DNA of 64,000 bases from Alphaproteobacteria bacterium LSUCC0684 (GTDB lineage: Bacteria > Pseudomonadota > Alphaproteobacteria > Puniceispirillales > UBA1172). How positions within the stretch are numbered: position 1 is the first letter of the stretch; each line of letters begins with the position of its first letter. Made by a program: the position numbers and the translations under genes. Below, in pieces: positions 1-64,000 of this stretch. The notes under the pieces were generated by a model. It had not been told where the DNA came from. It worked only from the letters and a program-made list of their open reading frames with translations, and made no database searches. The DNA is taken from assembly GCA_041228335.1 (NCBI GenBank), contig CP166130.1:2070638-2134637 (forward strand). Direction: 5' to 3'.

Positions 1-507
1 GGCTCGCTTGCCGTCGCCATGCTGGCGGCACGCGGCTACAGCGTTGCGGCGGTCACCGGCCGCCCCGAAACCGCCGACTACCTGACCGGTCTTGGCGCCA
101 GCCGGATCGTGCCCCGTGAAGATCTTTCCGAGCCGACAACGAAACCGATGGAAAGCGCCACCTGGGCCGGATGCATCGACAATGTTGGCGGCGTCACTCT
201 TTCGCGGGTGCTGGGCCAGATGGCCTATGGCGCGTCGGTTGCGGCCATCGGCAATGCCAGCGGGATTGAGATCAACACCAATGTCCTGCCTTTCATTCTT
301 CGTGGCGTAAACCTCCTGGGGATTGACAGCGTTGCCCAGCCCTATGATAACCGCGTCAAGGGCTGGAAGAACGCCGCCTCCTGGATACCCAAAGACAAGC
401 TTTCCGCGATGGTGACCGAAGCCAGACTTGAAGACATGATGGACCTTGGCCGGTCAATTCTAAACGGCAAGGTGCGGGGACGGGTGCTGGTGAACCCTTC
501 AGCTTGA
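1..507 (+). CDS. acuI: Acryloyl-CoA reductase AcuI, 3' part (5' end outside window)
   Basis: The reading frame is open from base 1, so only the last 168 residues are present. They match the C-terminal half of the MDR (zinc-independent alcohol dehydrogenase-like) family AcuI/YhdH: a Rossmann-fold region with the SGRP-like TGRPETADYL segment near residue 20, then WAGCIDNVGG, MAYGASVAAIGNASG and the PFILRGVNLLGIDSV motif characteristic of YhdH/AcuI. The family reduces acryloyl-CoA to propionyl-CoA with NADPH. That detoxifies acrylate formed by DMSP lyases or DMSP-derived 3-hydroxypropionate routes. It ends 54 bases before dmdA on the same strand; an acuI-dmdA pairing is known from roseobacters. 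The catalytic N-terminal half cannot be checked here. Confidence 0.88.
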   Translation, partial: GSLAVAMLAARGYSVAAVTGRPETADYLTGLGASRIVPREDLSEPTTKPMESATWAGCIDNVGGVTLSRVLGQMAYGASVAAIGNASGIEINTNVLPFILRGVNLLGIDSVAQPYDNRVKGWKNAASWIPKDKLSAMVTEARLEDMMDLGRSILNGKVRGRVLVNPSA

Positions 508-561
508 ACCGGTTTTGTTGCGCCGGATAATTCAACCTTCTTCTGGACAGGATAATAACAG

Positions 562-1680
562 ATGAGTTTTGGCATTGCTCTTGGGCCGCGAATTCGCAAA
601 TCCCCTTTCTTCAACAGCACCGTCAAGGCGGGGGTGACGCATTTCACCACCTACAACCACATGTATATGCCGGTAACCTATGGTGATCTTGCGGCGGAAT
701 ACGACCGGCTGATCCATGGCGTCTCGATGTGGGATGTTGCCGCCGAACGTCAGGTCTCGCTCAAGGGGCCTGATGCCGTCACCCTTGCAAGACTGCTGAC
801 GCCGCGCAATCTCGATACATTGAAATGGGGGATGGGGAAATATGTGCCGATATGCAATTCCATCGGCACGCTGATCAATGATCCGGTCCTGCTCAAGATC
901 GACGAGGACGAAGTCTGGCTTTCGATCGCCGATACCGATATGAAATACTGGGCCGAAGGCGTGGCCATCGGCCTCGGTCTCGATGTCCGGGTGACCGAAC
1001 CCGATGCGTCGCCCCTGGCCATTCAGGGACCGAAAGCCGAAGATCTGGTTGCAAGTATGCTTGGGGACTGGGTCCGTGAGATCAGGTATTTCGGCTTCAG
1101 GGACACCGTGCTTGACGGCATCCCTTTGCTTGTCGCCCGCTCCGGCTGGAGCAAGCAGGGCGGGTTTGAATTCTATCTTCTTGATGGCAGCAAGGGAGAT
1201 GCGCTCTGGGCGAAGGTGGCCGAAGCCGGCCAGCCTTTCGGCATCGGGCCCGGCGCGCCGAACTATATCGAACGCGTCGAAAGCGGGCTGATTTCGGTTG
1301 GCGCCGATACCGATGATCATTCCAACCCGTTTGAGATGGGGCTCGGCAAATTCATCGACCTTGAACAGGAGGTCGATTTCATCGGCAAAGAGGCGCTGCG
1401 CAAGATCACGGCCGAAGGGCCGAAACGACGCTTCTGCGGCGTCATCATGGACGGGGCACCGCTCACATCCACCAACAGCCATCCCTGGCGCATTACCCGT
1501 GATGGCGTTGATGTCGGCTTTGCGTCGGCCGCCGCCTATTCGCCGCGGCTGGAATGGAATATTGCAACCGCGCTCATTACCGTTGAGGCCGCCGAAGCCG
1601 AAGGCGGGCTTGTGGTCATGGGCGATGATGGCGCACGCAACGCCCGGCCCACCAGTTTACCCTTTCGCAAAGAGACCTGA
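562..1680 (+). CDS. dmdA: DMSP demethylase DmdA
   Basis: The 372-residue protein belongs to the GcvT/aminomethyltransferase fold. It carries the signatures that separate DmdA from GcvT: YNHMYMP near residues 31-37, WDVAAERQVSLKGPDA near 57-72, and SGWSKQGG at 194-201, followed by GPGAPNYIERVESGL. Its length fits the roughly 370 residues of the Pelagibacter enzyme. DmdA moves a methyl group from dimethylsulfoniopropionate to tetrahydrofolate, giving methylmercaptopropionate (MMPA), the first step of the demethylation pathway. It acts in the cytoplasm. The gene lies between acuI and a MetY-type enzyme, all co-directional with short gaps. ATG 562 gives an N-terminus of the expected family length. 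Confusion with gcvT is unlikely because a separate gcvT lies at 46-47 kb. Confidence 0.93.
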   Translation: MSFGIALGPRIRKSPFFNSTVKAGVTHFTTYNHMYMPVTYGDLAAEYDRLIHGVSMWDVAAERQVSLKGPDAVTLARLLTPRNLDTLKWGMGKYVPICNSIGTLINDPVLLKIDEDEVWLSIADTDMKYWAEGVAIGLGLDVRVTEPDASPLAIQGPKAEDLVASMLGDWVREIRYFGFRDTVLDGIPLLVARSGWSKQGGFEFYLLDGSKGDALWAKVAEAGQPFGIGPGAPNYIERVESGLISVGADTDDHSNPFEMGLGKFIDLEQEVDFIGKEALRKITAEGPKRRFCGVIMDGAPLTSTNSHPWRITRDGVDVGFASAAAYSPRLEWNIATALITVEAAEAEGGLVVMGDDGARNARPTSLPFRKET

Positions 1681-1707
1681 GACAGGCAGAAGGATCAACC
1701 GAACCTC

Positions 1708-3006
1708 ATGACAGACTATAAATTCGACACCCTAAGCCTCCATGCCGGGCAGTCTCCGGATGACCGTCATGGTTCAAGGGCCGTGCCCATCCACCAGACG
1801 ACATCCTATCTTTTTGAGAGTACCGAACAGGCCTCGGCCCTCTTCAATATGGAAGTTGGCGGCCATATCTACTCACGCCTGACCAACCCCACCGTGGCGG
1901 TGCTGGAACAACGCCTGGCGGCGCTGGATGGCGGCGTGGCGGCGGTGGCGGTCTCATCGGGCATGGCGGCGCTCTTCCTCACCGTGCTGGCGTTGACATC
2001 GCAAGGTGATCACATTGTTGCCTCATCGCAGATGTATGGCGCGAATATCAACCTCTTTCAGCATACGCTCGGCCGGTACGGGATCACGGCAAGTTTTGTT
2101 GCGCCGAACGACCCCGCCGCCATCCGGGATGCGATAAAACCCAATACCAAGATGGTCTTTGGCGAGGTCATCGGCAATCCGGGGATGGACGTGATGGACA
2201 TTCCGGCAGTGGCGGAAATCACCGGCAAGGCCGGCATCCCGCTGGTGATCGACGGCACGTTCAACACCCCGTGGCTGATCAAGCCGATCGAGCATGGCGC
2301 CAATATCGTCATCCATTCCCTGACGAAATGGATGGGCGGGCATGGCATCGCCCTCGGCGGCGGTATCATCGATGGCGGCAATTTCGACTGGGGCCAGAAC
2401 GACAAATTCCCGACCCTGACCAAACCTCATTTCGCTTTCCAGAATGTCAATCTCTGGGAAGAGTTCGGGCCGCTTGCCTTTTCCACCCGGGTGCGGACCG
2501 AAGGGATGTACAATATCGGCCCCTGTCTTGCGCCGATGAATGCCTTTCATCTTCTTCAGGGTATAGAAACCCTGCCGCTCCGGATGCAGCGCCATATGGA
2601 AAACACGTCCCGACTGCTTGATTTTCTCACCTCGCATGAGCAGGTGTCCTGGGTCAAGCATCCGCTTCTTGCCGATCACCCGGATCACGAAGTGGCCGCG
2701 CGCCTGATGCCGAAAGGGGCAGGATCGATCATCGCCATCGGCGTCAAGGGCGGGCGTGACGGCGGCAGGGCTTTCATCGAGAATGTCGAACTGGCATCAC
2801 ATCTGGCCAATGTCGGCGATGCCAAGACGCTGGTGATCCATCCGGGCAGCACCACCCATTCGCATCTGGATGAAAACGCCATGCGTGCCGCGGGCCTGAC
2901 CGATGATCTGGTCCGGATTTCCGTCGGCCTTGAAGATATCGACGATATCATCGCCGACATGAATAAGGGCCTCAAGGCCGCAAGCCGGGTCAAGGGAACA
3001 AGCTGA
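1708..3006 (+). CDS. O-acetylhomoserine sulfhydrylase / MetY-type PLP enzyme
   Basis: This 432-residue protein is in the Cys/Met-metabolism PLP-dependent family. The PLP lysine is K207 in the SLTKWMGGHG motif, and the N-terminus has the family segment TLSLHAGQSPD. The C-terminal VIHPGSTTHSHL and MRAAGLTDDLVRISVGLEDIDDI segments are typical of O-acetylhomoserine aminocarboxypropyltransferases. These use sulfide, or in some cases methanethiol, to form homocysteine or methionine. The gene starts 27 bases after dmdA and its stop overlaps the next start by one base (TGATG), so it is probably in the DMSP operon. Methanethiol capture is an inference from this context. Methionine gamma-lyase is the main alternative, although the overall length and C-terminus favour MetY. 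Confidence 0.82.
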   Translation: MTDYKFDTLSLHAGQSPDDRHGSRAVPIHQTTSYLFESTEQASALFNMEVGGHIYSRLTNPTVAVLEQRLAALDGGVAAVAVSSGMAALFLTVLALTSQGDHIVASSQMYGANINLFQHTLGRYGITASFVAPNDPAAIRDAIKPNTKMVFGEVIGNPGMDVMDIPAVAEITGKAGIPLVIDGTFNTPWLIKPIEHGANIVIHSLTKWMGGHGIALGGGIIDGGNFDWGQNDKFPTLTKPHFAFQNVNLWEEFGPLAFSTRVRTEGMYNIGPCLAPMNAFHLLQGIETLPLRMQRHMENTSRLLDFLTSHEQVSWVKHPLLADHPDHEVAARLMPKGAGSIIAIGVKGGRDGGRAFIENVELASHLANVGDAKTLVIHPGSTTHSHLDENAMRAAGLTDDLVRISVGLEDIDDIIADMNKGLKAASRVKGTS

Positions 3007-3800
3007 TGCGTGTTGAAGTAGATGGCGCCGATATTTTCGTTTCCACCGGCGGGCGTCCCTTTGACCCTGCCGGCCGCGTGCTGCTTTTCATCCATGGCAG
3101 TGGCCAGAGTCATCTCTCCTGGTTGCTTCAGGCCCGGTTTTTTGCCAATCGCGGCTGGTCCGTGCTGGCACCGGACCTGCCCGGGCACAACCTTTCCGGC
3201 GGCGAAGCGCTTGCGAGCATTGAGGAAATGGCTGACTGGTGCACGGCTCTTCTCGATGCCGTCGGCGTCGGGAAAGCCATCATCATCGGTCATTCCCAGG
3301 GCGGGCTGATTGCCCTTGAAGTGGCGCGGCGGCATCCCGGCCGCACCCTCAAACTGGCCCTTATCGGCAGCGCCCACGCCATTCCGGTTGCCGAGCCCCT
3401 CCTCGACATGGCCCGCGATGCCGAACACAAGGCGTTCCGCTTCATGGTCTCCTGGAGTCACGCAACCGAAGGCCACCGGCATGATCACACCGTCCCGGGG
3501 CAGAGCCATCTTCTTTTCGGCAATCAGGTCATGGGCCAGAACAGGCCCGGGGTTTTGCTCACGGATCTTCTGGCCTGCAATACCTACACCGCGGGCAAGG
3601 AAGCGGCGGCGGCGATCAACTGCCCGGTTCTCTTGATACTCGCCGAACGTGACCGGATGGTGCCGAAGAAATTCGGCCTTGAACTTGGCGAGGCCCTGCC
3701 CGAGTGCCGGGTTACGGTCATCCCCGATGCCGGTCATTTTCTGCAGAGCGAAAAATCGGTTGAAACCAATGCCGCCTTGCGTCCATTTTTTCTCGACTAG
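3006..3800 (+). CDS. Alpha/beta hydrolase fold protein
   Basis: A 264-residue alpha/beta hydrolase. Visible are an oxyanion-type HGSGQSHLSW near residue 30, the nucleophile elbow GHSQGG with Ser97, an acid residue in ILAERDRM, and a late His in DAGHF, giving a complete Ser-Asp-His triad. No signal peptide is seen, so it is likely cytoplasmic. Its start overlaps the stop of the MetY-type gene by one base, which implies translational coupling. The substrate is unknown. Given the context it could act on a thioester or small ester linked to DMSP or fatty acid breakdown, but the sequence does not show this. Confidence 0.85.
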   Translation: MRVEVDGADIFVSTGGRPFDPAGRVLLFIHGSGQSHLSWLLQARFFANRGWSVLAPDLPGHNLSGGEALASIEEMADWCTALLDAVGVGKAIIIGHSQGGLIALEVARRHPGRTLKLALIGSAHAIPVAEPLLDMARDAEHKAFRFMVSWSHATEGHRHDHTVPGQSHLLFGNQVMGQNRPGVLLTDLLACNTYTAGKEAAAAINCPVLLILAERDRMVPKKFGLELGEALPECRVTVIPDAGHFLQSEKSVETNAALRPFFLD

Positions 3801-3826
3801 ACAGGATTAAAATTTCGGTGATTTCC

Positions 3827-6181
3827 ATGGCAGATGATGTTCCCTTTTCCCGAATAGCTGTTATCGGTGCCGGCACGATGGGCAGCGGCATCGCCGGCCA
3901 GATCGCCAATGCCGGCCATGACGTGCTGCTCCTTGATCTGCCGCGCGACGATGATCCGAACGGTGCCGCCCGCGCCGCCGTGGAACGGCTTCTCAGATCT
4001 GATCCGCCGGCGCTGATGCATAAATCGCGGGCAGAGAAAATCAGCATCGGCAATATCCGCGATGATTTTGACAAACTCGCCACCTGCGACTGGATCATCG
4101 AAGCGGTGGTCGAACGTCTCGATATCAAGAAAGATCTCTATACCAGATTGGATGCCGTGATCCGCGATGACTGCGTGGTGACGTCCAACACCTCGACCAT
4201 CCCGATCCGGCTTCTTGTCGAAGACATGCCGCAATCCTTCCGCCGCCGTTTTGCCATCACCCATTACTTCAACCCGGTGCGGTATATGCGGCTTCTCGAA
4301 CTTGTTGAAGGTGCGGATACCGATCCCGTCATCATGGCCAGGCTTGCCGATTACAACGATCGCATTCTCGGCAAGGGTGTGGTCGCCTGCCGCGATACGC
4401 CCGGTTTTCTCGGCAACCGCGTTGGCGTCTACGCGCTTCAGGTGGGGATGGACGAAGCGCATCGCCAGGGGCTTGCCATCGAAGTGGCCGATGCCCTCAT
4501 GGGCCGCCCGATGGGGATTCCGAAAACAGGCATTTTCGGGCTTTATGACCTGATCGGCATTGATCTGATGGCCGATGTGGTCAAGACCCTCGGGGTGATC
4601 CTGCCAGATGGTGATGCCTTTCATGCGTCTGGTGGCAACAACCCGCTTGGCGGGCTTGTCAGCCGGATGATCGGCAATGGATATACCGGCGACAAAGGCA
4701 AGGGCGGCTTCTACCGCCTTGATGAAGATGGCGCCGAGATGGCCGTCGATATCCTGACTGGTGAGCTTCGCCCCCGTATTCCCGGCCTGCCCGCCAAGGC
4801 GGAACGCGCGGCGAGAACTCTTGCCGAACATGGTGAGCCCCTTGATGATCTGATCACCTCAACCGATGACGATGATACGGCAGAGACACGTTTCTGCCGG
4901 CGCGTGCTGGCCCGGGTGCTGGGCTATGCCGCCAGCCTCATCCCTGATGTGACCACCTCGCCCCAGGATATCGATGATGCCATGAAACTCGGCTTTAACT
5001 GGGTCCGCGGTCCGTTTGAGATGATCGATGCCATCGGCGCGGAAACGCTCAAGGAGATGATCACGGAAACCGGGGGCGAAATTCCGGCCGTGCTCAATCA
5101 TGGTGAGAGTTTTTACAATGCCAGCGGCAAGACGCTTCAGGTGCGGCGTTTCGATGATCCTGCCAGACCTGGCGTCCTCGGGCCGGTCAACCTGCCGGAA
5201 GGCACCATCCGCTTTCATATGATGAGGCAATGCCTTGAGCCGATGGCGAGCAACGCGGCAGCCAGCCTTTTTGCCCTTGAAGGTGATCTCCGGCTGGTGG
5301 AATTCCACTCCAAGGCCAATGCCCTGACCGATGCGTCCATGGAAATCGTCGCCGCGGCGGCGCGCGACCATGGCAAGGGGATCATCATTCACAACGATGC
5401 CCAGCATTTTTCCGCCGGCGTTGACCTCAACGGCGTGCTGGCGCTGATACGGGCAAAGGACTGGACAGGGATAGACCGGTTTCTGATCCGCTTTCAGGAT
5501 GCCGTCAAGGCCCTGCGTTACGCGCCGGTGCCGGTTGTCGCCGCACCATCCGGGCTTACTCTCGGCGGCGGGTATGAAGTCGTGGCTCATGCCGACAAAG
5601 TGATCGCCCATGGCAATATCGTCATGGGGCTGGTTGAGGCGGCGGTTGGCGTTGTGCCCGGCGGTGGTGGCGTCAAGGAAACCCTCAGCCGCTGGCATGC
5701 AGCGACGGGCGACTGGCGCAAGGCCGCCTGGAACACCTGGATGCAGATCGGCTATGCCCGGACCGGCACCAGCCCGGAGCTCAGCGCATCGATGATGTAT
5801 TTTCTCAATGATCGGGATAAGAGCGTCATGAACCGGGACAAGCTGATGACGACGGCTATTGCTGAAATCAGGGCGATGCGTTCCGGTGGATATGCCCCGC
5901 CAGCCCCGCCTCAATTCGAGCTTCCCGGTGATGGCCTCCTTGAAGAAATGGCCACTTTCATGGACAAGGGGATCAGGGACGGGCTGTTCTTCCCCCATGA
6001 CAAGACCGTGGCGATGGCGGTGGGGAGCATTGTCGCCCATGATGGCAGCGGCAGCCTTCCGGCAAGCGAGGACGATCTCTTCGCCCGCGAACGTGAAGCG
6101 TTTATCAACCTTGCCCGGACCGTTGAAACCGAAGCGCGCATTGTTGCCATGCTTGAAACCGGAACCATGTTGAGAAATTAG
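3827..6181 (+). CDS. 3-hydroxyacyl-CoA dehydrogenase / enoyl-CoA hydratase fusion (FadN-type order)
   Basis: A protein of about 784 residues with the dehydrogenase first and the crotonase domain last, the order seen in FadN rather than FadB/FadJ. The N-terminal Rossmann motif is VIGAGTMGSGIAG, and THYFNPV marks the 3-hydroxyacyl-CoA dehydrogenase active-site region. Helical 3HCDH C-terminal repeats follow. From about residue 490 the crotonase domain shows FSAGVDL, GGGYEVVAHAD and VEAAVGVVPGGGG. Both glutamates expected for hydratase chemistry are present. It probably hydrates enoyl-CoAs and oxidises 3-hydroxyacyl-CoAs. ATG 3827 follows a GGTGA-like ribosome site; an in-frame GTG at 3818 is the alternative. 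It sits between the hydrolase and dmdB-like genes, so action on methylthioacryloyl-CoA is conceivable but unproven. Confidence 0.87.
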   Translation: MADDVPFSRIAVIGAGTMGSGIAGQIANAGHDVLLLDLPRDDDPNGAARAAVERLLRSDPPALMHKSRAEKISIGNIRDDFDKLATCDWIIEAVVERLDIKKDLYTRLDAVIRDDCVVTSNTSTIPIRLLVEDMPQSFRRRFAITHYFNPVRYMRLLELVEGADTDPVIMARLADYNDRILGKGVVACRDTPGFLGNRVGVYALQVGMDEAHRQGLAIEVADALMGRPMGIPKTGIFGLYDLIGIDLMADVVKTLGVILPDGDAFHASGGNNPLGGLVSRMIGNGYTGDKGKGGFYRLDEDGAEMAVDILTGELRPRIPGLPAKAERAARTLAEHGEPLDDLITSTDDDDTAETRFCRRVLARVLGYAASLIPDVTTSPQDIDDAMKLGFNWVRGPFEMIDAIGAETLKEMITETGGEIPAVLNHGESFYNASGKTLQVRRFDDPARPGVLGPVNLPEGTIRFHMMRQCLEPMASNAAASLFALEGDLRLVEFHSKANALTDASMEIVAAAARDHGKGIIIHNDAQHFSAGVDLNGVLALIRAKDWTGIDRFLIRFQDAVKALRYAPVPVVAAPSGLTLGGGYEVVAHADKVIAHGNIVMGLVEAAVGVVPGGGGVKETLSRWHAATGDWRKAAWNTWMQIGYARTGTSPELSASMMYFLNDRDKSVMNRDKLMTTAIAEIRAMRSGGYAPPAPPQFELPGDGLLEEMATFMDKGIRDGLFFPHDKTVAMAVGSIVAHDGSGSLPASEDDLFAREREAFINLARTVETEARIVAMLETGTMLRN

Positions 6182-6218
6182 GATACCAAAGAGAATAAAC
6201 GACAAGGGAGGATATGAG

Positions 6219-7853
6219 ATGACCGACAAATACGATGCCTTTGCCAAAGTTGATGCGAATTTTGTTCCTCTCTCGCCCCTGACCTTCATCCGCCGGACAG
6301 CTGGCCTCTTCCCGAACCGGACCGCAGTGATCCATGGCCGCCGCCGCTATACCTGGGCCGAAGTCTTTGAACGTTGCCGGCGGCTTGCCTCGGGCCTTGA
6401 AACCCTTGGCATCGGCCATGGCGATACGGTCGCGGTGATGGCGCTGAATACACCTGAGATGGTGGAATGCCATTACGGCATCGCGGCGACGGGAGCGGTG
6501 CTCAACACCATCAATGTTCGCCTTGATCCGGAAACCATTGCCTATATCCTTGATCATGGCGAAGCCAGGTGCCTTCTTGTCGACATCGCCTTTGCCGATA
6601 CCGCATCAAAGGCGCTTGAAATTCTCGGCCCCGATCACGGCATCACCGTCATCGACATTGACGACAGTGAAAATGACGGCGAAAGCCGGTGCCAGGGCAA
6701 GATGACCTATGAAGATCTCCTTGCAGGCGGTAGCGCCGACTATGAATGGCGCCTGCCCCGGGATGAGTGGGATGCAATGGCGCTGAACTACACGTCCGGC
6801 ACCAGCGGCAGGCCCAAGGGCGTTGTCTATCATCACCGCGGCTCGCACCTGATGACCATGGGGACGATCGCCGACTGGGGCATGCGCCAGCATCTGCGTT
6901 ATCTCTATATCGTGCCGCTGTTTCACTGCAACGGCTGGGGCCATGTCTGGGCGGTCACCGCGCTTGCCGGAACGATCGTCTGCACCAGGGCCATCACCGC
7001 AAGAGCGATCTATGACGCCATCGCCGACCATGGGGTCAGCCATTTCGGCGGCGCGCCGATCGTGCTCGGCATGATCGTCAATGCCGCCGAAGAAGACCGC
7101 CTGCCCTTCAATCACACGGTTGAGGTCATGACCGCGGGCGCCCCGCCCCCTGCCGCAATTCTGGAATCCATTGAGGCCCTCGGCTTTAACGTCACCCAGG
7201 TCTACGGGCTGACTGAAACCTATGGCCATACGGTGATGTGCGTCTGGAACGAGGACTGGGATGAGGTATCCTTCGGCGAACGCGCCACCATCAAGGCAAG
7301 GCAGGGCGTCGCCATGACGCTGACCGAAGATGCCGTAGTGGTTGATCCGGAAAGCGGCAGGCCTGTCCCCCGGGATGGCAAGACCATCGGTGAGATCGGG
7401 CTCAGGAGCAATACGGTGATGAAAGGGTATCTGAAAAACCCCGATGCCACGGAGGAGGCGTTTGCCGGCGGCTATTTTCATTCCGGCGACCTCGCCGTCA
7501 TGCATCCCGATGGCTATATTGAAATCAAGGACCGGCTCAAGGACATCATCATCTCAGGCGGGGAGAATATCTCTTCGGTGGAAATCGAGGGCGTGCTGCA
7601 CCGGCATCCCGCCGTCGCCATTGCCGCCGTGGTGGCCAAACCGGATGAGAAATGGGGCGAAGTCCCTTGCGCCTTTGTCGAGCTCAAGGACGGCGCGACC
7701 ATCACCGAGGAAGAGCTGATCGCCTTCACCCGTGAGCATCTGGCCGGGTTCAAGCGCCCCAAGCAGATCATCTTCGGCACTATCCCGAAAACCGCCACCG
7801 GCAAGTTGCAGAAATTTGAACTCCGGCAAATGATCACCGAAGGCAAGATCTGA
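6219..7853 (+). CDS. dmdB: Acyl-CoA synthetase, probable MMPA-CoA ligase DmdB
   Basis: The 544-residue protein is an ANL-superfamily adenylate-forming ligase. The P-loop YTSGTSGRPKG is near residue 190. YGLTETYG, the hinge region FHSGDLAVMHPDGYIEIKDR and the C-terminal catalytic lysine in PKTATGKLQK are all intact. Length and motif spacing match short/medium-chain acyl-CoA synthetases that include DmdB, which activates methylmercaptopropionate in the demethylation pathway. A strong GGGAGG site lies just upstream. Being the last gene of the dmdA-led run supports DmdB. Sequence alone does not exclude a general short-chain fatty acyl-CoA ligase, so the symbol is a context-based assignment. Confidence 0.8.
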   Translation: MTDKYDAFAKVDANFVPLSPLTFIRRTAGLFPNRTAVIHGRRRYTWAEVFERCRRLASGLETLGIGHGDTVAVMALNTPEMVECHYGIAATGAVLNTINVRLDPETIAYILDHGEARCLLVDIAFADTASKALEILGPDHGITVIDIDDSENDGESRCQGKMTYEDLLAGGSADYEWRLPRDEWDAMALNYTSGTSGRPKGVVYHHRGSHLMTMGTIADWGMRQHLRYLYIVPLFHCNGWGHVWAVTALAGTIVCTRAITARAIYDAIADHGVSHFGGAPIVLGMIVNAAEEDRLPFNHTVEVMTAGAPPPAAILESIEALGFNVTQVYGLTETYGHTVMCVWNEDWDEVSFGERATIKARQGVAMTLTEDAVVVDPESGRPVPRDGKTIGEIGLRSNTVMKGYLKNPDATEEAFAGGYFHSGDLAVMHPDGYIEIKDRLKDIIISGGENISSVEIEGVLHRHPAVAIAAVVAKPDEKWGEVPCAFVELKDGATITEEELIAFTREHLAGFKRPKQIIFGTIPKTATGKLQKFELRQMITEGKI

Positions 7854-7898
7854 CCCTGAACCCCAAAGCCGCCCCAAAAGCCGCCCCCCTGATTCCGC

Positions 7899-8633
7899 CT
7901 AGGTGAGCGGCGCCTCGCCCCGGGGGAGCAGTATCGCGCCAAGGGCATAGCTTTCATTCAGCCTGAGGCCTTCGGGTACCGCCGACCAGCCAAAGGCCCC
8001 ATCAGGTTTCAATGATGTTATGCCATGGGCAAAGCCGGTTTCAACTTCCAGCTTGTCCCTGTTCTTCAGCACCCGGGCCGAGGCAAGACCAAGCCCGAGA
8101 TCAACGCGCCCATCCTCAAGCCCCGTTTCCTCATGACAAGAGGGCAGGTCCACCCTGCCCCTTGGCGTCACCAGCACAATCGGCAGGCCGCCCACGCCAT
8201 CGGCGAGTTTTCGATCACCCCGGGCCCAGGCAAGCGCCCGGATCTTGCCCGAAAGATCAAGGCTGATCCGGGTTGAACCGCAGCGGCTGACGGCCTGAGC
8301 TGCGCCGGAAGGCGTATCGGCGGCAAGCCAGAAACCCGCAACCCCCATCACCCAGGCACCGCCATCGGCAAGCATCTCAAGGGCAAGCGCGGCGATATCC
8401 TCGCTGTCAAGGGGAAGTCGCATCATATCACGTCCCGCCGCATCGATTTCCCCGGGCAGCCTCGACCAGATCCTGAGCCGGTCATCCGGTGAGGCGTCAC
8501 GCCAGATCCCCACTTCCTCTTCGTGGCGTCGGCACGACAGGCAGTGCCCACCCGCATCATAGGTGCAATGGCCGACGCATGGGCTGTGGTCAGCCTGGCT
8601 GGCGCGGCGCATGGGATCAAGCAGCATGGTCAA
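7899..8633 (-). CDS. DUF1289-containing protein with C-terminal extension
   Basis: This 244-residue protein begins with a DUF1289 module: SPCVGHCTYDAGGHCLSCRR near residues 17-36, followed by an EVGIWRDASPDDR segment. Its four cysteines look like a small metal-binding knot. The roughly 190 residues after it form a separate domain I do not recognise, rich in beta-type segments such as SGKIRALAWARG and GRVDLGLGLASARVL. The start overlaps the end of the upstream epimerase gene by four bases (ATGA), so the two are translationally coupled. Function is unknown. Most DUF1289 proteins are much shorter, so the extension is notable. Confidence 0.72.
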   Translation of the reverse strand: MTMLLDPMRRASQADHSPCVGHCTYDAGGHCLSCRRHEEEVGIWRDASPDDRLRIWSRLPGEIDAAGRDMMRLPLDSEDIAALALEMLADGGAWVMGVAGFWLAADTPSGAAQAVSRCGSTRISLDLSGKIRALAWARGDRKLADGVGGLPIVLVTPRGRVDLPSCHEETGLEDGRVDLGLGLASARVLKNRDKLEVETGFAHGITSLKPDGAFGWSAVPEGLRLNESYALGAILLPRGEAPLT

Positions 8634-9514
8634 AATCCTCCCTCGAATTCATCCTGATGGGGCAGAAGGCCTTCTTTGCGTTCTTCGGCGAGCACGGCAC
8701 GCATGCCATGGCGATAGTCAGGGTAGAGAAGCTCAACCCCGAGCTCCCGGCCGATCTTGCTGCTGTCGACCCGGCGGGATGTTGCGTAGAAACTCCGCGC
8801 CATGGGGCTGAGTTCAGCCTCGGCAAAAGGCACCGGCACCGGCGCCGGCACCGCCAGAAGATCCGCCGCATACCGGATGACGTCACCGGCCTCGCAAGGT
8901 GATCCATCGGCAAGATTGAGTATACGCCCGGCCTCGGGCTTCTCCATCGCGGCAGCGATGACCCGCCCCATATCCTCGACATGGATCCGGTTGAACTGAT
9001 GCCCGGGCTTGAGGATGATACGCCCCCTGCCTTCGAGCAGATCGCGGAAAGGTGAGCGGCCGGGGCCGTAAATACCGGCAGCGCGGAAGACCTCGGCCTT
9101 GAGCTGATCCTGCCAGGCGATTTCCGCCTCGCGCCGAAACTGGCCACGTTTGGTCACCGGATCCGCGGGGCTGTCCTCGGTGACCCAGCCGCCATCGGCT
9201 TCGCTATAGACGCTGGTGGCCGAGACATACCCCGCCCAGCATCCGAGTTTGCGGATCGCATCACCATGATGGCGCAAGACCGGGTCACTGCCGCCGATCA
9301 CCGCAATGGTGGAAATCACATGGGTGACGCCCTCGAACGCCGCCGCCGCATCGGCCAGCGGCGCATCATCGGCGAAAGGGAAAAGGCTGACGCCGGGCAT
9401 CTCTTCATCGATGGAACGCCGGGTTCCCCGCACCGCATAGCCGAGCCTCAGGAGATGCCGCGCCAGCACCTTGCCCGAAAACCCAAGCCCGAAAATGAAA
9501 GCTGTTTTGCTCAT
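8630..9514 (-). CDS. NAD(P)-dependent SDR epimerase-like protein (YeeZ-type)
   Basis: A 294-residue extended short-chain dehydrogenase. The dinucleotide-binding motif is IFGLGFSGKVLARHLL at the N-terminus, a variant GxGxxG. The central region has YVSATSVYSEADGGWV, with a Ser and Tyr in the active-site position, and later GIYGPGRSP and FNRIHVEDMGRVI, typical of NAD-dependent epimerase/dehydratases. The C-terminal KIGRELGVELLYPDYRHGM fits the YeeZ group. The substrate is unknown. It is the first gene of a two-gene leftward unit with the DUF1289 protein. Confidence 0.82.
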   Translation of the reverse strand: MSKTAFIFGLGFSGKVLARHLLRLGYAVRGTRRSIDEEMPGVSLFPFADDAPLADAAAAFEGVTHVISTIAVIGGSDPVLRHHGDAIRKLGCWAGYVSATSVYSEADGGWVTEDSPADPVTKRGQFRREAEIAWQDQLKAEVFRAAGIYGPGRSPFRDLLEGRGRIILKPGHQFNRIHVEDMGRVIAAAMEKPEAGRILNLADGSPCEAGDVIRYAADLLAVPAPVPVPFAEAELSPMARSFYATSRRVDSSKIGRELGVELLYPDYRHGMRAVLAEERKEGLLPHQDEFEGGF

Positions 9515-9639
9515 GCCTCAAGACTAGCACCTTCACCTCCCGAGGCAAGATCAGGATTACCTTGAAAGCCCGCGACAAATCCCCGCTTGATACCGGCAGG
9601 ATCAGACGTGTATGAAATGCGGGCAGACGGAGCCAGAGC

Positions 9640-10260
9640 ATGCCACTTTCCAAGCGGACCAGAACCACCATCAGCATCAGCGCCGGGATCGGGGCCTTTC
9701 TTGTAGCGGCCCTGCTCATCGGGTTTCTTTCGGATCAGGTGGCGCGCCGCACGGTCACCTCGACCTTCCCCGGGCTTGATACCGTCAGTTTCGATCTTGC
9801 CGCCACCTCCGGCGGAACCCGGCGCAACACCGATTTCATCGGCCGTCCAACGGCGCTGTTTTTCGGCTTTACCCATTGCCCCGAAGTCTGCCCTGCCACA
9901 CTCTACAGCCTGAGCCAGCAGATCAGCGCCATCGGCCCCGCCGCCGCCCCGCTTCAGGTGGTGTTTGTGACCGTCGATCCGGCACGTGACTCCGCCCCGG
10001 TGCTGAAAGAATATATCGACGCCATCAATCCCGGCGCCATCGGGTTGACCGGCCCGCCCGATGAGATCAACGCGATGCTGAAAGCCTTCGGGATCTACGC
10101 CGAAAAAGTCACGCTCGATGGCGGCGACTACACCATGGATCACACGGCAACGGTGTTTCTCTATGATGAAAAAGGCCGTCTTGGCGGCACGATTGCCTGG
10201 GGGGAAGACGAGCAGATTGCCCGCCGGAAACTTGAACGTCTGCTCGGGCTTGCAGGCTAA
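9640..10260 (+). CDS. SCO1/SenC family copper chaperone
   Basis: This 206-residue protein starts with a membrane anchor (ISAGIGAFLVAALLIGFL, residues 13-30) and then a thioredoxin-like domain. The copper site is complete: CPEVCP supplies the CxxxC cysteines within FGFTHCPEVCPATLYSL, and the distal His is in MDHTATVFLYD. Family members deliver copper to the CuA site of cytochrome c oxidase, or act as thiol reductants, on the outer face of the inner membrane. Its stop codon overlaps that of the convergent FAD oxidoreductase gene by four bases. No other cytochrome oxidase gene is in view. Confidence 0.9.
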   Translation: MPLSKRTRTTISISAGIGAFLVAALLIGFLSDQVARRTVTSTFPGLDTVSFDLAATSGGTRRNTDFIGRPTALFFGFTHCPEVCPATLYSLSQQISAIGPAAAPLQVVFVTVDPARDSAPVLKEYIDAINPGAIGLTGPPDEINAMLKAFGIYAEKVTLDGGDYTMDHTATVFLYDEKGRLGGTIAWGEDEQIARRKLERLLGLAG

Positions 10261-11546
10261 ATCCTGAGCTTGTCTCTCAGCTTGAACCAGGCCATGCCGA
10301 GCGCCAGCGCCGGTGTTCTGAAAATCCCGCCGGGAAAGGGCAAATGCCGGATTGCGGCAAATGTATCGAATCTGCCCGTATCGCCATCGATGGCTTCGGC
10401 GAGAATCAACGCCGCCACCCCGGTAAACGCAACGCCATGACCGGAAAACCCCTGCACAAACCAGGTGGTCTCGCCGATCTTGCCGAAATGGGGAATGCGA
10501 TCCACCGTAATCCCGATCCGGCCGGACCAGGCGCTGTCGATCTCCACCCCGGAAAGCGCCGGAAAGACCGAGGTCATGCGCCGGGACAGATCGGCCCGGA
10601 TCGCGCCACTTTCCTGGGCAAGATACGAAGCCCTGCCGCCAAAGAGCATGCGGCCATCGGCATCGATACGGAAATAGTTGAGCGCCGTATTGCAATCCGC
10701 CACGGCAATCTGGCCCGGCAGAAGCGTATGGGCAAGATTAGGGCTGAGCGGCGCCGTTGCAATGATCGCCGATGTCACCGGCGCGATTCGCTGATCCATG
10801 AGGCGCGGCGCCGTCTTGCCGAGATAGGCGTTGCCCGCCAGCACCAGCCTGTCGGCGCTGATCACCCCGCCGTCATGCTCAAGTCTGGCCGGCTTGCCGC
10901 CTTGCCCCGGGGTGATGCGCGTGATGCGGCAGCCTTCGTGAATGATGACCCCGGCCTCAACCGCCGCCCGCGCCAGCCCATGGAGATATTTGAGCGGCTG
11001 AAGATGCCCAGAATGCGCATCATGAAGACCGCCAATATAGGCATCACTGGCGATATGGGGGGCAAGCGCCTCCTTGTCCGCAAGAAAGGTCAGCCCTTCA
11101 TAGCCTTCGTCTTCCCATTCCTTCTGCATGGCGTTGAGCTCGTCGAGCTGGCGGCGGTGCAGGGCCGCATGCAGATACCCGAATTTAAGATCAGCATCGA
11201 TGTTATGACGCCGGCAGCGATCGATCACGATCTCCCTGCCCAGCATCCCCACCTCCCAGGCCATGCGCCGTTGCTGCGGCGGGATACGCCTGGCGATCTT
11301 GGCAAAATCCGTGGTCCAGCCCTGACAGAGCTGGCCGCCATTCCGGCCGGAAGCTCCATAGCCTATCCGTTCGGCTTCATAGAGATGGACGCGGTAGCCT
11401 CTCTCGCGGAGATTGAGCGCCGTGGATACGCCGGTGAAACCGCCCCCCACCACGGCGACATCCACCTGCTGGTCCCCTTCTGGTGGCGGATAAGGTTGCC
11501 CGAGGTCAATGGTATCCGCATAGATCGAAGATGGAGATTGGGCCAT
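10257..11546 (-). CDS. FAD-dependent oxidoreductase, gamma-glutamylputrescine oxidase-like
   Basis: A DAO-type flavoprotein of about 429 residues. The FAD motif is VAVVGGGFTGVSTALNL near the N-terminus, and YGASGRNGGQLCQGW is the segment typical of PuuB/OrdL-like amine oxidases. FSGHGVAFTGVAALILAEAI closes the FAD fold. The start at 11546 overlaps the stop of the puuA-like gene as TAATG, which implies coupling; an in-frame ATG at 11564 is also possible. In the Puu pathway this enzyme oxidises gamma-glutamylputrescine to the aldehyde. The adjacent glutamylpolyamine synthetase makes that the most likely role, but other N-glutamyl amines are possible. Confidence 0.82.
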   Translation of the reverse strand: MAQSPSSIYADTIDLGQPYPPPEGDQQVDVAVVGGGFTGVSTALNLRERGYRVHLYEAERIGYGASGRNGGQLCQGWTTDFAKIARRIPPQQRRMAWEVGMLGREIVIDRCRRHNIDADLKFGYLHAALHRRQLDELNAMQKEWEDEGYEGLTFLADKEALAPHIASDAYIGGLHDAHSGHLQPLKYLHGLARAAVEAGVIIHEGCRITRITPGQGGKPARLEHDGGVISADRLVLAGNAYLGKTAPRLMDQRIAPVTSAIIATAPLSPNLAHTLLPGQIAVADCNTALNYFRIDADGRMLFGGRASYLAQESGAIRADLSRRMTSVFPALSGVEIDSAWSGRIGITVDRIPHFGKIGETTWFVQGFSGHGVAFTGVAALILAEAIDGDTGRFDTFAAIRHLPFPGGIFRTPALALGMAWFKLRDKLRI

Positions 11547-12913
11547 TATCGGTACCAGGCCCATTCGAGTGGCGTGACCGTGCTGTTGAACGTCAGGCGT
11601 TCATATTCCTTGGTCTCCGCGTAAACATGACGATATTCCTCCCCGAGCCAGCGGCCGATGAAGGCGCTCTCGCGGAAGCAGGCATTGGCTTCGGCCCATG
11701 TTGCTGGCAGGCCGTCGCGGTCCGGCGTCGCATAGGCATTGCCCGTGGTGATCGGCGGCGGCGTGATCCTGGCCGCCATGCCTTCGGCCATCGCGCCGAG
11801 GATAAGCGTCGTGGCAAGGTAGGGGTTCACATCGGCGCTGCCGCAGCGATGTTCGAGCCGCCTTGATTGCGGGCTTCCGGGCGGGATGCGGAAACTTACG
11901 GTGCGGTTGTTTTCGCCCCAGCTTCGGTCAATCGGCGCGTAATGGCCCGGCTGAATACGTCGCCAGGCATTGGCATTGGGAGAGAACACCGCCATGCTGT
12001 CACCCAGAAAATGCCCCATGCCCCCCGCCGCATGGCGAAGATTTGGGCTGCTGTCGGCACTCTTGCCGTCATCTTCACGCAAAAGATTGCCGCCCTCGGC
12101 ATCCCAGAGACTGGCATGCAGGTGAAAGCCCGAACCTGTGTCATCGGCAAAAGGCTTGCCCATGAATGTCACATCAAGCCCGTGCTGGCGCGCCACCAGC
12201 CGGGCAAGCCTGCGCAGCAGAACCGCCTCATCGCAGGCCCTCAGCGCATCATCACGATGGGTGAGGTTGATTTCAAACTGGCCGCGTCCATATTCGGCGA
12301 TCGCCGTATCGGCGCCAACGGCAATATCCTGGCAGGCCGCCTTGATGGCTTCGATAACCGGCTTGAATTCATCATAGGCATCGATGCCGTAAATCTGGTT
12401 GGTGGGTTGCCCCTGCCCCTGGGCAGGGACGATTGCCGGCCTGCCCATGCCGGTTTCATCGGTGGCCGGATCAATGAGATAAAACTCAAGTTCAGGGGCA
12501 ATCACCGGATATATCCCCTGATCAGCCAGCATCCCGAGGGCACGATCAAGAATACTGCGCGGATCAAGAGGATGCGGCGCGCCATCATCGGTCATCATCT
12601 GGATCATCACCCCGGCTTCGCGCCCGTCCGTTCCGGGCAGGGCATGGAAGGTGCCGGGGATGACATGCCAGGGGAAATCCTTGTCCCCTGTCTCCCAGAC
12701 GAGACCGGTTGAGGCAACCGATTCGCCCGTGGCATCAGTGCCGAAGACACTGGCGGGCAGATACACCCCCTCGGCATAGAGCTTTTCAAGCCCCGCTGCC
12801 GGCAGGATCTTGCCCCGCATGATGCCGTTGCTGTCGGCAAACATCGCCGTGACGGTTTCGAGTCCGGGGAAAGATGCACGAATATCACGAGGGGTATCCA
12901 GAGCCGACGACAT
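11546..12913 (-). CDS. Glutamine synthetase family, gamma-glutamylpolyamine synthetase (PuuA-like)
   Basis: A GlnA-fold enzyme of 455 residues. Family motifs include the metal-binding IAPELEFYLID, YGRGQFEINL, FMGKPFADDTGSGFHLHASLW and the arginine-rich ENNRTVSFRIPPG. The FxGKPFxxDxGSGxHxH variant fits the PuuA/GlnT group rather than nitrogen-assimilating GlnA. It would ligate glutamate to putrescine or another amine using ATP. ATG 12913 is preferred over ATG 12919 because an AAGGA site lies six bases upstream of the former. It is divergent from the aminotransferase-speB pair across a gap of about 80 bases, and followed by a coupled PuuB-like oxidase. Confidence 0.86.
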   Translation of the reverse strand: MSSALDTPRDIRASFPGLETVTAMFADSNGIMRGKILPAAGLEKLYAEGVYLPASVFGTDATGESVASTGLVWETGDKDFPWHVIPGTFHALPGTDGREAGVMIQMMTDDGAPHPLDPRSILDRALGMLADQGIYPVIAPELEFYLIDPATDETGMGRPAIVPAQGQGQPTNQIYGIDAYDEFKPVIEAIKAACQDIAVGADTAIAEYGRGQFEINLTHRDDALRACDEAVLLRRLARLVARQHGLDVTFMGKPFADDTGSGFHLHASLWDAEGGNLLREDDGKSADSSPNLRHAAGGMGHFLGDSMAVFSPNANAWRRIQPGHYAPIDRSWGENNRTVSFRIPPGSPQSRRLEHRCGSADVNPYLATTLILGAMAEGMAARITPPPITTGNAYATPDRDGLPATWAEANACFRESAFIGRWLGEEYRHVYAETKEYERLTFNSTVTPLEWAWYR

Positions 12914-12996
12914 AATCATTCCTTCACAATCTCTAGGCGTTGAACCAGATTCATCTTATAGTGATATATCAAAACAACAAGACAAACGGTATAATC

Positions 12997-14358
12997 ATGA
13001 ACGACATCAGCCCAACCCTGTCCGATATCGATATCAGCCATCATCTTCATCCCTTTACCGACTACAAGTCCATGAAGAAGGAAGGCACCCGCATCATCAC
13101 CCATGCCGAAGGTCACGATATCATCGACAGTGACGGCAACCGCATTCTGGATGCCATGGCCGGTCTCTGGTGCGTCAATGTCGGCTATGGCCGCACCGAA
13201 CTGATCGAGGCGGCAACCGAACAGCTTCGCAAACTCCCCTATTACAACACCTTCTTCAAGACCAGCAACGCCCCGGCAGCCGAACTCGCGGAACGGCTGG
13301 CCGAGATCTCACCTGCCGGACTTGATCATGTCTTTTTCGCCAATTCAGGATCCGAGGCCAATGATACGATCGTCCGGATGATCCGGCACTACTGGGCACT
13401 TGAAGGCCGCCCGGAAAAACAGGTGATCATCAGCCGTAATTATGGCTACCATGGCTCGACCACTGTTGCCGCCAGTATGGGCGGGATGAGCGGCATGCAC
13501 GCCCAGGCGGCCCGCCTGCCTGATTTCCGGCATATCAAGCCGCCTTACGGTTTCCTCTACCAGGGCAATATGGACGACGCCACCTTTGCCGAGACCGCCG
13601 CGTCCTGGCTTGAAGCGGAGATTCTGGCAACGGGCAGCGACAACATCGCCGCCTTTATCGCCGAACCCGTGCAGGGCGCAGGCGGCGTCATCATTCCGCC
13701 GGCCGGGTATTTTGATCATATCCAGGCCATCTGCCGCAAACATGACATTCTCTTCGTTGCCGATGAAGTCATCACCGGATATGGCCGTACCGGCCAGTGG
13801 TTTGCCAGCCAGACCATGGGGCTTGAACCCGATCTCATGGCGACGGCCAAGGGGCTGACCTCGGGCTATATGCCCATGTCGGCCGTGCTGGTCGGCGATC
13901 GTGTCTCAAGAAGGCTCATTGAGGATGGGGGTGAATTCTATCACGGCTTCACCTATTCGGGGCATCCCGTTGCCGCCGCGGTGGCGCTGGCCAATCTTGA
14001 TCTGATCGAACGTGAAGGCCTCATCACACGGGTGCGGGAGGATACCGGCCCCTATCTTGCCGAAGCGCTTTCACGACTTGATGATCATCCGCTGGTCGGG
14101 GAAACCCGAAGCTTCGGCCTTCTGGGAGCGATCGAACTCGTGGCCGATAAAAACGGGCCGGAAATGTTCGAAAACGAGGGCCAGACCGGCATCATCTGCC
14201 GTGACCACGCCATCGCCCGGGGGATGATGATGCGGGCGGTGCGCGACGGCATGATCCTCTCGCCACCCCTGACCTTCACCCGCGATGACATTGATCGGGT
14301 GATCAGCATTACCCGCGCCGCCCTTGACGATACGCTCAAAACCCTGGGGAGATCCTGA
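12997..14358 (+). CDS. Class III PLP aminotransferase, polyamine:pyruvate type (SpuC-like)
   Basis: A class III omega-aminotransferase of 453 residues. It shows the fold-type I features AMAGLWCVNVGYGR, FANSGSEANDT, NYGYHGST, ADEVITGYGRTG and the PLP lysine in MATAKGLTSGYMP. Subgroup features fit polyamine, beta-alanine or taurine:pyruvate aminotransferases, and the flanking agmatinase and PuuA-like genes point to putrescine or a related diamine. The window frame extends upstream to 12940, but ATG 12997 (MNDISPTLSD) fits family length better. Its stop overlaps the speB start by one base. Exact amino donor is inferred from neighbours. Confidence 0.85.
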   Translation: MNDISPTLSDIDISHHLHPFTDYKSMKKEGTRIITHAEGHDIIDSDGNRILDAMAGLWCVNVGYGRTELIEAATEQLRKLPYYNTFFKTSNAPAAELAERLAEISPAGLDHVFFANSGSEANDTIVRMIRHYWALEGRPEKQVIISRNYGYHGSTTVAASMGGMSGMHAQAARLPDFRHIKPPYGFLYQGNMDDATFAETAASWLEAEILATGSDNIAAFIAEPVQGAGGVIIPPAGYFDHIQAICRKHDILFVADEVITGYGRTGQWFASQTMGLEPDLMATAKGLTSGYMPMSAVLVGDRVSRRLIEDGGEFYHGFTYSGHPVAAAVALANLDLIEREGLITRVREDTGPYLAEALSRLDDHPLVGETRSFGLLGAIELVADKNGPEMFENEGQTGIICRDHAIARGMMMRAVRDGMILSPPLTFTRDDIDRVISITRAALDDTLKTLGRS

Positions 14359-15335
14359 TGCCGGTTGATTATTTCAACAGTGACGCGGCGTTTCTGCGCG
14401 ACGAGATCAAAGGAACGCTGCATGAGATGACCTATGCCGGCGCGCTCAGCTTTCTGCGCCGCAAATACACCCGCGACCTTCGGGGCGTGGATATCGCGGT
14501 GAGCGGCATTCCCTTTGACGGGGCCGTGACCAATCGGCCGGGATGCCGGTTCGGGCCAAGGGCGATCCGCAGCGCTTCCACCGAACTTGCCAGCCTCAAG
14601 GCTTTTCCTTTCGGCTTTGATATCTTTGACACGCTGGCCGTGGTCGATTACGGCGACTGCGCCCTTGACCCGCACGATCCGTCTTCGATACCGGAGACCA
14701 TCACCCGCCACGCGCGTCACATTCTCGGCTCTGGCGCAAAGATGCTGACCTTCGGCGGCGATCATTTCGTCTCGAATCCGCTCATCCGCGCCCATGCCGA
14801 GTTGCATGGCCCGGTGGCACTGGTGCAGTTTGACGCCCATTGCGATACCTGGGATGATGGCGGCTCGACCCTCAATCACGGCTCGATGTTCCTGCATGCC
14901 AAGGAGGACGGCCTTCTCAAGGTGGACAAATCGATCCAGGTCGGGCTCAGATCCTATAACGACAGCGATCATGGTTTTGAAATCCTCACCAGCCCTTGGG
15001 TTCATCGCAACGGGATAGATGCCACCCTCAACGCCATTCTGGAACGTGTCGGCGATGCGCCCTGCTATATCAGTTTCGATATCGACTGCCTTGATCCGGC
15101 TTTCGCCCCGGGGACGGGAACACCGGTTCCCGGCGGGCTTGCCACCTGGCAAGCGCTTGAGCTGATCCGCGGGCTTGCGCCGCTCAACATGATCGGTTTT
15201 GATCTTGTCGAAGTGTCGCCAGCCTATGATCACGCCGATGTCACGGCCATGGCGGCGGCGAATATCGCCCATGACTGGCTTGCCGTGATGGCCGGGAAAG
15301 CTGGTGCGACGTCGCATCCGGTTGGCCGGATCTGA
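14358..15335 (+). CDS. speB: Agmatinase SpeB / ureohydrolase
   Basis: A 325-residue ureohydrolase with all three manganese-site motifs: FGGDHF, FDAHCDTWDD and SFDIDCLDPAFAPGTGTP followed by VPGG. The LIRAHAELHGPVALVQFDAH stretch and HGSMFLHA are close to Escherichia coli SpeB. The enzyme would convert agmatine to putrescine and urea, feeding the adjacent aminotransferase and the divergent glutamylpolyamine route. It is translationally coupled to the aminotransferase (TGATG). Guanidinobutyrase or guanidinopropionase activity cannot be excluded from sequence. Confidence 0.88.
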   Translation: MPVDYFNSDAAFLRDEIKGTLHEMTYAGALSFLRRKYTRDLRGVDIAVSGIPFDGAVTNRPGCRFGPRAIRSASTELASLKAFPFGFDIFDTLAVVDYGDCALDPHDPSSIPETITRHARHILGSGAKMLTFGGDHFVSNPLIRAHAELHGPVALVQFDAHCDTWDDGGSTLNHGSMFLHAKEDGLLKVDKSIQVGLRSYNDSDHGFEILTSPWVHRNGIDATLNAILERVGDAPCYISFDIDCLDPAFAPGTGTPVPGGLATWQALELIRGLAPLNMIGFDLVEVSPAYDHADVTAMAAANIAHDWLAVMAGKAGATSHPVGRI

Positions 15336-15391
15336 CCATTTCCAGGGGGGCGGTGCCACCGCCGCGCAAGCAGGCTCTTCTGCGCATCCTC

Positions 15392-15589
15392 CTATCGGGG
15401 AGGTGAAGGCTCGCAACTCGCGCCATCGCAGCAGGGCATGGCATTGACGCCGCAAAACGCGCATTGCCCGTGGCCATGCACCCATACAAGTTGTTCGGGC
15501 TGGCCGCAGAAAAGGCATCTCGGGCCATCATGTTGAGCTTCTGCTGATGCAGAACCCTTGCGCCGTGGGGTGAGATCAGGTTCCGTCAT
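15392..15589 (-). CDS. Small cysteine-rich zinc-ribbon-like protein
   Basis: A 65-residue protein with paired cysteines CLFCGQ and CAFCG, then CCDG and one more Cys near the C-terminus, a pattern suggesting a small zinc ribbon. It starts 10 bases after the stop of the EamA transporter gene on the same strand. The frame is open further upstream into that gene, but ATG 15589 (MTEPDLTPRR) avoids overlap and places the cysteines in a compact protein. No function is recognised. Confidence 0.6.
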   Translation of the reverse strand: MTEPDLTPRRKGSASAEAQHDGPRCLFCGQPEQLVWVHGHGQCAFCGVNAMPCCDGASCEPSPPR

Positions 15590-15599
15590 GGATGGGAGT

Positions 15600-16457
15600 C
15601 TACCTGCTTTCCGGCCTGTTGACCAGCCAGACACCCGCGCAGGCCGTAGCGACACCGGCAATCCCGATCGGCCCGAGTGTCTCGCCAAAGGCGAAATACC
15701 CCATGATGGCGGAAACCGGCGGCACCAGAAAGAACAGGCTTGATGTCGCCGCCATTTTCCCGATCCGGATCAGATACATCAGAATAGTAACCGCCCCGAT
15801 GGACACCATGCTGATGATCCAGATCATCGACAAGGTTACCGGCATCGTCCATTCAAGATGATAGCTCTCCACCGTCAGCAGCAAGAGCCCGTAGAATAAA
15901 GCCGCCGCCACGGCATGTATCACGTTGCTGGACACAAGATCCACCTCCTGGGCATATCGTTTCTGCATGATCGTGCCGACGGACATGGCGGCGACACCGA
16001 CAACACAAGAGAAAAACCCCCATCCCGGCACTTCCCCGCCAAGCCTCGGCCAGACAACGATCAGCACCCCGATCATGCCGAGCACGATCCCGAGCCACTG
16101 AACAGGGCGGATATCTTCCTTGAGCGCGGCAAGGGCGATCATGCAGGTAATCACCGGCTGGATGGAAACGACCAGCGCTGAAATTCCTGCAGGCGTGCCG
16201 ATAGAAATGGCGAAAAACACCCCGCCCAGATAGACCCCATGCATCAGGCAACCCGCGATGGCGGTGGGGATGAGTGTGCGGCGGTCAGGCCAGGCAGAAC
16301 GCATCACCAGCGCCATCACCGCAAACAGCGCCGCGACGATCGCGAAACGTGTAAAGAGATAACTGAACGGCCCGGCATCGGTCAGCCCGTATTTGGCGGA
16401 GACAAAAGCGCTGGCCCAGAGCACAACGAAAATCGAAGGGAAAAAATAAGTCGGCAT
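15600..16457 (-). CDS. EamA/DMT family transporter
   Basis: A 285-residue protein made of about ten hydrophobic helices in two homologous halves, each with the EamA pattern. The first starts FFPSIFVVLWASAFVSAKYGL; the second half holds SMIWIISMVSIGAVTILMYL and FLVPPVSAIMGYFAFGE. The latter is a hallmark of drug/metabolite exporters. It sits in the inner membrane and probably exports a metabolite or amino acid derivative; the substrate cannot be read from sequence. A small cysteine-rich gene follows within 10 bases. It is divergent from the FAD monooxygenase gene. Confidence 0.87.
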   Translation of the reverse strand: MPTYFFPSIFVVLWASAFVSAKYGLTDAGPFSYLFTRFAIVAALFAVMALVMRSAWPDRRTLIPTAIAGCLMHGVYLGGVFFAISIGTPAGISALVVSIQPVITCMIALAALKEDIRPVQWLGIVLGMIGVLIVVWPRLGGEVPGWGFFSCVVGVAAMSVGTIMQKRYAQEVDLVSSNVIHAVAAALFYGLLLLTVESYHLEWTMPVTLSMIWIISMVSIGAVTILMYLIRIGKMAATSSLFFLVPPVSAIMGYFAFGETLGPIGIAGVATACAGVWLVNRPESR

Positions 16458-16564
16458 CTGGCCAATCCGGAAAAACGGCAGGTAAGATTTCCATTATGGC
16501 ATAAAGCCTTTGCCTGTCACCTGGATTTCGCTAGGTTTGGTGATCAGCTACGGATTGGAATCTC

Positions 16565-17707
16565 ATGCCTGCCAGAAGAAAGACATCGATCACCCCTCTT
16601 GCCATTATCGGCGATGGCATTGCCGGATACGCCATGGCGTTGGCCTTTGCCCGCAAGGGCCATGAGTTGCAGCTGATTTCCTCCGGCCGCGGCGCTGTTC
16701 CCGGCGGTGTCCAGATGGCACCCAACACCTGGTCTGCTCTTGCCGGCCTTGGGGTTCGGGAAGATCTGGAAGCCATGGCAACGCCGCTCATGATGATGCG
16801 CCTTCTGTCGCTGGAAAATGGGATAACGCTGGTCTCCCTGCCTCTTAATGATCGCCCCGGGCGGCATTTCTATGCCAGCATGCGTCGGGCACGGCTGATC
16901 GAAACCCTCGCCAAAGCCGTTGAGGCCACCGGCCGGGTCGAGATTCTGACAGGTACCGTTCACCGGATCACCCAGAAGAGCGATCACGCCGAAGCCGCCC
17001 TGGACGATGGCCGAGCCGTCAAGGCGGCATGGCTGATCGGGGCCGACGGCGCCGCCGGCATAAGCCGCCAATATGTCGAGGCAGGCGGCACGCCTCAGCC
17101 GCAACCACGACGCCTTGCCTTCCGGATGGTGCTCAATAAAGCGCAAGCACCTGGGCTTGCGGGGCGGGCAACGAATGTCTGGCTGGGCAGAGGTGGGCAT
17201 ATCGTCCATTACCCGCTTGATGGGGAGGATATCAATCTGGTGGTCATGACATCACCGTCATCAAGGGCGGTTGAGGAGGCCGCACGGATGCTGACCCGGC
17301 AGCAGCGTCTGGCCCCGGCCGCCGATGCGCTTGAGGCATCCTTTGCCCAGCCGCTGATGGACTGGCCCTTGCTCGATACCTGGCAGCGCGGCCGGGTGAT
17401 ACTGGCCGGTGACGCCGCCCACCCGATGCCGCCGCATCTGGCGCAGGGCGCGGGCCAGTCGCTGATCGATGCCGCCGCCATGGTGCGGCGGCTTGAACAC
17501 ATCTCCCCCGGCGATGATCTGCAACCTGTGTTCAGCGCCTGGTCAGCCGAACGCGTCCGGCAACTCAGCGGTATCACCCGGGATGCGCGGCGGGCAGGTG
17601 ATCTCTTTTCGCTAGAGGGGCCCCTGGCACGGGTGCGGAATATCGGGCTTCACGGCATCGGCAATGCGGTGCTGGGGCGGCATCTGGACCGGCTCTGGAG
17701 TCAATGA
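16565..17707 (+). CDS. FAD-dependent aromatic-type monooxygenase
   Basis: A 380-residue group A flavoprotein monooxygenase. The N-terminal FAD motif is IIGDGIAGYAMALAFARKGH, and the late GDAAHPMPPHLAQGAGQ motif is diagnostic of the UbiH/salicylate hydroxylase family. The central DG motif appears as LIGADGAAGISRQ. Such enzymes hydroxylate phenolic or quinone-like substrates using NAD(P)H and O2. The substrate is not evident. The gene stands alone, divergent from the EamA transporter, which could export a related compound, although this is speculation. Confidence 0.83.
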   Translation: MPARRKTSITPLAIIGDGIAGYAMALAFARKGHELQLISSGRGAVPGGVQMAPNTWSALAGLGVREDLEAMATPLMMMRLLSLENGITLVSLPLNDRPGRHFYASMRRARLIETLAKAVEATGRVEILTGTVHRITQKSDHAEAALDDGRAVKAAWLIGADGAAGISRQYVEAGGTPQPQPRRLAFRMVLNKAQAPGLAGRATNVWLGRGGHIVHYPLDGEDINLVVMTSPSSRAVEEAARMLTRQQRLAPAADALEASFAQPLMDWPLLDTWQRGRVILAGDAAHPMPPHLAQGAGQSLIDAAAMVRRLEHISPGDDLQPVFSAWSAERVRQLSGITRDARRAGDLFSLEGPLARVRNIGLHGIGNAVLGRHLDRLWSQ

Positions 17708-17737
17708 AAAACGCCCGGGAGATTCCCCCCCGGGCGC
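17706..17737 (-). terminator. Intrinsic terminator of the BI-1 gene
   Basis: An 8-bp perfect stem (CGCCCGGG at 17712-17719 with CCCGGGCG at 17729-17736) is followed, in the minus-strand direction, by a run of five T. It lies 26 bases beyond the stop of the Bax inhibitor-1 gene. On the plus strand the stem lacks a T-run, so it mainly serves leftward transcription. Confidence 0.8.
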
Positions 17738-17762
17738 CATATTGTCTTGAATGATCCTGCGG

Positions 17763-18506
17763 CTATTCGCGATTGCCGAAAAGACGCAGCAGCATCAGGA
17801 ACATGTTGATGAAATCAAGATAAAGCGACAGCGCACCATGGATGGATTTACGCTGGGCATCGGCATAGCTGTCCGTCACCAGATACATCGATTTGATACG
17901 CTGGGTGTCATAGGCGGTCAGCCCGGCGAAAAGCAGCACACCAATCACGGAAATCATGAACTCCATGCCCTGGGACTGGACAAACAGATTGACCAGGCTT
18001 GCCAGGATCAGGCCGATGAGCCCCATGATCAGGAAAGCCCCCATCGGACCGAGGTTGCGCTTGGTGGTGTAGCCATAAAGGCTCAGCCCCGCAAAGGCAC
18101 CGGCGGTGACAAAGAATGCCCGCGCCACGCTTTCGCCTGTATAGACAAGCAGAACCGACGCAAGCGACATGCCCATCAGCCCCGCAAAGATATAGAATAC
18201 GGTCTGGGCCTTGATCACCGACATGGCATGCACGCGCATGGAAAGCCAGAACACCATGGCAATCGGCGCCAGCGCGATTACCCACATAAGCGGTGAATTG
18301 AAAATCATGCTGCCAAAAGCCGTGAGGTACATGGCGCCATCCGGGCCGGTTGTTACCGCAAGCATCTTGGTGCCGAAGGCGAAAAGCCCGGTCACCGCAA
18401 GCGCCGTCGTCATGTAGTTATACACACCGAGCATATAGGCGCGGAGCCCGGCATCAACTTCTGCGGATGCCGCGACTGAAGGGTTGATGAAACGTGGATC
18501 TTGCAT
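17763..18506 (-). CDS. Bax inhibitor-1 (TMBIM) family membrane protein
   Basis: A 247-residue protein with about seven transmembrane helices. Typical BI-1 features are the ALAVTGLFAFG first helix region, the FTVKTQTVFY-type segment IKAQTVFYIFAGLMGMSL, YGYTTKRNLGPMG, and the late GLTAYDTQRIKSMY with ALSLYLDFINMFLMLLRLFG at the end. That terminal LYLDFINLFLxLLRxxG block is very strongly conserved. Bacterial members form pH-sensitive calcium leak channels (known for YetJ) or interact with the FtsH system (YccA). An intrinsic terminator follows the gene. Confidence 0.9.
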   Translation of the reverse strand: MQDPRFINPSVAASAEVDAGLRAYMLGVYNYMTTALAVTGLFAFGTKMLAVTTGPDGAMYLTAFGSMIFNSPLMWVIALAPIAMVFWLSMRVHAMSVIKAQTVFYIFAGLMGMSLASVLLVYTGESVARAFFVTAGAFAGLSLYGYTTKRNLGPMGAFLIMGLIGLILASLVNLFVQSQGMEFMISVIGVLLFAGLTAYDTQRIKSMYLVTDSYADAQRKSIHGALSLYLDFINMFLMLLRLFGNRE

Positions 18507-18562
18507 GAGTTATCTCCCAATACTCCTAAACGATTCTAATGTAACGATTGCCCGCGCAAGTT

Positions 18563-19699
18563 TCAAGATGCCGGCAGTATTCTTGTGCTTTGCCGGCGGG
18601 CGCGTTCGGAAGCGGATTTGAGCTGGCCGCAAGCCGCCAGAATATCCTGCCCCCGCGGTGTCCGGACCGGGCTTGCATACCCGGCCTTGAGCACCAGGGA
18701 GGCAAATTTTTCTATCCGTTCCGGCGTCGAGCACCGGTGGTGGGAGCCCGGCCAGGGATTGAACGGGATCAGGTTGATCTTTGACGGAATGCCGCGGATC
18801 AGCCGGATGAGTGCCCTCGCATCGTCATCGCTGTCATTGACGCCGTCGAGCATGACATATTCCCAGGTAATCCGTCGGGCATTGGAAAGGCCGGGATAAT
18901 TCCGGCAGGCATCGATCAGGATCTCAAGCGGATATTTGCGATTGATCGGCACCAGCTCATCCCTGAGCTCATCCCGGACCGCATGCAGGGAAATCGCGAG
19001 ATTGACCCCGAGCTCGTTGCCGCAACGGGCGATTTCCGGCACCACGCCAGAAGTGGACAGCGTGATCCGGCGTTTTGAAAGTCCGATCCCCTCGCCGCTC
19101 ATGGCAATGCGCATGGCATCGGCAACATGGTCGTAGTTAAAGAGCGGCTCACCCATGCCCATCAGCACGATATTGGTCAGCCGGCGGTCTTCCTTGCCCG
19201 CAGGCCAGTCCCCGAGTTCGTCCATGGCCAGCATGATCTGGCCGGTTATCTCGGCAACCGTAAGATTGCGGACAAGTTTCTGGGTGCCGGTATGGCAGAA
19301 CGTGCAGGTCAGGGTACAGCCCACCTGTGAGGAAATGCACAACGTGCCGCGATCCTCTTCGGGAATATAGACGGTCTCCGCCTCATTCCCGTCCGGAAAG
19401 CGCAAGAGCCATTTGATGGTTCCGTCGCTGGATTGAAGGCGGCGGCTCACCCGCGGGCGGGAGACATGAAACTTCTGGCTGAGCATTTCACGCACCGGGC
19501 GGGCAAGATCCGTCATATCGTCAAAACGGGTGACGCCATGACGCCAGACCCAGCGCCAGATCTGCCGGGCACGAAAAGCAGGCAGGCCTTCGGCGCGGAT
19601 CGCCTCCTCAAGCTTTGGCTGCGTCATCCCGAGGATATCCAGCGGCCGTGGCTGGTCTTCCGGCATGGCGATCTCAGGCATGGGTGCGCCTGCGGCCAT
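18563..19699 (-). CDS. rlmN: Dual-specificity RNA methyltransferase RlmN
   Basis: A 378-residue radical SAM enzyme. The cluster cysteines are in [12 protein letters not shown] (CxxxCxxC at about residues 128-135), and [45 protein letters not shown] and [12 protein letters not shown] are hallmark RlmN segments. The second catalytic cysteine lies in the C-terminal [11 protein letters not shown]. RlmN makes 2-methyladenosine at A2503 of 23S rRNA and A37 of some tRNAs. It begins two bases after the stop of the IalB-type gene, an arrangement found in other alphaproteobacteria. Confidence 0.95.
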
Positions 19700-19700
19700 G

Positions 19701-20258
19701 TTACGGGCAGGCCTTGTCGATGACCTTCATCGCCGCGGTGAAGCCGTTGAGCGAGTATGTATCAATCGTCGTGTTGCCGAGGCTTGAAATCCCCGTCACC
19801 TTGAGGCTGTTGCCGCGCTTCATCGCACGGACAAGCTGCTGGTCCATCTGCGGTTTGGTTGCCCAGGCTCTTGTATCGACGCTGAAGAGGTTGAATGTCT
19901 TGCCATCGATGTTGAAAACGACGTCCCGGCCTTCCTTGTAGCGATACCCGGCCACCGTGCTGACAACCCCGCGTTCATCGGCATTGCTGCTGTGATGGGT
20001 GACAAAGACCCGTGTCTCCCCCCGGTTGTTGCGGTCGTACTGGCCTTCATATTTGGTGGGCTGGCTGGTGATGAAGCAGACTTTCTTCTCGCCTTTTCCG
20101 GCCCGATACGCCTGCCAGTTCCCGTTTTCGCTGAGCAGGTCTCCGGTCTGCGCCAGCACCGGCGCCGGGATACCTGCCGCCAGCATTGCCGCCAGCAGGC
20201 CAAGGCGGAAGATCCGGAGAAAATCAATGTTGTTGAAGATACGCCTTATCTGCATCAT
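19701..20258 (-). CDS. Invasion-associated locus B (IalB) family exported protein
   Basis: A protein of about 185 residues with an N-terminal signal peptide: a basic start, a hydrophobic core [14 protein letters not shown], and a likely cut after APVLAQ. The mature part has the IalB-like NWQAY..KKVCFI pattern (Trp and Cys), [19 protein letters not shown] and a terminal [19 protein letters not shown], in which the two cysteines could pair. The frame extends to 20396 but would overlap the upstream methylase gene; ATG 20258 or 20255 gives a clean signal peptide. The name reflects family history; in free-living bacteria the role is envelope-related and unclear. Confidence 0.75.
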
Positions 20259-20344
20259 CCATTCATCCTTAGGTCTGTCATTCCGTTTATGCCCTAACGC
20301 TTGACTGAGGCCTAAAATCACAGAATCGGGGGCAAAGTGCAACC

Positions 20345-20908
20345 CTATCCCGTGCGGCCGGTTTCTTTTTTGCGTCGGCGTGCCTTTTTCTTCCATAAAG
20401 GCTCCCCGAACACCGGTTCAGGCAGGGCTTCCAGCGGGCCGCCCGGCATCAGGGGCCGCGGGGCAAACCGGTCAAGCGACAGCATGCGGTCATAGAGCAC
20501 CATCGCGCCTGCGACCGCAAGATTAAGCGAGAAACGTGTTGGAATTTTGACCGTATGATCACAAAGATCGAGCATCTCGGCGCTCAGCCCGGCCCGTTCC
20601 GAGCCAAGGATATAGGCCGCCTTGCGTGGATGGCGGAAACTCGGCAGATCATGGGCATCGTCGGTGATCTCGACCCCGACCAGCTGGCATCCTCTTGGCA
20701 GCGCGAAATCTGCCGCCCCGTCAAACGTGTAGAGCGGGATCTGCTCCATGGCGTTGGATGTATCGGCCTGGCTGATCTCACGCCGGTCCATGTCGCCGCC
20801 CACCAGAAAGGCAAAAGACGCATCAAAGGCATGGGCCGTGCGGATCACGGCACCAGCATTGCGTGCCTTGCTCACCCCTTCCACGCCAAGCGCTGCATAT
20901 CCTCGCAT
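20345..20908 (-). CDS. TrmH/SpoU family RNA methyltransferase
   Basis: A 187-residue SPOUT methyltransferase. The order of motifs is intact: KARNAGAVIRTAHAFDA (motif 1, with the catalytic-type Asn-Arg region), AYILGSERAGLSAEMLDLCD (motif 2) and IPTRFSLNLAVAGAMVLYD (motif 3, trefoil knot). These bind SAM and methylate a 2'-hydroxyl of tRNA or rRNA. A lysine/arginine-rich tail (WKKKARRRKKETGR) may help RNA binding. The target nucleotide cannot be assigned. It lies between an esterase gene upstream and the IalB-rlmN pair downstream, all on the minus strand. Confidence 0.88.
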   Translation of the reverse strand: MRGYAALGVEGVSKARNAGAVIRTAHAFDASFAFLVGGDMDRREISQADTSNAMEQIPLYTFDGAADFALPRGCQLVGVEITDDAHDLPSFRHPRKAAYILGSERAGLSAEMLDLCDHTVKIPTRFSLNLAVAGAMVLYDRMLSLDRFAPRPLMPGGPLEALPEPVFGEPLWKKKARRRKKETGRTG

Positions 20909-20948
20909 ATCCTTCTCCTTTCCTTTCCGCTTGCGGCCTTCCGGCGGA

Positions 20949-21644
20949 TCATGTTCTGGCTGCCCTGATCAGCTCATCGATAACCGGTGAAAGACGACGG
21001 ATAATCTCGGCAACCCCTGCCGGATTGGGATGGATGCCATCGGCCTGATTGAGATCAGGATCAAGGGCCACGCCGTCGAGAAAGAACGGGGTGAAAAGCA
21101 CCACGCCCCCACGGCTTTCGGCATCGGCCAGCGCATCGCGGAAGGCGGCGTCAAAATCCGCCCCGTATTCCGGCCCCATATTGAGCGGCGCCTTCATCCC
21201 GGCCAGCAGCACCGGCAGGCCCCTGGCCTGAATCCGGGCAAGGATCTGATCAAGATTGCCGCGCATCGCTTCCGGCGGCAGCCCGCGCAAGGCATCATTG
21301 CCGCCAAGCACCACCATGACCGCATCAGGGTCATCCCCGAGCGCCCAGTCGATCCGGCTTGCCCCGCCTGCGGTTGTATCCCCTGAAACCCCGGCATTGA
21401 TGACCTTGACGTCCTGCCCCGCTTCACGGAGCTTCCTTTCAAGCTGGGCCGGAAACGCTTCGGGGAGATCAAGGCCATACCCCGCCACCAGACTGTCACC
21501 GAAGATCATCAGGCGGAGCGGCTTATCCGCCGTGGCGGCGGCCGGCATCAGAATGAGGGCGGCAAGCCCCGCAACCGCATGAAGAAAACGCCGCAGAAAG
21601 TGTTCTCCGGAAAGCCAATTGCATTTTTGCCTGCGCGGCACCAT
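20949..21644 (-). CDS. GDSL arylesterase / acyl-CoA thioesterase (TesA-type)
   Basis: A 231-residue SGNH hydrolase with a signal peptide (FLRRFLHAVAGLAALILMPAAAT region). The four blocks are complete: FGDSLVAGYG (Ser nucleophile), NAGVSGDT (Gly), GGNDALRG (Asn) and, near the end, DGIHPNPAG (Asp/His). It should act in the periplasm on acyl esters or thioesters. Start ATG 21644 is chosen because it yields the signal peptide; the frame is open further upstream but crosses the divergent promoter region. It is divergent from a YbbA/YbbP ABC pair, the same trio seen around tesA in many proteobacteria. Confidence 0.88.
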   Translation of the reverse strand: MVPRRQKCNWLSGEHFLRRFLHAVAGLAALILMPAAATADKPLRLMIFGDSLVAGYGLDLPEAFPAQLERKLREAGQDVKVINAGVSGDTTAGGASRIDWALGDDPDAVMVVLGGNDALRGLPPEAMRGNLDQILARIQARGLPVLLAGMKAPLNMGPEYGADFDAAFRDALADAESRGGVVLFTPFFLDGVALDPDLNQADGIHPNPAGVAEIIRRLSPVIDELIRAART

Positions 21645-21744
21645 ATAAACCCCAGATGCGGCAAATACCGACTTGTTGCATCGCTGTTTTCGGCCAGTTG
21701 AGAACAGCACCCATATTTCAGACTGCCTTGAGGAATACACCCAA

Positions 21745-22458
21745 ATGCCCTCCCCCTCAACCGCCGAGATGATTAATCTTGACCAGGTTTCCCTTTCTCT
21801 GCCCAGCCGGGCCGGGTCCGTCGAGATCCTGAACGATCTCTCGCTTTCGATCAGCGCGGGCGAAACCGTGGCCATGCTCGGCCCCAGCGGCGCCGGGAAA
21901 ACCACCGCCATGATGGTCATGGCCGGGCTTGAAGGCATCTCAAAAGGTCAGGTGCAGGTGGCGGGCCATGATCTTGCCCGTGCGAACGAGGACAGCCTGG
22001 CCCGGATCAGGCGTGACCATATCGGGATTGTCTTTCAGGCGTTCCGGCTGATCCCCTCGATGACGGCGCTCGAAAACGTGGCCGTGCCGCTTGAACTCAA
22101 CGGCGATACGGAGGCCGTGGATCTTGCGGCAGAAGCGCTTCGTGAAGTCGGCCTCGGGCACCGGCTTGATCATTTTCCCGATCAGCTTTCCGGCGGCGAG
22201 CAGCAGCGTGTCGCCATCGCAAGAGCTATCGTGACCCGGCCGCAAATCCTCCTTGCGGATGAGCCGACGGGAAATCTCGATCAAGCCACCGGAGGTGAGA
22301 TCATCAACCTCATCCTTGCCATGGCCAAGAAGCACCATACCGCGCTGGTGCTGATCACCCATGATGAAACCCTTGCCCGGCAATGCAGCCGTATCATCCG
22401 CATTGCCGATGGCCGGATCGCCTCGGATAGCGGTCGCCGGAAAAAGGCGGCGCGATGA
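21745..22458 (+). CDS. ABC transporter ATPase, YbbA-like
   Basis: A 237-residue ABC ATPase of the LolD/MacB-type group. Walker A is GPSGAGKTT, the signature motif is LSGGEQQR, Walker B is [12 protein letters not shown], and the H-loop lies in [11 protein letters not shown]. The start at 21745 (MPSPSTAEM) gives normal family length, though the frame runs up to 21673. Its stop overlaps the permease start by four bases (ATGA). It powers the FtsX-type permease encoded next, probably acting on the envelope or lipids rather than importing a solute. Confidence 0.9.
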
Positions 22459-24998
22459 CCGGGTCTTCCTTTCGCCTTGCCTTCACGCTTGCCCGGCGCG
22501 AATTGCGCGGCAGTCTCGGCAGGTTCCGTGTTTTTCTGATTGCCCTCACCCTTGGCGTAACGGCGATCGGCGCGGTGGGAAGTATTGCCGATGCCATGCG
22601 CGCCGGGATCAGCGCCAATTCGCGGGCGCTCTTTGGCGGTGATATCGAAGCCAGCAGCACCCAGCGTGAAGTTCCGCCGGAAATGCGCGCCGAGATGCAG
22701 GCCCATGGGACGGTTTCAAGCCTGATCGACATGCGGGCCATGCTTGCCGCCGAAAAGGATGGCCAGCCAATCCGCCGTCTGACAGGTCTCAAGGCGGTGG
22801 ATGACAACTGGCCTCTTCTCGGCACTCCGGTGCTTGATCCGCCGATCCCGCTCGCTGAGGCGCTGGCGCGGCAGGATGGACGCCCGGGGGTTGTGGCCAG
22901 CGCCGGGGTGCTGCGCATTCTCGGGCTCAAGGTCGGCGATATTGCCCGGCTTGGCATGACCGATGTGCGTATCGGGGCGGTCCTCATCTCCGAGCCGGAT
23001 CAGAATCTTGGCTTTGGCGCCTTTGCCCCGCGGGTGATCATCCATCGGGATTTCCTGGCGGAAACCGGCCTGCTTGCGCCGGGCACCCTTCTGACCTACC
23101 GGGAGAGGCTGCGGCTTGAAACCCCGCAGGACGATATGGCGGTTCTGGACAGACTTGGCGATTCCGCCGGCAACAGTCTGGTGCGCATCAGGCACCATCG
23201 GCAGGGATCAGCCGGGTTTGAATCCTTTCTTTCCCGAACGGAAACCTTTCTCACCCTTGTCAGCCTGACCGCCCTCCTGATCGGCGGGCTTGGCGTTTCC
23301 ACCGCGGTCCGGGCCTGGCTTGGCAGCCGCATGCCGGTTCTGGCCACGCTGAAATGCCTTGGTGCGCCGGCAGCGCTCATCTTCCGGGTCTATTTTCTTC
23401 AGGTGCTTGCGCTGACGGCATTGGGCATCGGCATCGGCCTTATGCTCGCGATCCTGGCGCCGCTTGCAACCCAGATCCTGCTTGCTGACCGGATTGCCGT
23501 GCCCATCGCCTCCGGCATCTACCCGGTCCCGCTGCTTGCCGCCGCCGCCTATGGCTTGCTGACGGCGGTTGCCTTTTCGCTTTGGCCGCTGGGCAAGGCG
23601 CGTGACGTCAATCCCTCCCAGCTCTTCCGGACACTGATTGCGGCGCCCGCCGGCCGACCAAAGGGGGTCTACCTTGCCGGGATTGCTCTTGCCACCCTTG
23701 GCCTTGCGCTGCTGACGGGGTGGATTACCACCAGCCTCAAACTGGCCGGTGCCTTTATTCTTGGCGTGCTGGTGAGCCTTGGCCTCCTGGCACTGCTGGG
23801 CGAGGCGGTGATCCGCCTCTCAGGCCGCCTGCCGGTGCCGTCGCATACCCCGCTTCGTCTTGCGATTGCCGCCCTGGTGCGCCCGGGCAATGCCACCCGC
23901 AGCGTCATCATCACCTTCGGTCTCGGGCTTGCGGTGCTGGTGGCGGTTGCGCTTTCCGAGCACAGCATGCGGAGCCAGATCAGCGACCGGCTTGAGCGAG
24001 ATGCCCCGGCCTGGTTCTTTATCGATATCCAGCCAGATCAGCGGCAGGCGTTTCTCGACATCGCCACCGCCCATGTGCCACGCGATCACGTGATGATGGT
24101 ACCTCTTGTGCGCGGGCGGATTACGGCGCTTGCCGGTGTGCCGGCCGAAAAGATCGACGCGCCCTCATCGGAAGCCTGGATCCTGCGTGGTGACCGCGGC
24201 CTTACCTGGATGGGCCCGCCGCCGGAAGGCGCCCGTATCGTCAAGGGCCAGTGGTGGCCCGATGATTACACGGGCCCGCTCCAGACCTCCATGGATGACG
24301 AAGCGCTCGAAGCCTTCGGCCTCAAGATAGGTGATACGGTGGATATCAATATCGCGGGCAGGGACATGGTTGCGACCATCACCAGCAGCCGCGCCATCGA
24401 ATGGCAGAATTTCGGGCTGAATTTCGTCTTCATCCTCAGCCCGGGCATGATCGAACAGGCGCCGCATAACTGGGTGGCGACGGTGCGCACAGATGATCGC
24501 GCCATCGAAGCTGCGATCGACCGGGACGTTGCCGCCCTCCTGCCGAATGTATCCTCGATTTCGGTAAGGGAAGCGGCAGCAACCGCCAGCCGCATCCTGG
24601 GCCTTGTTTCAACCGCCATCCAGATCACCGCCGGGATCACGCTTGTGGCAGGTTTTGCCGTGCTTGCCGGCACCGTCGCCGCCAGCGAGGCGAGGCGCAT
24701 CCAGTCGTCGATCATCCTCAAGGTGCTGGGCGCGACACGTCCGGTTATTCTCTTTTCATATATTCTGGAATATGCCCTGCTCGGGCTGGTGACGGCGCTG
24801 GTTGCCGTCGGGATCGGCACCGCCGCAAGCTGGGGGATGATCCGGGGATTTCTTGATGCCGATTTTGTCTTTGCGCCGGATCTCGCGGCGGCCGTCGCGC
24901 TTGGCGGGGTGACGGCGACGGTGCTGCTCGGGCTGGTTGGCGCGTCACGGACTCTTGGCCGCAAGCCCGGTCCTGTCCTGCGTGAAGAGAGTGTATAA
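22455..24998 (+). CDS. FtsX-type ABC permease, YbbP-like
   Basis: An 847-residue MacB/FtsX-family permease with about ten helices: one near the N-terminus, a set around residues 255-480, and a final group after residue 715 (TAIQITAGITLVAGFAVLAG and later). Two large periplasmic regions separate them. The internal duplication SLTALLIGGLGVSTAVRAWLG and the C-terminal ASEARRIQSSIILKVLGATR are the two cytoplasmic coupling regions. Paired with the YbbA-like ATPase and divergent from the TesA-like esterase. Substrate unknown; lipid or lysophospholipid handling is a common proposal for this trio. Confidence 0.88.
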   Translation: MTGSSFRLAFTLARRELRGSLGRFRVFLIALTLGVTAIGAVGSIADAMRAGISANSRALFGGDIEASSTQREVPPEMRAEMQAHGTVSSLIDMRAMLAAEKDGQPIRRLTGLKAVDDNWPLLGTPVLDPPIPLAEALARQDGRPGVVASAGVLRILGLKVGDIARLGMTDVRIGAVLISEPDQNLGFGAFAPRVIIHRDFLAETGLLAPGTLLTYRERLRLETPQDDMAVLDRLGDSAGNSLVRIRHHRQGSAGFESFLSRTETFLTLVSLTALLIGGLGVSTAVRAWLGSRMPVLATLKCLGAPAALIFRVYFLQVLALTALGIGIGLMLAILAPLATQILLADRIAVPIASGIYPVPLLAAAAYGLLTAVAFSLWPLGKARDVNPSQLFRTLIAAPAGRPKGVYLAGIALATLGLALLTGWITTSLKLAGAFILGVLVSLGLLALLGEAVIRLSGRLPVPSHTPLRLAIAALVRPGNATRSVIITFGLGLAVLVAVALSEHSMRSQISDRLERDAPAWFFIDIQPDQRQAFLDIATAHVPRDHVMMVPLVRGRITALAGVPAEKIDAPSSEAWILRGDRGLTWMGPPPEGARIVKGQWWPDDYTGPLQTSMDDEALEAFGLKIGDTVDINIAGRDMVATITSSRAIEWQNFGLNFVFILSPGMIEQAPHNWVATVRTDDRAIEAAIDRDVAALLPNVSSISVREAAATASRILGLVSTAIQITAGITLVAGFAVLAGTVAASEARRIQSSIILKVLGATRPVILFSYILEYALLGLVTALVAVGIGTAASWGMIRGFLDADFVFAPDLAAAVALGGVTATVLLGLVGASRTLGRKPGPVLREESV

Positions 24999-25049
24999 CT
25001 CTCATCCTTGATGCTTGCCACAGGGCAAAGTTCAGGCTATACGAGCGGC

Positions 25050-26273
25050 ATGACGAGATCCGATGCACCCAAAAAAGTTGTTCTTGCCTATTCCGGCGGG
25101 CTTGATACATCCGTAATCCTGCGCTGGCTTCAGGACGCCCACAAGGCTGAAGTCGTGACATTCACCGCCGATATCGGCCAGGGAGAGGATATTGAACCTG
25201 CCCGCGCCAAGGCCGAAGCCATGGGCATCAAGGAGATCTATATCGAAGATCTTCGGGAGGAATTCACCCGCGATTACGTCTTTCCCATGTTCCGGGCCAA
25301 CGCGCTCTATGAAGGGGAATATCTCCTTGGAACTTCCATCGCCCGGCCGCTGATTGCCAGGCGGCAGATTGAGATTGCCCGCGAAGTCGGCGCCGATGCC
25401 GTCAGCCACGGGGCCACCGGCAAGGGCAATGATCAGGTGAGATTCGAGCTTGGCTATTACGCGCTTGAGCCTGGCATCAAGGTCATCGCGCCATGGCGGG
25501 AATGGGATCTGACCTCGCGCACCCGGCTGATCGAATACGCTGAAAACCATCAGATCAAGATACCCCTTGATAAACGCGGCGAAGCGCCTTTCAGCGTCGA
25601 TGCCAATCTGCTGCATATCTCAGCCGAAGGCAAGGTGCTCGAGGACCCGTGGGTTGAACCCGAAGAATATGTCTTCAGCCGCACGGTCTCACCCATGGAG
25701 GCCCCCGATACGCCCACCGAAATCACCATTGATTTTGCCGGTGGAGACCCGGTTGCCGTCAACGGCCAGACCATGTCGCCGGCAACCCTGCTCGAGGCGC
25801 TGAACACCCTTGGCGGGAAGAACGGCATTGGCCGGGTTGACCTCGTGGAAAACCGTTTTGTCGGGATGAAATCCCGCGGCGTTTATGAAACCCCGGGCGG
25901 CACGATCCTGCTGAAAGCCCGGCGGGCCATGGAATCGATCACCCTTGACCGCGGCGCCGCCCATGCCAAGGATTCCCTCATGCCCCGCTACGCCGAGCTT
26001 GTCTATAACGGCTTCTGGTTTGATCCTGAACGTGAGATGCTGCAGAAAGCCATCGACGCGACCCAGGGCATGGTGACCGGCACGGTGAGGCTCAAACTCT
26101 ACAAGGGCAATGTTATCGTGACCGGGCGGAAATCACCCCACTCACTCTATCATCCCGATCTGGTGACGTTTGAAGATGGCACGGCCGATTACAATCAGGC
26201 GGATGCGCATGGTTTCATCCGCCTCAATGCACTTCGCCTCCGGGTTGCCCGAATGTCCCAGGGGCCGAAATAG
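25050..26273 (+). CDS. argG: Argininosuccinate synthase
   Basis: A 407-residue ArgG. The ATP-binding PP-loop is [17 protein letters not shown] at the N-terminus, followed by [48 protein letters not shown] and SSxDxNLLHIS-like [10 protein letters not shown]. All match the type I family. It joins citrulline and aspartate with ATP to make argininosuccinate, the penultimate step of arginine synthesis. ATG 25050 (MTRSDAPKK) is chosen over 25008 because it gives the normal N-terminus. The gene follows the ABC permease by about 50 bases. Confidence 0.96.
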
Positions 26274-26297
26274 CCAAGCGACAAAGCCAGCCTGCCC

Positions 26298-26534
26298 TTA
26301 TTTAGAAGAAGCCTCACGGCAGACTTCAGGCGCGATGGTGCCGTCGGTGTTCACCTGCTTGAGGTAGACATTCCCTGAGGGCGCAAACGCAAAGCCCGTA
26401 TCCCTCAGCCCGGTATCACAGGTTTTCGCCGCCACGAACCTGTATTCGGCCATTCCGTTGCTGTGCTTGCTGAATTCCTTCATCTCTTCGGTCGGGAAGA
26501 GAAACAGCCCCAGCGCAAGAACCAGTATCGGCAT
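26298..26534 (-). CDS. Small putative exported protein
   Basis: A 78-residue protein starting MPILVLALGLFLF, a short hydrophobic stretch that could be a signal or membrane anchor, followed by a polar domain with two cysteines (KTCDTG and PEVCREA) that could form a disulfide. It is convergent with argG and divergent from sodB. I do not recognise the family. The start at 26534 is preferred to 26573 because the hydrophobic segment is then N-terminal. Coding status is moderately supported by composition and a sensible topology. Confidence 0.5.
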   Translation of the reverse strand: MPILVLALGLFLFPTEEMKEFSKHSNGMAEYRFVAAKTCDTGLRDTGFAFAPSGNVYLKQVNTDGTIAPEVCREASSK

Positions 26535-26734
26535 TTTATATCCTTTCAGACAGGAAAGTTTATGGAAGATCAAGTATCATTATTTCCGCAAAAAGAGGCA
26601 AAAAGTCTTCCAGATTGCGGCGAAATAAAGAAACGCCCCTTTTCCTGTGGCCTGTTTCCCCATATATATTGAGAAGACACATGGCCATCAGGTCATCCCC
26701 TTAAACATAAGAGACCCAACACAAGGAAAATGCT

Positions 26735-27334
26735 ATGGCTTTTGAACTCCCCGATCTTCCTTATGCTTACGATGCGCTGGCCGCCGGCGGCATGAGCAAG
26801 GAAACCCTGGAATTCCATCACGACCTGCACCACAAGGCGTATGTCGATAACGGCAACAAACTGCTTGAAGGCTCCGGGCATGAAGGCAAATCCCTCGAAG
26901 AGATCGTCGCCGCCACCTATGATGCTGGCGCGCTGGTCCAGTCCGGTCTTTTCAACAACGCCTCGCAGCACTGGAACCACATCCAGTTCTGGGAAATGAT
27001 GGGCCCCGAAGGCCGCGCCATGCCATCCGAGCTTGAAAAGGCACTGGTGGACAATTTCGGCTCGGTCGATGCCTTCAAGGAAGCCTTCTGTGCCGCCGGT
27101 GCGGGCCAGTTCGGTTCAGGCTGGTGCTGGCTTGTTCAGGATAAGGACGGCAGCCTCAAGGTGACCAAGACCGAAAACGGCGTCAACCCGCTCTGCTTCG
27201 GCCAGAAGACTCTTCTTGGCTGCGATGTGTGGGAGCATTCCTACTATATTGATTTCCGCAACAAACGTCCTGCCTATCTGACCAATTTCCTCGACAATCT
27301 GGTCAACTGGGAAAATGTTGCCTCGCGCATGTAG
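26735..27334 (+). CDS. sodB: Superoxide dismutase, iron type
   Basis: A 199-residue Fe/Mn superoxide dismutase. Metal ligands are visible in EFHHDLHH (His), NNASQHWNH (His) and CDVWEHSYYID (Asp and His). The Gln in ASQHWNH, GAGQFGSGWCWL and the RPAYL end fit the iron-type group. It detoxifies superoxide in the cytoplasm. An AAGGA site precedes ATG 26735. The 200-base gap upstream holds AT-rich sequence compatible with a promoter, but I cannot place one precisely. Confidence 0.94.
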   Translation: MAFELPDLPYAYDALAAGGMSKETLEFHHDLHHKAYVDNGNKLLEGSGHEGKSLEEIVAATYDAGALVQSGLFNNASQHWNHIQFWEMMGPEGRAMPSELEKALVDNFGSVDAFKEAFCAAGAGQFGSGWCWLVQDKDGSLKVTKTENGVNPLCFGQKTLLGCDVWEHSYYIDFRNKRPAYLTNFLDNLVNWENVASRM

Positions 27335-27419
27335 GCGCCGCCGATACCCGGACTTCAAGGGGGGAGTTCTCCCTCCCCTCTGCTCTTTGTTGATCTTGCG
27401 TTCCTGAAGGAGACTCTCC

Positions 27420-28871
27420 ATGAAACTGAACGATACGGCACTTTTGAAAACAGCCAGCTATGTTGGCGGGGAATGGCTTGACGCTGGCGGGAAGACTTTC
27501 CCGCTCAACAACCCGGCCACCGGCGAGAAACTCGCGGATATCGCCGATCATGGCGCCGAAACAATCCGCCAGGCCATCGACAGGGCCGCCGCCGCCCAGA
27601 AGGAATGGGCCGCCCGCACCGCCAAGGACAGGGCCATGCTGATGCGCGGCTGGTTCAACCTGATCATGGAAAATCAGGAAGATCTGGCGCAGATCATCAC
27701 CGCTGAAATGGGCAAGCCGCTGGCCGAGGCCCGGGGCGAGGTGGCCTATGGTGCCTCGTTCATTGACTGGTTTGCCGAAGAAGGCCGCCGCATCACTGGT
27801 GATATCCTTCAGCCTCACATGACCGATAAGCGCCTGATGGTGCTCAAGCAGCCCATCGGCGTGGTCGGGGCGATCACCCCGTGGAATTTCCCCAACGCGA
27901 TGATCACCCGCAAGATCGCGCCGGCGATTGCCGCCGGTTGCGCGGTGGTGCTCAAGCCCGCGGAACAGACGCCTCTGTCGGCGCTGGCGCTGGCGGAGCT
28001 GGCGGATCGCGCGGGTCTTCCCGCCGGGGTGATCAACATCGTCAACGGCATGGATGCGCCGGCCATGGGGCTTGAGCTGACCACCAACCCGATTGTCCGC
28101 AAGGTGACTTTCACCGGCTCGACGGAAGTCGGCCGCATCCTGATGAAGCAATCCGCGGATACGATCAAGAAAGTCAGTCTTGAGCTTGGCGGCAATGCCC
28201 CGCTGATCATCTTTGATGATGCCGATATCGAGGTCGCCGTGCGGGAGACGCTGGCCTCGAAATTCCGCAACGCGGGCCAGACATGTGTCTGCGCCAACCG
28301 GATCTTTGTGCAGGTGGGGATCTATGATGATTTCGCCGCCGCGCTGACGGAGAAGGTCAGCGCCATGAAGGTCGGCAACGGCGCCGAGGATGGTGTTTCC
28401 ACCGGCCCGCTGATTGATGCGCAGGGGCTGGCCAAGGTTGAACGTCATGTTGCCGACGCGCTGGGCAAGGGGGCGCAAGCCACCACCGGCGGCGGCAGGC
28501 ATGATCTCGGGCTCACCTTCTTCACGCCGACGGTGCTCACCGGCATGACCACCGACATGCAGATCTTCACCGAAGAGACCTTCGGCCCGGTGGCGCCGCT
28601 CTTCCGGTTTGAGACCGAAGAGCAGGTGGTTGCCATGGCCAATGATACGATCTTTGGCCTTGCGGGGTATTTCTTCGCCCGGGATATGGCGCGCGTCTGG
28701 CGAGTTGCCGAGGCGCTCGAATACGGGATTGTTTCGGTCAATACGGGTATTTTCTCCAATGAGATCGGGCCGTTTGGCGGGGTCAAGCAATCCGGGATCG
28801 GGCGTGAGGGCTCGAAATACGGGATCGACGATTTCCTTGAGATGAAATACGTCTGCCTCGGCGAGATCTGA
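27420..28871 (+). CDS. gabD: NAD(P)-dependent succinate-semialdehyde dehydrogenase
   Basis: A 483-residue aldehyde dehydrogenase. Motifs in order are PWNFPNAMITRKIAPAIAAG, FTGSTEVGRIL, the general base region LELGGNAPLIIFDDAD and the catalytic Cys in NAGQTCVCANR. The second cysteine two residues after the catalytic one, and the KQSGIGREGSKYGIDDFLEMKY ending, are typical of GabD. It oxidises succinate semialdehyde to succinate, the exit of 4-aminobutyrate and putrescine breakdown, which suits the polyamine genes at 10-15 kb. A strong terminator follows. Confidence 0.92.
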   Translation: MKLNDTALLKTASYVGGEWLDAGGKTFPLNNPATGEKLADIADHGAETIRQAIDRAAAAQKEWAARTAKDRAMLMRGWFNLIMENQEDLAQIITAEMGKPLAEARGEVAYGASFIDWFAEEGRRITGDILQPHMTDKRLMVLKQPIGVVGAITPWNFPNAMITRKIAPAIAAGCAVVLKPAEQTPLSALALAELADRAGLPAGVINIVNGMDAPAMGLELTTNPIVRKVTFTGSTEVGRILMKQSADTIKKVSLELGGNAPLIIFDDADIEVAVRETLASKFRNAGQTCVCANRIFVQVGIYDDFAAALTEKVSAMKVGNGAEDGVSTGPLIDAQGLAKVERHVADALGKGAQATTGGGRHDLGLTFFTPTVLTGMTTDMQIFTEETFGPVAPLFRFETEEQVVAMANDTIFGLAGYFFARDMARVWRVAEALEYGIVSVNTGIFSNEIGPFGGVKQSGIGREGSKYGIDDFLEMKYVCLGEI

Positions 28872-28940
28872 GGCACCCTGGCCGCCTCCCTCGAACAGGA
28901 GCGCGGCCATCCCACAAATGGACAATCAAAGACAAGCCGA

Positions 28941-28967
28941 AAGGCGGCGCATCCATGCCGCCTTTTT
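28941..28967 (+). terminator. Intrinsic terminator after gabD
   Basis: An 8-bp perfect stem AAGGCGGC / GCCGCCTT (28941-28948 and 28957-28964) with an 8-base loop runs into a T-run ending at 28967. It sits about 70 bases after the gabD stop and marks the left edge of the AT-richer island. Confidence 0.82.
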
Positions 28968-29022
28968 CAATTACACGGAATCCTTTAAGAAGAAATGTTC
29001 GCCCAAATAGGCGGCACGTCTT

Positions 29023-29265
29023 TTATTTGTCGTTTCCGTTCCAGGTGAAGATAGACGTGTAATCTGTATAGACTTCTCCATCCGTTTGATGACGGTAGGA
29101 TGCAAGATTGTGCCGAAGCTCGTCATTGTCGTAGCGAATACCATTCATCGGGCGAACAATGAACAATGTATAGGTCATGAATTCAATCAACACACCAGTA
29201 TCTCGCTCGGCGATTTCCTTTGCGCCATGGGCAATGAAAATGTCGCGCAATTCTTCGAATGTCAC
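29023..29265 (-). CDS. Small unknown protein, translationally coupled
   Basis: An 80-residue protein beginning at GTG 29265, which overlaps the TAG stop of the upstream small gene (TAGTG). It is acidic and polar with a LRDIFIAHGAKEIAERD helix-like start, a short hydrophobic strand (FMTYTLFIVRP) and an aromatic C-terminus (YTDYTSIFTWNG). No family is recognised. The tight overlap suggests that its product works with that of its partner. A toxin-antitoxin role was considered, but no known motif supports it. Confidence 0.55.
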   Translation of the reverse strand: MTFEELRDIFIAHGAKEIAERDTGVLIEFMTYTLFIVRPMNGIRYDNDELRHNLASYRHQTDGEVYTDYTSIFTWNGNDK

Positions 29266-29558
29266 TATGCGGCGTCAGACGTCCAAGACATGACTCCAGC
29301 AAAACCAGAATATGGAGTTCCGACAATATTGATATCTTTGGTATCTGCTCCCTTGAACAGGTAGGATTTGGTTTCTTCTGTCGGATACCACTTGCCGCCC
29401 AAAATCTCGGATAGTTGCTGGGAGACTTCTTCGATGGCGTCGTTCAAGTCATGCGAAGTTACCAGTAGCCATCCAGCCTTTTTGTCTGCGGCTTGAAAAC
29501 CATGGCCGTTTTGAAGTTTCGTATATGCCACCGAAGCCGTATTCAGTTTCTGTGTCAT
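29265..29558 (-). CDS. Small unknown protein, first of a coupled pair
   Basis: A 97-residue protein (start ATG 29558, MTQKLNTAS; an in-frame ATG at 29603 is possible). It has an amphipathic helix (NDAIEEVSQQLSEIL) between strands and ends in a polar tail. No family is recognised. It shares one base with the next gene and is preceded by an AT-rich promoter-like region with an inverted repeat at 29647. Coding is supported by the coupled start and by a plausible soluble sequence; function is unknown. Confidence 0.55.
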   Translation of the reverse strand: MTQKLNTASVAYTKLQNGHGFQAADKKAGWLLVTSHDLNDAIEEVSQQLSEILGGKWYPTEETKSYLFKGADTKDINIVGTPYSGFAGVMSWTSDAA

Positions 29559-29603
29559 GGTTGTGTTTCCCAAATTGGTTTTGCGCACAGTCAAGGAGAA
29601 CAT

Positions 29604-29997
29604 ATATAAATGAATTGTGCTTTTCCGCGTCTAAACACGCTCTTATGTTGCTTGAGCAACACTGTATTAATAATATAAGTTGAAAAATAACACGTTGTCA
29701 ATGACCCACCAAGAGCAGTGGCATCACGTCAAGATCAATGACTTCAATCATGCTGATCCTTCCTTTCCTGCCCCGGGCACCTTCTGATCGCCATCTTATT
29801 CGGTACTGGATATCAGCGCATCCGTGCCGCCTTTTTTGGTGGGGCAATGGCTGGCAGCCTGCCCTCGCCTCATGGTTGACATGGCCCGGAGAAAAGGGGA
29901 GATTACCCCTTAAGAATAACCTGCGCGATGCCATTCTGTTCCGCGCTTCCCCCATTGATGTTCCGGAAGCCCATCCCGCCATATAAGGGAGAGGGCC
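29604..29997. other. Intergenic region of 394 bases before the methyltransferase gene
   Basis: The left third (29604-29700) is AT-rich and promoter-like for the leftward small genes. The remainder (29740-29990) has host-like composition and a short open frame with no recognisable product, possibly remnant coding sequence from the insertion point. A GGGAG-type site precedes ATG 29998. Confidence 0.4.
29647..29660. promoter_or_regulatory. Inverted repeat, candidate operator
   Basis: GTTGCT and AGCAAC form complementary 6-base arms around a 2-base centre. The repeat lies about 90 bases upstream of the first small gene, next to AT-rich sequence. It could be a repressor site for the small-gene pair; this rests on symmetry and position only. 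Confidence 0.3.
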
Positions 29998-31428
29998 ATG
30001 CCCGACGCGAAGCCCAATGCGCTCCATTACGGCGATTGCCTTGATATTCTTCCCACCATTCCTGATGCTTCGGTTGATCTCATCTATCTTGATCCGCCGT
30101 TCAATTCCAACGCCAATTACAACATGCTGTTCGGCGCCGAGCAGGGGGAAGATACAGCGCAGATCCAGGCTTTCACGGATACATGGTATTGGCGGCCGGA
30201 TCATGAGGACGTGTATTCTGACCTGATGTTGCGGGGCGGCACCCTTGGCAACACCACCGAAGCCCTGATGCAGATACTCGGCCGCTGCGGTATGCTGGCC
30301 TACCTGTTTTTCATGATGCAACGGCTGATACTGATGAAACGTGTGCTTAAGCAAACAGGTTCCATCTATCTGCATTGCGACCCCAAGGCCAGCCACTACC
30401 TGAAGATCATCATGGATGCTGTTTTCGGGCAACTTAACTTTATCAATGAAATAATTTGGCATTACCAAACGGGTGGAGGATCAAAAAGGTGGTATGCCAA
30501 GAAGCATGACACAATCCTTTTTTATGCTATGGGGGAAAAATACACCTTTAATTATGCCCATGACCTCTTACAAGTAAGGCGTGGCGAGGGGGCTATTGCC
30601 CGAGCCGCAAACCCGACTGGAGCAAGGTTATCGGCAGATGATACAACAAAAACCGCAATGAGTGTCTGGACCGATATAAACGCCCTTAATTCCCAAGCCA
30701 AGGAACGCCTAGGCTACCCGACCCAGAAACCGCTCGCATTATTGAACCGTATCATCAGCGCTTCCAGCAATGAAGGCGATGTGGTGCTTGATCCTTTCTG
30801 CGGTTGCGGAACAACGGTGGATGCGGCCGAAGCGCTCGGGCGGCGCTGGATCGGCATTGATATATCCTGCCTTGCCATCAATGTGATCCTTGAACGGCTG
30901 GAAAACATCCATGGCAAGAAAGCGCTCGACAAGATCGAGGTTTCCGGCATTCCACGTGACCTTGCCGGGGCGGAAAAAATGTTCCGGCGTGATCCCCTTG
31001 AATTTGAACGCTGGGCGGTTGGCCTGATCAGGGGCCGCCCCAACGACAGGCAGAGAGGTGACGGGGGCAGCGATGGAGAATTGCGCTTTTATAGCCGTGA
31101 TAACGACAGGCCCCAGCGCGGCATCATTTCCGTCAAGGGCGGGCAAACCCTCACCCCTTCCATGGTGAATGAACTTGAAGGCGCTGTCACAAAATTCAAC
31201 GCGGACATGGGCGTGCTGATCACTCTCCGCACGCCGACCAGGGGGATGATTGAAACGTCAAACCAGTTCGGATTATGGGAAGATACCTTTACCGGCAATT
31301 CATACCCCCGCATCCAGATTATCACGATCAGGGAATTGCTGGACGGGCAGTCACCCAACATGCCCAGCGTGATAAATCCCTATCTCAAGGCCAGCCACCG
31401 GCATGATACACAGATGGAACTGGTATGA
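29998..31428 (+). CDS. Beta-class DNA methyltransferase with C-terminal Mrr-like nuclease domain
   Basis: A 476-residue protein. Residues 1-310 are an N6-adenine/N4-cytosine methyltransferase: DPPF at 32-35 (catalytic motif IV) precedes the SAM motif DPFCGCGTT at 265-273, the beta-class order. Residues 330-440 resemble an Mrr-type PD-(D/E)xK domain: EFERWAVGLI, then GDGGSDG at 354-360, IISVK at 376-380 with the expected lysine, LEGAVTKFNADMGVLIT and a terminal strand. The middle region (residues 142-188) is markedly AT-rich and probably belongs to target recognition. The gene overlaps the next by four bases. One chain could both mark and cut DNA, or the domain may only sense modification. Confidence 0.82.
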   Translation: MPDAKPNALHYGDCLDILPTIPDASVDLIYLDPPFNSNANYNMLFGAEQGEDTAQIQAFTDTWYWRPDHEDVYSDLMLRGGTLGNTTEALMQILGRCGMLAYLFFMMQRLILMKRVLKQTGSIYLHCDPKASHYLKIIMDAVFGQLNFINEIIWHYQTGGGSKRWYAKKHDTILFYAMGEKYTFNYAHDLLQVRRGEGAIARAANPTGARLSADDTTKTAMSVWTDINALNSQAKERLGYPTQKPLALLNRIISASSNEGDVVLDPFCGCGTTVDAAEALGRRWIGIDISCLAINVILERLENIHGKKALDKIEVSGIPRDLAGAEKMFRRDPLEFERWAVGLIRGRPNDRQRGDGGSDGELRFYSRDNDRPQRGIISVKGGQTLTPSMVNELEGAVTKFNADMGVLITLRTPTRGMIETSNQFGLWEDTFTGNSYPRIQIITIRELLDGQSPNMPSVINPYLKASHRHDTQMELV

Positions 31429-32558
31429 ACCTGAAAAAGCGCCTCAACTCACCCCTTTTTTATTTGGCATTGGCCGCAGGAATTATAGCTGCCATTTCTT
31501 GGTATTTGATTGCCTGTCCACCTGACTGGCTGTGGCGCGATGGGGCTGGGAATGTTGAAATTCTGCGGGGGGCGATCCTTGCTCTTGGTCTGATCGGCGG
31601 TTTTTATGGCCTTATACTTGCCACACAGCGCCAGAATACTTTTCAAAAACAGACCGAAAACGCCCATGAGCAACTCTTCAACGAAAGGTTGGGGCGTGGC
31701 GCACAACTTCTTGCTCAAAAGAAGCACATCACCTTGCGCCTTTCCGGGTTGCGCTTGCTTGAAGATCTGGCCGAAACATCATCACAAGATCAACGAAAAC
31801 TGATCGCCCGGATGCTTCATGATTTTATCTGCCAGAAATGCCAGCTTCGATATGAGAAAGAAGGTGAAGGTGAAAGCGAGGATAAAGGAAACCTGCTCCC
31901 GCGACGGCCACGATCAAAACATATGGATACTGAACTTGCAATCAAGGCCGTTATCAAGGTTGCAGAAAAGGCCGAAATGTCAGGGGAGGACATTCCCTTT
32001 AATCGACTTGATTTCAGAGGTCTGTATTTTGAAAATATTACAACATCACTGGGATTGGATTTTCGCAGTGCAAAGATGGAATCTTGCCGGTTTAAAAACG
32101 TAAATATCCCAAATACGGATTTCAGTTATGCAAATCTCGAAAACGCAACCTTTGAGATAGCAAATTTGACTGGATCAAAATTTATTTTAACCAATCTCAA
32201 CGGAACTCAATTTGGCACTTTATTCATCGACGTTGCCCCTGATGAACCCGGCGAGATGGTTAACCTTATCAAAGATAATGGTCGAATTATACAAGCCAAA
32301 TATCAATCCGCCGATCTCTCCGGTTGTAAGTTTGAAAAAAAATTTGTATCAGCATCTGTGTATCTGGACGATGCAACCTTCCATCAAGACAAACCACCTC
32401 TAAATCTTGACTCGCCAGCATTTATGGATTGCAACGCCTATAGGTGGGAAAAAGGAAGCGACGGGTCTATACACCCCAGATACATCAAATCTGATCAAAG
32501 ATATTCAAGGCAATGGATCAACATCCCGACGCCGCCTCCCGAAAAAGAAGACGCGTAA
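31425..32558 (+). CDS. Membrane-anchored pentapeptide-repeat protein
   Basis: A 377-residue protein. Two membrane helices (about residues 11-30 and 45-65) are followed by a helical cytoplasmic segment, TLRLSGLRLLEDLAETSSQD, which resembles the RLGGIYALERIA block of other membrane pentapeptide proteins. Next come a charged linker and, from about 190, pentapeptide repeats with the A(D/N)LxX rhythm (LDFRGLYF, TDFSYANLENATF, LTGSKF, LNGTQF). The start overlaps the methyltransferase stop (ATGA). Base composition is low in G+C. The repeats form a right-handed beta-helix that could mimic DNA or bind protein. Function unknown; coupling to the methyltransferase suggests a joint role. Confidence 0.78.
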   Translation: MNLKKRLNSPLFYLALAAGIIAAISWYLIACPPDWLWRDGAGNVEILRGAILALGLIGGFYGLILATQRQNTFQKQTENAHEQLFNERLGRGAQLLAQKKHITLRLSGLRLLEDLAETSSQDQRKLIARMLHDFICQKCQLRYEKEGEGESEDKGNLLPRRPRSKHMDTELAIKAVIKVAEKAEMSGEDIPFNRLDFRGLYFENITTSLGLDFRSAKMESCRFKNVNIPNTDFSYANLENATFEIANLTGSKFILTNLNGTQFGTLFIDVAPDEPGEMVNLIKDNGRIIQAKYQSADLSGCKFEKKFVSASVYLDDATFHQDKPPLNLDSPAFMDCNAYRWEKGSDGSIHPRYIKSDQRYSRQWINIPTPPPEKEDA

Positions 32559-32563
32559 CCCCC

Positions 32564-33427
32564 CTACCGCAGCCGCCGGATGAGCGCGGAGGTATCGTTG
32601 CGGCCATGGCCCGCGGCCGAAAGCTCCTTGTAATACTCCAGCACCTGCCGCGTGATCGGCAGCGCGGCCCCGTTCTCCCCGGCCTCATCAAGGCAGATCC
32701 CCAGATCCTTGATCATCCAGTCCAGCGCGAAGCCGAAATCGAACTCACCCGCCACCATCGTCCGGCCGCGATTGACCATCTGCCATGATTGCGCCGCCCC
32801 GCCGGAAATCGTATCAAGCACCGCCTCCATATCAAGCCCCGCGCGCATCCCGAAATCCAGCGCCTCCGAAAGCCCCTGCACCAGCCCCGCAATACAGATC
32901 TGGTTGACCATCTTGGCCTGCTGGCCCGCCCCGGCGCCGCCGATATGCGTCACCGTCCGGCCATAGGCGCGGATCACCGGCTCGGCCCGGGCAAAGATTT
33001 CCGCCTCGCCGCCGCACATGACGGTCAGGATGCCGCCTTCCGCCCCCGCCTGCCCGCCGGAGACCGGCGCATCGATAAAACCGAGGCCAAGCGCCGAAGC
33101 CGAAGCCGCAAGCTCCCGCGCGACATCCGCCGAAGCGGTGGTATTGTCGATGAAAATGCTGCCCTTCTCCATCGCCGCGAACGCCCCGTCCGGGCCGGTG
33201 GTCACCTCACGCAGGTCCTTGTCCGCGCCGACGCAAGAAAAGACGAATTCCGCCCCGGCCGCCGCCGCCGCCGGTGTCGCCGCCGTCTTGCCGCCATGTT
33301 CATCCGCCCAGGCCCCGGCCTTCGCCGCCGTGCGGTTATAGACCGTCACGTCATGCCCCGCCGCCTTGAGATGCCCTGCCATGGGATAGCCCATGACACC
33401 CAGACCAATAAACGCGACCTTTGCCAT
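32564..33427 (-). CDS. 3-hydroxyisobutyrate dehydrogenase-family NAD(P) oxidoreductase
   Basis: A 287-residue beta-hydroxyacid dehydrogenase. The N-terminal nucleotide motif is VAFIGLGVMGYPMAGHLKAAGH, the substrate loop is FIDAPVSGGQAGAEGGILTVMCGG, and the catalytic lysine lies in GAGQQAKMVNQICIAG. These mark the 3-hydroxyisobutyrate dehydrogenase / tartronate semialdehyde reductase family. The substrate may be 3-hydroxyisobutyrate, 2-hydroxy-3-oxopropionate or a similar acid; I cannot choose. Its stop lies only five bases from the stop of the convergent pentapeptide gene, the right edge of the island. Confidence 0.87.
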   Translation of the reverse strand: MAKVAFIGLGVMGYPMAGHLKAAGHDVTVYNRTAAKAGAWADEHGGKTAATPAAAAAGAEFVFSCVGADKDLREVTTGPDGAFAAMEKGSIFIDNTTASADVARELAASASALGLGFIDAPVSGGQAGAEGGILTVMCGGEAEIFARAEPVIRAYGRTVTHIGGAGAGQQAKMVNQICIAGLVQGLSEALDFGMRAGLDMEAVLDTISGGAAQSWQMVNRGRTMVAGEFDFGFALDWMIKDLGICLDEAGENGAALPITRQVLEYYKELSAAGHGRNDTSALIRRLR

Positions 33428-33568
33428 CTTTTCCGCCTTTCCGATTTATGCTGCTGATACGGCTTGCCGCATTGTGCCGGAGCATCCCGGGCTTTTCAAG
33501 CATGGCTTCGCCGCCGCGCTTTTGGTATAAGAGGGACGATGCGTTTTTTCAGGGAGCAATAAAGGACC

Positions 33569-34105
33569 ATGGCCAGCGACTACGAGATCGATATCCTCAT
33601 CCCTGAAAGCCAGATCACCGCCCGGGTCAACGCCATGGCGCGGGAGATCAACCATCATTACAGCGGCACGCCGAAACTGGTGGTGGTGGGGCTATTGCGC
33701 GGCTCCTTCATGTTCATCGCCGATCTGGTGCGCCGCCTTGATCTGCCCGTTGAAGTCGATTTCATGACGGTATCGAGCTATGGCCATGGCATGGTTTCAT
33801 CCCGCGAGGTGCGCATCCTCAAGGATCTGGATGGCGAGGTGGAGGATGTCGATGTGCTGGTGGTTGAAGATATTGTCGATACCGGCTACACGCTTTCGCA
33901 GGTGCTCAGCATTCTCGGCACCCGCAAGCCCCGAAGCCTTGAGGTCTGCTGCCTTCTCAACAAGCCCTCCCGCCGCGAGGTCGCGGTCGAGGTGCGCTGG
34001 ACAGGTTTTGAAATCCCCGATGAATTCGTGGTCGGCTATGGCATCGACTACGCGGAGAACAACCGCAACCTGCCGCATATCGGCAAGGTCCGGATGATCA
34101 CCTGA
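33569..34105 (+). CDS. hpt: Hypoxanthine(-guanine) phosphoribosyltransferase
   Basis: A 178-residue type I phosphoribosyltransferase. The PRPP-binding signature [14 protein letters not shown] is intact, preceded by [19 protein letters not shown] and [13 protein letters not shown]. The late [19 protein letters not shown] is the base-binding end typical of Hpt. It salvages hypoxanthine and guanine with PRPP. The gene stands alone between two leftward genes. Confidence 0.93.
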
Positions 34106-34123
34106 CCGCCCTTGAGGCGTTGA

Positions 34124-35464
34124 TCACCTGCCCATCAGGCGGTCGTCAAACGGATACCGGGTGAGGTTTTCATACCCGTCCTCAGTGATCAGCACCTGAT
34201 CTTCAAGCTTGATGGAAAACTCCCCGCCCTCGCGGCTGACCAGCGCCTCGACGCAGAGCACCATCCCGGGCTTGAGCTCATGATCAAACGCGCCGTCGAC
34301 GAACTGGTCGGGATAGGCGATCAGCGGCCATTCATCGCACAGCCCGACGCCATGGAACTTGCAGGAATATTTCTGCTTCTGGTAGAGCGCCGGCAGATGA
34401 TGCCCGTTATGGGTCAGCTCGGTGAACGTCACCCCGGGTTTCAGCATCTCCATATTCGTCTGGATATGCTCATGGGCAAGGCGGTAGTCTTCGATCATCT
34501 CGGCGCTCGGCGCGCCGTCGCCCAGAAACCAGGTCCGGGAGATATCCGAACAGATGCCATAGCACCCCACCAGATCGGTATCAAAGGCCAGAATCTCGTT
34601 ATTCTGCACCACCCGCGGGCCACATTCCTGAAACCACGGATTGGTGCGCGGGCCGGAGGCCAGAAGGCGGGTTTCGATCCACTCACCCCCACGGCGGATA
34701 TTTTCCGCATGCAGATAGGACCAGATATCGTCTTCGGTCATGCCCGGGGCAGCGGCGGCTTCCATGGCATGGACCGATTGCTCGCAGGCATGCATCGCGC
34801 AGCGCATGGCAAGGATATCATCCTTGCCCTTGATGACGCGGGCATGCTCCATCACGACTTCGCCTTCTTCAACCGTCAGCCCTTCGGCTTCAAGGGCGCG
34901 GAGCCCGGCAACCATGATTTTGTCCACGGCAAGACGGGTGTTTTCCCCTGCCCGCTCACGGAGGAGCGAACGTATCTCGGCGGCGAAATCACGGGCGGCG
35001 ACGGCGGTCCTGTCGCCATTGGCGAAATAGAACATCGACGCGCCGGAGCGGACTTCCTGCACCAGCGGGTTATGCGCCGCTAGAAAGGGAGAGTTCTTGT
35101 AATCCCACAGAATCATATATCCGTCCGCCGTGACCAGACAGGCGCGGAACGGGTTATGGGTGTTCCAGAGCTGCATATTGGTAGAATCGGTGGCATAGCG
35201 GATATTGAGGGGGTCGAACAGCAGCACGCCAGCCAGGTCATGCTGATGCAGCTGGGCGAGAATACGGTCAAGATGGAACTGCCGCAGGCCCACAAGGTCA
35301 GGTGCGGTCAGCCCGGCTTCTTCCCATTCCGCAAAGGCAAGAGGCGTCGGCCCGATCTCGATACGGTCATTATCCCGCGGGGATCCATCGGGCATGAGGG
35401 CCGCCGAGGCCGCCGGACGGGAGGGATCAATCTTGCGCTGGTCGCGCATATGGATGGAATTCAT
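34124..35464 (-). CDS. dddP: DMSP lyase DddP (M24 peptidase fold)
   Basis: A 446-residue M24-fold protein. Counting from this start, D295, D297, D307, H371, E406 and E421, the six metal-site positions known for Ruegeria lacuscaerulensis DddP, are all the correct residue, and the catalytic D377 is present in HGVGLCDEWP. Other DddP stretches include DPLNIRYATDSTNMQLWN, WDYKNSPF, RGGEWIETRLLASGPRTNPW and a terminal YENLTRYPFD. The enzyme splits DMSP into acrylate and dimethyl sulfide. Ordinary Xaa-Pro aminopeptidase is therefore rejected. The gene is monocistronic-looking, convergent with hpt, and lies 26 kb from dmdA. Confidence 0.94.
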   Translation of the reverse strand: MNSIHMRDQRKIDPSRPAASAALMPDGSPRDNDRIEIGPTPLAFAEWEEAGLTAPDLVGLRQFHLDRILAQLHQHDLAGVLLFDPLNIRYATDSTNMQLWNTHNPFRACLVTADGYMILWDYKNSPFLAAHNPLVQEVRSGASMFYFANGDRTAVAARDFAAEIRSLLRERAGENTRLAVDKIMVAGLRALEAEGLTVEEGEVVMEHARVIKGKDDILAMRCAMHACEQSVHAMEAAAAPGMTEDDIWSYLHAENIRRGGEWIETRLLASGPRTNPWFQECGPRVVQNNEILAFDTDLVGCYGICSDISRTWFLGDGAPSAEMIEDYRLAHEHIQTNMEMLKPGVTFTELTHNGHHLPALYQKQKYSCKFHGVGLCDEWPLIAYPDQFVDGAFDHELKPGMVLCVEALVSREGGEFSIKLEDQVLITEDGYENLTRYPFDDRLMGR

Positions 35465-35541
35465 CTCACCACCTCATTTCAGGATCATTTCCGTTTACGC
35501 TAGGTGAAATTTCACCGGCGTCAATTGTTAAATGTGTCCTC

Positions 35542-36747
35542 TTACTGAAGTTCGGTCTCGATATCAGCTTCCGCCTCCAGGGTCCGATGTACCGGGCATT
35601 TATTGGCAATATCAAAAAGATAGTCCCGCTGGCTTTCATCAAGCGCCCCTTCAAGCACCAGCCTGCGACTGAAGATATCTTTTTTCTCCTTGCCTTCGCC
35701 TTCCTTGCGGTGGAGCACCTCAACCTCGCAATTTTCGAGCGGCCATCCCTTGCGCTGGGCAACCAGCCTGATCGTGATGGCGGTACATGCCCCAAGCCCG
35801 GCCTTGAGAAAATCATAAGGCGCAGGTCCGCTGTCAAGCCCGCCGGTTATGCGCGCGGGTTCATCGACGCGAAGCCGATGCGTGCCGATGCTGATATCAT
35901 GGGCGAAAATCCCGTCCGGACTCGACCGGACAAGAACAGCCTCCGGATCTGATCCGGCGCGCCCCGCTTCATCGCCCCCCAGTTCATCACCAAGGCAGCG
36001 CGAGGCCCAGGCCGCGATCACTTTTGCCGCAAAGGCGCTGTCCTTTTTGCGGGTCAGCAGGTGATCCGCCGTATCAAGGGAGACGAACGATTTCGGATGT
36101 CTTGCCGCGGCGAATATCCGGGTTGCGTTGTCGATCTTCACGATCTCGTCCTCCGGCGCATGCATCACCAGAAGATCGGCCTGAAGCCGGGCAAGAACAG
36201 CCGGAGCATCCTGTGCCAGCAGATCATCGACAAAAGACTTGCCGATCCGGATGGGACGCCCGCCGATCACAACCTCGGCAATGCCGATAGCCTCAATCGC
36301 CGGGATCGCATCTGCGAAAAGATGGCGGACATGCGCCGGGTCCGCCGGTGCTCCAATGGTTGCGACGCCGCGGACCGACGGAACTGAAGCCGCCGCGGCC
36401 AGCACCGCCGCGCCGCCCAGGCTATGGCCGATCAAGAGATCAGGCGCCGCGTAATTATCCTCAAGCCACGCCGCCGCCGCCACGATATCATCGATATTGG
36501 CGGTAAATCCGGTATCTTCAAAACTTCCTTCGGATTGCCCGAGGCCGGTAAAATCAAGGCGCAGGACGCCAATCCCCTCCATGGCCAGATACTGGGCAAC
36601 GCGGGCAGCGGCGAGGCTGTCCTTGGAACAGGTGAAACAATGGGCAAAAACCGCCCAGCCGCGATGCGCACCAAGGGCGTAGTCGAGCCGGGCTGCCAGG
36701 GGAACACCCTCCCGGTTCATGAAGGTGATGGTTTCGGTCTTGGGCAT
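35542..36747 (-). CDS. Fused alpha/beta hydrolase and OsmC-family protein
   Basis: A 401-residue two-domain protein. Residues 1-250 are an alpha/beta hydrolase with the nucleophile motif IGHSLGGAAVLAAA, an acidic residue in MHAPEDEIV and a late His in SLDTADHLL. Residues 270-401 are an OsmC-like domain with a PYDFLKAGLGACTAITIRL segment holding the peroxidatic-type Cys and a second Cys in NKCPVHRTL. This fusion is a recognised architecture; OsmC proteins reduce organic hydroperoxides. Substrate of the hydrolase half is unknown. ATG 36747 (MPKTETITF) is preferred over the longer frame to 36900. Confidence 0.86.
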   Translation of the reverse strand: MPKTETITFMNREGVPLAARLDYALGAHRGWAVFAHCFTCSKDSLAAARVAQYLAMEGIGVLRLDFTGLGQSEGSFEDTGFTANIDDIVAAAAWLEDNYAAPDLLIGHSLGGAAVLAAAASVPSVRGVATIGAPADPAHVRHLFADAIPAIEAIGIAEVVIGGRPIRIGKSFVDDLLAQDAPAVLARLQADLLVMHAPEDEIVKIDNATRIFAAARHPKSFVSLDTADHLLTRKKDSAFAAKVIAAWASRCLGDELGGDEAGRAGSDPEAVLVRSSPDGIFAHDISIGTHRLRVDEPARITGGLDSGPAPYDFLKAGLGACTAITIRLVAQRKGWPLENCEVEVLHRKEGEGKEKKDIFSRRLVLEGALDESQRDYLFDIANKCPVHRTLEAEADIETELQ

Positions 36748-36892
36748 GGCGGCCTCCTTCGTTTCTCCCTCTATGGTAGCAGAATGGGGGCCGGGTGCAA
36801 AAAAAATCACCCCGCCCGGGTGCGGGCTTGCCAGATGGGGTTCTTTTGCGCCATGCTCAGGGGCAGACCGCAAAGAGGTTATGGAGAGACGA

Positions 36893-38017
36893 ATGACCAA
36901 ATTGATCGACGCCAGAACAGAGGACGGCGCTGTTCATCTTACCTTTGACGATGCCACATCATCCGGCTTTCCCTTTTTCTGGTTGCGTGACCACGCCCAG
37001 GATGACGAAAGCTGGGATCATCGCAGTCACCAGCGGGAATTTTTCACCGCCGCGGCGGATCCGGATATCAGCCCGTCCGACGTGCAGCTCGATGCCGATG
37101 GCAGCAATCTGATGATGTCCTGGCCTGATCAGCGCGGACCGATCTCTTATCCCGCAAGTTTTCTCTACCGCTTTGCCCGGGCCGAAACCGATCTTTCCGC
37201 CCCGCGCCATATCTGGGATGCCGGCACGGCTGACCGCAAGGGCCTGCTCGTTCCATGGCAGGAGATCACGAGCAATTCCTCCCTCACCGATGATGGCCGG
37301 AAAAGGCTTCTGGAAACCATCCATACCCATGGCTTTGCCGTGCTGGACAATGTCCCTGTCGGGCAGGAAAGCGTCGCCGCGGTTGCCCATGCCATCGGCT
37401 ATGTGCGTGAGACGATCTTCGGGGGGCTCTGGGAATTTGCCGCCAATGAAGGCATGGATGACAGCGCCTATACGCCGAAAGAGCTCCGCCCCCATACCGA
37501 TGGCACCTACAGCCATGATGCGCCGGGGCTTCAGCTCCTGCTCTGCTGCGAATACGATGCCGAAGGCGGGGATTCAATCATGGTGGACGGGTTCGCCATC
37601 TATCGGTGGATGCAGGAAAACGCCCCTGAGGCGCTGGCGGATCTCAGCCGCATCAATGTTCCGGGGCAGTATATTGGCGACGGGGTTGTTCTGCGCGCGG
37701 AACGACCTGTTTTCCGGCACGATGCGCGCGGCGAGCTGGCGCAGGTGACCTTCAACAACTATGACCGGGCTCCGTTCCGGCTCAATGATGCGGATATGGC
37801 CGGGTTCTACGCCGCCAGCCGTCTCTTTGACCAGAAAGCCAACGATCCCGACATGCAGTGGCGTCAGGTCCTTTCCCCCGGCCAGATGCTGATCTTTGAC
37901 AACTGGCGGATCCTTCATGGCCGCGCCGCGTTCCGCGGTCACCGCAAGATGGCAGGCTGCTACCTCAACCGCGAGGATTATGAGAGCAGCCTGCGCCGGG
38001 TCGGCCTTAGAAGTTAA
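36893..38017 (+). CDS. Gamma-butyrobetaine dioxygenase-like Fe(II)/2-oxoglutarate enzyme
   Basis: A 374-residue TauD/BBOX-type oxygenase. The N-terminus has the short BBOX-like domain FPFFWLRDHAQDDESWD; the catalytic domain supplies the HxD pair in PHTDGTYSHD and the distal His in FDNWRILHGRAAF, followed by an Arg for 2-oxoglutarate. A GGAGAG site lies just upstream of ATG 36893. Family members hydroxylate gamma-butyrobetaine or trimethyllysine; the natural substrate here could be another betaine. Its 3' end overlaps the convergent TRAP permease gene by 11 bases. Confidence 0.8.
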   Translation: MTKLIDARTEDGAVHLTFDDATSSGFPFFWLRDHAQDDESWDHRSHQREFFTAAADPDISPSDVQLDADGSNLMMSWPDQRGPISYPASFLYRFARAETDLSAPRHIWDAGTADRKGLLVPWQEITSNSSLTDDGRKRLLETIHTHGFAVLDNVPVGQESVAAVAHAIGYVRETIFGGLWEFAANEGMDDSAYTPKELRPHTDGTYSHDAPGLQLLLCCEYDAEGGDSIMVDGFAIYRWMQENAPEALADLSRINVPGQYIGDGVVLRAERPVFRHDARGELAQVTFNNYDRAPFRLNDADMAGFYAASRLFDQKANDPDMQWRQVLSPGQMLIFDNWRILHGRAAFRGHRKMAGCYLNREDYESSLRRVGLRS

Positions 38018-40658
38018 GCGATATATTCCGGTGCTGCGCAAGACATCCTGAAATCGCCGACGCCTGCTCCTTGGTCAGGCGGTCCTGCTGTCTCAGCCCG
38101 ATATTGTTCCGGATATCCGCTTCAAACCTTTCGAGTTCGGGCAGCATCGCCACGCCAGCCTGACGTCCCTTGAGATCCTTCTCAAATTCTTTCATCGCCG
38201 AGCTCAGCGACTTTCTGGCTTTCGCGGGCTTGGGCTTGCGCTTTCTGATGTCTTTTGTTGCCCCCTCGAGTTTGGAGACGATCTCATCCGTCCCCGCAAC
38301 TTCGCGCAGCGCCGATATCGCATCCTTGATCGCGTCACGCGCCTCGTCATGGGGGCCGTCATCCGTGATCAGGGCAGGCAGCGCCTCCAGCATGGGCCGC
38401 AGGCCGGCCAGCGCATCGGCGTCCTTCAGGGTGGTAATGACATCAATAAGTTCACTATAGGCATCGTCTACCCCGCGCCGGTAGCTGTTCTGCTCCTTTT
38501 CCAGCGCTTTCTGCAAGGTTTTGTAGGATTTGTTGACGCTTTTCCATTCCGCCGGGATCTGCGCTTTCATCTCTTCGACCTCGATTTCGAGCGCGTCGAT
38601 CTTCGCCTGCATGGCCGCCTTGTCTTCTTCGCTGTCGAGCCCGCGGATATCCTTGCCAAGGGTGGTGATCTCACGGTTCAGGCGGCGGATGTCACGCTCG
38701 ATGTCCCGGACCATTCCATGCACGGGGCGATATTCAACCGATGCCCGCTCAAGTTCAGCTTCAGCCGCACGGATCGCCTCGATCTGGCCGAAGACACCGT
38801 TGACAACGTCAACCGTTCCATTGATCTGGCGGCGCACCCCGGCTGGCAATGCGTCGAGATCAAGCGCCGTGACCCTGGCGGCCATGGCTTCGATTTCCGC
38901 CCGTTCTTCGGTGTAATAGGAAAAGAGATAATCCTCAAGACATGCCTGCAGCCGCGGGTTTTTCGGTGGCGGCGCGGTCTCGCTGGTCAGGTAGGTGCGG
39001 ACCGGCAGAAAATTCACCAGCGGCGGGTAGAAACCGACAATGGTCAGCCCCAGCAGCTGGAGCGCGATAAACGGCACCACACCTTTATAGATATCGAGGG
39101 TGCGGACCGCGCTCGATGCCACCCCGCGCAGGTAGAAGAGCGCAAAGCCGAAAGGCGGGGTCAGGAAGGATGTCTGGATGTTGAGGCCGATCATCACCCC
39201 GAGCCATACCGCCGTCACGTTCGATGATGGATCTGCCAGCAGAATGGGGGAGACAATCGGCACCACCACCACGGCAATCTCGATGAAATCGAGGAAGAAC
39301 CCGAGCAGGAAAATCACCAGCATGACGACGATGAACTGAGACCAGAATCCCCCCGGCAGGCCGGTGAGGAAATGCTTGACGATCTCCTCCCCGCCAAAGC
39401 CGCGGAAGGCGGCGGTCAGCATCGCGGCACCAAGAAGGATGATAAAGACCATCGAGGTGGTCTTGGCGCTTTCCACCATCACCCCGTTGAGCGTGTCCTC
39501 GATCTTGAAGGTGCGCCAGAACGACCAGCCCACGGACACCACAAATCCGGCCACCGCAACAATAGCGAGGAAGATACCGAGTTTATCGACGCCGGTCTCG
39601 ATCGTCCGGATATTGAGGTTGAACATGTTCAAAAGAACAAGGATCGCAACCAGTGAGACAATGGAAAGAATGGCCGGGTAATAGGCGTCTTTCTCGCCTT
39701 CACGCAACCGGTATCCTGCCATGATTGTCGCGCCGATGGCGCCGATGGCGCCGGCCTGGTTGACGGTGGCAATACCGGCAATGATTGAACCCAGCACGGC
39801 AAAGATCAGCACCAGCGGCGGCACCAGCGCAAGCATCACCTTGGTAAGAAACGCCCGCTCGAGGAGTTTGCCGTCATAAGGCACAGCCGGCGCGGTGGAC
39901 GGTTTGATCAGCGCCGAGATCAGGATATAGGCCATGTAAAGCCCGACCAGCACAAGCCCGGGCAGAAACGCGCCGAGGAACATGTCGCCAGCGCTGGTGG
40001 ACACAATATCGAGGCTTGACGGCATCGAAAATTCGCCCGTGGCTTCCTTATAGAGCGACTTGCGTTCCGAGGCGGCCTGATCGGCAGCGCTGGCCAGCTG
40101 GTCTGCCAGAATGATCAGCACGATCGATGGCGGAATGATCTGACCAAGCGTGCCCGAGGCACAGATCGTCCCCGTGGCAAGAGGTTTTGAGTAATTGTTG
40201 CGCAGCATGGCCGGCAGGGAGATCAGCCCCATCGCGACAACCGTCGCCCCGACAATCCCCGTGGTAGCGGCAAGAAGCGCCCCCACAAAGACAACCGAAA
40301 TCCCGAGCCCGCCCGGTATCGGCCCGAAGAGCTGGGCCATGGTGACCAGAAGATCTTCCGCAATCCGAGAGCGTTGCAGCATGATACCCATGAAGATGAA
40401 AAGCGGAATGGCAATCAGCGTATCTCGCTCCACCTCCCAGTAAATGCCCCTGAAATTGGTGACCCCTGCGGTGAGCCATTCCCAGGGTCCGTCCTGGGTG
40501 AAATACGCACCCGAATCCCCGGCAAACATGTATCCCGCCGCACCGGCGAGCAGGATCGTCAGGATCGCCGAGCCCGGCAGGGCAAAGGCCACCGGATAGC
40601 CCGAGCCGAGGGCATACATCATGGTCAGAAAAAGAATGGCCAGAAATAGAAGTTCCAC
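38007..40658 (-). CDS. TRAP transporter large permease (DctM) with long C-terminal extension
   Basis: An 883-residue protein. Roughly the first 557 residues are a DctM membrane domain with many helices and the family segments MGIMLQRSRIAEDLL, ATTGIVGATVVAMGLISLPAML and QIIPPSIVLIILADQLA. The last 326 residues (38007-38987) are soluble and strongly helical, with heptad-like runs such as IRRLNREITTLGKDIRGL and IDALEIEVEEMKAQI. Usual DctM proteins have about 430 residues and no such tail. It is followed upstream by dctQ after three bases. Substrate is set by the adjacent TakP-like binding protein. The tail's role is unknown. Confidence 0.88.
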   Translation of the reverse strand: MELLFLAILFLTMMYALGSGYPVAFALPGSAILTILLAGAAGYMFAGDSGAYFTQDGPWEWLTAGVTNFRGIYWEVERDTLIAIPLFIFMGIMLQRSRIAEDLLVTMAQLFGPIPGGLGISVVFVGALLAATTGIVGATVVAMGLISLPAMLRNNYSKPLATGTICASGTLGQIIPPSIVLIILADQLASAADQAASERKSLYKEATGEFSMPSSLDIVSTSAGDMFLGAFLPGLVLVGLYMAYILISALIKPSTAPAVPYDGKLLERAFLTKVMLALVPPLVLIFAVLGSIIAGIATVNQAGAIGAIGATIMAGYRLREGEKDAYYPAILSIVSLVAILVLLNMFNLNIRTIETGVDKLGIFLAIVAVAGFVVSVGWSFWRTFKIEDTLNGVMVESAKTTSMVFIILLGAAMLTAAFRGFGGEEIVKHFLTGLPGGFWSQFIVVMLVIFLLGFFLDFIEIAVVVVPIVSPILLADPSSNVTAVWLGVMIGLNIQTSFLTPPFGFALFYLRGVASSAVRTLDIYKGVVPFIALQLLGLTIVGFYPPLVNFLPVRTYLTSETAPPPKNPRLQACLEDYLFSYYTEERAEIEAMAARVTALDLDALPAGVRRQINGTVDVVNGVFGQIEAIRAAEAELERASVEYRPVHGMVRDIERDIRRLNREITTLGKDIRGLDSEEDKAAMQAKIDALEIEVEEMKAQIPAEWKSVNKSYKTLQKALEKEQNSYRRGVDDAYSELIDVITTLKDADALAGLRPMLEALPALITDDGPHDEARDAIKDAISALREVAGTDEIVSKLEGATKDIRKRKPKPAKARKSLSSAMKEFEKDLKGRQAGVAMLPELERFEADIRNNIGLRQQDRLTKEQASAISGCLAQHRNISLNF

Positions 40659-40661
40659 GGC

Positions 40662-41669
40662 TTAGGCCCCCTCTGGATCGGCAGCGGCGTCAGGGTCAGT
40701 CCTGTTCATGACCGAAAGGGCATGAAAGAAGTAACTGGTGAACTGCGCCAGCATCGACAAGGCGAAGACAAGCAGGAAGGATGCCATCAGGTATTTGACA
40801 TACATGCCGAACCCGCTCATCGAGGTTTCAAAATTCAGCATCGGGCTGTTGATCAGACTTGATTTCCCGGCAAGCCCGCGCGTCAGGATCATCCAGCAGA
40901 GCGGGATGCCGAAGAACAGCGTTCCGGTGGCATTGACCCAGGCTTTCGTGCGTTCACGGAAAGCGGCGAAAATCACGTCCACCCGGACATGGCCTTCTTC
41001 TTTCAGCGTATAGGCACTGGCAAAAAGAAACAGCGACGCATACCAGAACCGGACCAGATCACCCATGAAAGTCTGCTCATAGGCGAAGATGAAGCGCGCC
41101 AGCACAATCAGCAGCTCGGCAATCACGACAAGGAAAATCAGCCAGACGACCGAAACCGATTTGTCCCGGAGCCCGATCAGCACCGCCAGCCCCATCAGAG
41201 GCAGATGAATATGCATCCCCCGCCAGGAGGAAAGGCCTATCTTGGTGGCGAGATCCTTGTCGAACATCACGGTATGGAGATCCTCCACCCGGAGAAAGGA
41301 AAGCACCGCATCCGCCACCCCGATCAGCAGCACCGACCAGAAGGCAATGCGGATGATAGCCGAAGACAACGCATCCATCCGGATTGCATCCGCCTCAAGC
41401 GATCCGCGACGCAAAGCATAATATCCGGCGCCGGCAACAGCACCTGCCGCCAGCAGAACCTGAAGCCAGCCGGCACCACTTGCACCACCTTTGGGTGCGT
41501 CAAGGCCAAACAGCCCGGCGCTGTCAAGTGTCGGCGCGATCCCGGGCAATCCAAAGGAATAGGTCAGAAAGTTGTTCACAACAAAAGCAAGAGCCAGCCC
41601 GACGCTGGCAATTCCGGCAAACCGGCAAATCAGAACAACGAGGGGGTTTAGGAACTGACGGTCACTCAT
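40662..41669 (-). CDS. TRAP transporter small permease (DctQ)
   Basis: A 335-residue protein, about twice the usual DctQ length. The last 180 residues hold the DctQ core with FVRFWYASLFLFASAYTLKEEGHVRVDVIFAAFRE, the EExHVRxD motif and a closing helical pair. The N-terminal part adds extra helices and a Gly/Ala-rich loop. It couples the large permease to the binding protein in the membrane. Translation starts 25 bases after the T-run of a terminator-like hairpin that separates it from the binding protein gene. The next gene follows after three bases. Confidence 0.86.
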   Translation of the reverse strand: MSDRQFLNPLVVLICRFAGIASVGLALAFVVNNFLTYSFGLPGIAPTLDSAGLFGLDAPKGGASGAGWLQVLLAAGAVAGAGYYALRRGSLEADAIRMDALSSAIIRIAFWSVLLIGVADAVLSFLRVEDLHTVMFDKDLATKIGLSSWRGMHIHLPLMGLAVLIGLRDKSVSVVWLIFLVVIAELLIVLARFIFAYEQTFMGDLVRFWYASLFLFASAYTLKEEGHVRVDVIFAAFRERTKAWVNATGTLFFGIPLCWMILTRGLAGKSSLINSPMLNFETSMSGFGMYVKYLMASFLLVFALSMLAQFTSYFFHALSVMNRTDPDAAADPEGA

Positions 41670-41693
41670 GGTGGGCCTTCTGGAAAAGAACAG

Positions 41694-41723
41694 AAAAAAG
41701 GCGGGGCATGTAACCCCGCCTTT
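41694..41723 (-). terminator. Internal terminator between dctP and dctQ
   Basis: A 10-bp stem (41697-41706 with 41714-41723) with a 7-base loop leads into a T-run in the minus-strand direction. It follows the dctP stop and precedes dctQ within the same operon, so it probably acts as a partial terminator giving more binding-protein than permease mRNA. Confidence 0.75.
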
Positions 41724-41732
41724 CCGGTAGTG

Positions 41733-42821
41733 TTAGCCTTCAAGCACCGCGTTACGCTTGAGGACGTATTCCACGTCGTTGAGCTGCTGGTATTCACCAA
41801 CGGTCTTGCGTGCAGCAACCATGGATTCGTGGATGCGGCGAGCAAGAGCGGAATGCTCGACCACTTCGGCATAGACTTCCGCCGACCCGCGACCAAAGGC
41901 TTCATAGACGTCTTCGTTGAATTCACGCACAACGACACCCTGATCATTGACCAGACGCTCGAGCGCCGCGCCGTTCTTGGCGTTGTACTCGGCCATGATG
42001 TTGTCGTTCTCTGCCTGGGCGACAGCCGTGATCAGGTTTTGATCGGTCTCGGAGAGCGTGCCCCAGAACGATGCGTTGAAGCCGGCGGCCAGCTGGGATG
42101 CCGGCTCATGCATGCCAGGATAGTAGTAGTATTTGGCAGCTTCATAGAACTTCATCGCTTCGTCGTTCCATGGGCCCACCCATTCGGTTGCCTCGATGGC
42201 GCCGGAAACCAGGTTTTCGTAGATCTGGCCACCCGGCAGGGAGACAGGGGAGGCACCAAGCTTGGCCATGACGTCACCACCAAGACCCGGGATACGCATC
42301 TTCAGGCCCTTGATATCGTCGGCGGAGTTGATTTCCTTGTTGAACCAGCCGCCCCACTGAACGCCGGTATTGCCGCAGGCCAGACACTTGAGGCCAAACT
42401 CGCCAGCCAGTTCGTCCCAGAGCTGCTGACCACCCATCCAGTGAATCCAGGCCGTCATTTCCACGTAGCTGAGCCCGAATGGCACGGCGGTGAAATAGGC
42501 CCAGCCCGGATGCTTGCCTTTCCAGTAATAGTCCGCGGCATGGTAAGCTTGCGCGTTGCCGGATGCGACTTCATCGAAACTGTCGAAAGCCCCGACACGT
42601 TCGCCCGCGGCATAGTAGGTTACCTGGATGCGGCCATCGGATACATCCCCAAGACGGGCAGCAAAACGCTGGGCGCCTGTCCCGAGACCCGGGAAGTCGC
42701 GTGGCCAGGTGGATACCATGGCGATCTCGATGCGATCCTGGGCAATAGCAGGCGTAGCAAGCGCGGTAGCTGTTGCCACCCCGCCAATACCAGCCTTAGT
42801 CATAAAGTCACGACGTTTCAT
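41733..42821 (-). CDS. TRAP substrate-binding protein (DctP/TakP-like)
   Basis: A 362-residue exported binding protein. The N-terminus carries a Tat-like signal (RRDFMTKAGIGG) with cleavage after ATPAIAQ. The mature start is RIEIAMVSTWPRDFPGLGTG, and NTGVQWGGWFNKEI plus LKMRIPGLGGDVMAKLG are segments of the TakP group, which binds 2-oxo acids such as pyruvate. The conserved Arg in MRIPG would contact the carboxylate. It is the first gene of the dctP-dctQ-dctM operon. The ligand is inferred from family, not proven. Confidence 0.88.
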   Translation of the reverse strand: MKRRDFMTKAGIGGVATATALATPAIAQDRIEIAMVSTWPRDFPGLGTGAQRFAARLGDVSDGRIQVTYYAAGERVGAFDSFDEVASGNAQAYHAADYYWKGKHPGWAYFTAVPFGLSYVEMTAWIHWMGGQQLWDELAGEFGLKCLACGNTGVQWGGWFNKEINSADDIKGLKMRIPGLGGDVMAKLGASPVSLPGGQIYENLVSGAIEATEWVGPWNDEAMKFYEAAKYYYYPGMHEPASQLAAGFNASFWGTLSETDQNLITAVAQAENDNIMAEYNAKNGAALERLVNDQGVVVREFNEDVYEAFGRGSAEVYAEVVEHSALARRIHESMVAARKTVGEYQQLNDVEYVLKRNAVLEG

Positions 42822-43074
42822 GTCTTTCTCCTCACCTTAGTTGCGTGCAGCACTCAATGCCGCACCATGTAATGTTGAACCAGCCGTCTTCATCAAGGGA
42901 ATATCACCTTACCGAATTCAAGCGAAAGCTCGTCATAATCAAGCTATAAATATGTAGCATTCTGTGGCCACGTCAAATCTTTTGCATGCCAAAACGCAAA
43001 CATGTTTGCCGCAAATGGCTGCAAAAGACTTGATTTGGGGTGGAATCGAGCCGATCAGGCTTCAAAAACCTGAT

Positions 43075-45879
43075 TTATTCGGCAACATCCTTCCATTCAT
43101 CCACCGATGGGCAGGAGCAATGCAGGTTGCGGTCCCCCCAGACATTGTCGATTCGGCTTACCGGCGGCCAGTATTTATCCGCCATTCCGGCGGGGAATGC
43201 CCCGAGTTGCCGGCTATAGGGTCTGTCCCAGGCGGCATCGGTCACCGCTTCGGCTGTATGCGGCGCGTGGACAAGCGGGTTGTTGTCCTTTGGCCAGACG
43301 CCTTTGCGTACCTGGTCGATCTCTCCATGAATGGCGATCATGGCATCACAGAACCGGTCCAGTTCATGAAGAGATTCCGATTCCGTCGGCTCGATCATCA
43401 GCGTACCGGCAACCGGAAAGGACATGGTCGGCGCATGAAACCCGTAATCCATCAGGCGCTTGGCGATATCCTCGTTGGAAATGCCGGTTTCGTCCTTGAT
43501 TGAACGGATATCGATAATGCACTCATGGGCCACCAGCCCGTTCTTGCCCGTGTAGAGCACCGGGTAATACTCCTTGAGCCGGGCGGCAATGTAATTGGCG
43601 CTCAGGATCGCCACGCTGGATGCCTCTTTCAGCCCTTCCGCCCCCATCATGGCGATATACATCCATGAAATCGGCAGAATGCTGGCACTGCCTTCGGGCG
43701 CGGCCGAGACCGCGCTTTCCCCGGTCAGCGGATGGCCGGGCAGAAACGGCGCCAGGTGCTTGGCCACCCCGATCGGGCCGACGCCGGGGCCGCCGCCGCC
43801 ATGGGGAATGCAGAAAGTCTTGTGCAGGTTGAGATGGCTGACATCCGCACCGAACCCGGGCAGGGATGCAAGCCCGACCAGCGCATTGAGATTCGCCCCG
43901 TCCACATAGACCTGCCCGCCCCGATCATGAATGATCTGGCAGATATCGCGGATGGCCTCCTCGAACACGCCATGGGTGGAAGGATAGGTCACCATGAGCG
44001 CGGCCAGGTTATCCGCGTGCTCGTCCGCTCTGGCGTTGAGATCCTCGAGATCGACATTGCCATCGCCATCACAGTCCACCACCACGACCTTCATGCCGGC
44101 CATCGCCGCGGAGGCCGGATTGGTGCCATGGGCCGAGGCCGGAATAAGACAGACATTGCGATGCCCTTCGTCACGGGACCGGTGCCAGGCACGGATCGCC
44201 ATCAGCCCGGCAAATTCCCCTTGGGAGCCGGCATTGGGCTGAAGCGACATCGCATCATATCCCGTTGCCGCACAAAGCCAGTTTTCCAGCTCCCTGACAA
44301 GATCCCTGTAGCCTTCGGCCTGATCTTCCGGCGCGAAGGGATGCAACTGGCCGAATCCGGGCCAGGTGATGGGGATCATCTCTGCCGTGGCATTGAGTTT
44401 CATCGTGCAGGAGCCAAGCGGGATCATGGTCCGGTCAAGCGCCAGGTCCTTATCCGCCATGCGCCGGAGATAGCGGAGCATTTCGGTTTCGGAACGATAG
44501 CGGCTGAAAACCGGATGGGCCAGAATTTGCGACCGCCGCCGTAGCGCCGACGGCAGGGCCATCGCTGCCGCGGCCGGCATCTCGGCGCCGAACACCGCCA
44601 GCAGCCGCTCGCAGTCATCAAGGCTGGTGGTTTCATCAAGGCTGATCCCCACCGCGCCGTTGGTTTTGCGCAGATTGAACCCGGCGGCCAGTGCCTCAGC
44701 CATGACGGCATCGGTCTTCGCGCCTGTTTCCACCATCAGCGTGTCAAAGAACGCCTGATGCCGGAGCCGGTGGCCGGATGCCGTGAGCCCGGCCGCAAGG
44801 CGTGAGGTCAGGTCATGGACGCGCCCGGCGATCGCTTTCAGCCCGTCGGCGCCGTGCCATACCGCGTAGAGACCGGCCATGACCGCCAGCAGCACCTGCG
44901 CGGTGCAGATATTCGACGTCGCCTTTTCCCGGCGGATATGCTGCTCCCGTGTCTGCAGGGCAAGCCGATAGGCCGGGCGGCCCTGGGTATCGACGGACAC
45001 GCCGACAAGACGGCCGGGCATGCGGCGCTGGAATTTCTCCCGCGTTGCAAGAAAGGCGGCATGCGGGCCGCCGAATCCCATCGGAACACCGAAACGCTGG
45101 GTGGAGCCGACCACGATATCCGCCCCCATCTCCCCCGGCGGGGTGAGAAGCGTAAGCGCCAGAAGATCGGTTGCCACCACCACAAGGCTGCCGGCTTCAT
45201 GGATCGCGTCAATCTCGGCCGAAATGTCGCGGATGGCACCACTTGATCCGGGATACTGCACCACCACGGCGCTCAGCCCCTCGGGCAGAATATCCCCGGC
45301 CGTGCCCTCGGCGATGGAAATGCCGAGCGGCTCAAGCCTCGTCTTCAGGACCGCCACCGTCTGCGGATGGGTGTCGGGGTCCACCATCACCGTGTTGCCG
45401 CCCCCGGAGAACCGGTGCGCCATGACCACGGCTTCGGCCACCGCTGTCGCCTCATCGAGCATCGAGGCATTGGCGACATCCATTCCGGTCAGGTCAGCCA
45501 CCATCGTCTGGAAATTGAGCAATGCCTCAAGCCGACCCTGGCTGATCTCGGGCTGGTAGGGTGTATAGGCGGTATACCAGGCCGGGTTTTCAAGCACGTT
45601 GCGGAGGATGACGTTCGGCGTATGGGTGCCGTAATACCCCATCCCGATCATGGAGGTGACCACCTTGTTGCGCGCGGCATATCCGGCGATCTTTTCCAGC
45701 GCCTCTTCTTCGCTGAGAGCGGCCGGAATAGGCATCGCATCGTGACGCCGGATCCGGGACGGCACCACCGCATCAATCAGCGCTTCCATCGACGGATATC
45801 CAACCACGCCAAGGAGCGTTTCGACATCCCGGGCAGAAGGCCCGATATGACGATCACGGAACATCGATATTTCTGTCAT
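43075..45879 (-). CDS. gcvP: Glycine dehydrogenase (decarboxylating), P protein
   Basis: A 934-residue full-length P protein (fused alpha-beta type). The N-terminal [18 protein letters not shown], central [19 protein letters not shown], and the PLP lysine in [18 protein letters not shown] are all present. It decarboxylates glycine and passes the aminomethyl group to the lipoyl arm of GcvH. ATG 45879 (MTEISMFRD) is chosen; it lies 10 bases after gcvH. The operon is preceded by a tandem glycine riboswitch. Confidence 0.96.
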
Positions 45880-45889
45880 CACCGCCTCC

Positions 45890-46243
45890 TTACGCGTCAA
45901 GAGACGCGGTATAGGCATTCTCATCCATCAGGCCGTCGAGATCACCTTCATCGGCAATCGCGATCTTGAAAAGCCAGGTTTCGGGATTGTCCCCGAGGCT
46001 TTCCGGGTTGTCGGCGGCATCGCTGTTGACCGCCACCACTTCACCTGAAACCGGCGCATAGATATCCGATGCGGCTTTGACCGATTCGATCACCGCCACC
46101 CCGTCGCCTTTGGTGACACTGCGGCCGACTTCCGGCAGTTCGAGAAAAACGATATCCCCCAAAAGCTCGATCGCATGGGCCGTGATACCGACCTCGCCGC
46201 TGGCATTGTCAATCCATTCATGTGTTTCTGCATATTTTTTCAT
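45890..46243 (-). CDS. gcvH: Glycine cleavage system H protein
   Basis: A 117-residue lipoyl carrier. The lipoylated lysine is K56 in [19 protein letters not shown], and the N-terminal [23 protein letters not shown] is the family signature. It shuttles the aminomethyl intermediate between GcvP, GcvT and the lipoamide dehydrogenase. It lies between gcvT and gcvP in the usual order. Confidence 0.95.
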
Positions 46244-46312
46244 GGCTCTCTCCCTCCATTACCTTGGTGCAGTTTGCATTTCAGTCTTCTTTCTTCCGGT
46301 ATCAGTTGCCTG

Positions 46313-47431
46313 CTACCGCCTTTTATATCGATGCGGAACCAGGGGCAGATCAGCAAGGCGCATCGGCACCATTCTGCCCCGGACATCCGCGTTGATGATA
46401 GTTCCGGGTATTGCCATCTCGCGTTCGACATATCCCATGGCAACCGGCACCTCGAGCGACGGGCTGAACCCGCCGGAGGTAACCGTGCCCACCTTTCGGC
46501 CATCATGGATGAGCGGCGCACCCTCCCGGACGGGCTGGCGCGTCTCCCCGATGAGGCCGACCCGTTTCCGGCCGGGCGGGGTATCGAATTCCGGATTGAC
46601 CACCCCGGCCCCAGGGTAGCCGCCCTCCTGCCGCCGCCGCTTGTTGATGGCAAAGCCGAGATCGGCGGCAACCGGCGTTGTGGTCTCGTCGATATCATGG
46701 CCCCAGAGCGGCAGACCTGCCTCGAGCCTCAGCGAATCCCGCGCCCCGAGACCAGCGGCAGCGACACGTTCATCCGCCATCAGCATATCGGCAAAAGCTT
46801 CCACCGCGGCATCGGGCAGGCCGATCTCAAACCCGTCCTCGCCGGTATAGCCGCTCCGGCACAAGGTCAGGGCATGCCCCTGCCAGTCCGTTTGCATGAA
46901 ATCCATGAAGATCATGCCATCGGTCTCTGGTATCAGCCTGGCCATGACATCCCCCGCCTCAGGCCCTTGCAGGGCCAGCATCGATCTTGCCTTGAGCGGC
47001 TCGAGCGTCACCCCGGCAGGAAGCCGTTCGCGGATCCAGGTCAGATCATGTTCCGCCCTTGCGGCATTGACCACCAGAAAGAAATGATCTTCAGCCCGGC
47101 TGACCATCAGATCATCGAGGATGCCGCCCTTCTCATCAAGGATGACGCTATATCGCGTCCGCCCCGAAGCAAGCGTCCCTGTATCAAGCGGCAGTATAGT
47201 CTCAAGGAAGGTGGCGGCAGCATCGATCCCGGCCCCGGCCCGGATGATTGCCTGCCCCATATGCGAGATATCGAACAGCCCCGCCGACTGGCGGGTGGCG
47301 AGATGTTCAGCCTTGATCCCGTCCTTGTACTGGACAGGCAGCATCCAGCCGGCAAAATCCACCAGCCTGCCACCATGTTTCTGGTGCCAGTCGTGGAGTG
47401 CCGTCCTGCTCGGCTGCAAAGATGCGGTCAT
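46313..47431 (-). CDS. gcvT: Glycine cleavage system T protein (aminomethyltransferase)
   Basis: A 372-residue aminomethyltransferase. Signature segments are FDISHMGQ near residue 55, LALQGPEAGDVMARL, YTGEDGFEIGL and GLGARDSLRLEAGLPLWGHD. It releases ammonia and transfers the methylene group to tetrahydrofolate. A GGGGGA site nine bases before ATG 47431 supports this start over 47452. The gene is directly behind the glycine riboswitch. It is distinct from the DmdA paralogue at 0.6-1.7 kb. Confidence 0.95.
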   Translation of the reverse strand: MTASLQPSRTALHDWHQKHGGRLVDFAGWMLPVQYKDGIKAEHLATRQSAGLFDISHMGQAIIRAGAGIDAAATFLETILPLDTGTLASGRTRYSVILDEKGGILDDLMVSRAEDHFFLVVNAARAEHDLTWIRERLPAGVTLEPLKARSMLALQGPEAGDVMARLIPETDGMIFMDFMQTDWQGHALTLCRSGYTGEDGFEIGLPDAAVEAFADMLMADERVAAAGLGARDSLRLEAGLPLWGHDIDETTTPVAADLGFAINKRRRQEGGYPGAGVVNPEFDTPPGRKRVGLIGETRQPVREGAPLIHDGRKVGTVTSGGFSPSLEVPVAMGYVEREMAIPGTIINADVRGRMVPMRLADLPLVPHRYKRR

Positions 47432-47455
47432 TAGTTTGGTCCCCCAGAACAAACG

Positions 47456-47483
47456 AAATCATTGCATCCCGATGGATGCAATG
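47456..47483 (-). promoter_or_regulatory. Hairpin at the riboswitch expression platform
   Basis: A perfect 10-bp stem CATTGCATCC / GGATGCAATG (47460-47469 and 47474-47483) with a 4-base loop starts right after the second glycine aptamer. It is followed by a moderately T-rich tract before the gcvT ribosome site. It may be a conditional terminator; the interrupted T-run makes this uncertain. Confidence 0.55.
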
Positions 47484-47670
47484 CCCCCTCTGTCGCGGAA
47501 CCTGAGATATTCATCCTGCCGACTGATCGTCGGCGTCGGACTTTCCCCTTCGGTGGACCTTTTCCAGCCTCTTTCCAGAGTGTTCTGATCGACTAGTACG
47601 CTTTGCCTGAGAGTTTCCGGGGCGGTTGCTCCTTCGGCGGTGGCTTTTGCCACTCTCTCCCAGCCGACGC
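47484..47670 (-). promoter_or_regulatory. Tandem glycine riboswitch
   Basis: Reading the minus strand, aptamer 1 has GGGAGAGA, GCCGAAGGAGCAA and ACTCTCAGGCAAAG. Aptamer 2 follows after a short linker, with CACCGAAGGGGAAAG, TATCTCAGGTTCCG and GACAGAGGGGG. These are the glycine-aptamer core blocks, repeated twice. Position directly upstream of gcvT-gcvH-gcvP agrees with activation of glycine cleavage by high glycine. Confidence 0.9.
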
Positions 47671-47760
47671 TGTGAACGGAAATCATCTTATCTCAATTCC
47701 GGTTGACTGCCAAGCGTGATTGATCTGAAATAGTTCAAGATTACGTGAATGAGGTCAGCC

Positions 47761-48558
47761 ATGGCTCTATCTGTGCCGGATGCGGTGGATATCGGGGATC
47801 AGGTTCGCCTGGGCAGCGGTCCTGTGAAATATCGTATCGGGCTTGTTGCGCTTTCGACCGATCACATGATCGAAGTCGATTTCGCCCGCCTTCTGCCCCA
47901 TGAGGATGTCGGGCTTTATGTCAGCCGTGTGGAGTTCATCAATCCCGTGACCGTGGAAAATCTGCGCCGCATGGAGCCGGATATCGCGGCGGCGGCGGCG
48001 CTTATCCTGCCGGGGGAAGATCTCGATGCGCTGTGTTATGGCTGCACGGCGGCGTCAGCCACCATCGGCGATGAAGGCATCGATGCGGCCCTCGACAAGG
48101 GCAAGCCCGGCACGGTCACCACCAATCCTGCCCGCGCCGCGCTGGCCGCGATGCGCGCGCTGAACGTTGAAAAACTCAGCCTGTTGACCCCCTATCCGGC
48201 GGCGGCAAGCCAAGAGGTTGCAACCTATTTTGACCGCCAGGGGGTCCGTATCATAAGTCATCACTGCCTTGGCATCAGCCATGATGTCGACATTGCACGG
48301 GTGGAGAGAGCGGCGCTGATCGAGGCGGCGGTAAATGCCTGCCATCCGGAGGCGGAGGCGATGTTTCTCTCCTGTACCGCCCTGCCGGCGGTCTCGGTCA
48401 TCCCGGCGCTGGAAGATCGCCTTGGCCGCCCCGTCATCTCAAGCAATCAGGCCACCCTGTGGATGGCCCTGCGGCTGGCCGGATGCAGCGCATCTCCGCC
48501 GGCAGGCGGCAGGCTTTTCACCCTTGATCTGGCGGCGGCGGACCAGCGCCTGGCCTGA
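47761..48558 (+). CDS. Asp/Glu racemase-superfamily protein (maleate isomerase / EutA-like)
   Basis: A 265-residue protein with the two cysteines typical of the Asp/Glu racemase fold: CYGCTAASATIG in the first half and FLSCTALPAVSVI in the second. ISSNQATLWMALRLAG near the end fits maleate isomerase, EutA and arylmalonate decarboxylase relatives. A GAGG site six bases before ATG 47761 supports that start over ATG 47749. It is divergent from the gcv operon, and convergent with a DUF3726 gene. Substrate unknown; ectoine-related or maleate chemistry is possible. Confidence 0.75.
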   Translation: MALSVPDAVDIGDQVRLGSGPVKYRIGLVALSTDHMIEVDFARLLPHEDVGLYVSRVEFINPVTVENLRRMEPDIAAAAALILPGEDLDALCYGCTAASATIGDEGIDAALDKGKPGTVTTNPARAALAAMRALNVEKLSLLTPYPAAASQEVATYFDRQGVRIISHHCLGISHDVDIARVERAALIEAAVNACHPEAEAMFLSCTALPAVSVIPALEDRLGRPVISSNQATLWMALRLAGCSASPPAGGRLFTLDLAAADQRLA

Positions 48559-48608
48559 TCTCGGCGACTGCCCCGTGACCTGAATACCTGCGGCTTGAGC
48601 CATAAAAT

Positions 48609-49262
48609 TCACGAATTATCGATATTCCCGGCCCCGGCGCCGCGGGCTCGTTTTTCTTCGGTTTCCGGCACATAGGTTTCCTTGGCGTAGAGGCCGAGCT
48701 GCCGCCAGCAGGCGTCGGGCACCGTGGCGGTCATATCCGGATACGCCCCAAGCCGGGTCAGATCCGGGGGAAATCTCTCTTGCGATGATCCTTCCGCGTC
48801 AATACGCTCAAGGGTATATTCCCCGTCCTGCCAGCCCTCTTTTCGGGCATGAATCTGGTCTGCCACAGCCCACGCCATCAGCGTTCCGCGGCTTGAAATC
48901 TTGAGCCCGATACCCTGTTCTCTTGCCAGGATCGCGATGCTGGCCAGCAGATATCTGGGGGCAATGACACCCCCTGTCCAGCTCGTGCCGGCAGCGGCAA
49001 CCTGTTCGGCCAGAACAAGCCCATAGGCAGGCGCAGGCACGGGGCCCGCCGCGCGGGAGATGGCATTGATATCACCTGCGCATTCTCCATGGCGGAGAAC
49101 CGTTTCGGCCGCGCGGTTGATCGCGCCGAGAAAAGGCAGCCCCATGCCACCGAGCCAGGAGGCCATGATGCCGCCATCGCGGGCAAGCCCCCAGGGCAGG
49201 CCAGCACCGCGCAGGGCCTTTTCGCATTCGGCACGAATTTCGTTTCGGGACAGGCAGATCAT
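48609..49262 (-). CDS. DUF3726-family protein
   Basis: A 217-residue protein starting ICLSRNEIRAECEKALRGAG, the entry segment I associate with DUF3726, followed by WGLARDGGIMASWLGGMGLP. No catalytic motif is seen and no signal peptide is evident. It starts two bases after the stop of the 567-residue gene upstream, so they are almost certainly co-transcribed. Function unknown. Confidence 0.62.
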   Translation of the reverse strand: MICLSRNEIRAECEKALRGAGLPWGLARDGGIMASWLGGMGLPFLGAINRAAETVLRHGECAGDINAISRAAGPVPAPAYGLVLAEQVAAAGTSWTGGVIAPRYLLASIAILAREQGIGLKISSRGTLMAWAVADQIHARKEGWQDGEYTLERIDAEGSSQERFPPDLTRLGAYPDMTATVPDACWRQLGLYAKETYVPETEEKRARGAGAGNIDNS

Positions 49263-49263
49263 G

Positions 49264-50967
49264 TCATCGGTCAGTGCTGATCGTTGCCAGAAGCCAGTTA
49301 TCCGCACCAGCGCCGTTCAGCTCGTCGGCAAGCGGGGCACCCTGAAACAGCGAGATGCGCGTCCACAGATCTGATTTCGGATCGAATTTCGATGCCCCGA
49401 AGAAACTCAGCTTGCAGCGCAGCATGTCGATGGGGCGGGTGGTTGCCGCCACCAGGTTGTCCCTGATCTCGCCATAGGGGGTTTCGGCCGTCTGCATGAC
49501 CCGGCGCAGCATATGCCGGTGCCGGGGGTGACGCATCATGAAAGCGGCGAGGGTCTCGGTCTCGTCAGCGGCCTTAAGATCAGCATCAAGACGCTGGATC
49601 TGATGCGGAATATCGAACGGCATCTCCCTTTCCGCGCCGTCCTCTTCATGGCGCTGCCCAAGACGGGGTTCGAGCTTGGCCTCCGAGACATACCAGAACA
49701 ATGTATCCGCCGCCGCATCATTGAGATCAAGATCAAGCGCCCAGCGGTAATGCGCCTCAAGCGCAGCCCTTGCCGCCGCAACCGTAGCGGTGACCGGCAC
49801 GCTTATATGCTCTTTTGCGCCCATTTCTTCGCCGAGGTCATCGATCATCTCGCCAAAGGGCTCAAGCAGGATCGACACCATCATCTCCTCTGCCTCCACC
49901 GAACAGGACGAAGATACCCGGTCGAACATCTCCTTGAGGGGGAAGTCCCTCTCCGCCCAGGCCGGATCATCCAGCCAGGAGGCGATAGCGGCAAGATCGC
50001 CTTCAAGCTCGGTGATACGCGCTGCCTGAATGGCATCATCGACTCGCCATTGCGCGCAATAGATCTGCGCCCGGGCGAGGTAGCCTGCAATCTCTTCTGC
50101 CTTGCCCGCCTCGAGTTGCGGCAAGCTGAGCACCCGGGCAAGGGCCGTTTCCCGCGCCTGCATCCAGCGATGCAAAAGGGCCTGATGGTTGACAAGAAAC
50201 GGCGCCATGCCAAGTCCGGTGGCGTTGCCGATACCGAAATGGCGGGCCAGGTTTCGCTCAAGGGGAACGGCTTTCTCGCCGCCTCGGTGCCGGGCCAGAT
50301 GATCGATGAGTTCAAGCGAGAAATGACGGATCAGATAGACGGTGAGCATTTCCACCTGAAACGGCCCCGGCATGGCGTCGCTTTCTCTCAGCCGGTCACG
50401 GTCACCGATGCCGAATTTCCCGTTGCCATAGACCGCTGTCGTGCGCATGACATAGCCGATGCTGTTGACCATCGCGGCGTCGGGCTGGCTGCCCCCGGCA
50501 AGACGGCCGACCACATGCTCGAACATGCGGACCGATTTATTGGCGCGGCTCAAGGTGAGCTGTTCGGCGGTCTGGCGGCCGGCTTCCTGGCGTGAGACGG
50601 TCTCGGCCATGCGGCGCATGGCGGCGTCATCCGGCTCCCCTTCGACGAGCGAGAACGTCGCATCCCATTGTTCGGCAATGACCCGGTCGCTCCGCTCATC
50701 ATCGGTGATCGCATGGCTGAACGCGGCGAGGCTGTAGACATGCCGGGGGGCCGTGACGCGAATGACCGCCTGACCGTACCCGTTTTCATCGATCTCCCAG
50801 CGCGGGATATCGACCTTCCAGCTTTCGGCAGCCATCCGCCGCAGCAACTGCCGGGAAAAGGAAAGCCGCATCGGATGAAACGATCCCATGCGCTCAAGCC
50901 GCATGACCTCTGCGGGCGGGCGCATCGGCGTCGGTCCAAACGGATTGTCATGTATCTTGAGCGTCAT
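49264..50967 (-). CDS. Unrecognised 567-residue protein
   Basis: A protein of 567 residues from ATG 50967 (MTLKIHDNPFG), which has a strong AGGGGTAGG upstream; the frame continues to 51273 but would cross the M19 gene. It appears soluble and largely helical, with a compact N-terminal region (SWKVDIPRWEIDENGYGQAVIRV), histidine-rich runs (MMRHPRHRHMLRRVM) and a C-terminal segment naming no known motif. It lies between an M19-like gene and DUF3726. I do not recognise the family. The coherent codon use and ribosome site support a real gene. Confidence 0.7.
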   Translation of the reverse strand: MTLKIHDNPFGPTPMRPPAEVMRLERMGSFHPMRLSFSRQLLRRMAAESWKVDIPRWEIDENGYGQAVIRVTAPRHVYSLAAFSHAITDDERSDRVIAEQWDATFSLVEGEPDDAAMRRMAETVSRQEAGRQTAEQLTLSRANKSVRMFEHVVGRLAGGSQPDAAMVNSIGYVMRTTAVYGNGKFGIGDRDRLRESDAMPGPFQVEMLTVYLIRHFSLELIDHLARHRGGEKAVPLERNLARHFGIGNATGLGMAPFLVNHQALLHRWMQARETALARVLSLPQLEAGKAEEIAGYLARAQIYCAQWRVDDAIQAARITELEGDLAAIASWLDDPAWAERDFPLKEMFDRVSSSCSVEAEEMMVSILLEPFGEMIDDLGEEMGAKEHISVPVTATVAAARAALEAHYRWALDLDLNDAAADTLFWYVSEAKLEPRLGQRHEEDGAEREMPFDIPHQIQRLDADLKAADETETLAAFMMRHPRHRHMLRRVMQTAETPYGEIRDNLVAATTRPIDMLRCKLSFFGASKFDPKSDLWTRISLFQGAPLADELNGAGADNWLLATISTDR

Positions 50968-51010
50968 CGAACCTACCCCTTGCGCAAAAGAAACGGCCTT
51001 GATCTTCACC

Positions 51011-51982
51011 TCATAGAGGGCCAAAGGAACGGCGATAGAATTCGAGCCAGTTGCCGCCGGCAATCTTGGCGACATCATCTGGCGAAAATCCCGCTTTGGC
51101 AAGGCCTTGAAGTATATTCTGCCAGTCCCGGTTGTCGCGGAACCATGCGGGCATCGGGGGGAAGCCTGGATTGCTGGCCGAACCTTCCCCGTAATCAATC
51201 GCTTTCGTCCAGCGGCCGACGCGCATCCACTCAACAACGCTGTCGGGCTGATCCTGGCAGAGATCAGAGCCAAACCCGATCTTGTCCACCCCCATGAGCT
51301 CGGCAGCCTCCGCGATCATGGCGCAGAAATCCTCAAGCCTGCAGTCGCTCCCGTCTTTCAGATGATGCGGGTAAAGCGAAAACCCGAGCATGCCGCCGCT
51401 TTCCGCAAGAGCGTTGAGCACGGTGTCGGATTTGTTGCGCCGCGCAGGGTGGAACCGGCTCGGATTGGCGTGGCTGATGACGATCGGCCGCGCCGAGGTC
51501 TCTATCGCCTCAAGGGTGGAGCGCTCAGCCGAATGCGACATGTCCACCACCATGCCGACGCGATTCATTTCCCTGACCACTTCGCGGCCCATGCGGGTCA
51601 GGCCGGTATCGTCATCTTCATAGCATCCCGTCGCCAGCAGGGACTGGTTGTTGTAGGTCAGTTGCATGAAGCGCAGCCCGAGCCGGTGCAGCACCTCGAC
51701 CAGCCCGATATCATCCTCGATCGGGGACGGGTTCTGGGCGCCGAAAATGACCGCCGTTCGGCCTTCTTTCCTGGCGTTTTCGATATCCTCGGCACTGAAG
51801 GCCTGCACGATCAGATCAGGATAGGCTTCAAAATGCCTGTTCCAGGCCTCGATATTCGTCACCACCTCGCGGAACATCTCATGATAGGCGATGGTGACAT
51901 GCACCGCATCGACGCCGCCCTCGCGCCATTGGCGGAAAATCGTCTCGGACCAGTTGCAGTATTGCAGGCAGTCAATCAGCAT
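51011..51982 (-). CDS. Peptidase M19 (renal dipeptidase)-like protein, altered metal site
   Basis: A 323-residue TIM-barrel protein of the M19 group. VIFGAQNPSPIEDDIGLVE, MVVDMSHSAERSTLEAIE, IVISHANPSRFHP and DKIGFGSDLCQD align with the family and keep the two later metal-binding histidines. However, the N-terminal HxD that supplies two zinc ligands in dipeptidases is replaced: the position reads IDCLQYCNW. Activity may be altered or mono-metallic. It heads a unit of three leftward genes with the 567-residue protein and DUF3726. Confidence 0.8.
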   Translation of the reverse strand: MLIDCLQYCNWSETIFRQWREGGVDAVHVTIAYHEMFREVVTNIEAWNRHFEAYPDLIVQAFSAEDIENARKEGRTAVIFGAQNPSPIEDDIGLVEVLHRLGLRFMQLTYNNQSLLATGCYEDDDTGLTRMGREVVREMNRVGMVVDMSHSAERSTLEAIETSARPIVISHANPSRFHPARRNKSDTVLNALAESGGMLGFSLYPHHLKDGSDCRLEDFCAMIAEAAELMGVDKIGFGSDLCQDQPDSVVEWMRVGRWTKAIDYGEGSASNPGFPPMPAWFRDNRDWQNILQGLAKAGFSPDDVAKIAGGNWLEFYRRSFGPL

Positions 51983-52085
51983 GGCATTTCTCCTTTGAAA
52001 ACCCTAGCGGCTGGAACAGCAATCGGCAATATGCTAGAAAGACGCAGTTTGCATATCAGGATATGCCGCCCGGAAGGAGCCCGCC

Positions 52086-52706
52086 ATGACCGATACAGCC
52101 TTCATCGTGATTGACGTCCAGAATGATTTCTGCCCCGGCGGGGCGCTTGCCGTTGCCGATGGCGATCATGTCGTTCAGCCCATCAACCAGCTGATCGCCC
52201 GCGCCGATCACACGATTCTGACCCAGGACTGGCACCCGCAAGGCCATTCCAGTTTCGCAAGCCAGCATACCGGCCGTGAGGCTTTTACCACGATCGACGC
52301 TTCCTATGGCCCCCAGACCCTGTGGCCGGATCACTGCATCCAGGGATCACCGGGGGCAGAATTTCATCCGGATCTTGAATGGACCCGGGCCGAACTTGTC
52401 ATCCGCAAGGGCTTCCGGCCGGAAATAGACAGTTACTCCGCCTTTTTTGAGAATGATCACCAGACCCCGACAGGGCTTGGCGGATATCTGGCCGAACGTG
52501 GCATAACCCGGGTGGTGATGGCAGGCCTTGCCACCGATTACTGCGTCGCCTATTCCGCCCTTGACGCGGCCAGGCTCGGCCTTGACTGCACCGTTCTGAC
52601 CGATGCCTGCCGGGCGATTGATCTCGGCGGATCGCTCGCGGCCATGACCGCCGCCATGACCGGGGCCGGCATCCGTCTTGCCACCAGCACGGAATTGACC
52701 TTTTAG
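52086..52706 (+). CDS. pncA: Nicotinamidase
   Basis: A 206-residue isochorismatase-fold amidase. The catalytic Asp is in VIDVQNDFCPGGALAV; the metal ligands are in LTQDWHPQGHSSFAS; the nucleophilic Cys is in GLATDYCVAYSALDA. VIRKGFRPEIDSYSAF supplies the Lys of the triad and the PncA-specific stretch. It converts nicotinamide to nicotinate for NAD salvage. The gene starts about 100 bases from the divergent M19-like gene. Confidence 0.93.
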   Translation: MTDTAFIVIDVQNDFCPGGALAVADGDHVVQPINQLIARADHTILTQDWHPQGHSSFASQHTGREAFTTIDASYGPQTLWPDHCIQGSPGAEFHPDLEWTRAELVIRKGFRPEIDSYSAFFENDHQTPTGLGGYLAERGITRVVMAGLATDYCVAYSALDAARLGLDCTVLTDACRAIDLGGSLAAMTAAMTGAGIRLATSTELTF

Positions 52707-52758
52707 CTTTTTTGCCAGCATACTCGACGATAACGATGATTTGCAGCGGAGCGTGGTC

Positions 52759-53880
52759 ATGAGCGGAACAAAGACAGGTCTTAACCCGGCGGCGGTGCTC
52801 GCCATGGTGGGCGACGGGTATTATTCCCAGCGCACGGCAGGGGCCCGCAACGTCATCAACATCGCCCTGCCCATGATCCGCGAGGCACTGGCCGCAACAC
52901 CATACACCCCCCGGCTCAGGCTGGCGGATTTCGGGGCGGCCGATGGCGGCACAAGTCGCGGCATGTGGTCATCCCTGCTGGCCGATCTGCGCAACAGCGG
53001 CGATGACCGCCAGGTTGAGATGCTCTACACCGATCTTGCCTCGAATGATTTTTCCACCCTGTTCCGGATGATGCAGGGTTTCACGGGCGATCCGGCCGAA
53101 GCGTATCAGGCCAATCTTGACAATGTATTCGTCCATGGATGCGGCACCGGGTTTCACCACCAGCTGATGGCCGATGAAAGCCTCAATCTCGGATTTTCCG
53201 CCACCTCCATGCATTACGTCTCCAGCAAGCCCTGCGAGATCGAGGATCACGTCCATATGGTGGGTGCCAGCGCCGCCGAACAGGATGCTTTCCACGCCCA
53301 GGCTGCCCGCGACTGGGAGTCCATCCTGCTGGCCCGGGCCGCCGAGCTTATCCCCGGCGGGCGGTTTATCTGCTTCAATTTCGGGATTGATGAGAACGGC
53401 CATTTCCTCGGTCATACCGGCGGCGTCCATATGTTCAACAATTTTGACAAGCACTGGAAAGCCTTGCGCGACAACGGCACGATCACGGCCGAAGAATATC
53501 GCCGCGCCACCTTCAGCCAGCATTACCGCACCATGGATGAATTCCTTGCACCCTTCAAGGATAAGGGCAGCGCCGTCAGCAAGGCCGGGTTGCGCGTCAA
53601 ATCCTCGAAAAGCATGCTCACTCCCTGCCCTTACCGGCAGGCTTTCGACGCATCAGAAGGCGGGATGTCCGCGCGTGAATACGCCGTCTCGCTGATCCCG
53701 ACCCTGCGCAGCTGGTCCGAGACCGTCTTCACCACTGCGCTCGATCAGCGCCCGCCCGCGGAAGCCATGGCGATTGTCGATGCCTTCTACCAGGCCTATG
53801 AAGATGAGGTTGCGGCCAACCCGGACGGCCATGCGATGGATTACGTCCATCTCGTCTTGGATATCGAAAAAACCGCCTGA
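52759..53880 (+). CDS. SABATH-type SAM-dependent methyltransferase
   Basis: A 373-residue protein. The N-terminal YYSQRTAGARNVI precedes the SAM site ADFGAADGGTSRGMW. GFSATSMHYVSSKP and HAQAARDWESILLARAAELIPGG are the SABATH (Methyltransf_7) hallmarks known from plant carboxyl methyltransferases that make methyl salicylate and methyl jasmonate. A GGAG site seven bases upstream supports ATG 52759 over 52741. It would methylate a small carboxylic acid. Its stop overlaps chrA by one base (TGATG). Natural substrate unknown; bacterial members are little studied. Confidence 0.78.
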   Translation: MSGTKTGLNPAAVLAMVGDGYYSQRTAGARNVINIALPMIREALAATPYTPRLRLADFGAADGGTSRGMWSSLLADLRNSGDDRQVEMLYTDLASNDFSTLFRMMQGFTGDPAEAYQANLDNVFVHGCGTGFHHQLMADESLNLGFSATSMHYVSSKPCEIEDHVHMVGASAAEQDAFHAQAARDWESILLARAAELIPGGRFICFNFGIDENGHFLGHTGGVHMFNNFDKHWKALRDNGTITAEEYRRATFSQHYRTMDEFLAPFKDKGSAVSKAGLRVKSSKSMLTPCPYRQAFDASEGGMSAREYAVSLIPTLRSWSETVFTTALDQRPPAEAMAIVDAFYQAYEDEVAANPDGHAMDYVHLVLDIEKTA

Positions 53881-55121
53881 TGCCTTCGCCTTCGCAGCCA
53901 GATCAACCGCCCCCCGATCATGGCGACGCCCCTGCTGTGACCGCCTGGTCCGTCTTCCGGGTTTTTCTCTATCTTGGCTGCACGTCCTTTGGCGGGCCGG
54001 TGGCGCATCTCGGCTATTTCCGTGCCCTGCTCGTCGAAAAGAAAAGATGGCTCGATGACCGCACCTATGGCGATCTTGTCGCTCTATGCCAGTTTCTGCC
54101 CGGCCCGTCCTCATCCCAGGTGGGGTTTGCCATCGGGCTGATCAAGGCCGGATACCGGGGCGGGCTCGCCGCATGGCTCGGTTTCACCATGCCTTCGGCC
54201 CTGCTGATGGTTCTTTTCGCTTTCAGCCTTGCTGAATATGGCGATATTTTCCCCCCGGCCCTGATTTCCGGACTGAAACTTGTCGCGGTGAGCGTTGTCG
54301 CCCATGCGGTATTGACCATGGGGCGGTCTCTTGCCCCGGACAGGCCGCGCCAGCTGATCGCGCTTGCCGCCATGGCGATCCTCCTGGCTGTTCCGTCGCC
54401 ACTCATGCAGCTTGCGGTGATTGCGGCAGGCGCGCTGGCCGGGGTGGTGATGCTCCCGCGCAGCACCTTCGCAGCCGGACACGGCCGGACAGCCTTTGCC
54501 GGGGGGCTCGCCAGTCTTGCTTTCCTCAGCCTTGCTTTTGGCCTGCTGGCGGCTCTGCCAATGCTCGCGGCACTCGTGGAACATCCCATACTGGCACTTG
54601 CCGACGGGTTCTACCGTGCCGGCGCGCTGGTCTTTGGCGGCGGCCATGTCGTTCTGCCCCTGCTCAAATCGGCGGTGATGGATCCAGGCTGGGTCACGGA
54701 TGCCGAATTTCTGGCCGGTTACGGCGCCGCCCAGGCCATTCCCGGCCCGCTTTTCACGGTCGCGGCCTTTCTTGGCATGATGACCGGCATTGGCCCCGCG
54801 GGGCTTGGCGGGGCGGGGCTGGCGCTGGTGGCGATTTTCCTTGCCAGTTTTCTGATGTTGCTCGGCGTCATGCCCTTCTGGCGGTCCTTGCGGGAACATG
54901 CCCTTGTCCGGCGGGCGCTTGACGGGATCAACGCCGCCGTGGTCGGGCTTCTTCTTGCCGTGCTGATCAACCCGATCATGATGACCGGGATCAGGGGGCC
55001 GGTTGATGTCGCCATCGGGCTTGGCGGGTTTCTGCTGCTGGCCTTCGGGGTGATGCGCCCGATCCTGGTGGTGGGGCTGATCGTGCTGGCATCGCTCGGG
55101 GCTGCGTCTATCCCGCTGTGA
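53880..55121 (+). CDS. chrA: Chromate ion transporter ChrA
   Basis: A 413-residue membrane protein with two homologous CHR domains. The first half has GCTSFGGPVAHLGYF and CQFLPGPSSSQVGFAIG; the second has VFGGGHVVLPLLKSAV and AAQAIPGPLFTVAAFLG. About 12 helices are visible. It exports chromate; some members handle sulfate-like oxyanions. It is coupled to the SABATH methyltransferase gene, an odd pairing, and its last 14 bases overlap the end of the convergent HupE-type gene. Confidence 0.9.
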   Translation: MPSPSQPDQPPPDHGDAPAVTAWSVFRVFLYLGCTSFGGPVAHLGYFRALLVEKKRWLDDRTYGDLVALCQFLPGPSSSQVGFAIGLIKAGYRGGLAAWLGFTMPSALLMVLFAFSLAEYGDIFPPALISGLKLVAVSVVAHAVLTMGRSLAPDRPRQLIALAAMAILLAVPSPLMQLAVIAAGALAGVVMLPRSTFAAGHGRTAFAGGLASLAFLSLAFGLLAALPMLAALVEHPILALADGFYRAGALVFGGGHVVLPLLKSAVMDPGWVTDAEFLAGYGAAQAIPGPLFTVAAFLGMMTGIGPAGLGGAGLALVAIFLASFLMLLGVMPFWRSLREHALVRRALDGINAAVVGLLLAVLINPIMMTGIRGPVDVAIGLGGFLLLAFGVMRPILVVGLIVLASLGAASIPL

Positions 55122-56268
55122 TTCGTTCCACGAACCAGAAAAGACCAAGCGCGGCGATAAGGGCTGAGGCCGGGCTCGCCAGCCGCGGCTGATACCACGG
55201 CAGGCGGGCTGCCCGGAACGCCACCAGGATGAGCGGCGCCAGCACCAGGATCTGGCCGAGCTCAACCCCGATATTGAACGCCAGCATGTTGAGCGCAAGC
55301 GACGCGCCGCTGAAACCTGTCTCTGCCAGCACGAAGGCAAAACCAAGCCCGTGCAGGAGACCGAAGCCGAAAATGACCCCGAGCCGCAGCATCCCGAGCC
55401 GCGGCCGGATGATGTTTTCCACCCCGATCCAGGCGATGGAGAGCGCGATCAGCGGTTCGACCACCGCCGCCGGCACCTTCACCACCCCGAGGCTTGCCAG
55501 CGCAAGGGTAATGCTGTGGGCGACGGTGAAAATCGTCACCTGCCCGATCAGTGGCCGCCAGCGTGGCGAGAAGAAAAACAGCCCCATGATGAAGGCAATG
55601 TGATCAACCCCTTTCGGAATGATGTGAACGATGCCGATGCGGATATATTCCCCGAACACCGTGACCGCGGAGATATTTCGCGCCTGATCGGCAGATACGA
55701 TGGGCGCCGTCACGTCGCCGGGCAGGAGATAGACCGTATAGAGCATCTCATCCCCGGCCTCGGTGCTTTCTGTCTCGCCGATCCCGGCTACCTGCCGCAG
55801 AACCACCGGACCGAAGGCAGGGTCAGCCCGGAAGGTAATCTCGGCCTGGCCCGTCGGCAGTTTGGCGCTGAGCTGAACCCGCGTCAGTCGCGGCAGCGAC
55901 AGATCAGGTTCCGGCTCCACCATCACCTTATCAAGCCGAAGCGTCAGGGGGATGCCGTTATTCGCAACGTCAAACACCGGCAGGAGCGCCGCCGCCGCGG
56001 CACGGATCTCATTTCCAAGCACCTCGTCGTCAAGGCCGCGCAGCCGGTCATAGGCGGCCGCTTCAGGGGCGAGACCGGTATCCTCGATCTGGCTTGCGTC
56101 GATCCCCGCAAGCAGGACTTCACCATTGAACCTGATCTCAAGCTGGATTGATTCCTCACCGATGGCGATATCCGCCACCGCCGGCTGAATTTCATGGGCT
56201 TCGGCCTTTCCGGGCATCGCCGGTACAAGGAAAACGATCAACAGCATGAGGGTTCGACAGATCTTCAT
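55108..56268 (-). CDS. HupE/UreJ-type membrane protein
   Basis: A 386-residue protein. A signal peptide (MLLIVFLVPAMPGKAEAHE) leads to a periplasmic beta-rich domain of about 170 residues, and the C-terminal half has about six helices beginning HIIPKGVDHIAFIMGLFFF, the HupE/UreJ_2 signature. Members are linked to nickel or cobalt uptake, or are found near copper handling genes. ATG 56268 gives the signal peptide directly. It is divergent from the DUF4198 gene, and metal handling is the shared theme. Confidence 0.8.
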   Translation of the reverse strand: MKICRTLMLLIVFLVPAMPGKAEAHEIQPAVADIAIGEESIQLEIRFNGEVLLAGIDASQIEDTGLAPEAAAYDRLRGLDDEVLGNEIRAAAAALLPVFDVANNGIPLTLRLDKVMVEPEPDLSLPRLTRVQLSAKLPTGQAEITFRADPAFGPVVLRQVAGIGETESTEAGDEMLYTVYLLPGDVTAPIVSADQARNISAVTVFGEYIRIGIVHIIPKGVDHIAFIMGLFFFSPRWRPLIGQVTIFTVAHSITLALASLGVVKVPAAVVEPLIALSIAWIGVENIIRPRLGMLRLGVIFGFGLLHGLGFAFVLAETGFSGASLALNMLAFNIGVELGQILVLAPLILVAFRAARLPWYQPRLASPASALIAALGLFWFVERITAG

Positions 56269-56319
56269 GGGCAACTCCTTCACCTTGGCGGGGTAGCATA
56301 TTTCGGCTACCTTGTCCGC

Positions 56320-57147
56320 ATGAAACAGCGTGGTTTTCTTGCGGCTCTTGTCCTGCTTTTCGCCTGGCGCGGGGTGGCCGCGCATGAGCTCTGGCTCGAA
56401 CCGCTCAAGTGGCAGGCCGCCCCTGATACGGAAATCAGGGTGGCGATCCTGCTTGGCACCGGGATGCAGGGCAGCCAGCAGATCTACATGCCGGCATCTT
56501 TCCGGAGATTTGAGCAGATCACCCCTTCGGGCAGCCGCCCCGTCACCGGACGCATGGGCGACCGCCCCGCCGGAAACCTCACGGCAAAAGGTGACGGGCT
56601 AAATCTTTTCGTCTATGAGACGACGCCGCGACTTGTTCAATATGACCATCTTGACGACTTCGCCGCCTTTGCCCGCAAGAAGGGATATCCCGAAGCCGAA
56701 GATCAGCATCGCTCCAAAGGCCTGCCGGAGACATCCTTTGTTGAGCGCTACACCCGCCATGCCAAAAGCCTGATCAGCATCGGCACGCCGGCAGCGCCTG
56801 CCGCCGGGGAGGATCGCAGGCTTGGGCTTGAAGTGGAGTTCATCGCCCGGGAAAACCCCTATCGCTGGCAGGCAGGCCCGCTTGTTTTCGCTCTTGAAGT
56901 GGATGGCATGCCGCGCCCGGATGCTCAGGTCACGGTCATGTATCGGCAATCGGGCATCCCCGATGCCGCGGTGACCGAGATGGTGCTCAGGACCGATGCG
57001 AAAGGCATGATCGGGTTCACCCCCAGGCGCGGGTATATCTATCTTCTTGATCACGTGGACCTTGCCGCCGCCACTCGCGAGGAGGCGGATGGCGCACGCT
57101 GGATATCGAGATGGGGATCACTCACCTTCCTTGTTCCCGATGCCTGA
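56320..57147 (+). CDS. DUF4198 periplasmic protein (NikM-like)
   Basis: A 275-residue exported protein. A signal peptide (GFLAALVLLFAWRGVAAHE) is followed by AHELWLEPLKWQ, the N-terminal motif of DUF4198 proteins whose exposed His after cleavage may bind a metal. Further beta-strand regions (LGLEVEFIAREN, FALEVDGMPRPDAQVTVMY) fit an Ig-like fold. Such proteins often sit beside cobalt/nickel transporters. Divergent from the HupE-type gene by about 50 bases. Function is inferred. Confidence 0.75.
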   Translation: MKQRGFLAALVLLFAWRGVAAHELWLEPLKWQAAPDTEIRVAILLGTGMQGSQQIYMPASFRRFEQITPSGSRPVTGRMGDRPAGNLTAKGDGLNLFVYETTPRLVQYDHLDDFAAFARKKGYPEAEDQHRSKGLPETSFVERYTRHAKSLISIGTPAAPAAGEDRRLGLEVEFIARENPYRWQAGPLVFALEVDGMPRPDAQVTVMYRQSGIPDAAVTEMVLRTDAKGMIGFTPRRGYIYLLDHVDLAAATREEADGARWISRWGSLTFLVPDA

Positions 57148-57191
57148 TGGCCGGGGGAAGGGAGAAAGGCGAAACCGCCTGCTCTTGTCTT

Positions 57192-57944
57192 TCAGATCTC
57201 GATGGTGTTGCTGATCCTTGCCGCGGCGTCGGTCAGGAGTTTGCGGCAGGCCATGGCATCATCAAGCGAAAACCTCGGCTTCGGGCCATGGACGGCGAGG
57301 GCGGCATGGAAGCGTCGGCGCGCATCGCGGACAGGCACGGCCACCGCCACCATGGCGTCATAGAACTCTTCCCGGTCAAGGGCATATCCCTGGGTGGCGA
57401 TCACCTCAAGCTCACGTTCGAGCGACGCCACCGTCCGGTGGGTATGCGCCGTGAAGGCCCGCAGATCGAGACTGTCGAGCATCACCCGGCGCTTGGCCGC
57501 CGGCAGGTGCGCAAGATAGGTCTTGCCGCTGGCGGTGCAGTGGAACGGAACATGCGAGCCGATGGGCAGCTGGACCCGGAACGCCCAGTTGGTTTCGATC
57601 CGGTCGGCATAGAACATGCCTTTTGTCTCGGGCCGGACAAAATTGATCGTCTCTCTTACGGCATGGGCGACATCCAGCAGGATCTGATGGCGCGCCGCGT
57701 GCATGGTGCTGTGCCGCGACAGATTGTTGAAGAGATCAAAAAGACGCTGGCGCGGGAACAGGCGCTTGTTGCGCTTGTCGATATACCCTTCACTTATGAG
57801 GGTGTTGCAGAGCCGGTGCAGACTCTGTTTGGGCCAGCCAAGACGCGCGTTGATTTCGGTCGGCGTCAACGGGCTGTCCGCCTCGGCGATCGTCTCGAGG
57901 ATACGCAATATCCTCAGATTTGGCGGGGTATTATCCTGGCTCAT
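57192..57944 (-). CDS. IclR-family transcriptional regulator
   Basis: A 250-residue regulator. The N-terminal winged helix is LRILRILETIAEADSPLTPTEINAR with KQSLHRLCNTLISEGYI as the recognition part. The C-terminal IclR effector domain contains GSHVPFHCTASGKTYLAHLP and VAVPVRDARRRFHAALAVHG. It is divergent from the GMC oxidoreductase gene, with a palindrome in the gap, so it probably controls that gene and perhaps the following TRAP system. ATG 57944 is preferred to 57959. Confidence 0.9.
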   Translation of the reverse strand: MSQDNTPPNLRILRILETIAEADSPLTPTEINARLGWPKQSLHRLCNTLISEGYIDKRNKRLFPRQRLFDLFNNLSRHSTMHAARHQILLDVAHAVRETINFVRPETKGMFYADRIETNWAFRVQLPIGSHVPFHCTASGKTYLAHLPAAKRRVMLDSLDLRAFTAHTHRTVASLERELEVIATQGYALDREEFYDAMVAVAVPVRDARRRFHAALAVHGPKPRFSLDDAMACRKLLTDAAARISNTIEI

Positions 57945-58038
57945 GCCGCTTAGTCCCAATAATTGATATCAAACCACGGCCTGATCGTTTTTTACTTGAA
58001 AGCTGAACCGAATCAGGCATCGTGTGATTATTATATAT

Positions 58039-58064
58039 AAAAAGAGACTATTAGTCTCATTTTT
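58039..58064. promoter_or_regulatory. Palindrome in the IclR-GMC intergenic region
   Basis: GAGAC (58044-58048) and GTCTC (58054-58058) flank a 5-base centre, and the symmetry continues outwards as an A-run on the left and a T-run on the right after one mismatch. It lies about 20 bases before the GMC start. It can be read as an IclR operator or as a terminator-like hairpin. Confidence 0.45.
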
Positions 58065-58084
58065 TAACTGATTTGGTGGTGAGG

Positions 58085-59680
58085 GTGGAATTTGACTTTC
58101 TGGTCATAGGCGCGGGATCGGCTGGATGCGTGGTCGCCAACCGGCTTTCGGCAAACCCGGATTACCGGGTCGGCCTCATTGAAGCCGGCGGCCCGGACAC
58201 CTCGCCCTGGATTCATATTCCCGTGGGATATTTCAAGACCATGGGCAATCCGGCCACCGACTGGTGCTACCAGACCGAACCTGACCCCGGCCTTAACGGC
58301 CGCTCGCTGAACTGGCCGCGTGGCAAGGTGCTTGGCGGCAGCAGCTCGATCAACGGGCTTCTCTATGTTCGCGGCCAGCCGCAGGATTACGATCACTGGC
58401 GCCAGCTGGGCAATACCGGCTGGGGATGGGATGATGTCCTGCCGCATTTCAGGCAGATTGAAAAATGGGAGCGGGGAGAGAGCGCCGATCGCGGTGGCCA
58501 TGGCCCGCTGGAGGTCAGTGAAAACAGGCTGCGGCGTGAAATTGTCGATGCCTGGATGAAGGCGGCGGTAGAGGATGGCCATCCCTGGACCGATGATTAC
58601 AACAGCGGCAATCAGGAAGGGGTCAGCAATTACCAGATGACCATGAGAGCTGGCCTTCGCTGCAGCAGCGCGGTGGCGTTTCTGAAACCTGCACGCCGCC
58701 GCCCCAATCTTGAGGTTTTCACCCATGCCCTCACGGAGCGTATCCGGGTTGAGGGCAATCGCGCCATCGGCGTCACGATCCGGCGGGGCAATGATGTCCA
58801 GGAACTCACCGCCCGGCGGGAGATCATCCTCTCTGCCGGCGCCATCAACTCCCCGCAGATCCTGATGCTGTCGGGCATCGGCCCTGCCGGGACATTAAAG
58901 AAACACGGGATACCCGTCATCCGGGCCCTGCCCGGGGTCGGCCGGAATCTTCAGGATCACCTGCAGGCACGGCCGGTGTTCAAATGTTCGGCCAGCACCA
59001 TCAATACCGAAACCCGGAACATCTTTCAGAAAGTCGGCATCGCCATCCAGTTTGCCTTCACCCGGTCAGGTCCGATGACCATGGCCGCCAGCCTTGGCGC
59101 CGCGTTTCTGAAAACGCATCCAGAGAGGCATACCCCCGATATTCAGTTTCATATCCAGCCGTTCAGCGCTGACAGCCCCGGTGAAGGAACACATCCCTTT
59201 TCGGCCTTCACCGCTTCGGTCACCCAGCTTCGTCCCGAAAGCACGGGTCATATCACGCTTAAATCGGGCCGGGCGGGCGATTACCCCGCCATCCACCCGA
59301 ACTATCTTGCGACCAAGACCGATTGCGACACCCTCGTTGAAGGGATCAAGATGGCGCGGCGGATTTCCGGGCTCGATCCGGTCCGGTCCCTGATCACGGC
59401 AGAACATGCCCCGGGCGACGCGGTGGCCGCGGATGATGATGCGGCCATCCTGGACTGGGCCCGCAACACCGCCACCACCATCTATCATCCGACCGGCACC
59501 TGCAAGATGGGCCGCGATGATATGGCGGTGGTGGATGAACGGCTCCGGGTTCACGGCATCACGGGGCTGCGGGTTGCCGATGCCTCGATCATGCCGACCA
59601 TCACGTCGGGCAACACCAACGCCCCGGCGATCATGATCGGCGCCAAACTCTCGTCGATGGTACTGGAGGACGCGGGATGA
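58085..59680 (+). CDS. GMC-family oxidoreductase (choline dehydrogenase-like)
   Basis: A flavoprotein of about 531 residues. The FAD motif is FLVIGAGSAGCVVANRLS, the GMC signature is PRGKVLGGSSSINGLLYVRG, and the C-terminal HPTGTCKMG and TSGNTNAPAIMIG hold the catalytic His and Asn. It oxidises an alcohol, possibly choline-like or another polyol. There is no ATG; GTG 58085 follows a GGTGG site, and TTG 58073 or GTG 58079 are alternatives. Its stop overlaps the TerC gene by four bases. Divergent from IclR. Confidence 0.87.
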   Translation: MEFDFLVIGAGSAGCVVANRLSANPDYRVGLIEAGGPDTSPWIHIPVGYFKTMGNPATDWCYQTEPDPGLNGRSLNWPRGKVLGGSSSINGLLYVRGQPQDYDHWRQLGNTGWGWDDVLPHFRQIEKWERGESADRGGHGPLEVSENRLRREIVDAWMKAAVEDGHPWTDDYNSGNQEGVSNYQMTMRAGLRCSSAVAFLKPARRRPNLEVFTHALTERIRVEGNRAIGVTIRRGNDVQELTARREIILSAGAINSPQILMLSGIGPAGTLKKHGIPVIRALPGVGRNLQDHLQARPVFKCSASTINTETRNIFQKVGIAIQFAFTRSGPMTMAASLGAAFLKTHPERHTPDIQFHIQPFSADSPGEGTHPFSAFTASVTQLRPESTGHITLKSGRAGDYPAIHPNYLATKTDCDTLVEGIKMARRISGLDPVRSLITAEHAPGDAVAADDDAAILDWARNTATTIYHPTGTCKMGRDDMAVVDERLRVHGITGLRVADASIMPTITSGNTNAPAIMIGAKLSSMVLEDAG

Positions 59681-60318
59681 CCGGGCTTGCCCTCGAAGGA
59701 CTGGCGTTCGATCTGCCGACGATCACCCGCATCGGCCAGATCATTTTTGCCGATATCATCCTTTCCGGAGATAATGCCCTTGTCATCGGCATGGCCGCCG
59801 CCGGGCTCAGCCCGAAACTGCGTCGGCGGGCCATTGTCTTCGGCATGGCGATGGCAGCCGGGCTGCGGATCTTCTTTGCGGTGATTGCCTCCTTCCTGCT
59901 GGGGATCAAGGGAATACTTCTCATCGGCGGCGGGCTGCTGGCCTGGGTGTGCTGGCGTTTTTACAAGGATCTCAAGGAATTCAATTCAGGCACCGCAGCC
60001 ACCCCCGAAGAGATGGATGAAACGGAACGTCCCAACACCATCGGCCGGGCGCTCATCACGATCCTGATTGCCGATGTGTCCATGTCGATCGACAATATTG
60101 TTGCGGTTGCCGCCATCGCCCGGGACAACACGACCCTTCTCGTCTTCGGGCTGGCGCTGGCAATCGCATTGATGGCGTTTTTCGCCTCCATGATCATGCG
60201 CATCATGGTGCGCTACAGATGGCTTTCATATCTTGGTCTGTTCTTTCTGATCTACCTTGCGGGGGTGATGATCTATGACGGGATGATGGAATTAAGACCA
60301 TGGCAACTCGTGGCGTGA
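59677..60318 (+). CDS. TerC family membrane protein
   Basis: A 213-residue integral membrane protein with about six helices. ADIILSGDNALVIGMAAAGL with the conserved acidic Asp-Asn, and later ITILIADVSMSIDNIVAVAA, are the TerC repeats. Members are linked to manganese or calcium efflux across the inner membrane and to protein metalation. Coupled to the GMC gene by a four-base overlap (ATGA), an arrangement whose reason is not obvious. Confidence 0.88.
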   Translation: MTGLALEGLAFDLPTITRIGQIIFADIILSGDNALVIGMAAAGLSPKLRRRAIVFGMAMAAGLRIFFAVIASFLLGIKGILLIGGGLLAWVCWRFYKDLKEFNSGTAATPEEMDETERPNTIGRALITILIADVSMSIDNIVAVAAIARDNTTLLVFGLALAIALMAFFASMIMRIMVRYRWLSYLGLFFLIYLAGVMIYDGMMELRPWQLVA

Positions 60319-60496
60319 AGGAGCGCCGGACCATGGCCTGCAATAGGAATTGGGCAGATCGGGCAAAGCCGTGAACGGCCAGCCTGATCCCCGATAGAGT
60401 AGAGCGGAATTCGCATCAGGGCTGGAAGCCTTCACCAAACCTGATGACCGTTCAACAACCCAGAGAAGGCATGTGCAAATGACAGGGAGGATACTC

Positions 60497-61612
60497 ATGT
60501 CAAACCTAAATAAACTGCTCAGCGCAGCGGCGTCAGCCATCATTGGTCTGGCCATGCTCGCTGTACCAGCCCTGGTTCAGGCCAAGGAAGTCACGATCAG
60601 GGTTCAGTCGGTTATTCCAGCCGCAGCGGACGAAGTGACGATGCTCAATGAATTTGCCGCTGACGTCGCGGCCCTGACCAATGGCGAGGTGAAAATCGAG
60701 GTACTGCCAGCCGGGGCCGTTGTCGGCGTTCAGGAAACTCTTGACGCTGTTGATTCCGGCCTCATCGAAGGTGGTTTTGCCTGGACACATTACTGGTCCG
60801 GCAAGCATCCGGCAGCCATGCTGTTCGGCTCACCTGTTGCTGGCGCCGGTGTCGGGATCGACAATATCGCGTTTCTGTCCTGGTTCCAGTACGGCGGTGG
60901 CCGTGAGCTTTATGACGAGTTGTGGAGTGAAATGGGCGTGAACGTGAAGGGCTTCATGCTTCAGCCCGTCGGCCCGGAAGCGCTGGGCTGGTTCAAGGAG
61001 CCGATCAACTCAATGGAAGATTTCCGCAAGTATCGTTTCCGGACACCTCCGGGCATTCCCGGCCAGACCTACAAGGATATCGGTGTTGCATCGGTAGCCA
61101 TGGGTGGCGGGGATATCCTGCCTGCACTTGAAAAAGGCACGATCGATGCCGCTGAATGGTGCTGCCCGAAGCCGGATTCCGTCTTCGGTTTCCAGAAAGT
61201 CCTGAAGCATTACTATCTGCAGGGCCTCCATCAGGTGGTGGTGAACGCTGACCTCTACATTAACGGGGATGTGTACAACTCCCTCACCGATCACCAGAAA
61301 AAAGCTCTTGAAGTTGCCGCCAATGCGTCGCTGTCCAAGGCCATGTCCTACCGGATCTACGAGAACGGCAAGGCACTCAAGGACCTGACGGAAAATCACG
61401 GCGTCATCCTGCATGATACGCCGGCGGATTACTTCCCGGCCTACATGAATGCCGCCAAGGCATCGCTGGAAAAGAACGCCGCGGAAAACGCCTTCTTTGC
61501 CAAGGTCTGGCAGTCCCAGAAGGATTTTGCTGCCATCGCCGTCCCGTTCTGGGCCGGAGCACAGGCATCGAACGCCGCGCTGGGCAAGGCTTTTGCCGAT
61601 AGCGTGAAGTAA
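60497..61612 (+). CDS. TRAP substrate-binding protein (DctP-type)
   Basis: A 371-residue exported protein. Signal peptide: a basic start, AAASAIIGLAMLAVPALVQA, then mature KEVTIRVQSVIP. FRKYRFRTPPGIPG carries the carboxylate-binding Arg, and GGGDILPALEKGTIDAAEWCCP is typical of the DctP/TakP group. A GGGAGG site precedes ATG 60497. It is followed by a hairpin and then a fused permease gene. Ligand is unknown; a carboxylate or sulfonate is likely. Confidence 0.88.
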   Translation: MSNLNKLLSAAASAIIGLAMLAVPALVQAKEVTIRVQSVIPAAADEVTMLNEFAADVAALTNGEVKIEVLPAGAVVGVQETLDAVDSGLIEGGFAWTHYWSGKHPAAMLFGSPVAGAGVGIDNIAFLSWFQYGGGRELYDELWSEMGVNVKGFMLQPVGPEALGWFKEPINSMEDFRKYRFRTPPGIPGQTYKDIGVASVAMGGGDILPALEKGTIDAAEWCCPKPDSVFGFQKVLKHYYLQGLHQVVVNADLYINGDVYNSLTDHQKKALEVAANASLSKAMSYRIYENGKALKDLTENHGVILHDTPADYFPAYMNAAKASLEKNAAENAFFAKVWQSQKDFAAIAVPFWAGAQASNAALGKAFADSVK

Positions 61613-61621
61613 CATCACCAC

Positions 61622-61650
61622 CAGCAGGAGCGCCGCCGGTGCTCCTGCTG
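61622..61650 (+). other. Stem-loop between dctP and dctQM
   Basis: A perfect 10-bp stem CAGCAGGAGC / GCTCCTGCTG (61622-61631 and 61641-61650) with a 9-base loop. No T-run follows, so it is more likely an mRNA-protecting stem-loop than a terminator. It would favour binding-protein mRNA over permease mRNA. Confidence 0.65.
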
Positions 61651-61683
61651 ACCGAACACAAGCACAGGGCAGGGAGAACAGAC

Positions 61684-63933
61684 ATGGCTGCGGATGAACC
61701 GATCGGTGATCTTGACATTACCGATGAGCTGATTGCAGAAAGACGGGCAGACCAGCCCGGGCAAACACCGGAAGACATGCATCCCGTCGCGAGATTTCTC
61801 GTGGGAAATATTGATCTGCTCAATCACTGGGTCGGGAAACTGACCTGCCTGTTGCTGATCCCGGTTATTGCCGCCATGGTGTATGAAGTGGTGGCACGCA
61901 AAGTTTTCATTTCACCCACAACCTGGGCTTACGATACCTCGCGCATGTTCAGCGGCGCGATGTTCATGCTCGGGGCCGGGTACGCGCTGATGCGCGGGGT
62001 GCATATCCGGGCTGATTTCCTGTTCCGGAACTGGTCGCCGCGGACACAGGCGCTGGTGGATACAGCGCTCTATTTCCTGTTCTATTTTCCGGCCATGATC
62101 TTCTTCCTCAAGATTTCCACCGATTACACCCTCAAGGCCTGGCTGACCTGGGAACGGTCGATGGACACCACCTTGATGGCGCCGCTGGCACCGGCGCGGA
62201 CGGCCATGCCGCTTGGCGCGCTGTTTCTGCTGCTTCAGGGCATCGCCGAAACCCTGCGCTGCCTGCATGCGCTCGATGACAAGACACGTCGGCTGATCAC
62301 CCGCCTCATCCCTCTTTATGTCGTGGTCCTGCTGGTGATTTTCTCGAATACCTTTTATCCGGGCCTGATACCTTTTGTTGAGTTTGCTGATATTACGCTC
62401 AAGGGCGCAGGAGGCATCCCCGGTGAGTGGATCGGGGTCATCATGATCGCGGTGATGCTCCTGGCGATCTTTGTCGGCTTCCCCATCTCCTTTACCCTGA
62501 TCTTTCTTGCCTTTGTCTTCGGGGCCTGGGGTTTCAGCGGCAAACTGGTCTTCTACCTGCAGACGCTGCAGTTCAACAACGTGATGCTGGAACAGACACT
62601 GGCCGCCGTGCCGCTCTTTGTCTTCATGGGGATCATGATGGAACAGGCAGGGCTTATGGAACGGCTTTTCACCTCGGTGCAGCTGATGCTGTCGCGGACA
62701 CGCGGGGCGCTCTATCTTGCCGTGCTTTTTGTCTCGACCATCTTTGCCGCGGCCACCGGTATTGTCGGCGCCTCGGTCACCATTCTCGGGATCATGGCGG
62801 CCAAGACGATGAACCGTTCGGGCTATGATGTGCGGCTTGCGGCGGGGACAATCACCGCCGGCGGCACCCTCGGCATTCTCATCCCGCCCTCGATCATGCT
62901 GGTGGTGATGGGGCCGGTGCTTGAAGTGCCGGTGACCGATCTCTTCTCCGCTGCCATCATCCCCGGGATAATGCTGGCCTCGCTCTATGCCGGTTATGCG
63001 CTGCTGCGCTGCTGGCTCAACCCGTCGCTGGGCCCTATTCTTCCGGCCGAAGATCAGCCCAAGACTTCGAATCTCTACTGGCTTGAAGCCCTGCTGGTCA
63101 TCAGCTCGATCGTGATCCTTTTCACGCTGATGGTGCAGGCGCTCTCCGGCAATCTCGCGGGGCTGTTCCCGTTCTCGTCCTTCCTCTTGCCGCTGGGATG
63201 GGCCGGGATCATGTATGCCGCTTCCATCTGGGTGAAGAACGCACGGCCAGCGGGGTTCTTCTTCTCCGATCTCTGGCATGAATTCTTCATGGGTCTGGTG
63301 CCGCCATCGGCGCTGGTGGCGTTTGCGCTCGGCTCCATCCTCTTTGGCTGGGCGACGCCGACCGAAGGTGCGGGCTGCGGGGCATTTGGCGCGCTGGTGC
63401 TGTCGCTGGTCTACCGCAAGCTCAACCGCCAGCGGCTGTTTGATGCGCTGGTGAAAACCCTTGAAATCTCGGTGCTGATCCTGTTCCTTGTGGCGGCGTC
63501 CAATTTCTTCGGGGCGGTGTTCTCGCGCCTCGGAACGCCGATGATGCTGACGGAATTTCTCCTTTCATGGGAAATGTCGGCGACCCTGGTGCTGATCATC
63601 ATCATGGCCCTGATCTTCCTGTTGGGCTGGCCGCTGGAATGGGTGCCGATCGTGCTGATCATCGTGCCTATCCTGATCCCTGTTCTCATCAAACTCGATA
63701 TCAACCTGACCTGGTTCGGTATTCTGGTTGCGGTGAATCTGCAGACGGCCTGGCTCAGCCCGCCGGTGGCGTTATCGGCCTATTTCCTGAAAGGCGTGGT
63801 GCCCGAATGGGATCTGAAAGACATCTATATCGGCATGATGCAGTTCATGGTGATCCAGCTCATCGGGCTGACGCTGATCTTCATCTTCCCGGAAATCGCC
63901 CTGTGGCTGCCTGAATATATCTATGGCAAATAA
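61684..63933 (+). CDS. Fused TRAP permease (DctQ-DctM)
   Basis: A 749-residue protein. The first 240 residues form a DctQ-type small permease (four helices, with MLGAGYALMRGVHIRADFLF carrying the conserved R-x-D motif). The rest is a DctM domain with MGIMMEQAGLMERLFTSVQLML, ATGIVGASVTILGIMAAKTM and GILIPPSIMLVVMGPVLEVP. Fusion of the two is a known TRAP variant. A GGGAG site supports ATG 61684 over 61639. It completes the import system begun by the dctP gene. Confidence 0.9.
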   Translation: MAADEPIGDLDITDELIAERRADQPGQTPEDMHPVARFLVGNIDLLNHWVGKLTCLLLIPVIAAMVYEVVARKVFISPTTWAYDTSRMFSGAMFMLGAGYALMRGVHIRADFLFRNWSPRTQALVDTALYFLFYFPAMIFFLKISTDYTLKAWLTWERSMDTTLMAPLAPARTAMPLGALFLLLQGIAETLRCLHALDDKTRRLITRLIPLYVVVLLVIFSNTFYPGLIPFVEFADITLKGAGGIPGEWIGVIMIAVMLLAIFVGFPISFTLIFLAFVFGAWGFSGKLVFYLQTLQFNNVMLEQTLAAVPLFVFMGIMMEQAGLMERLFTSVQLMLSRTRGALYLAVLFVSTIFAAATGIVGASVTILGIMAAKTMNRSGYDVRLAAGTITAGGTLGILIPPSIMLVVMGPVLEVPVTDLFSAAIIPGIMLASLYAGYALLRCWLNPSLGPILPAEDQPKTSNLYWLEALLVISSIVILFTLMVQALSGNLAGLFPFSSFLLPLGWAGIMYAASIWVKNARPAGFFFSDLWHEFFMGLVPPSALVAFALGSILFGWATPTEGAGCGAFGALVLSLVYRKLNRQRLFDALVKTLEISVLILFLVAASNFFGAVFSRLGTPMMLTEFLLSWEMSATLVLIIIMALIFLLGWPLEWVPIVLIIVPILIPVLIKLDINLTWFGILVAVNLQTAWLSPPVALSAYFLKGVVPEWDLKDIYIGMMQFMVIQLIGLTLIFIFPEIALWLPEYIYGK

Positions 63934-63961
63934 CCCTCTTTGTTGGAGTATGTGAGGAACC

Positions 63962-64000
63962 ATGTCTGTTACCTATCTTAAGAAAGCCCAGAAGACCCCC
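63962..64000 (+). CDS. Start of a gene, possibly HisD-family dehydrogenase (partial)
   Basis: Only 13 codons are visible from ATG 63962, preceded by a GAGGA site. The residues MSVTYLKKAQKTP resemble the start of histidinol dehydrogenase-like proteins, some of which (HpsN) oxidise sulfolactaldehyde-type or dihydroxypropanesulfonate substrates and sit beside TRAP genes. With so few residues the family is tentative; the full gene lies beyond the window. Confidence 0.35.
   Translation, partial: MSVTYLKKAQKTP

Follow-up and report, generated by a model that had tools for sequence, protein, structure and literature searches.

A helical C-terminal domain on a large TRAP permease of TakP type in marine bacteria, a candidate periplasmic docking arm for its receptor

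The third gene of a TRAP transporter operon in the alphaproteobacterium LSUCC0684 encodes a complete DctM-type permease whose chain continues into a helical C-terminal domain, and sequence comparison indicates that this domain is a single, old gain by one clade of permeases. As a protein family it is sharply delimited and absent from Pfam, and it can be recognized by two fixed cysteines, a PPPxNP linker and an HrDiSLxF terminus. The transporter is a TRAP system, already known as such; the arm is what is new. We tentatively propose, with somewhat less than even confidence in architecture and function together, that it is a periplasmic arm docking or retaining the receptor dimer.

In the window (the whole stretch of DNA analyzed, 64,000 nucleotides of contig CP166130.1), the permease gene (38007-40658, minus strand) is an 883-residue open reading frame with a GTG start and no internal stops, the last in an operon of order P-Q-M (Table 1). 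The product is clearly a DctM: Pfam DctM (PF06808) lies on residues 12-552 in three pieces (207.2 bits against a curated cut-off of 23.8), and a Foldseek search with the core matched 7qha_B (TMt 0.78, E 6.6e-8, ~18% identity), the top six matches all being TRAP QM or M structures. This assignment by Pfam and fold holds despite a TIGR00786 score (NCBIfam dctM subfamily) of 256.3 bits, below the curated cut-off of 268.45. AlphaFold2 modeled the whole protein at pLDDT 77.5 and pTM 0.62, with ~90 for the tail portion and moderate confidence in the core. The initial annotation had taken ~430 residues as the normal DctM length; the extra tail is real, but the core here is ~555 residues long, owing to additional transmembrane helices and loops in this subfamily. 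Two of the loop additions are specific to the tailed clade: at residues ~50-75, ~16 residues are missing from the tail-less sister family, and the addition at ~192-222 is much shorter or missing there. A profile count finds 11 DctM genes in the genome, and the window itself holds a second TRAP operon (60473-63930, plus strand) consisting of DctP and a 764-residue DctQ-DctM fusion without a tail.

Table 1. Features of the tailed TRAP operon. Positions are those of the window; residues are those of the permease except in the DctQ row.
Feature	Position	Strand	Description
DctP receptor	41733..42821	-	Pfam DctP, twin-arginine (TAT) signal, TakP-like
DctQ	40662..41669	-	335 aa, ~150-residue N-terminal extension; Pfam DctQ at 187-309
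DctM core	38991..40658	-	Residues 1-556; TRAP M fold plus two extra transmembrane helices at ~327-385
Clade-specific M addition 1	40434..40511	-	Within residues ~50-75, loop preceding TM3, periplasmic by homology
Clade-specific M addition 2	39993..40085	-	Within residues ~192-222, loop following TM5b, periplasmic by homology
C-terminal tail	38007..38990	-	Residues 557-883 plus stop; all-helical, predicted to fold independently, probably periplasmic
Linker	38958..38990	-	Residues 557-567, LTSETAPPPKN; conserved
Cys573	38940..38942	-	Invariant in 89/89 aligned and in more divergent tails; proposed disulfide partner Cys872
Long helices	38424..38843	-	Residues 606-745: 68-residue helix, turn, return helices (AlphaFold2, heptad periodicity)
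Dispensable segment	38172..38408	-	Residues ~751-829; missing from short-tailed members (803-838 aa)
Cys872	38043..38045	-	Invariant; distance to the C-terminus always 12 residues
C-terminal motif HRNISLNF	38010..38033	-	Residues 876-883; pLDDT ~45 despite high conservation

The tail (38007-38987, residues 558-883 plus the stop codon, 326 residues) is much less conserved than the core: in an alignment of 88 homologues and the window protein (89 sequences), mean identity to the latter was 75% for the core and ~36% for the tail. Conservation in the tail is concentrated at both ends, the middle being variable with a majority residue in ~35-50% per column. At its start stands an APPPxNPrLQxC motif that extends to residue 573, with PPP and NP invariant in the alignment, and at its end the pattern iGlRxQxrl...C...HrDiSLxF; majority-residue conservation reaches 0.86 for residues 876-883 versus 0.34-0.59 for residues 576-875, and the HRNISLNF C-terminus is possibly a docking peptide. 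All 89 tails contain two cysteines and no more, the first 10 residues past the first P of PPP, and both cysteine spacings are kept in 14 genome-search loci (window included) and in the most divergent members, while the third Cys of the window permease, outside the tail pair, is not conserved. A metal site formed by Cys573, Cys872, His876 and a His near 647 was considered and set aside: the last of these falls below 90% in the large alignment and sits in the middle of a long helix. Short tails, which measure 240 residues in one genus and also occur in one protein of another family, have lost ~751-829 and kept both cysteines; since these members are placed apart in the tree, shortening may have happened twice, separately.

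AlphaFold2 predicts the tail alone to be an all-helical domain (pLDDT 93.2, pTM 0.84) with helices at 606-673, 677-700 and 705-745, smaller ones up to 805 and a last one at 811-850; a straight helix of 68 residues would, by arithmetic, measure ~100 angstroms. The coiled coil seen in the initial annotation is borne out in part. Heptad periodicity is significant in helices 606-673 (period 3.5, p=0.0005) and 705-745 (period 3.6, p=0.001) and not in 677-699 or 811-849, and residues 770-805 show strong periodicity at another period, 3.3; the tail is thus a helical domain with a coiled-coil-like first half, not a single unbroken coiled coil. That it is a genuine domain of no described function, as first claimed, agrees both with its conservation and confident fold and with the database searches. 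A Pfam scan of the window tail gave nothing above curated cut-offs past residue 552, and across the tailed family no common Pfam family emerged, two unrelated coiled-coil families each matching only 1 of 74 members. Searches of the PDB with the tail returned no significant sequence match and no fold match at E<=0.001. Resemblances to Phage_scaffold, Cytochrom_B562, Filament and the like all lay below curated Pfam cut-offs and resembled coiled-coil composition, and SMC- or ClyA-like folds (best Foldseek E 0.16, TM <0.27) were judged noise. No description of such a tail was found in the literature, though many subscription papers lay outside the search.

Full-length homologues carrying the tail were found at ~100 distinct loci, mostly in Alpha- and Gammaproteobacteria and including SAR11; in the sampled genomes the tail stood in every case on a long DctM-type frame, and no free-standing tail gene was seen. 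The tail is present in 11 of 12 genomes and all four genera of the taxonomic family. A scan of species genomes gave 80 loci, most aligning from residue 1 (or ~12-22) through 883 and nearly all in single frames of at least 866 residues. Among 289 alphaproteobacterial genomes the tail occurs in 25, always within frames of 838-960 residues, and among 299 Pseudomonadota genomes in seven, all Alphaproteobacteria within that sample; a search for the tail on plasmids yielded 140 related records, none reaching 80% query coverage. One metagenome record (locus L053, 5991-8640) carries the tailed permease in two frames, covering ~residues 1-436 and 438-809, probably through a sequence error of that record. 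Two sequences from metagenome bins labeled SAR324 and Binatia are placed among proteobacterial sequences in the tree, which binning error or transfer may explain.

Core searches were bimodal: matches at 62-76% identity were all tailed, and those at <=~53% whole-core identity were tail-less, with some partial matches of tail-less proteins, in the first part of the core, reaching 57%. All tailed permeases, with tails of 240-330 residues, group in a single clade (support 100/100) adjoining a tail-less TakM-like family. The most divergent tailed members are two sequences of the same class that share a family and the second copy in a genome that carries two, which is the earliest branch of the clade.

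Comparison of neighborhoods across tailed loci showed that only P, Q and M recur, leaving P or Q as the most likely partner of the tail and offering no further hint of substrate. In the window, a gene for DMSP lyase DddP (34124-35464, minus strand; NF043017, 775.6 bits against a cut-off of 600) lies on the strand of the TRAP operon and downstream of it, a neighborhood not kept in other tailed loci. Also nearby are an alpha/beta hydrolase fused to an OsmC-like domain (35542-36813, minus strand), a gamma-butyrobetaine/trimethyllysine dioxygenase-like gene with TauD and GBBH-like N domains (36719-38017, plus strand), which is convergent with the permease gene and overlaps its stop by ~10 bases, and, farther away, a choline dehydrogenase-like GMC oxidoreductase (58073-59677, plus strand) scoring slightly under the NCBIfam PRK02106 cut-off. 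The N-terminal extension of DctQ has several hydrophobic stretches and is common to the tailed clade, whereas alignments to the sister-family Qs, most with frames of 183-221 residues, begin only at ~residue 137-176. DctP identity among tailed loci is 58-95%.

Among solved structures, the window DctP is closest to TakP of Rhodobacter sphaeroides (2hzk; E 1.8e-72, residues 1-350), and the alignment runs into the long C-terminal helix that is swapped in the TakP dimer (PMC1839085), so that the receptor here may likewise be a dimer. By DctP homology, the ligands would be small alpha-keto or hydroxy acids; the SAR11 receptor literature held no identified counterpart. The core is ~45-53% identical to a tail-less family that is likewise paired with TakP-like receptors. 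Those relatives end with the core, whereas here the chain goes on for 326 residues, the M loops are extended and DctQ is longer. Judged by the tail-less sisters, an M subunit of TakP type would end after TM12, and this one does not. SiaQM (PpSiaQM 7qha; HiSiaQM 7qe5/8thi) shares the M fold, and the elevator and C-out topology are taken from it, but it has neither the tail nor the extra transmembrane pair and is only ~18% identical to the core here. SiaP-type receptors are monomeric. In annotation, related proteins without a tail (Marinovum algicola) bear the name of the FcbT3/mannitol-chloroaromatic class of large TRAP permeases.

The M subunit of PpSiaQM has 12 transmembrane segments in an N-out/C-out arrangement, and its transport domain includes TM10-12 (PMC9971032). 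The model suggests that the core here has these helices and an additional pair near 327-385, which would keep the parity, and predicted loops carry ~10 K/R to 6 D/E on the inside and ~7 to 11 on the outside. Given the C-out topology of the solved M, the pairing of the extra helices and this charge distribution, the tail is most likely periplasmic, and by the same analogy it would be attached to the moving transport domain. The two fixed cysteines, in an oxidizing compartment, suggest a Cys573-Cys872 disulfide that would staple the two ends of the tail.

These considerations shape the mechanism that we propose as the most likely of those weighed. In this TakP-type transporter, the chain of the large permease would exit the membrane past TM12, on the periplasmic side of the moving elevator domain, and run through the conserved Pro-rich linker into a helical domain with a 68-residue helix and return helices, its base stapled by the disulfide between the invariant end cysteines. 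Beside the substrate entrance, such an arm could dock or retain dimeric DctP, so that the receptor would be locally concentrated and correctly oriented to pass on a small carboxylate, for example, an alpha-keto acid; at ~100 angstroms, an arm attached where TM12 ends in the periplasm would be long enough to extend along a TakP-like dimer. For the regulatory role in the initial annotation, an oligomerization or sensing domain controlling uptake, we found no specific support, and a periplasmic location on the transport domain, the invariant cysteines and the receptor-binding context would together point to receptor docking more than to regulation.

Docking is further supported by the confident tail fold and by the longer M loops and longer DctQ that co-occur with it in the clade. 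In SiaQM, TM3a contacts the receptor (PMC9971032), and one clade-specific M loop adjoins TM3. TakP is a helix-swapped dimer, for which its authors proposed in 2007 a permanently membrane-bound dimer with the tether unnamed (PMC1839085), and a modeled HiSiaPQM complex has room for a TakP-like dimer, whose second monomer then points upwards (PMC9352664). Against docking, the variable middle of the tail is as compatible with a spacer as with a binding surface, and the tail-less sisters use TakP-like receptors without an arm, which is thus unnecessary for receptor use.

Alternatively, and as one of two main rival readings, hairpins from two or more permeases may pair in the periplasm and hold the transporters in dimers or clusters, consistent with heptad periodicity in both main helices and with the dimeric state of VcINDY-type relatives (PMC9352664). 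We consider this unlikely: a single copy of the tail is predicted to fold well by itself, and in TRAP transporters Q sits where the second INDY protomer would, making the complex a monomeric elevator (PMC9352664). The other main rival, which also seems improbable, is that the tail is a structural brace, packing against the longer DctQ and the added M loops to stabilize a larger stator with no direct DctP contact. The tail, the loop additions and the Q extension do appear jointly in the clade and seldom or never in the sister family, and the best-conserved parts of the tail are its linker and extreme C-terminus; however, an exit from TM12, in the moving domain by homology, would make a poor anchor for a rigid brace, and a 68-residue helix would mostly project off the membrane.

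That same length, together with the variable middle, would suit an arm extending to the peptidoglycan or outer membrane to position the transporter, a highly improbable role considering that no peptidoglycan-binding Pfam domain was found and that short-tailed members have lost a part other than the long helices. There is a very slim chance that reversible opening of a Cys573-Cys872 bond gates uptake, since the absolute conservation of the pair is equaled in structural disulfides, a CxxC-type motif is absent, and no redox partner recurs in the neighborhoods. A cytoplasmic regulatory or sensing tail, for which the charged, soluble composition might speak, is scarcely plausible against the C-out topology of the M subunit (PMC9971032), the charge distribution and the invariant cysteine pair. 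Finally, a frameshift or assembly error joining two genes is effectively excluded by ~100 independent full-length tailed homologues, spread over dozens of independent assemblies, and by the failure to see a free tail gene.

The literature describes as unclear how the membrane subunits work together with dimeric receptors of the TakP/lactate type (PMC5812351). For a membrane-bound receptor dimer, the conserved, probably periplasmic arm is a concrete, removable candidate tether. In its strongest and rather doubtful form, receptor docking would define a TRAP subclass of marine bacteria, including SAR11 and SAR116, in which a disulfide-stapled periplasmic arm on the elevator domain keeps dimeric DctP captive at the gate; DctP would then no longer diffuse freely in the periplasm. 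The domain is hidden in current annotation behind a generic permease name, and since its clade extends to SAR11 and other abundant marine heterotrophs, it may bear on the uptake of small carboxylates in the ocean.
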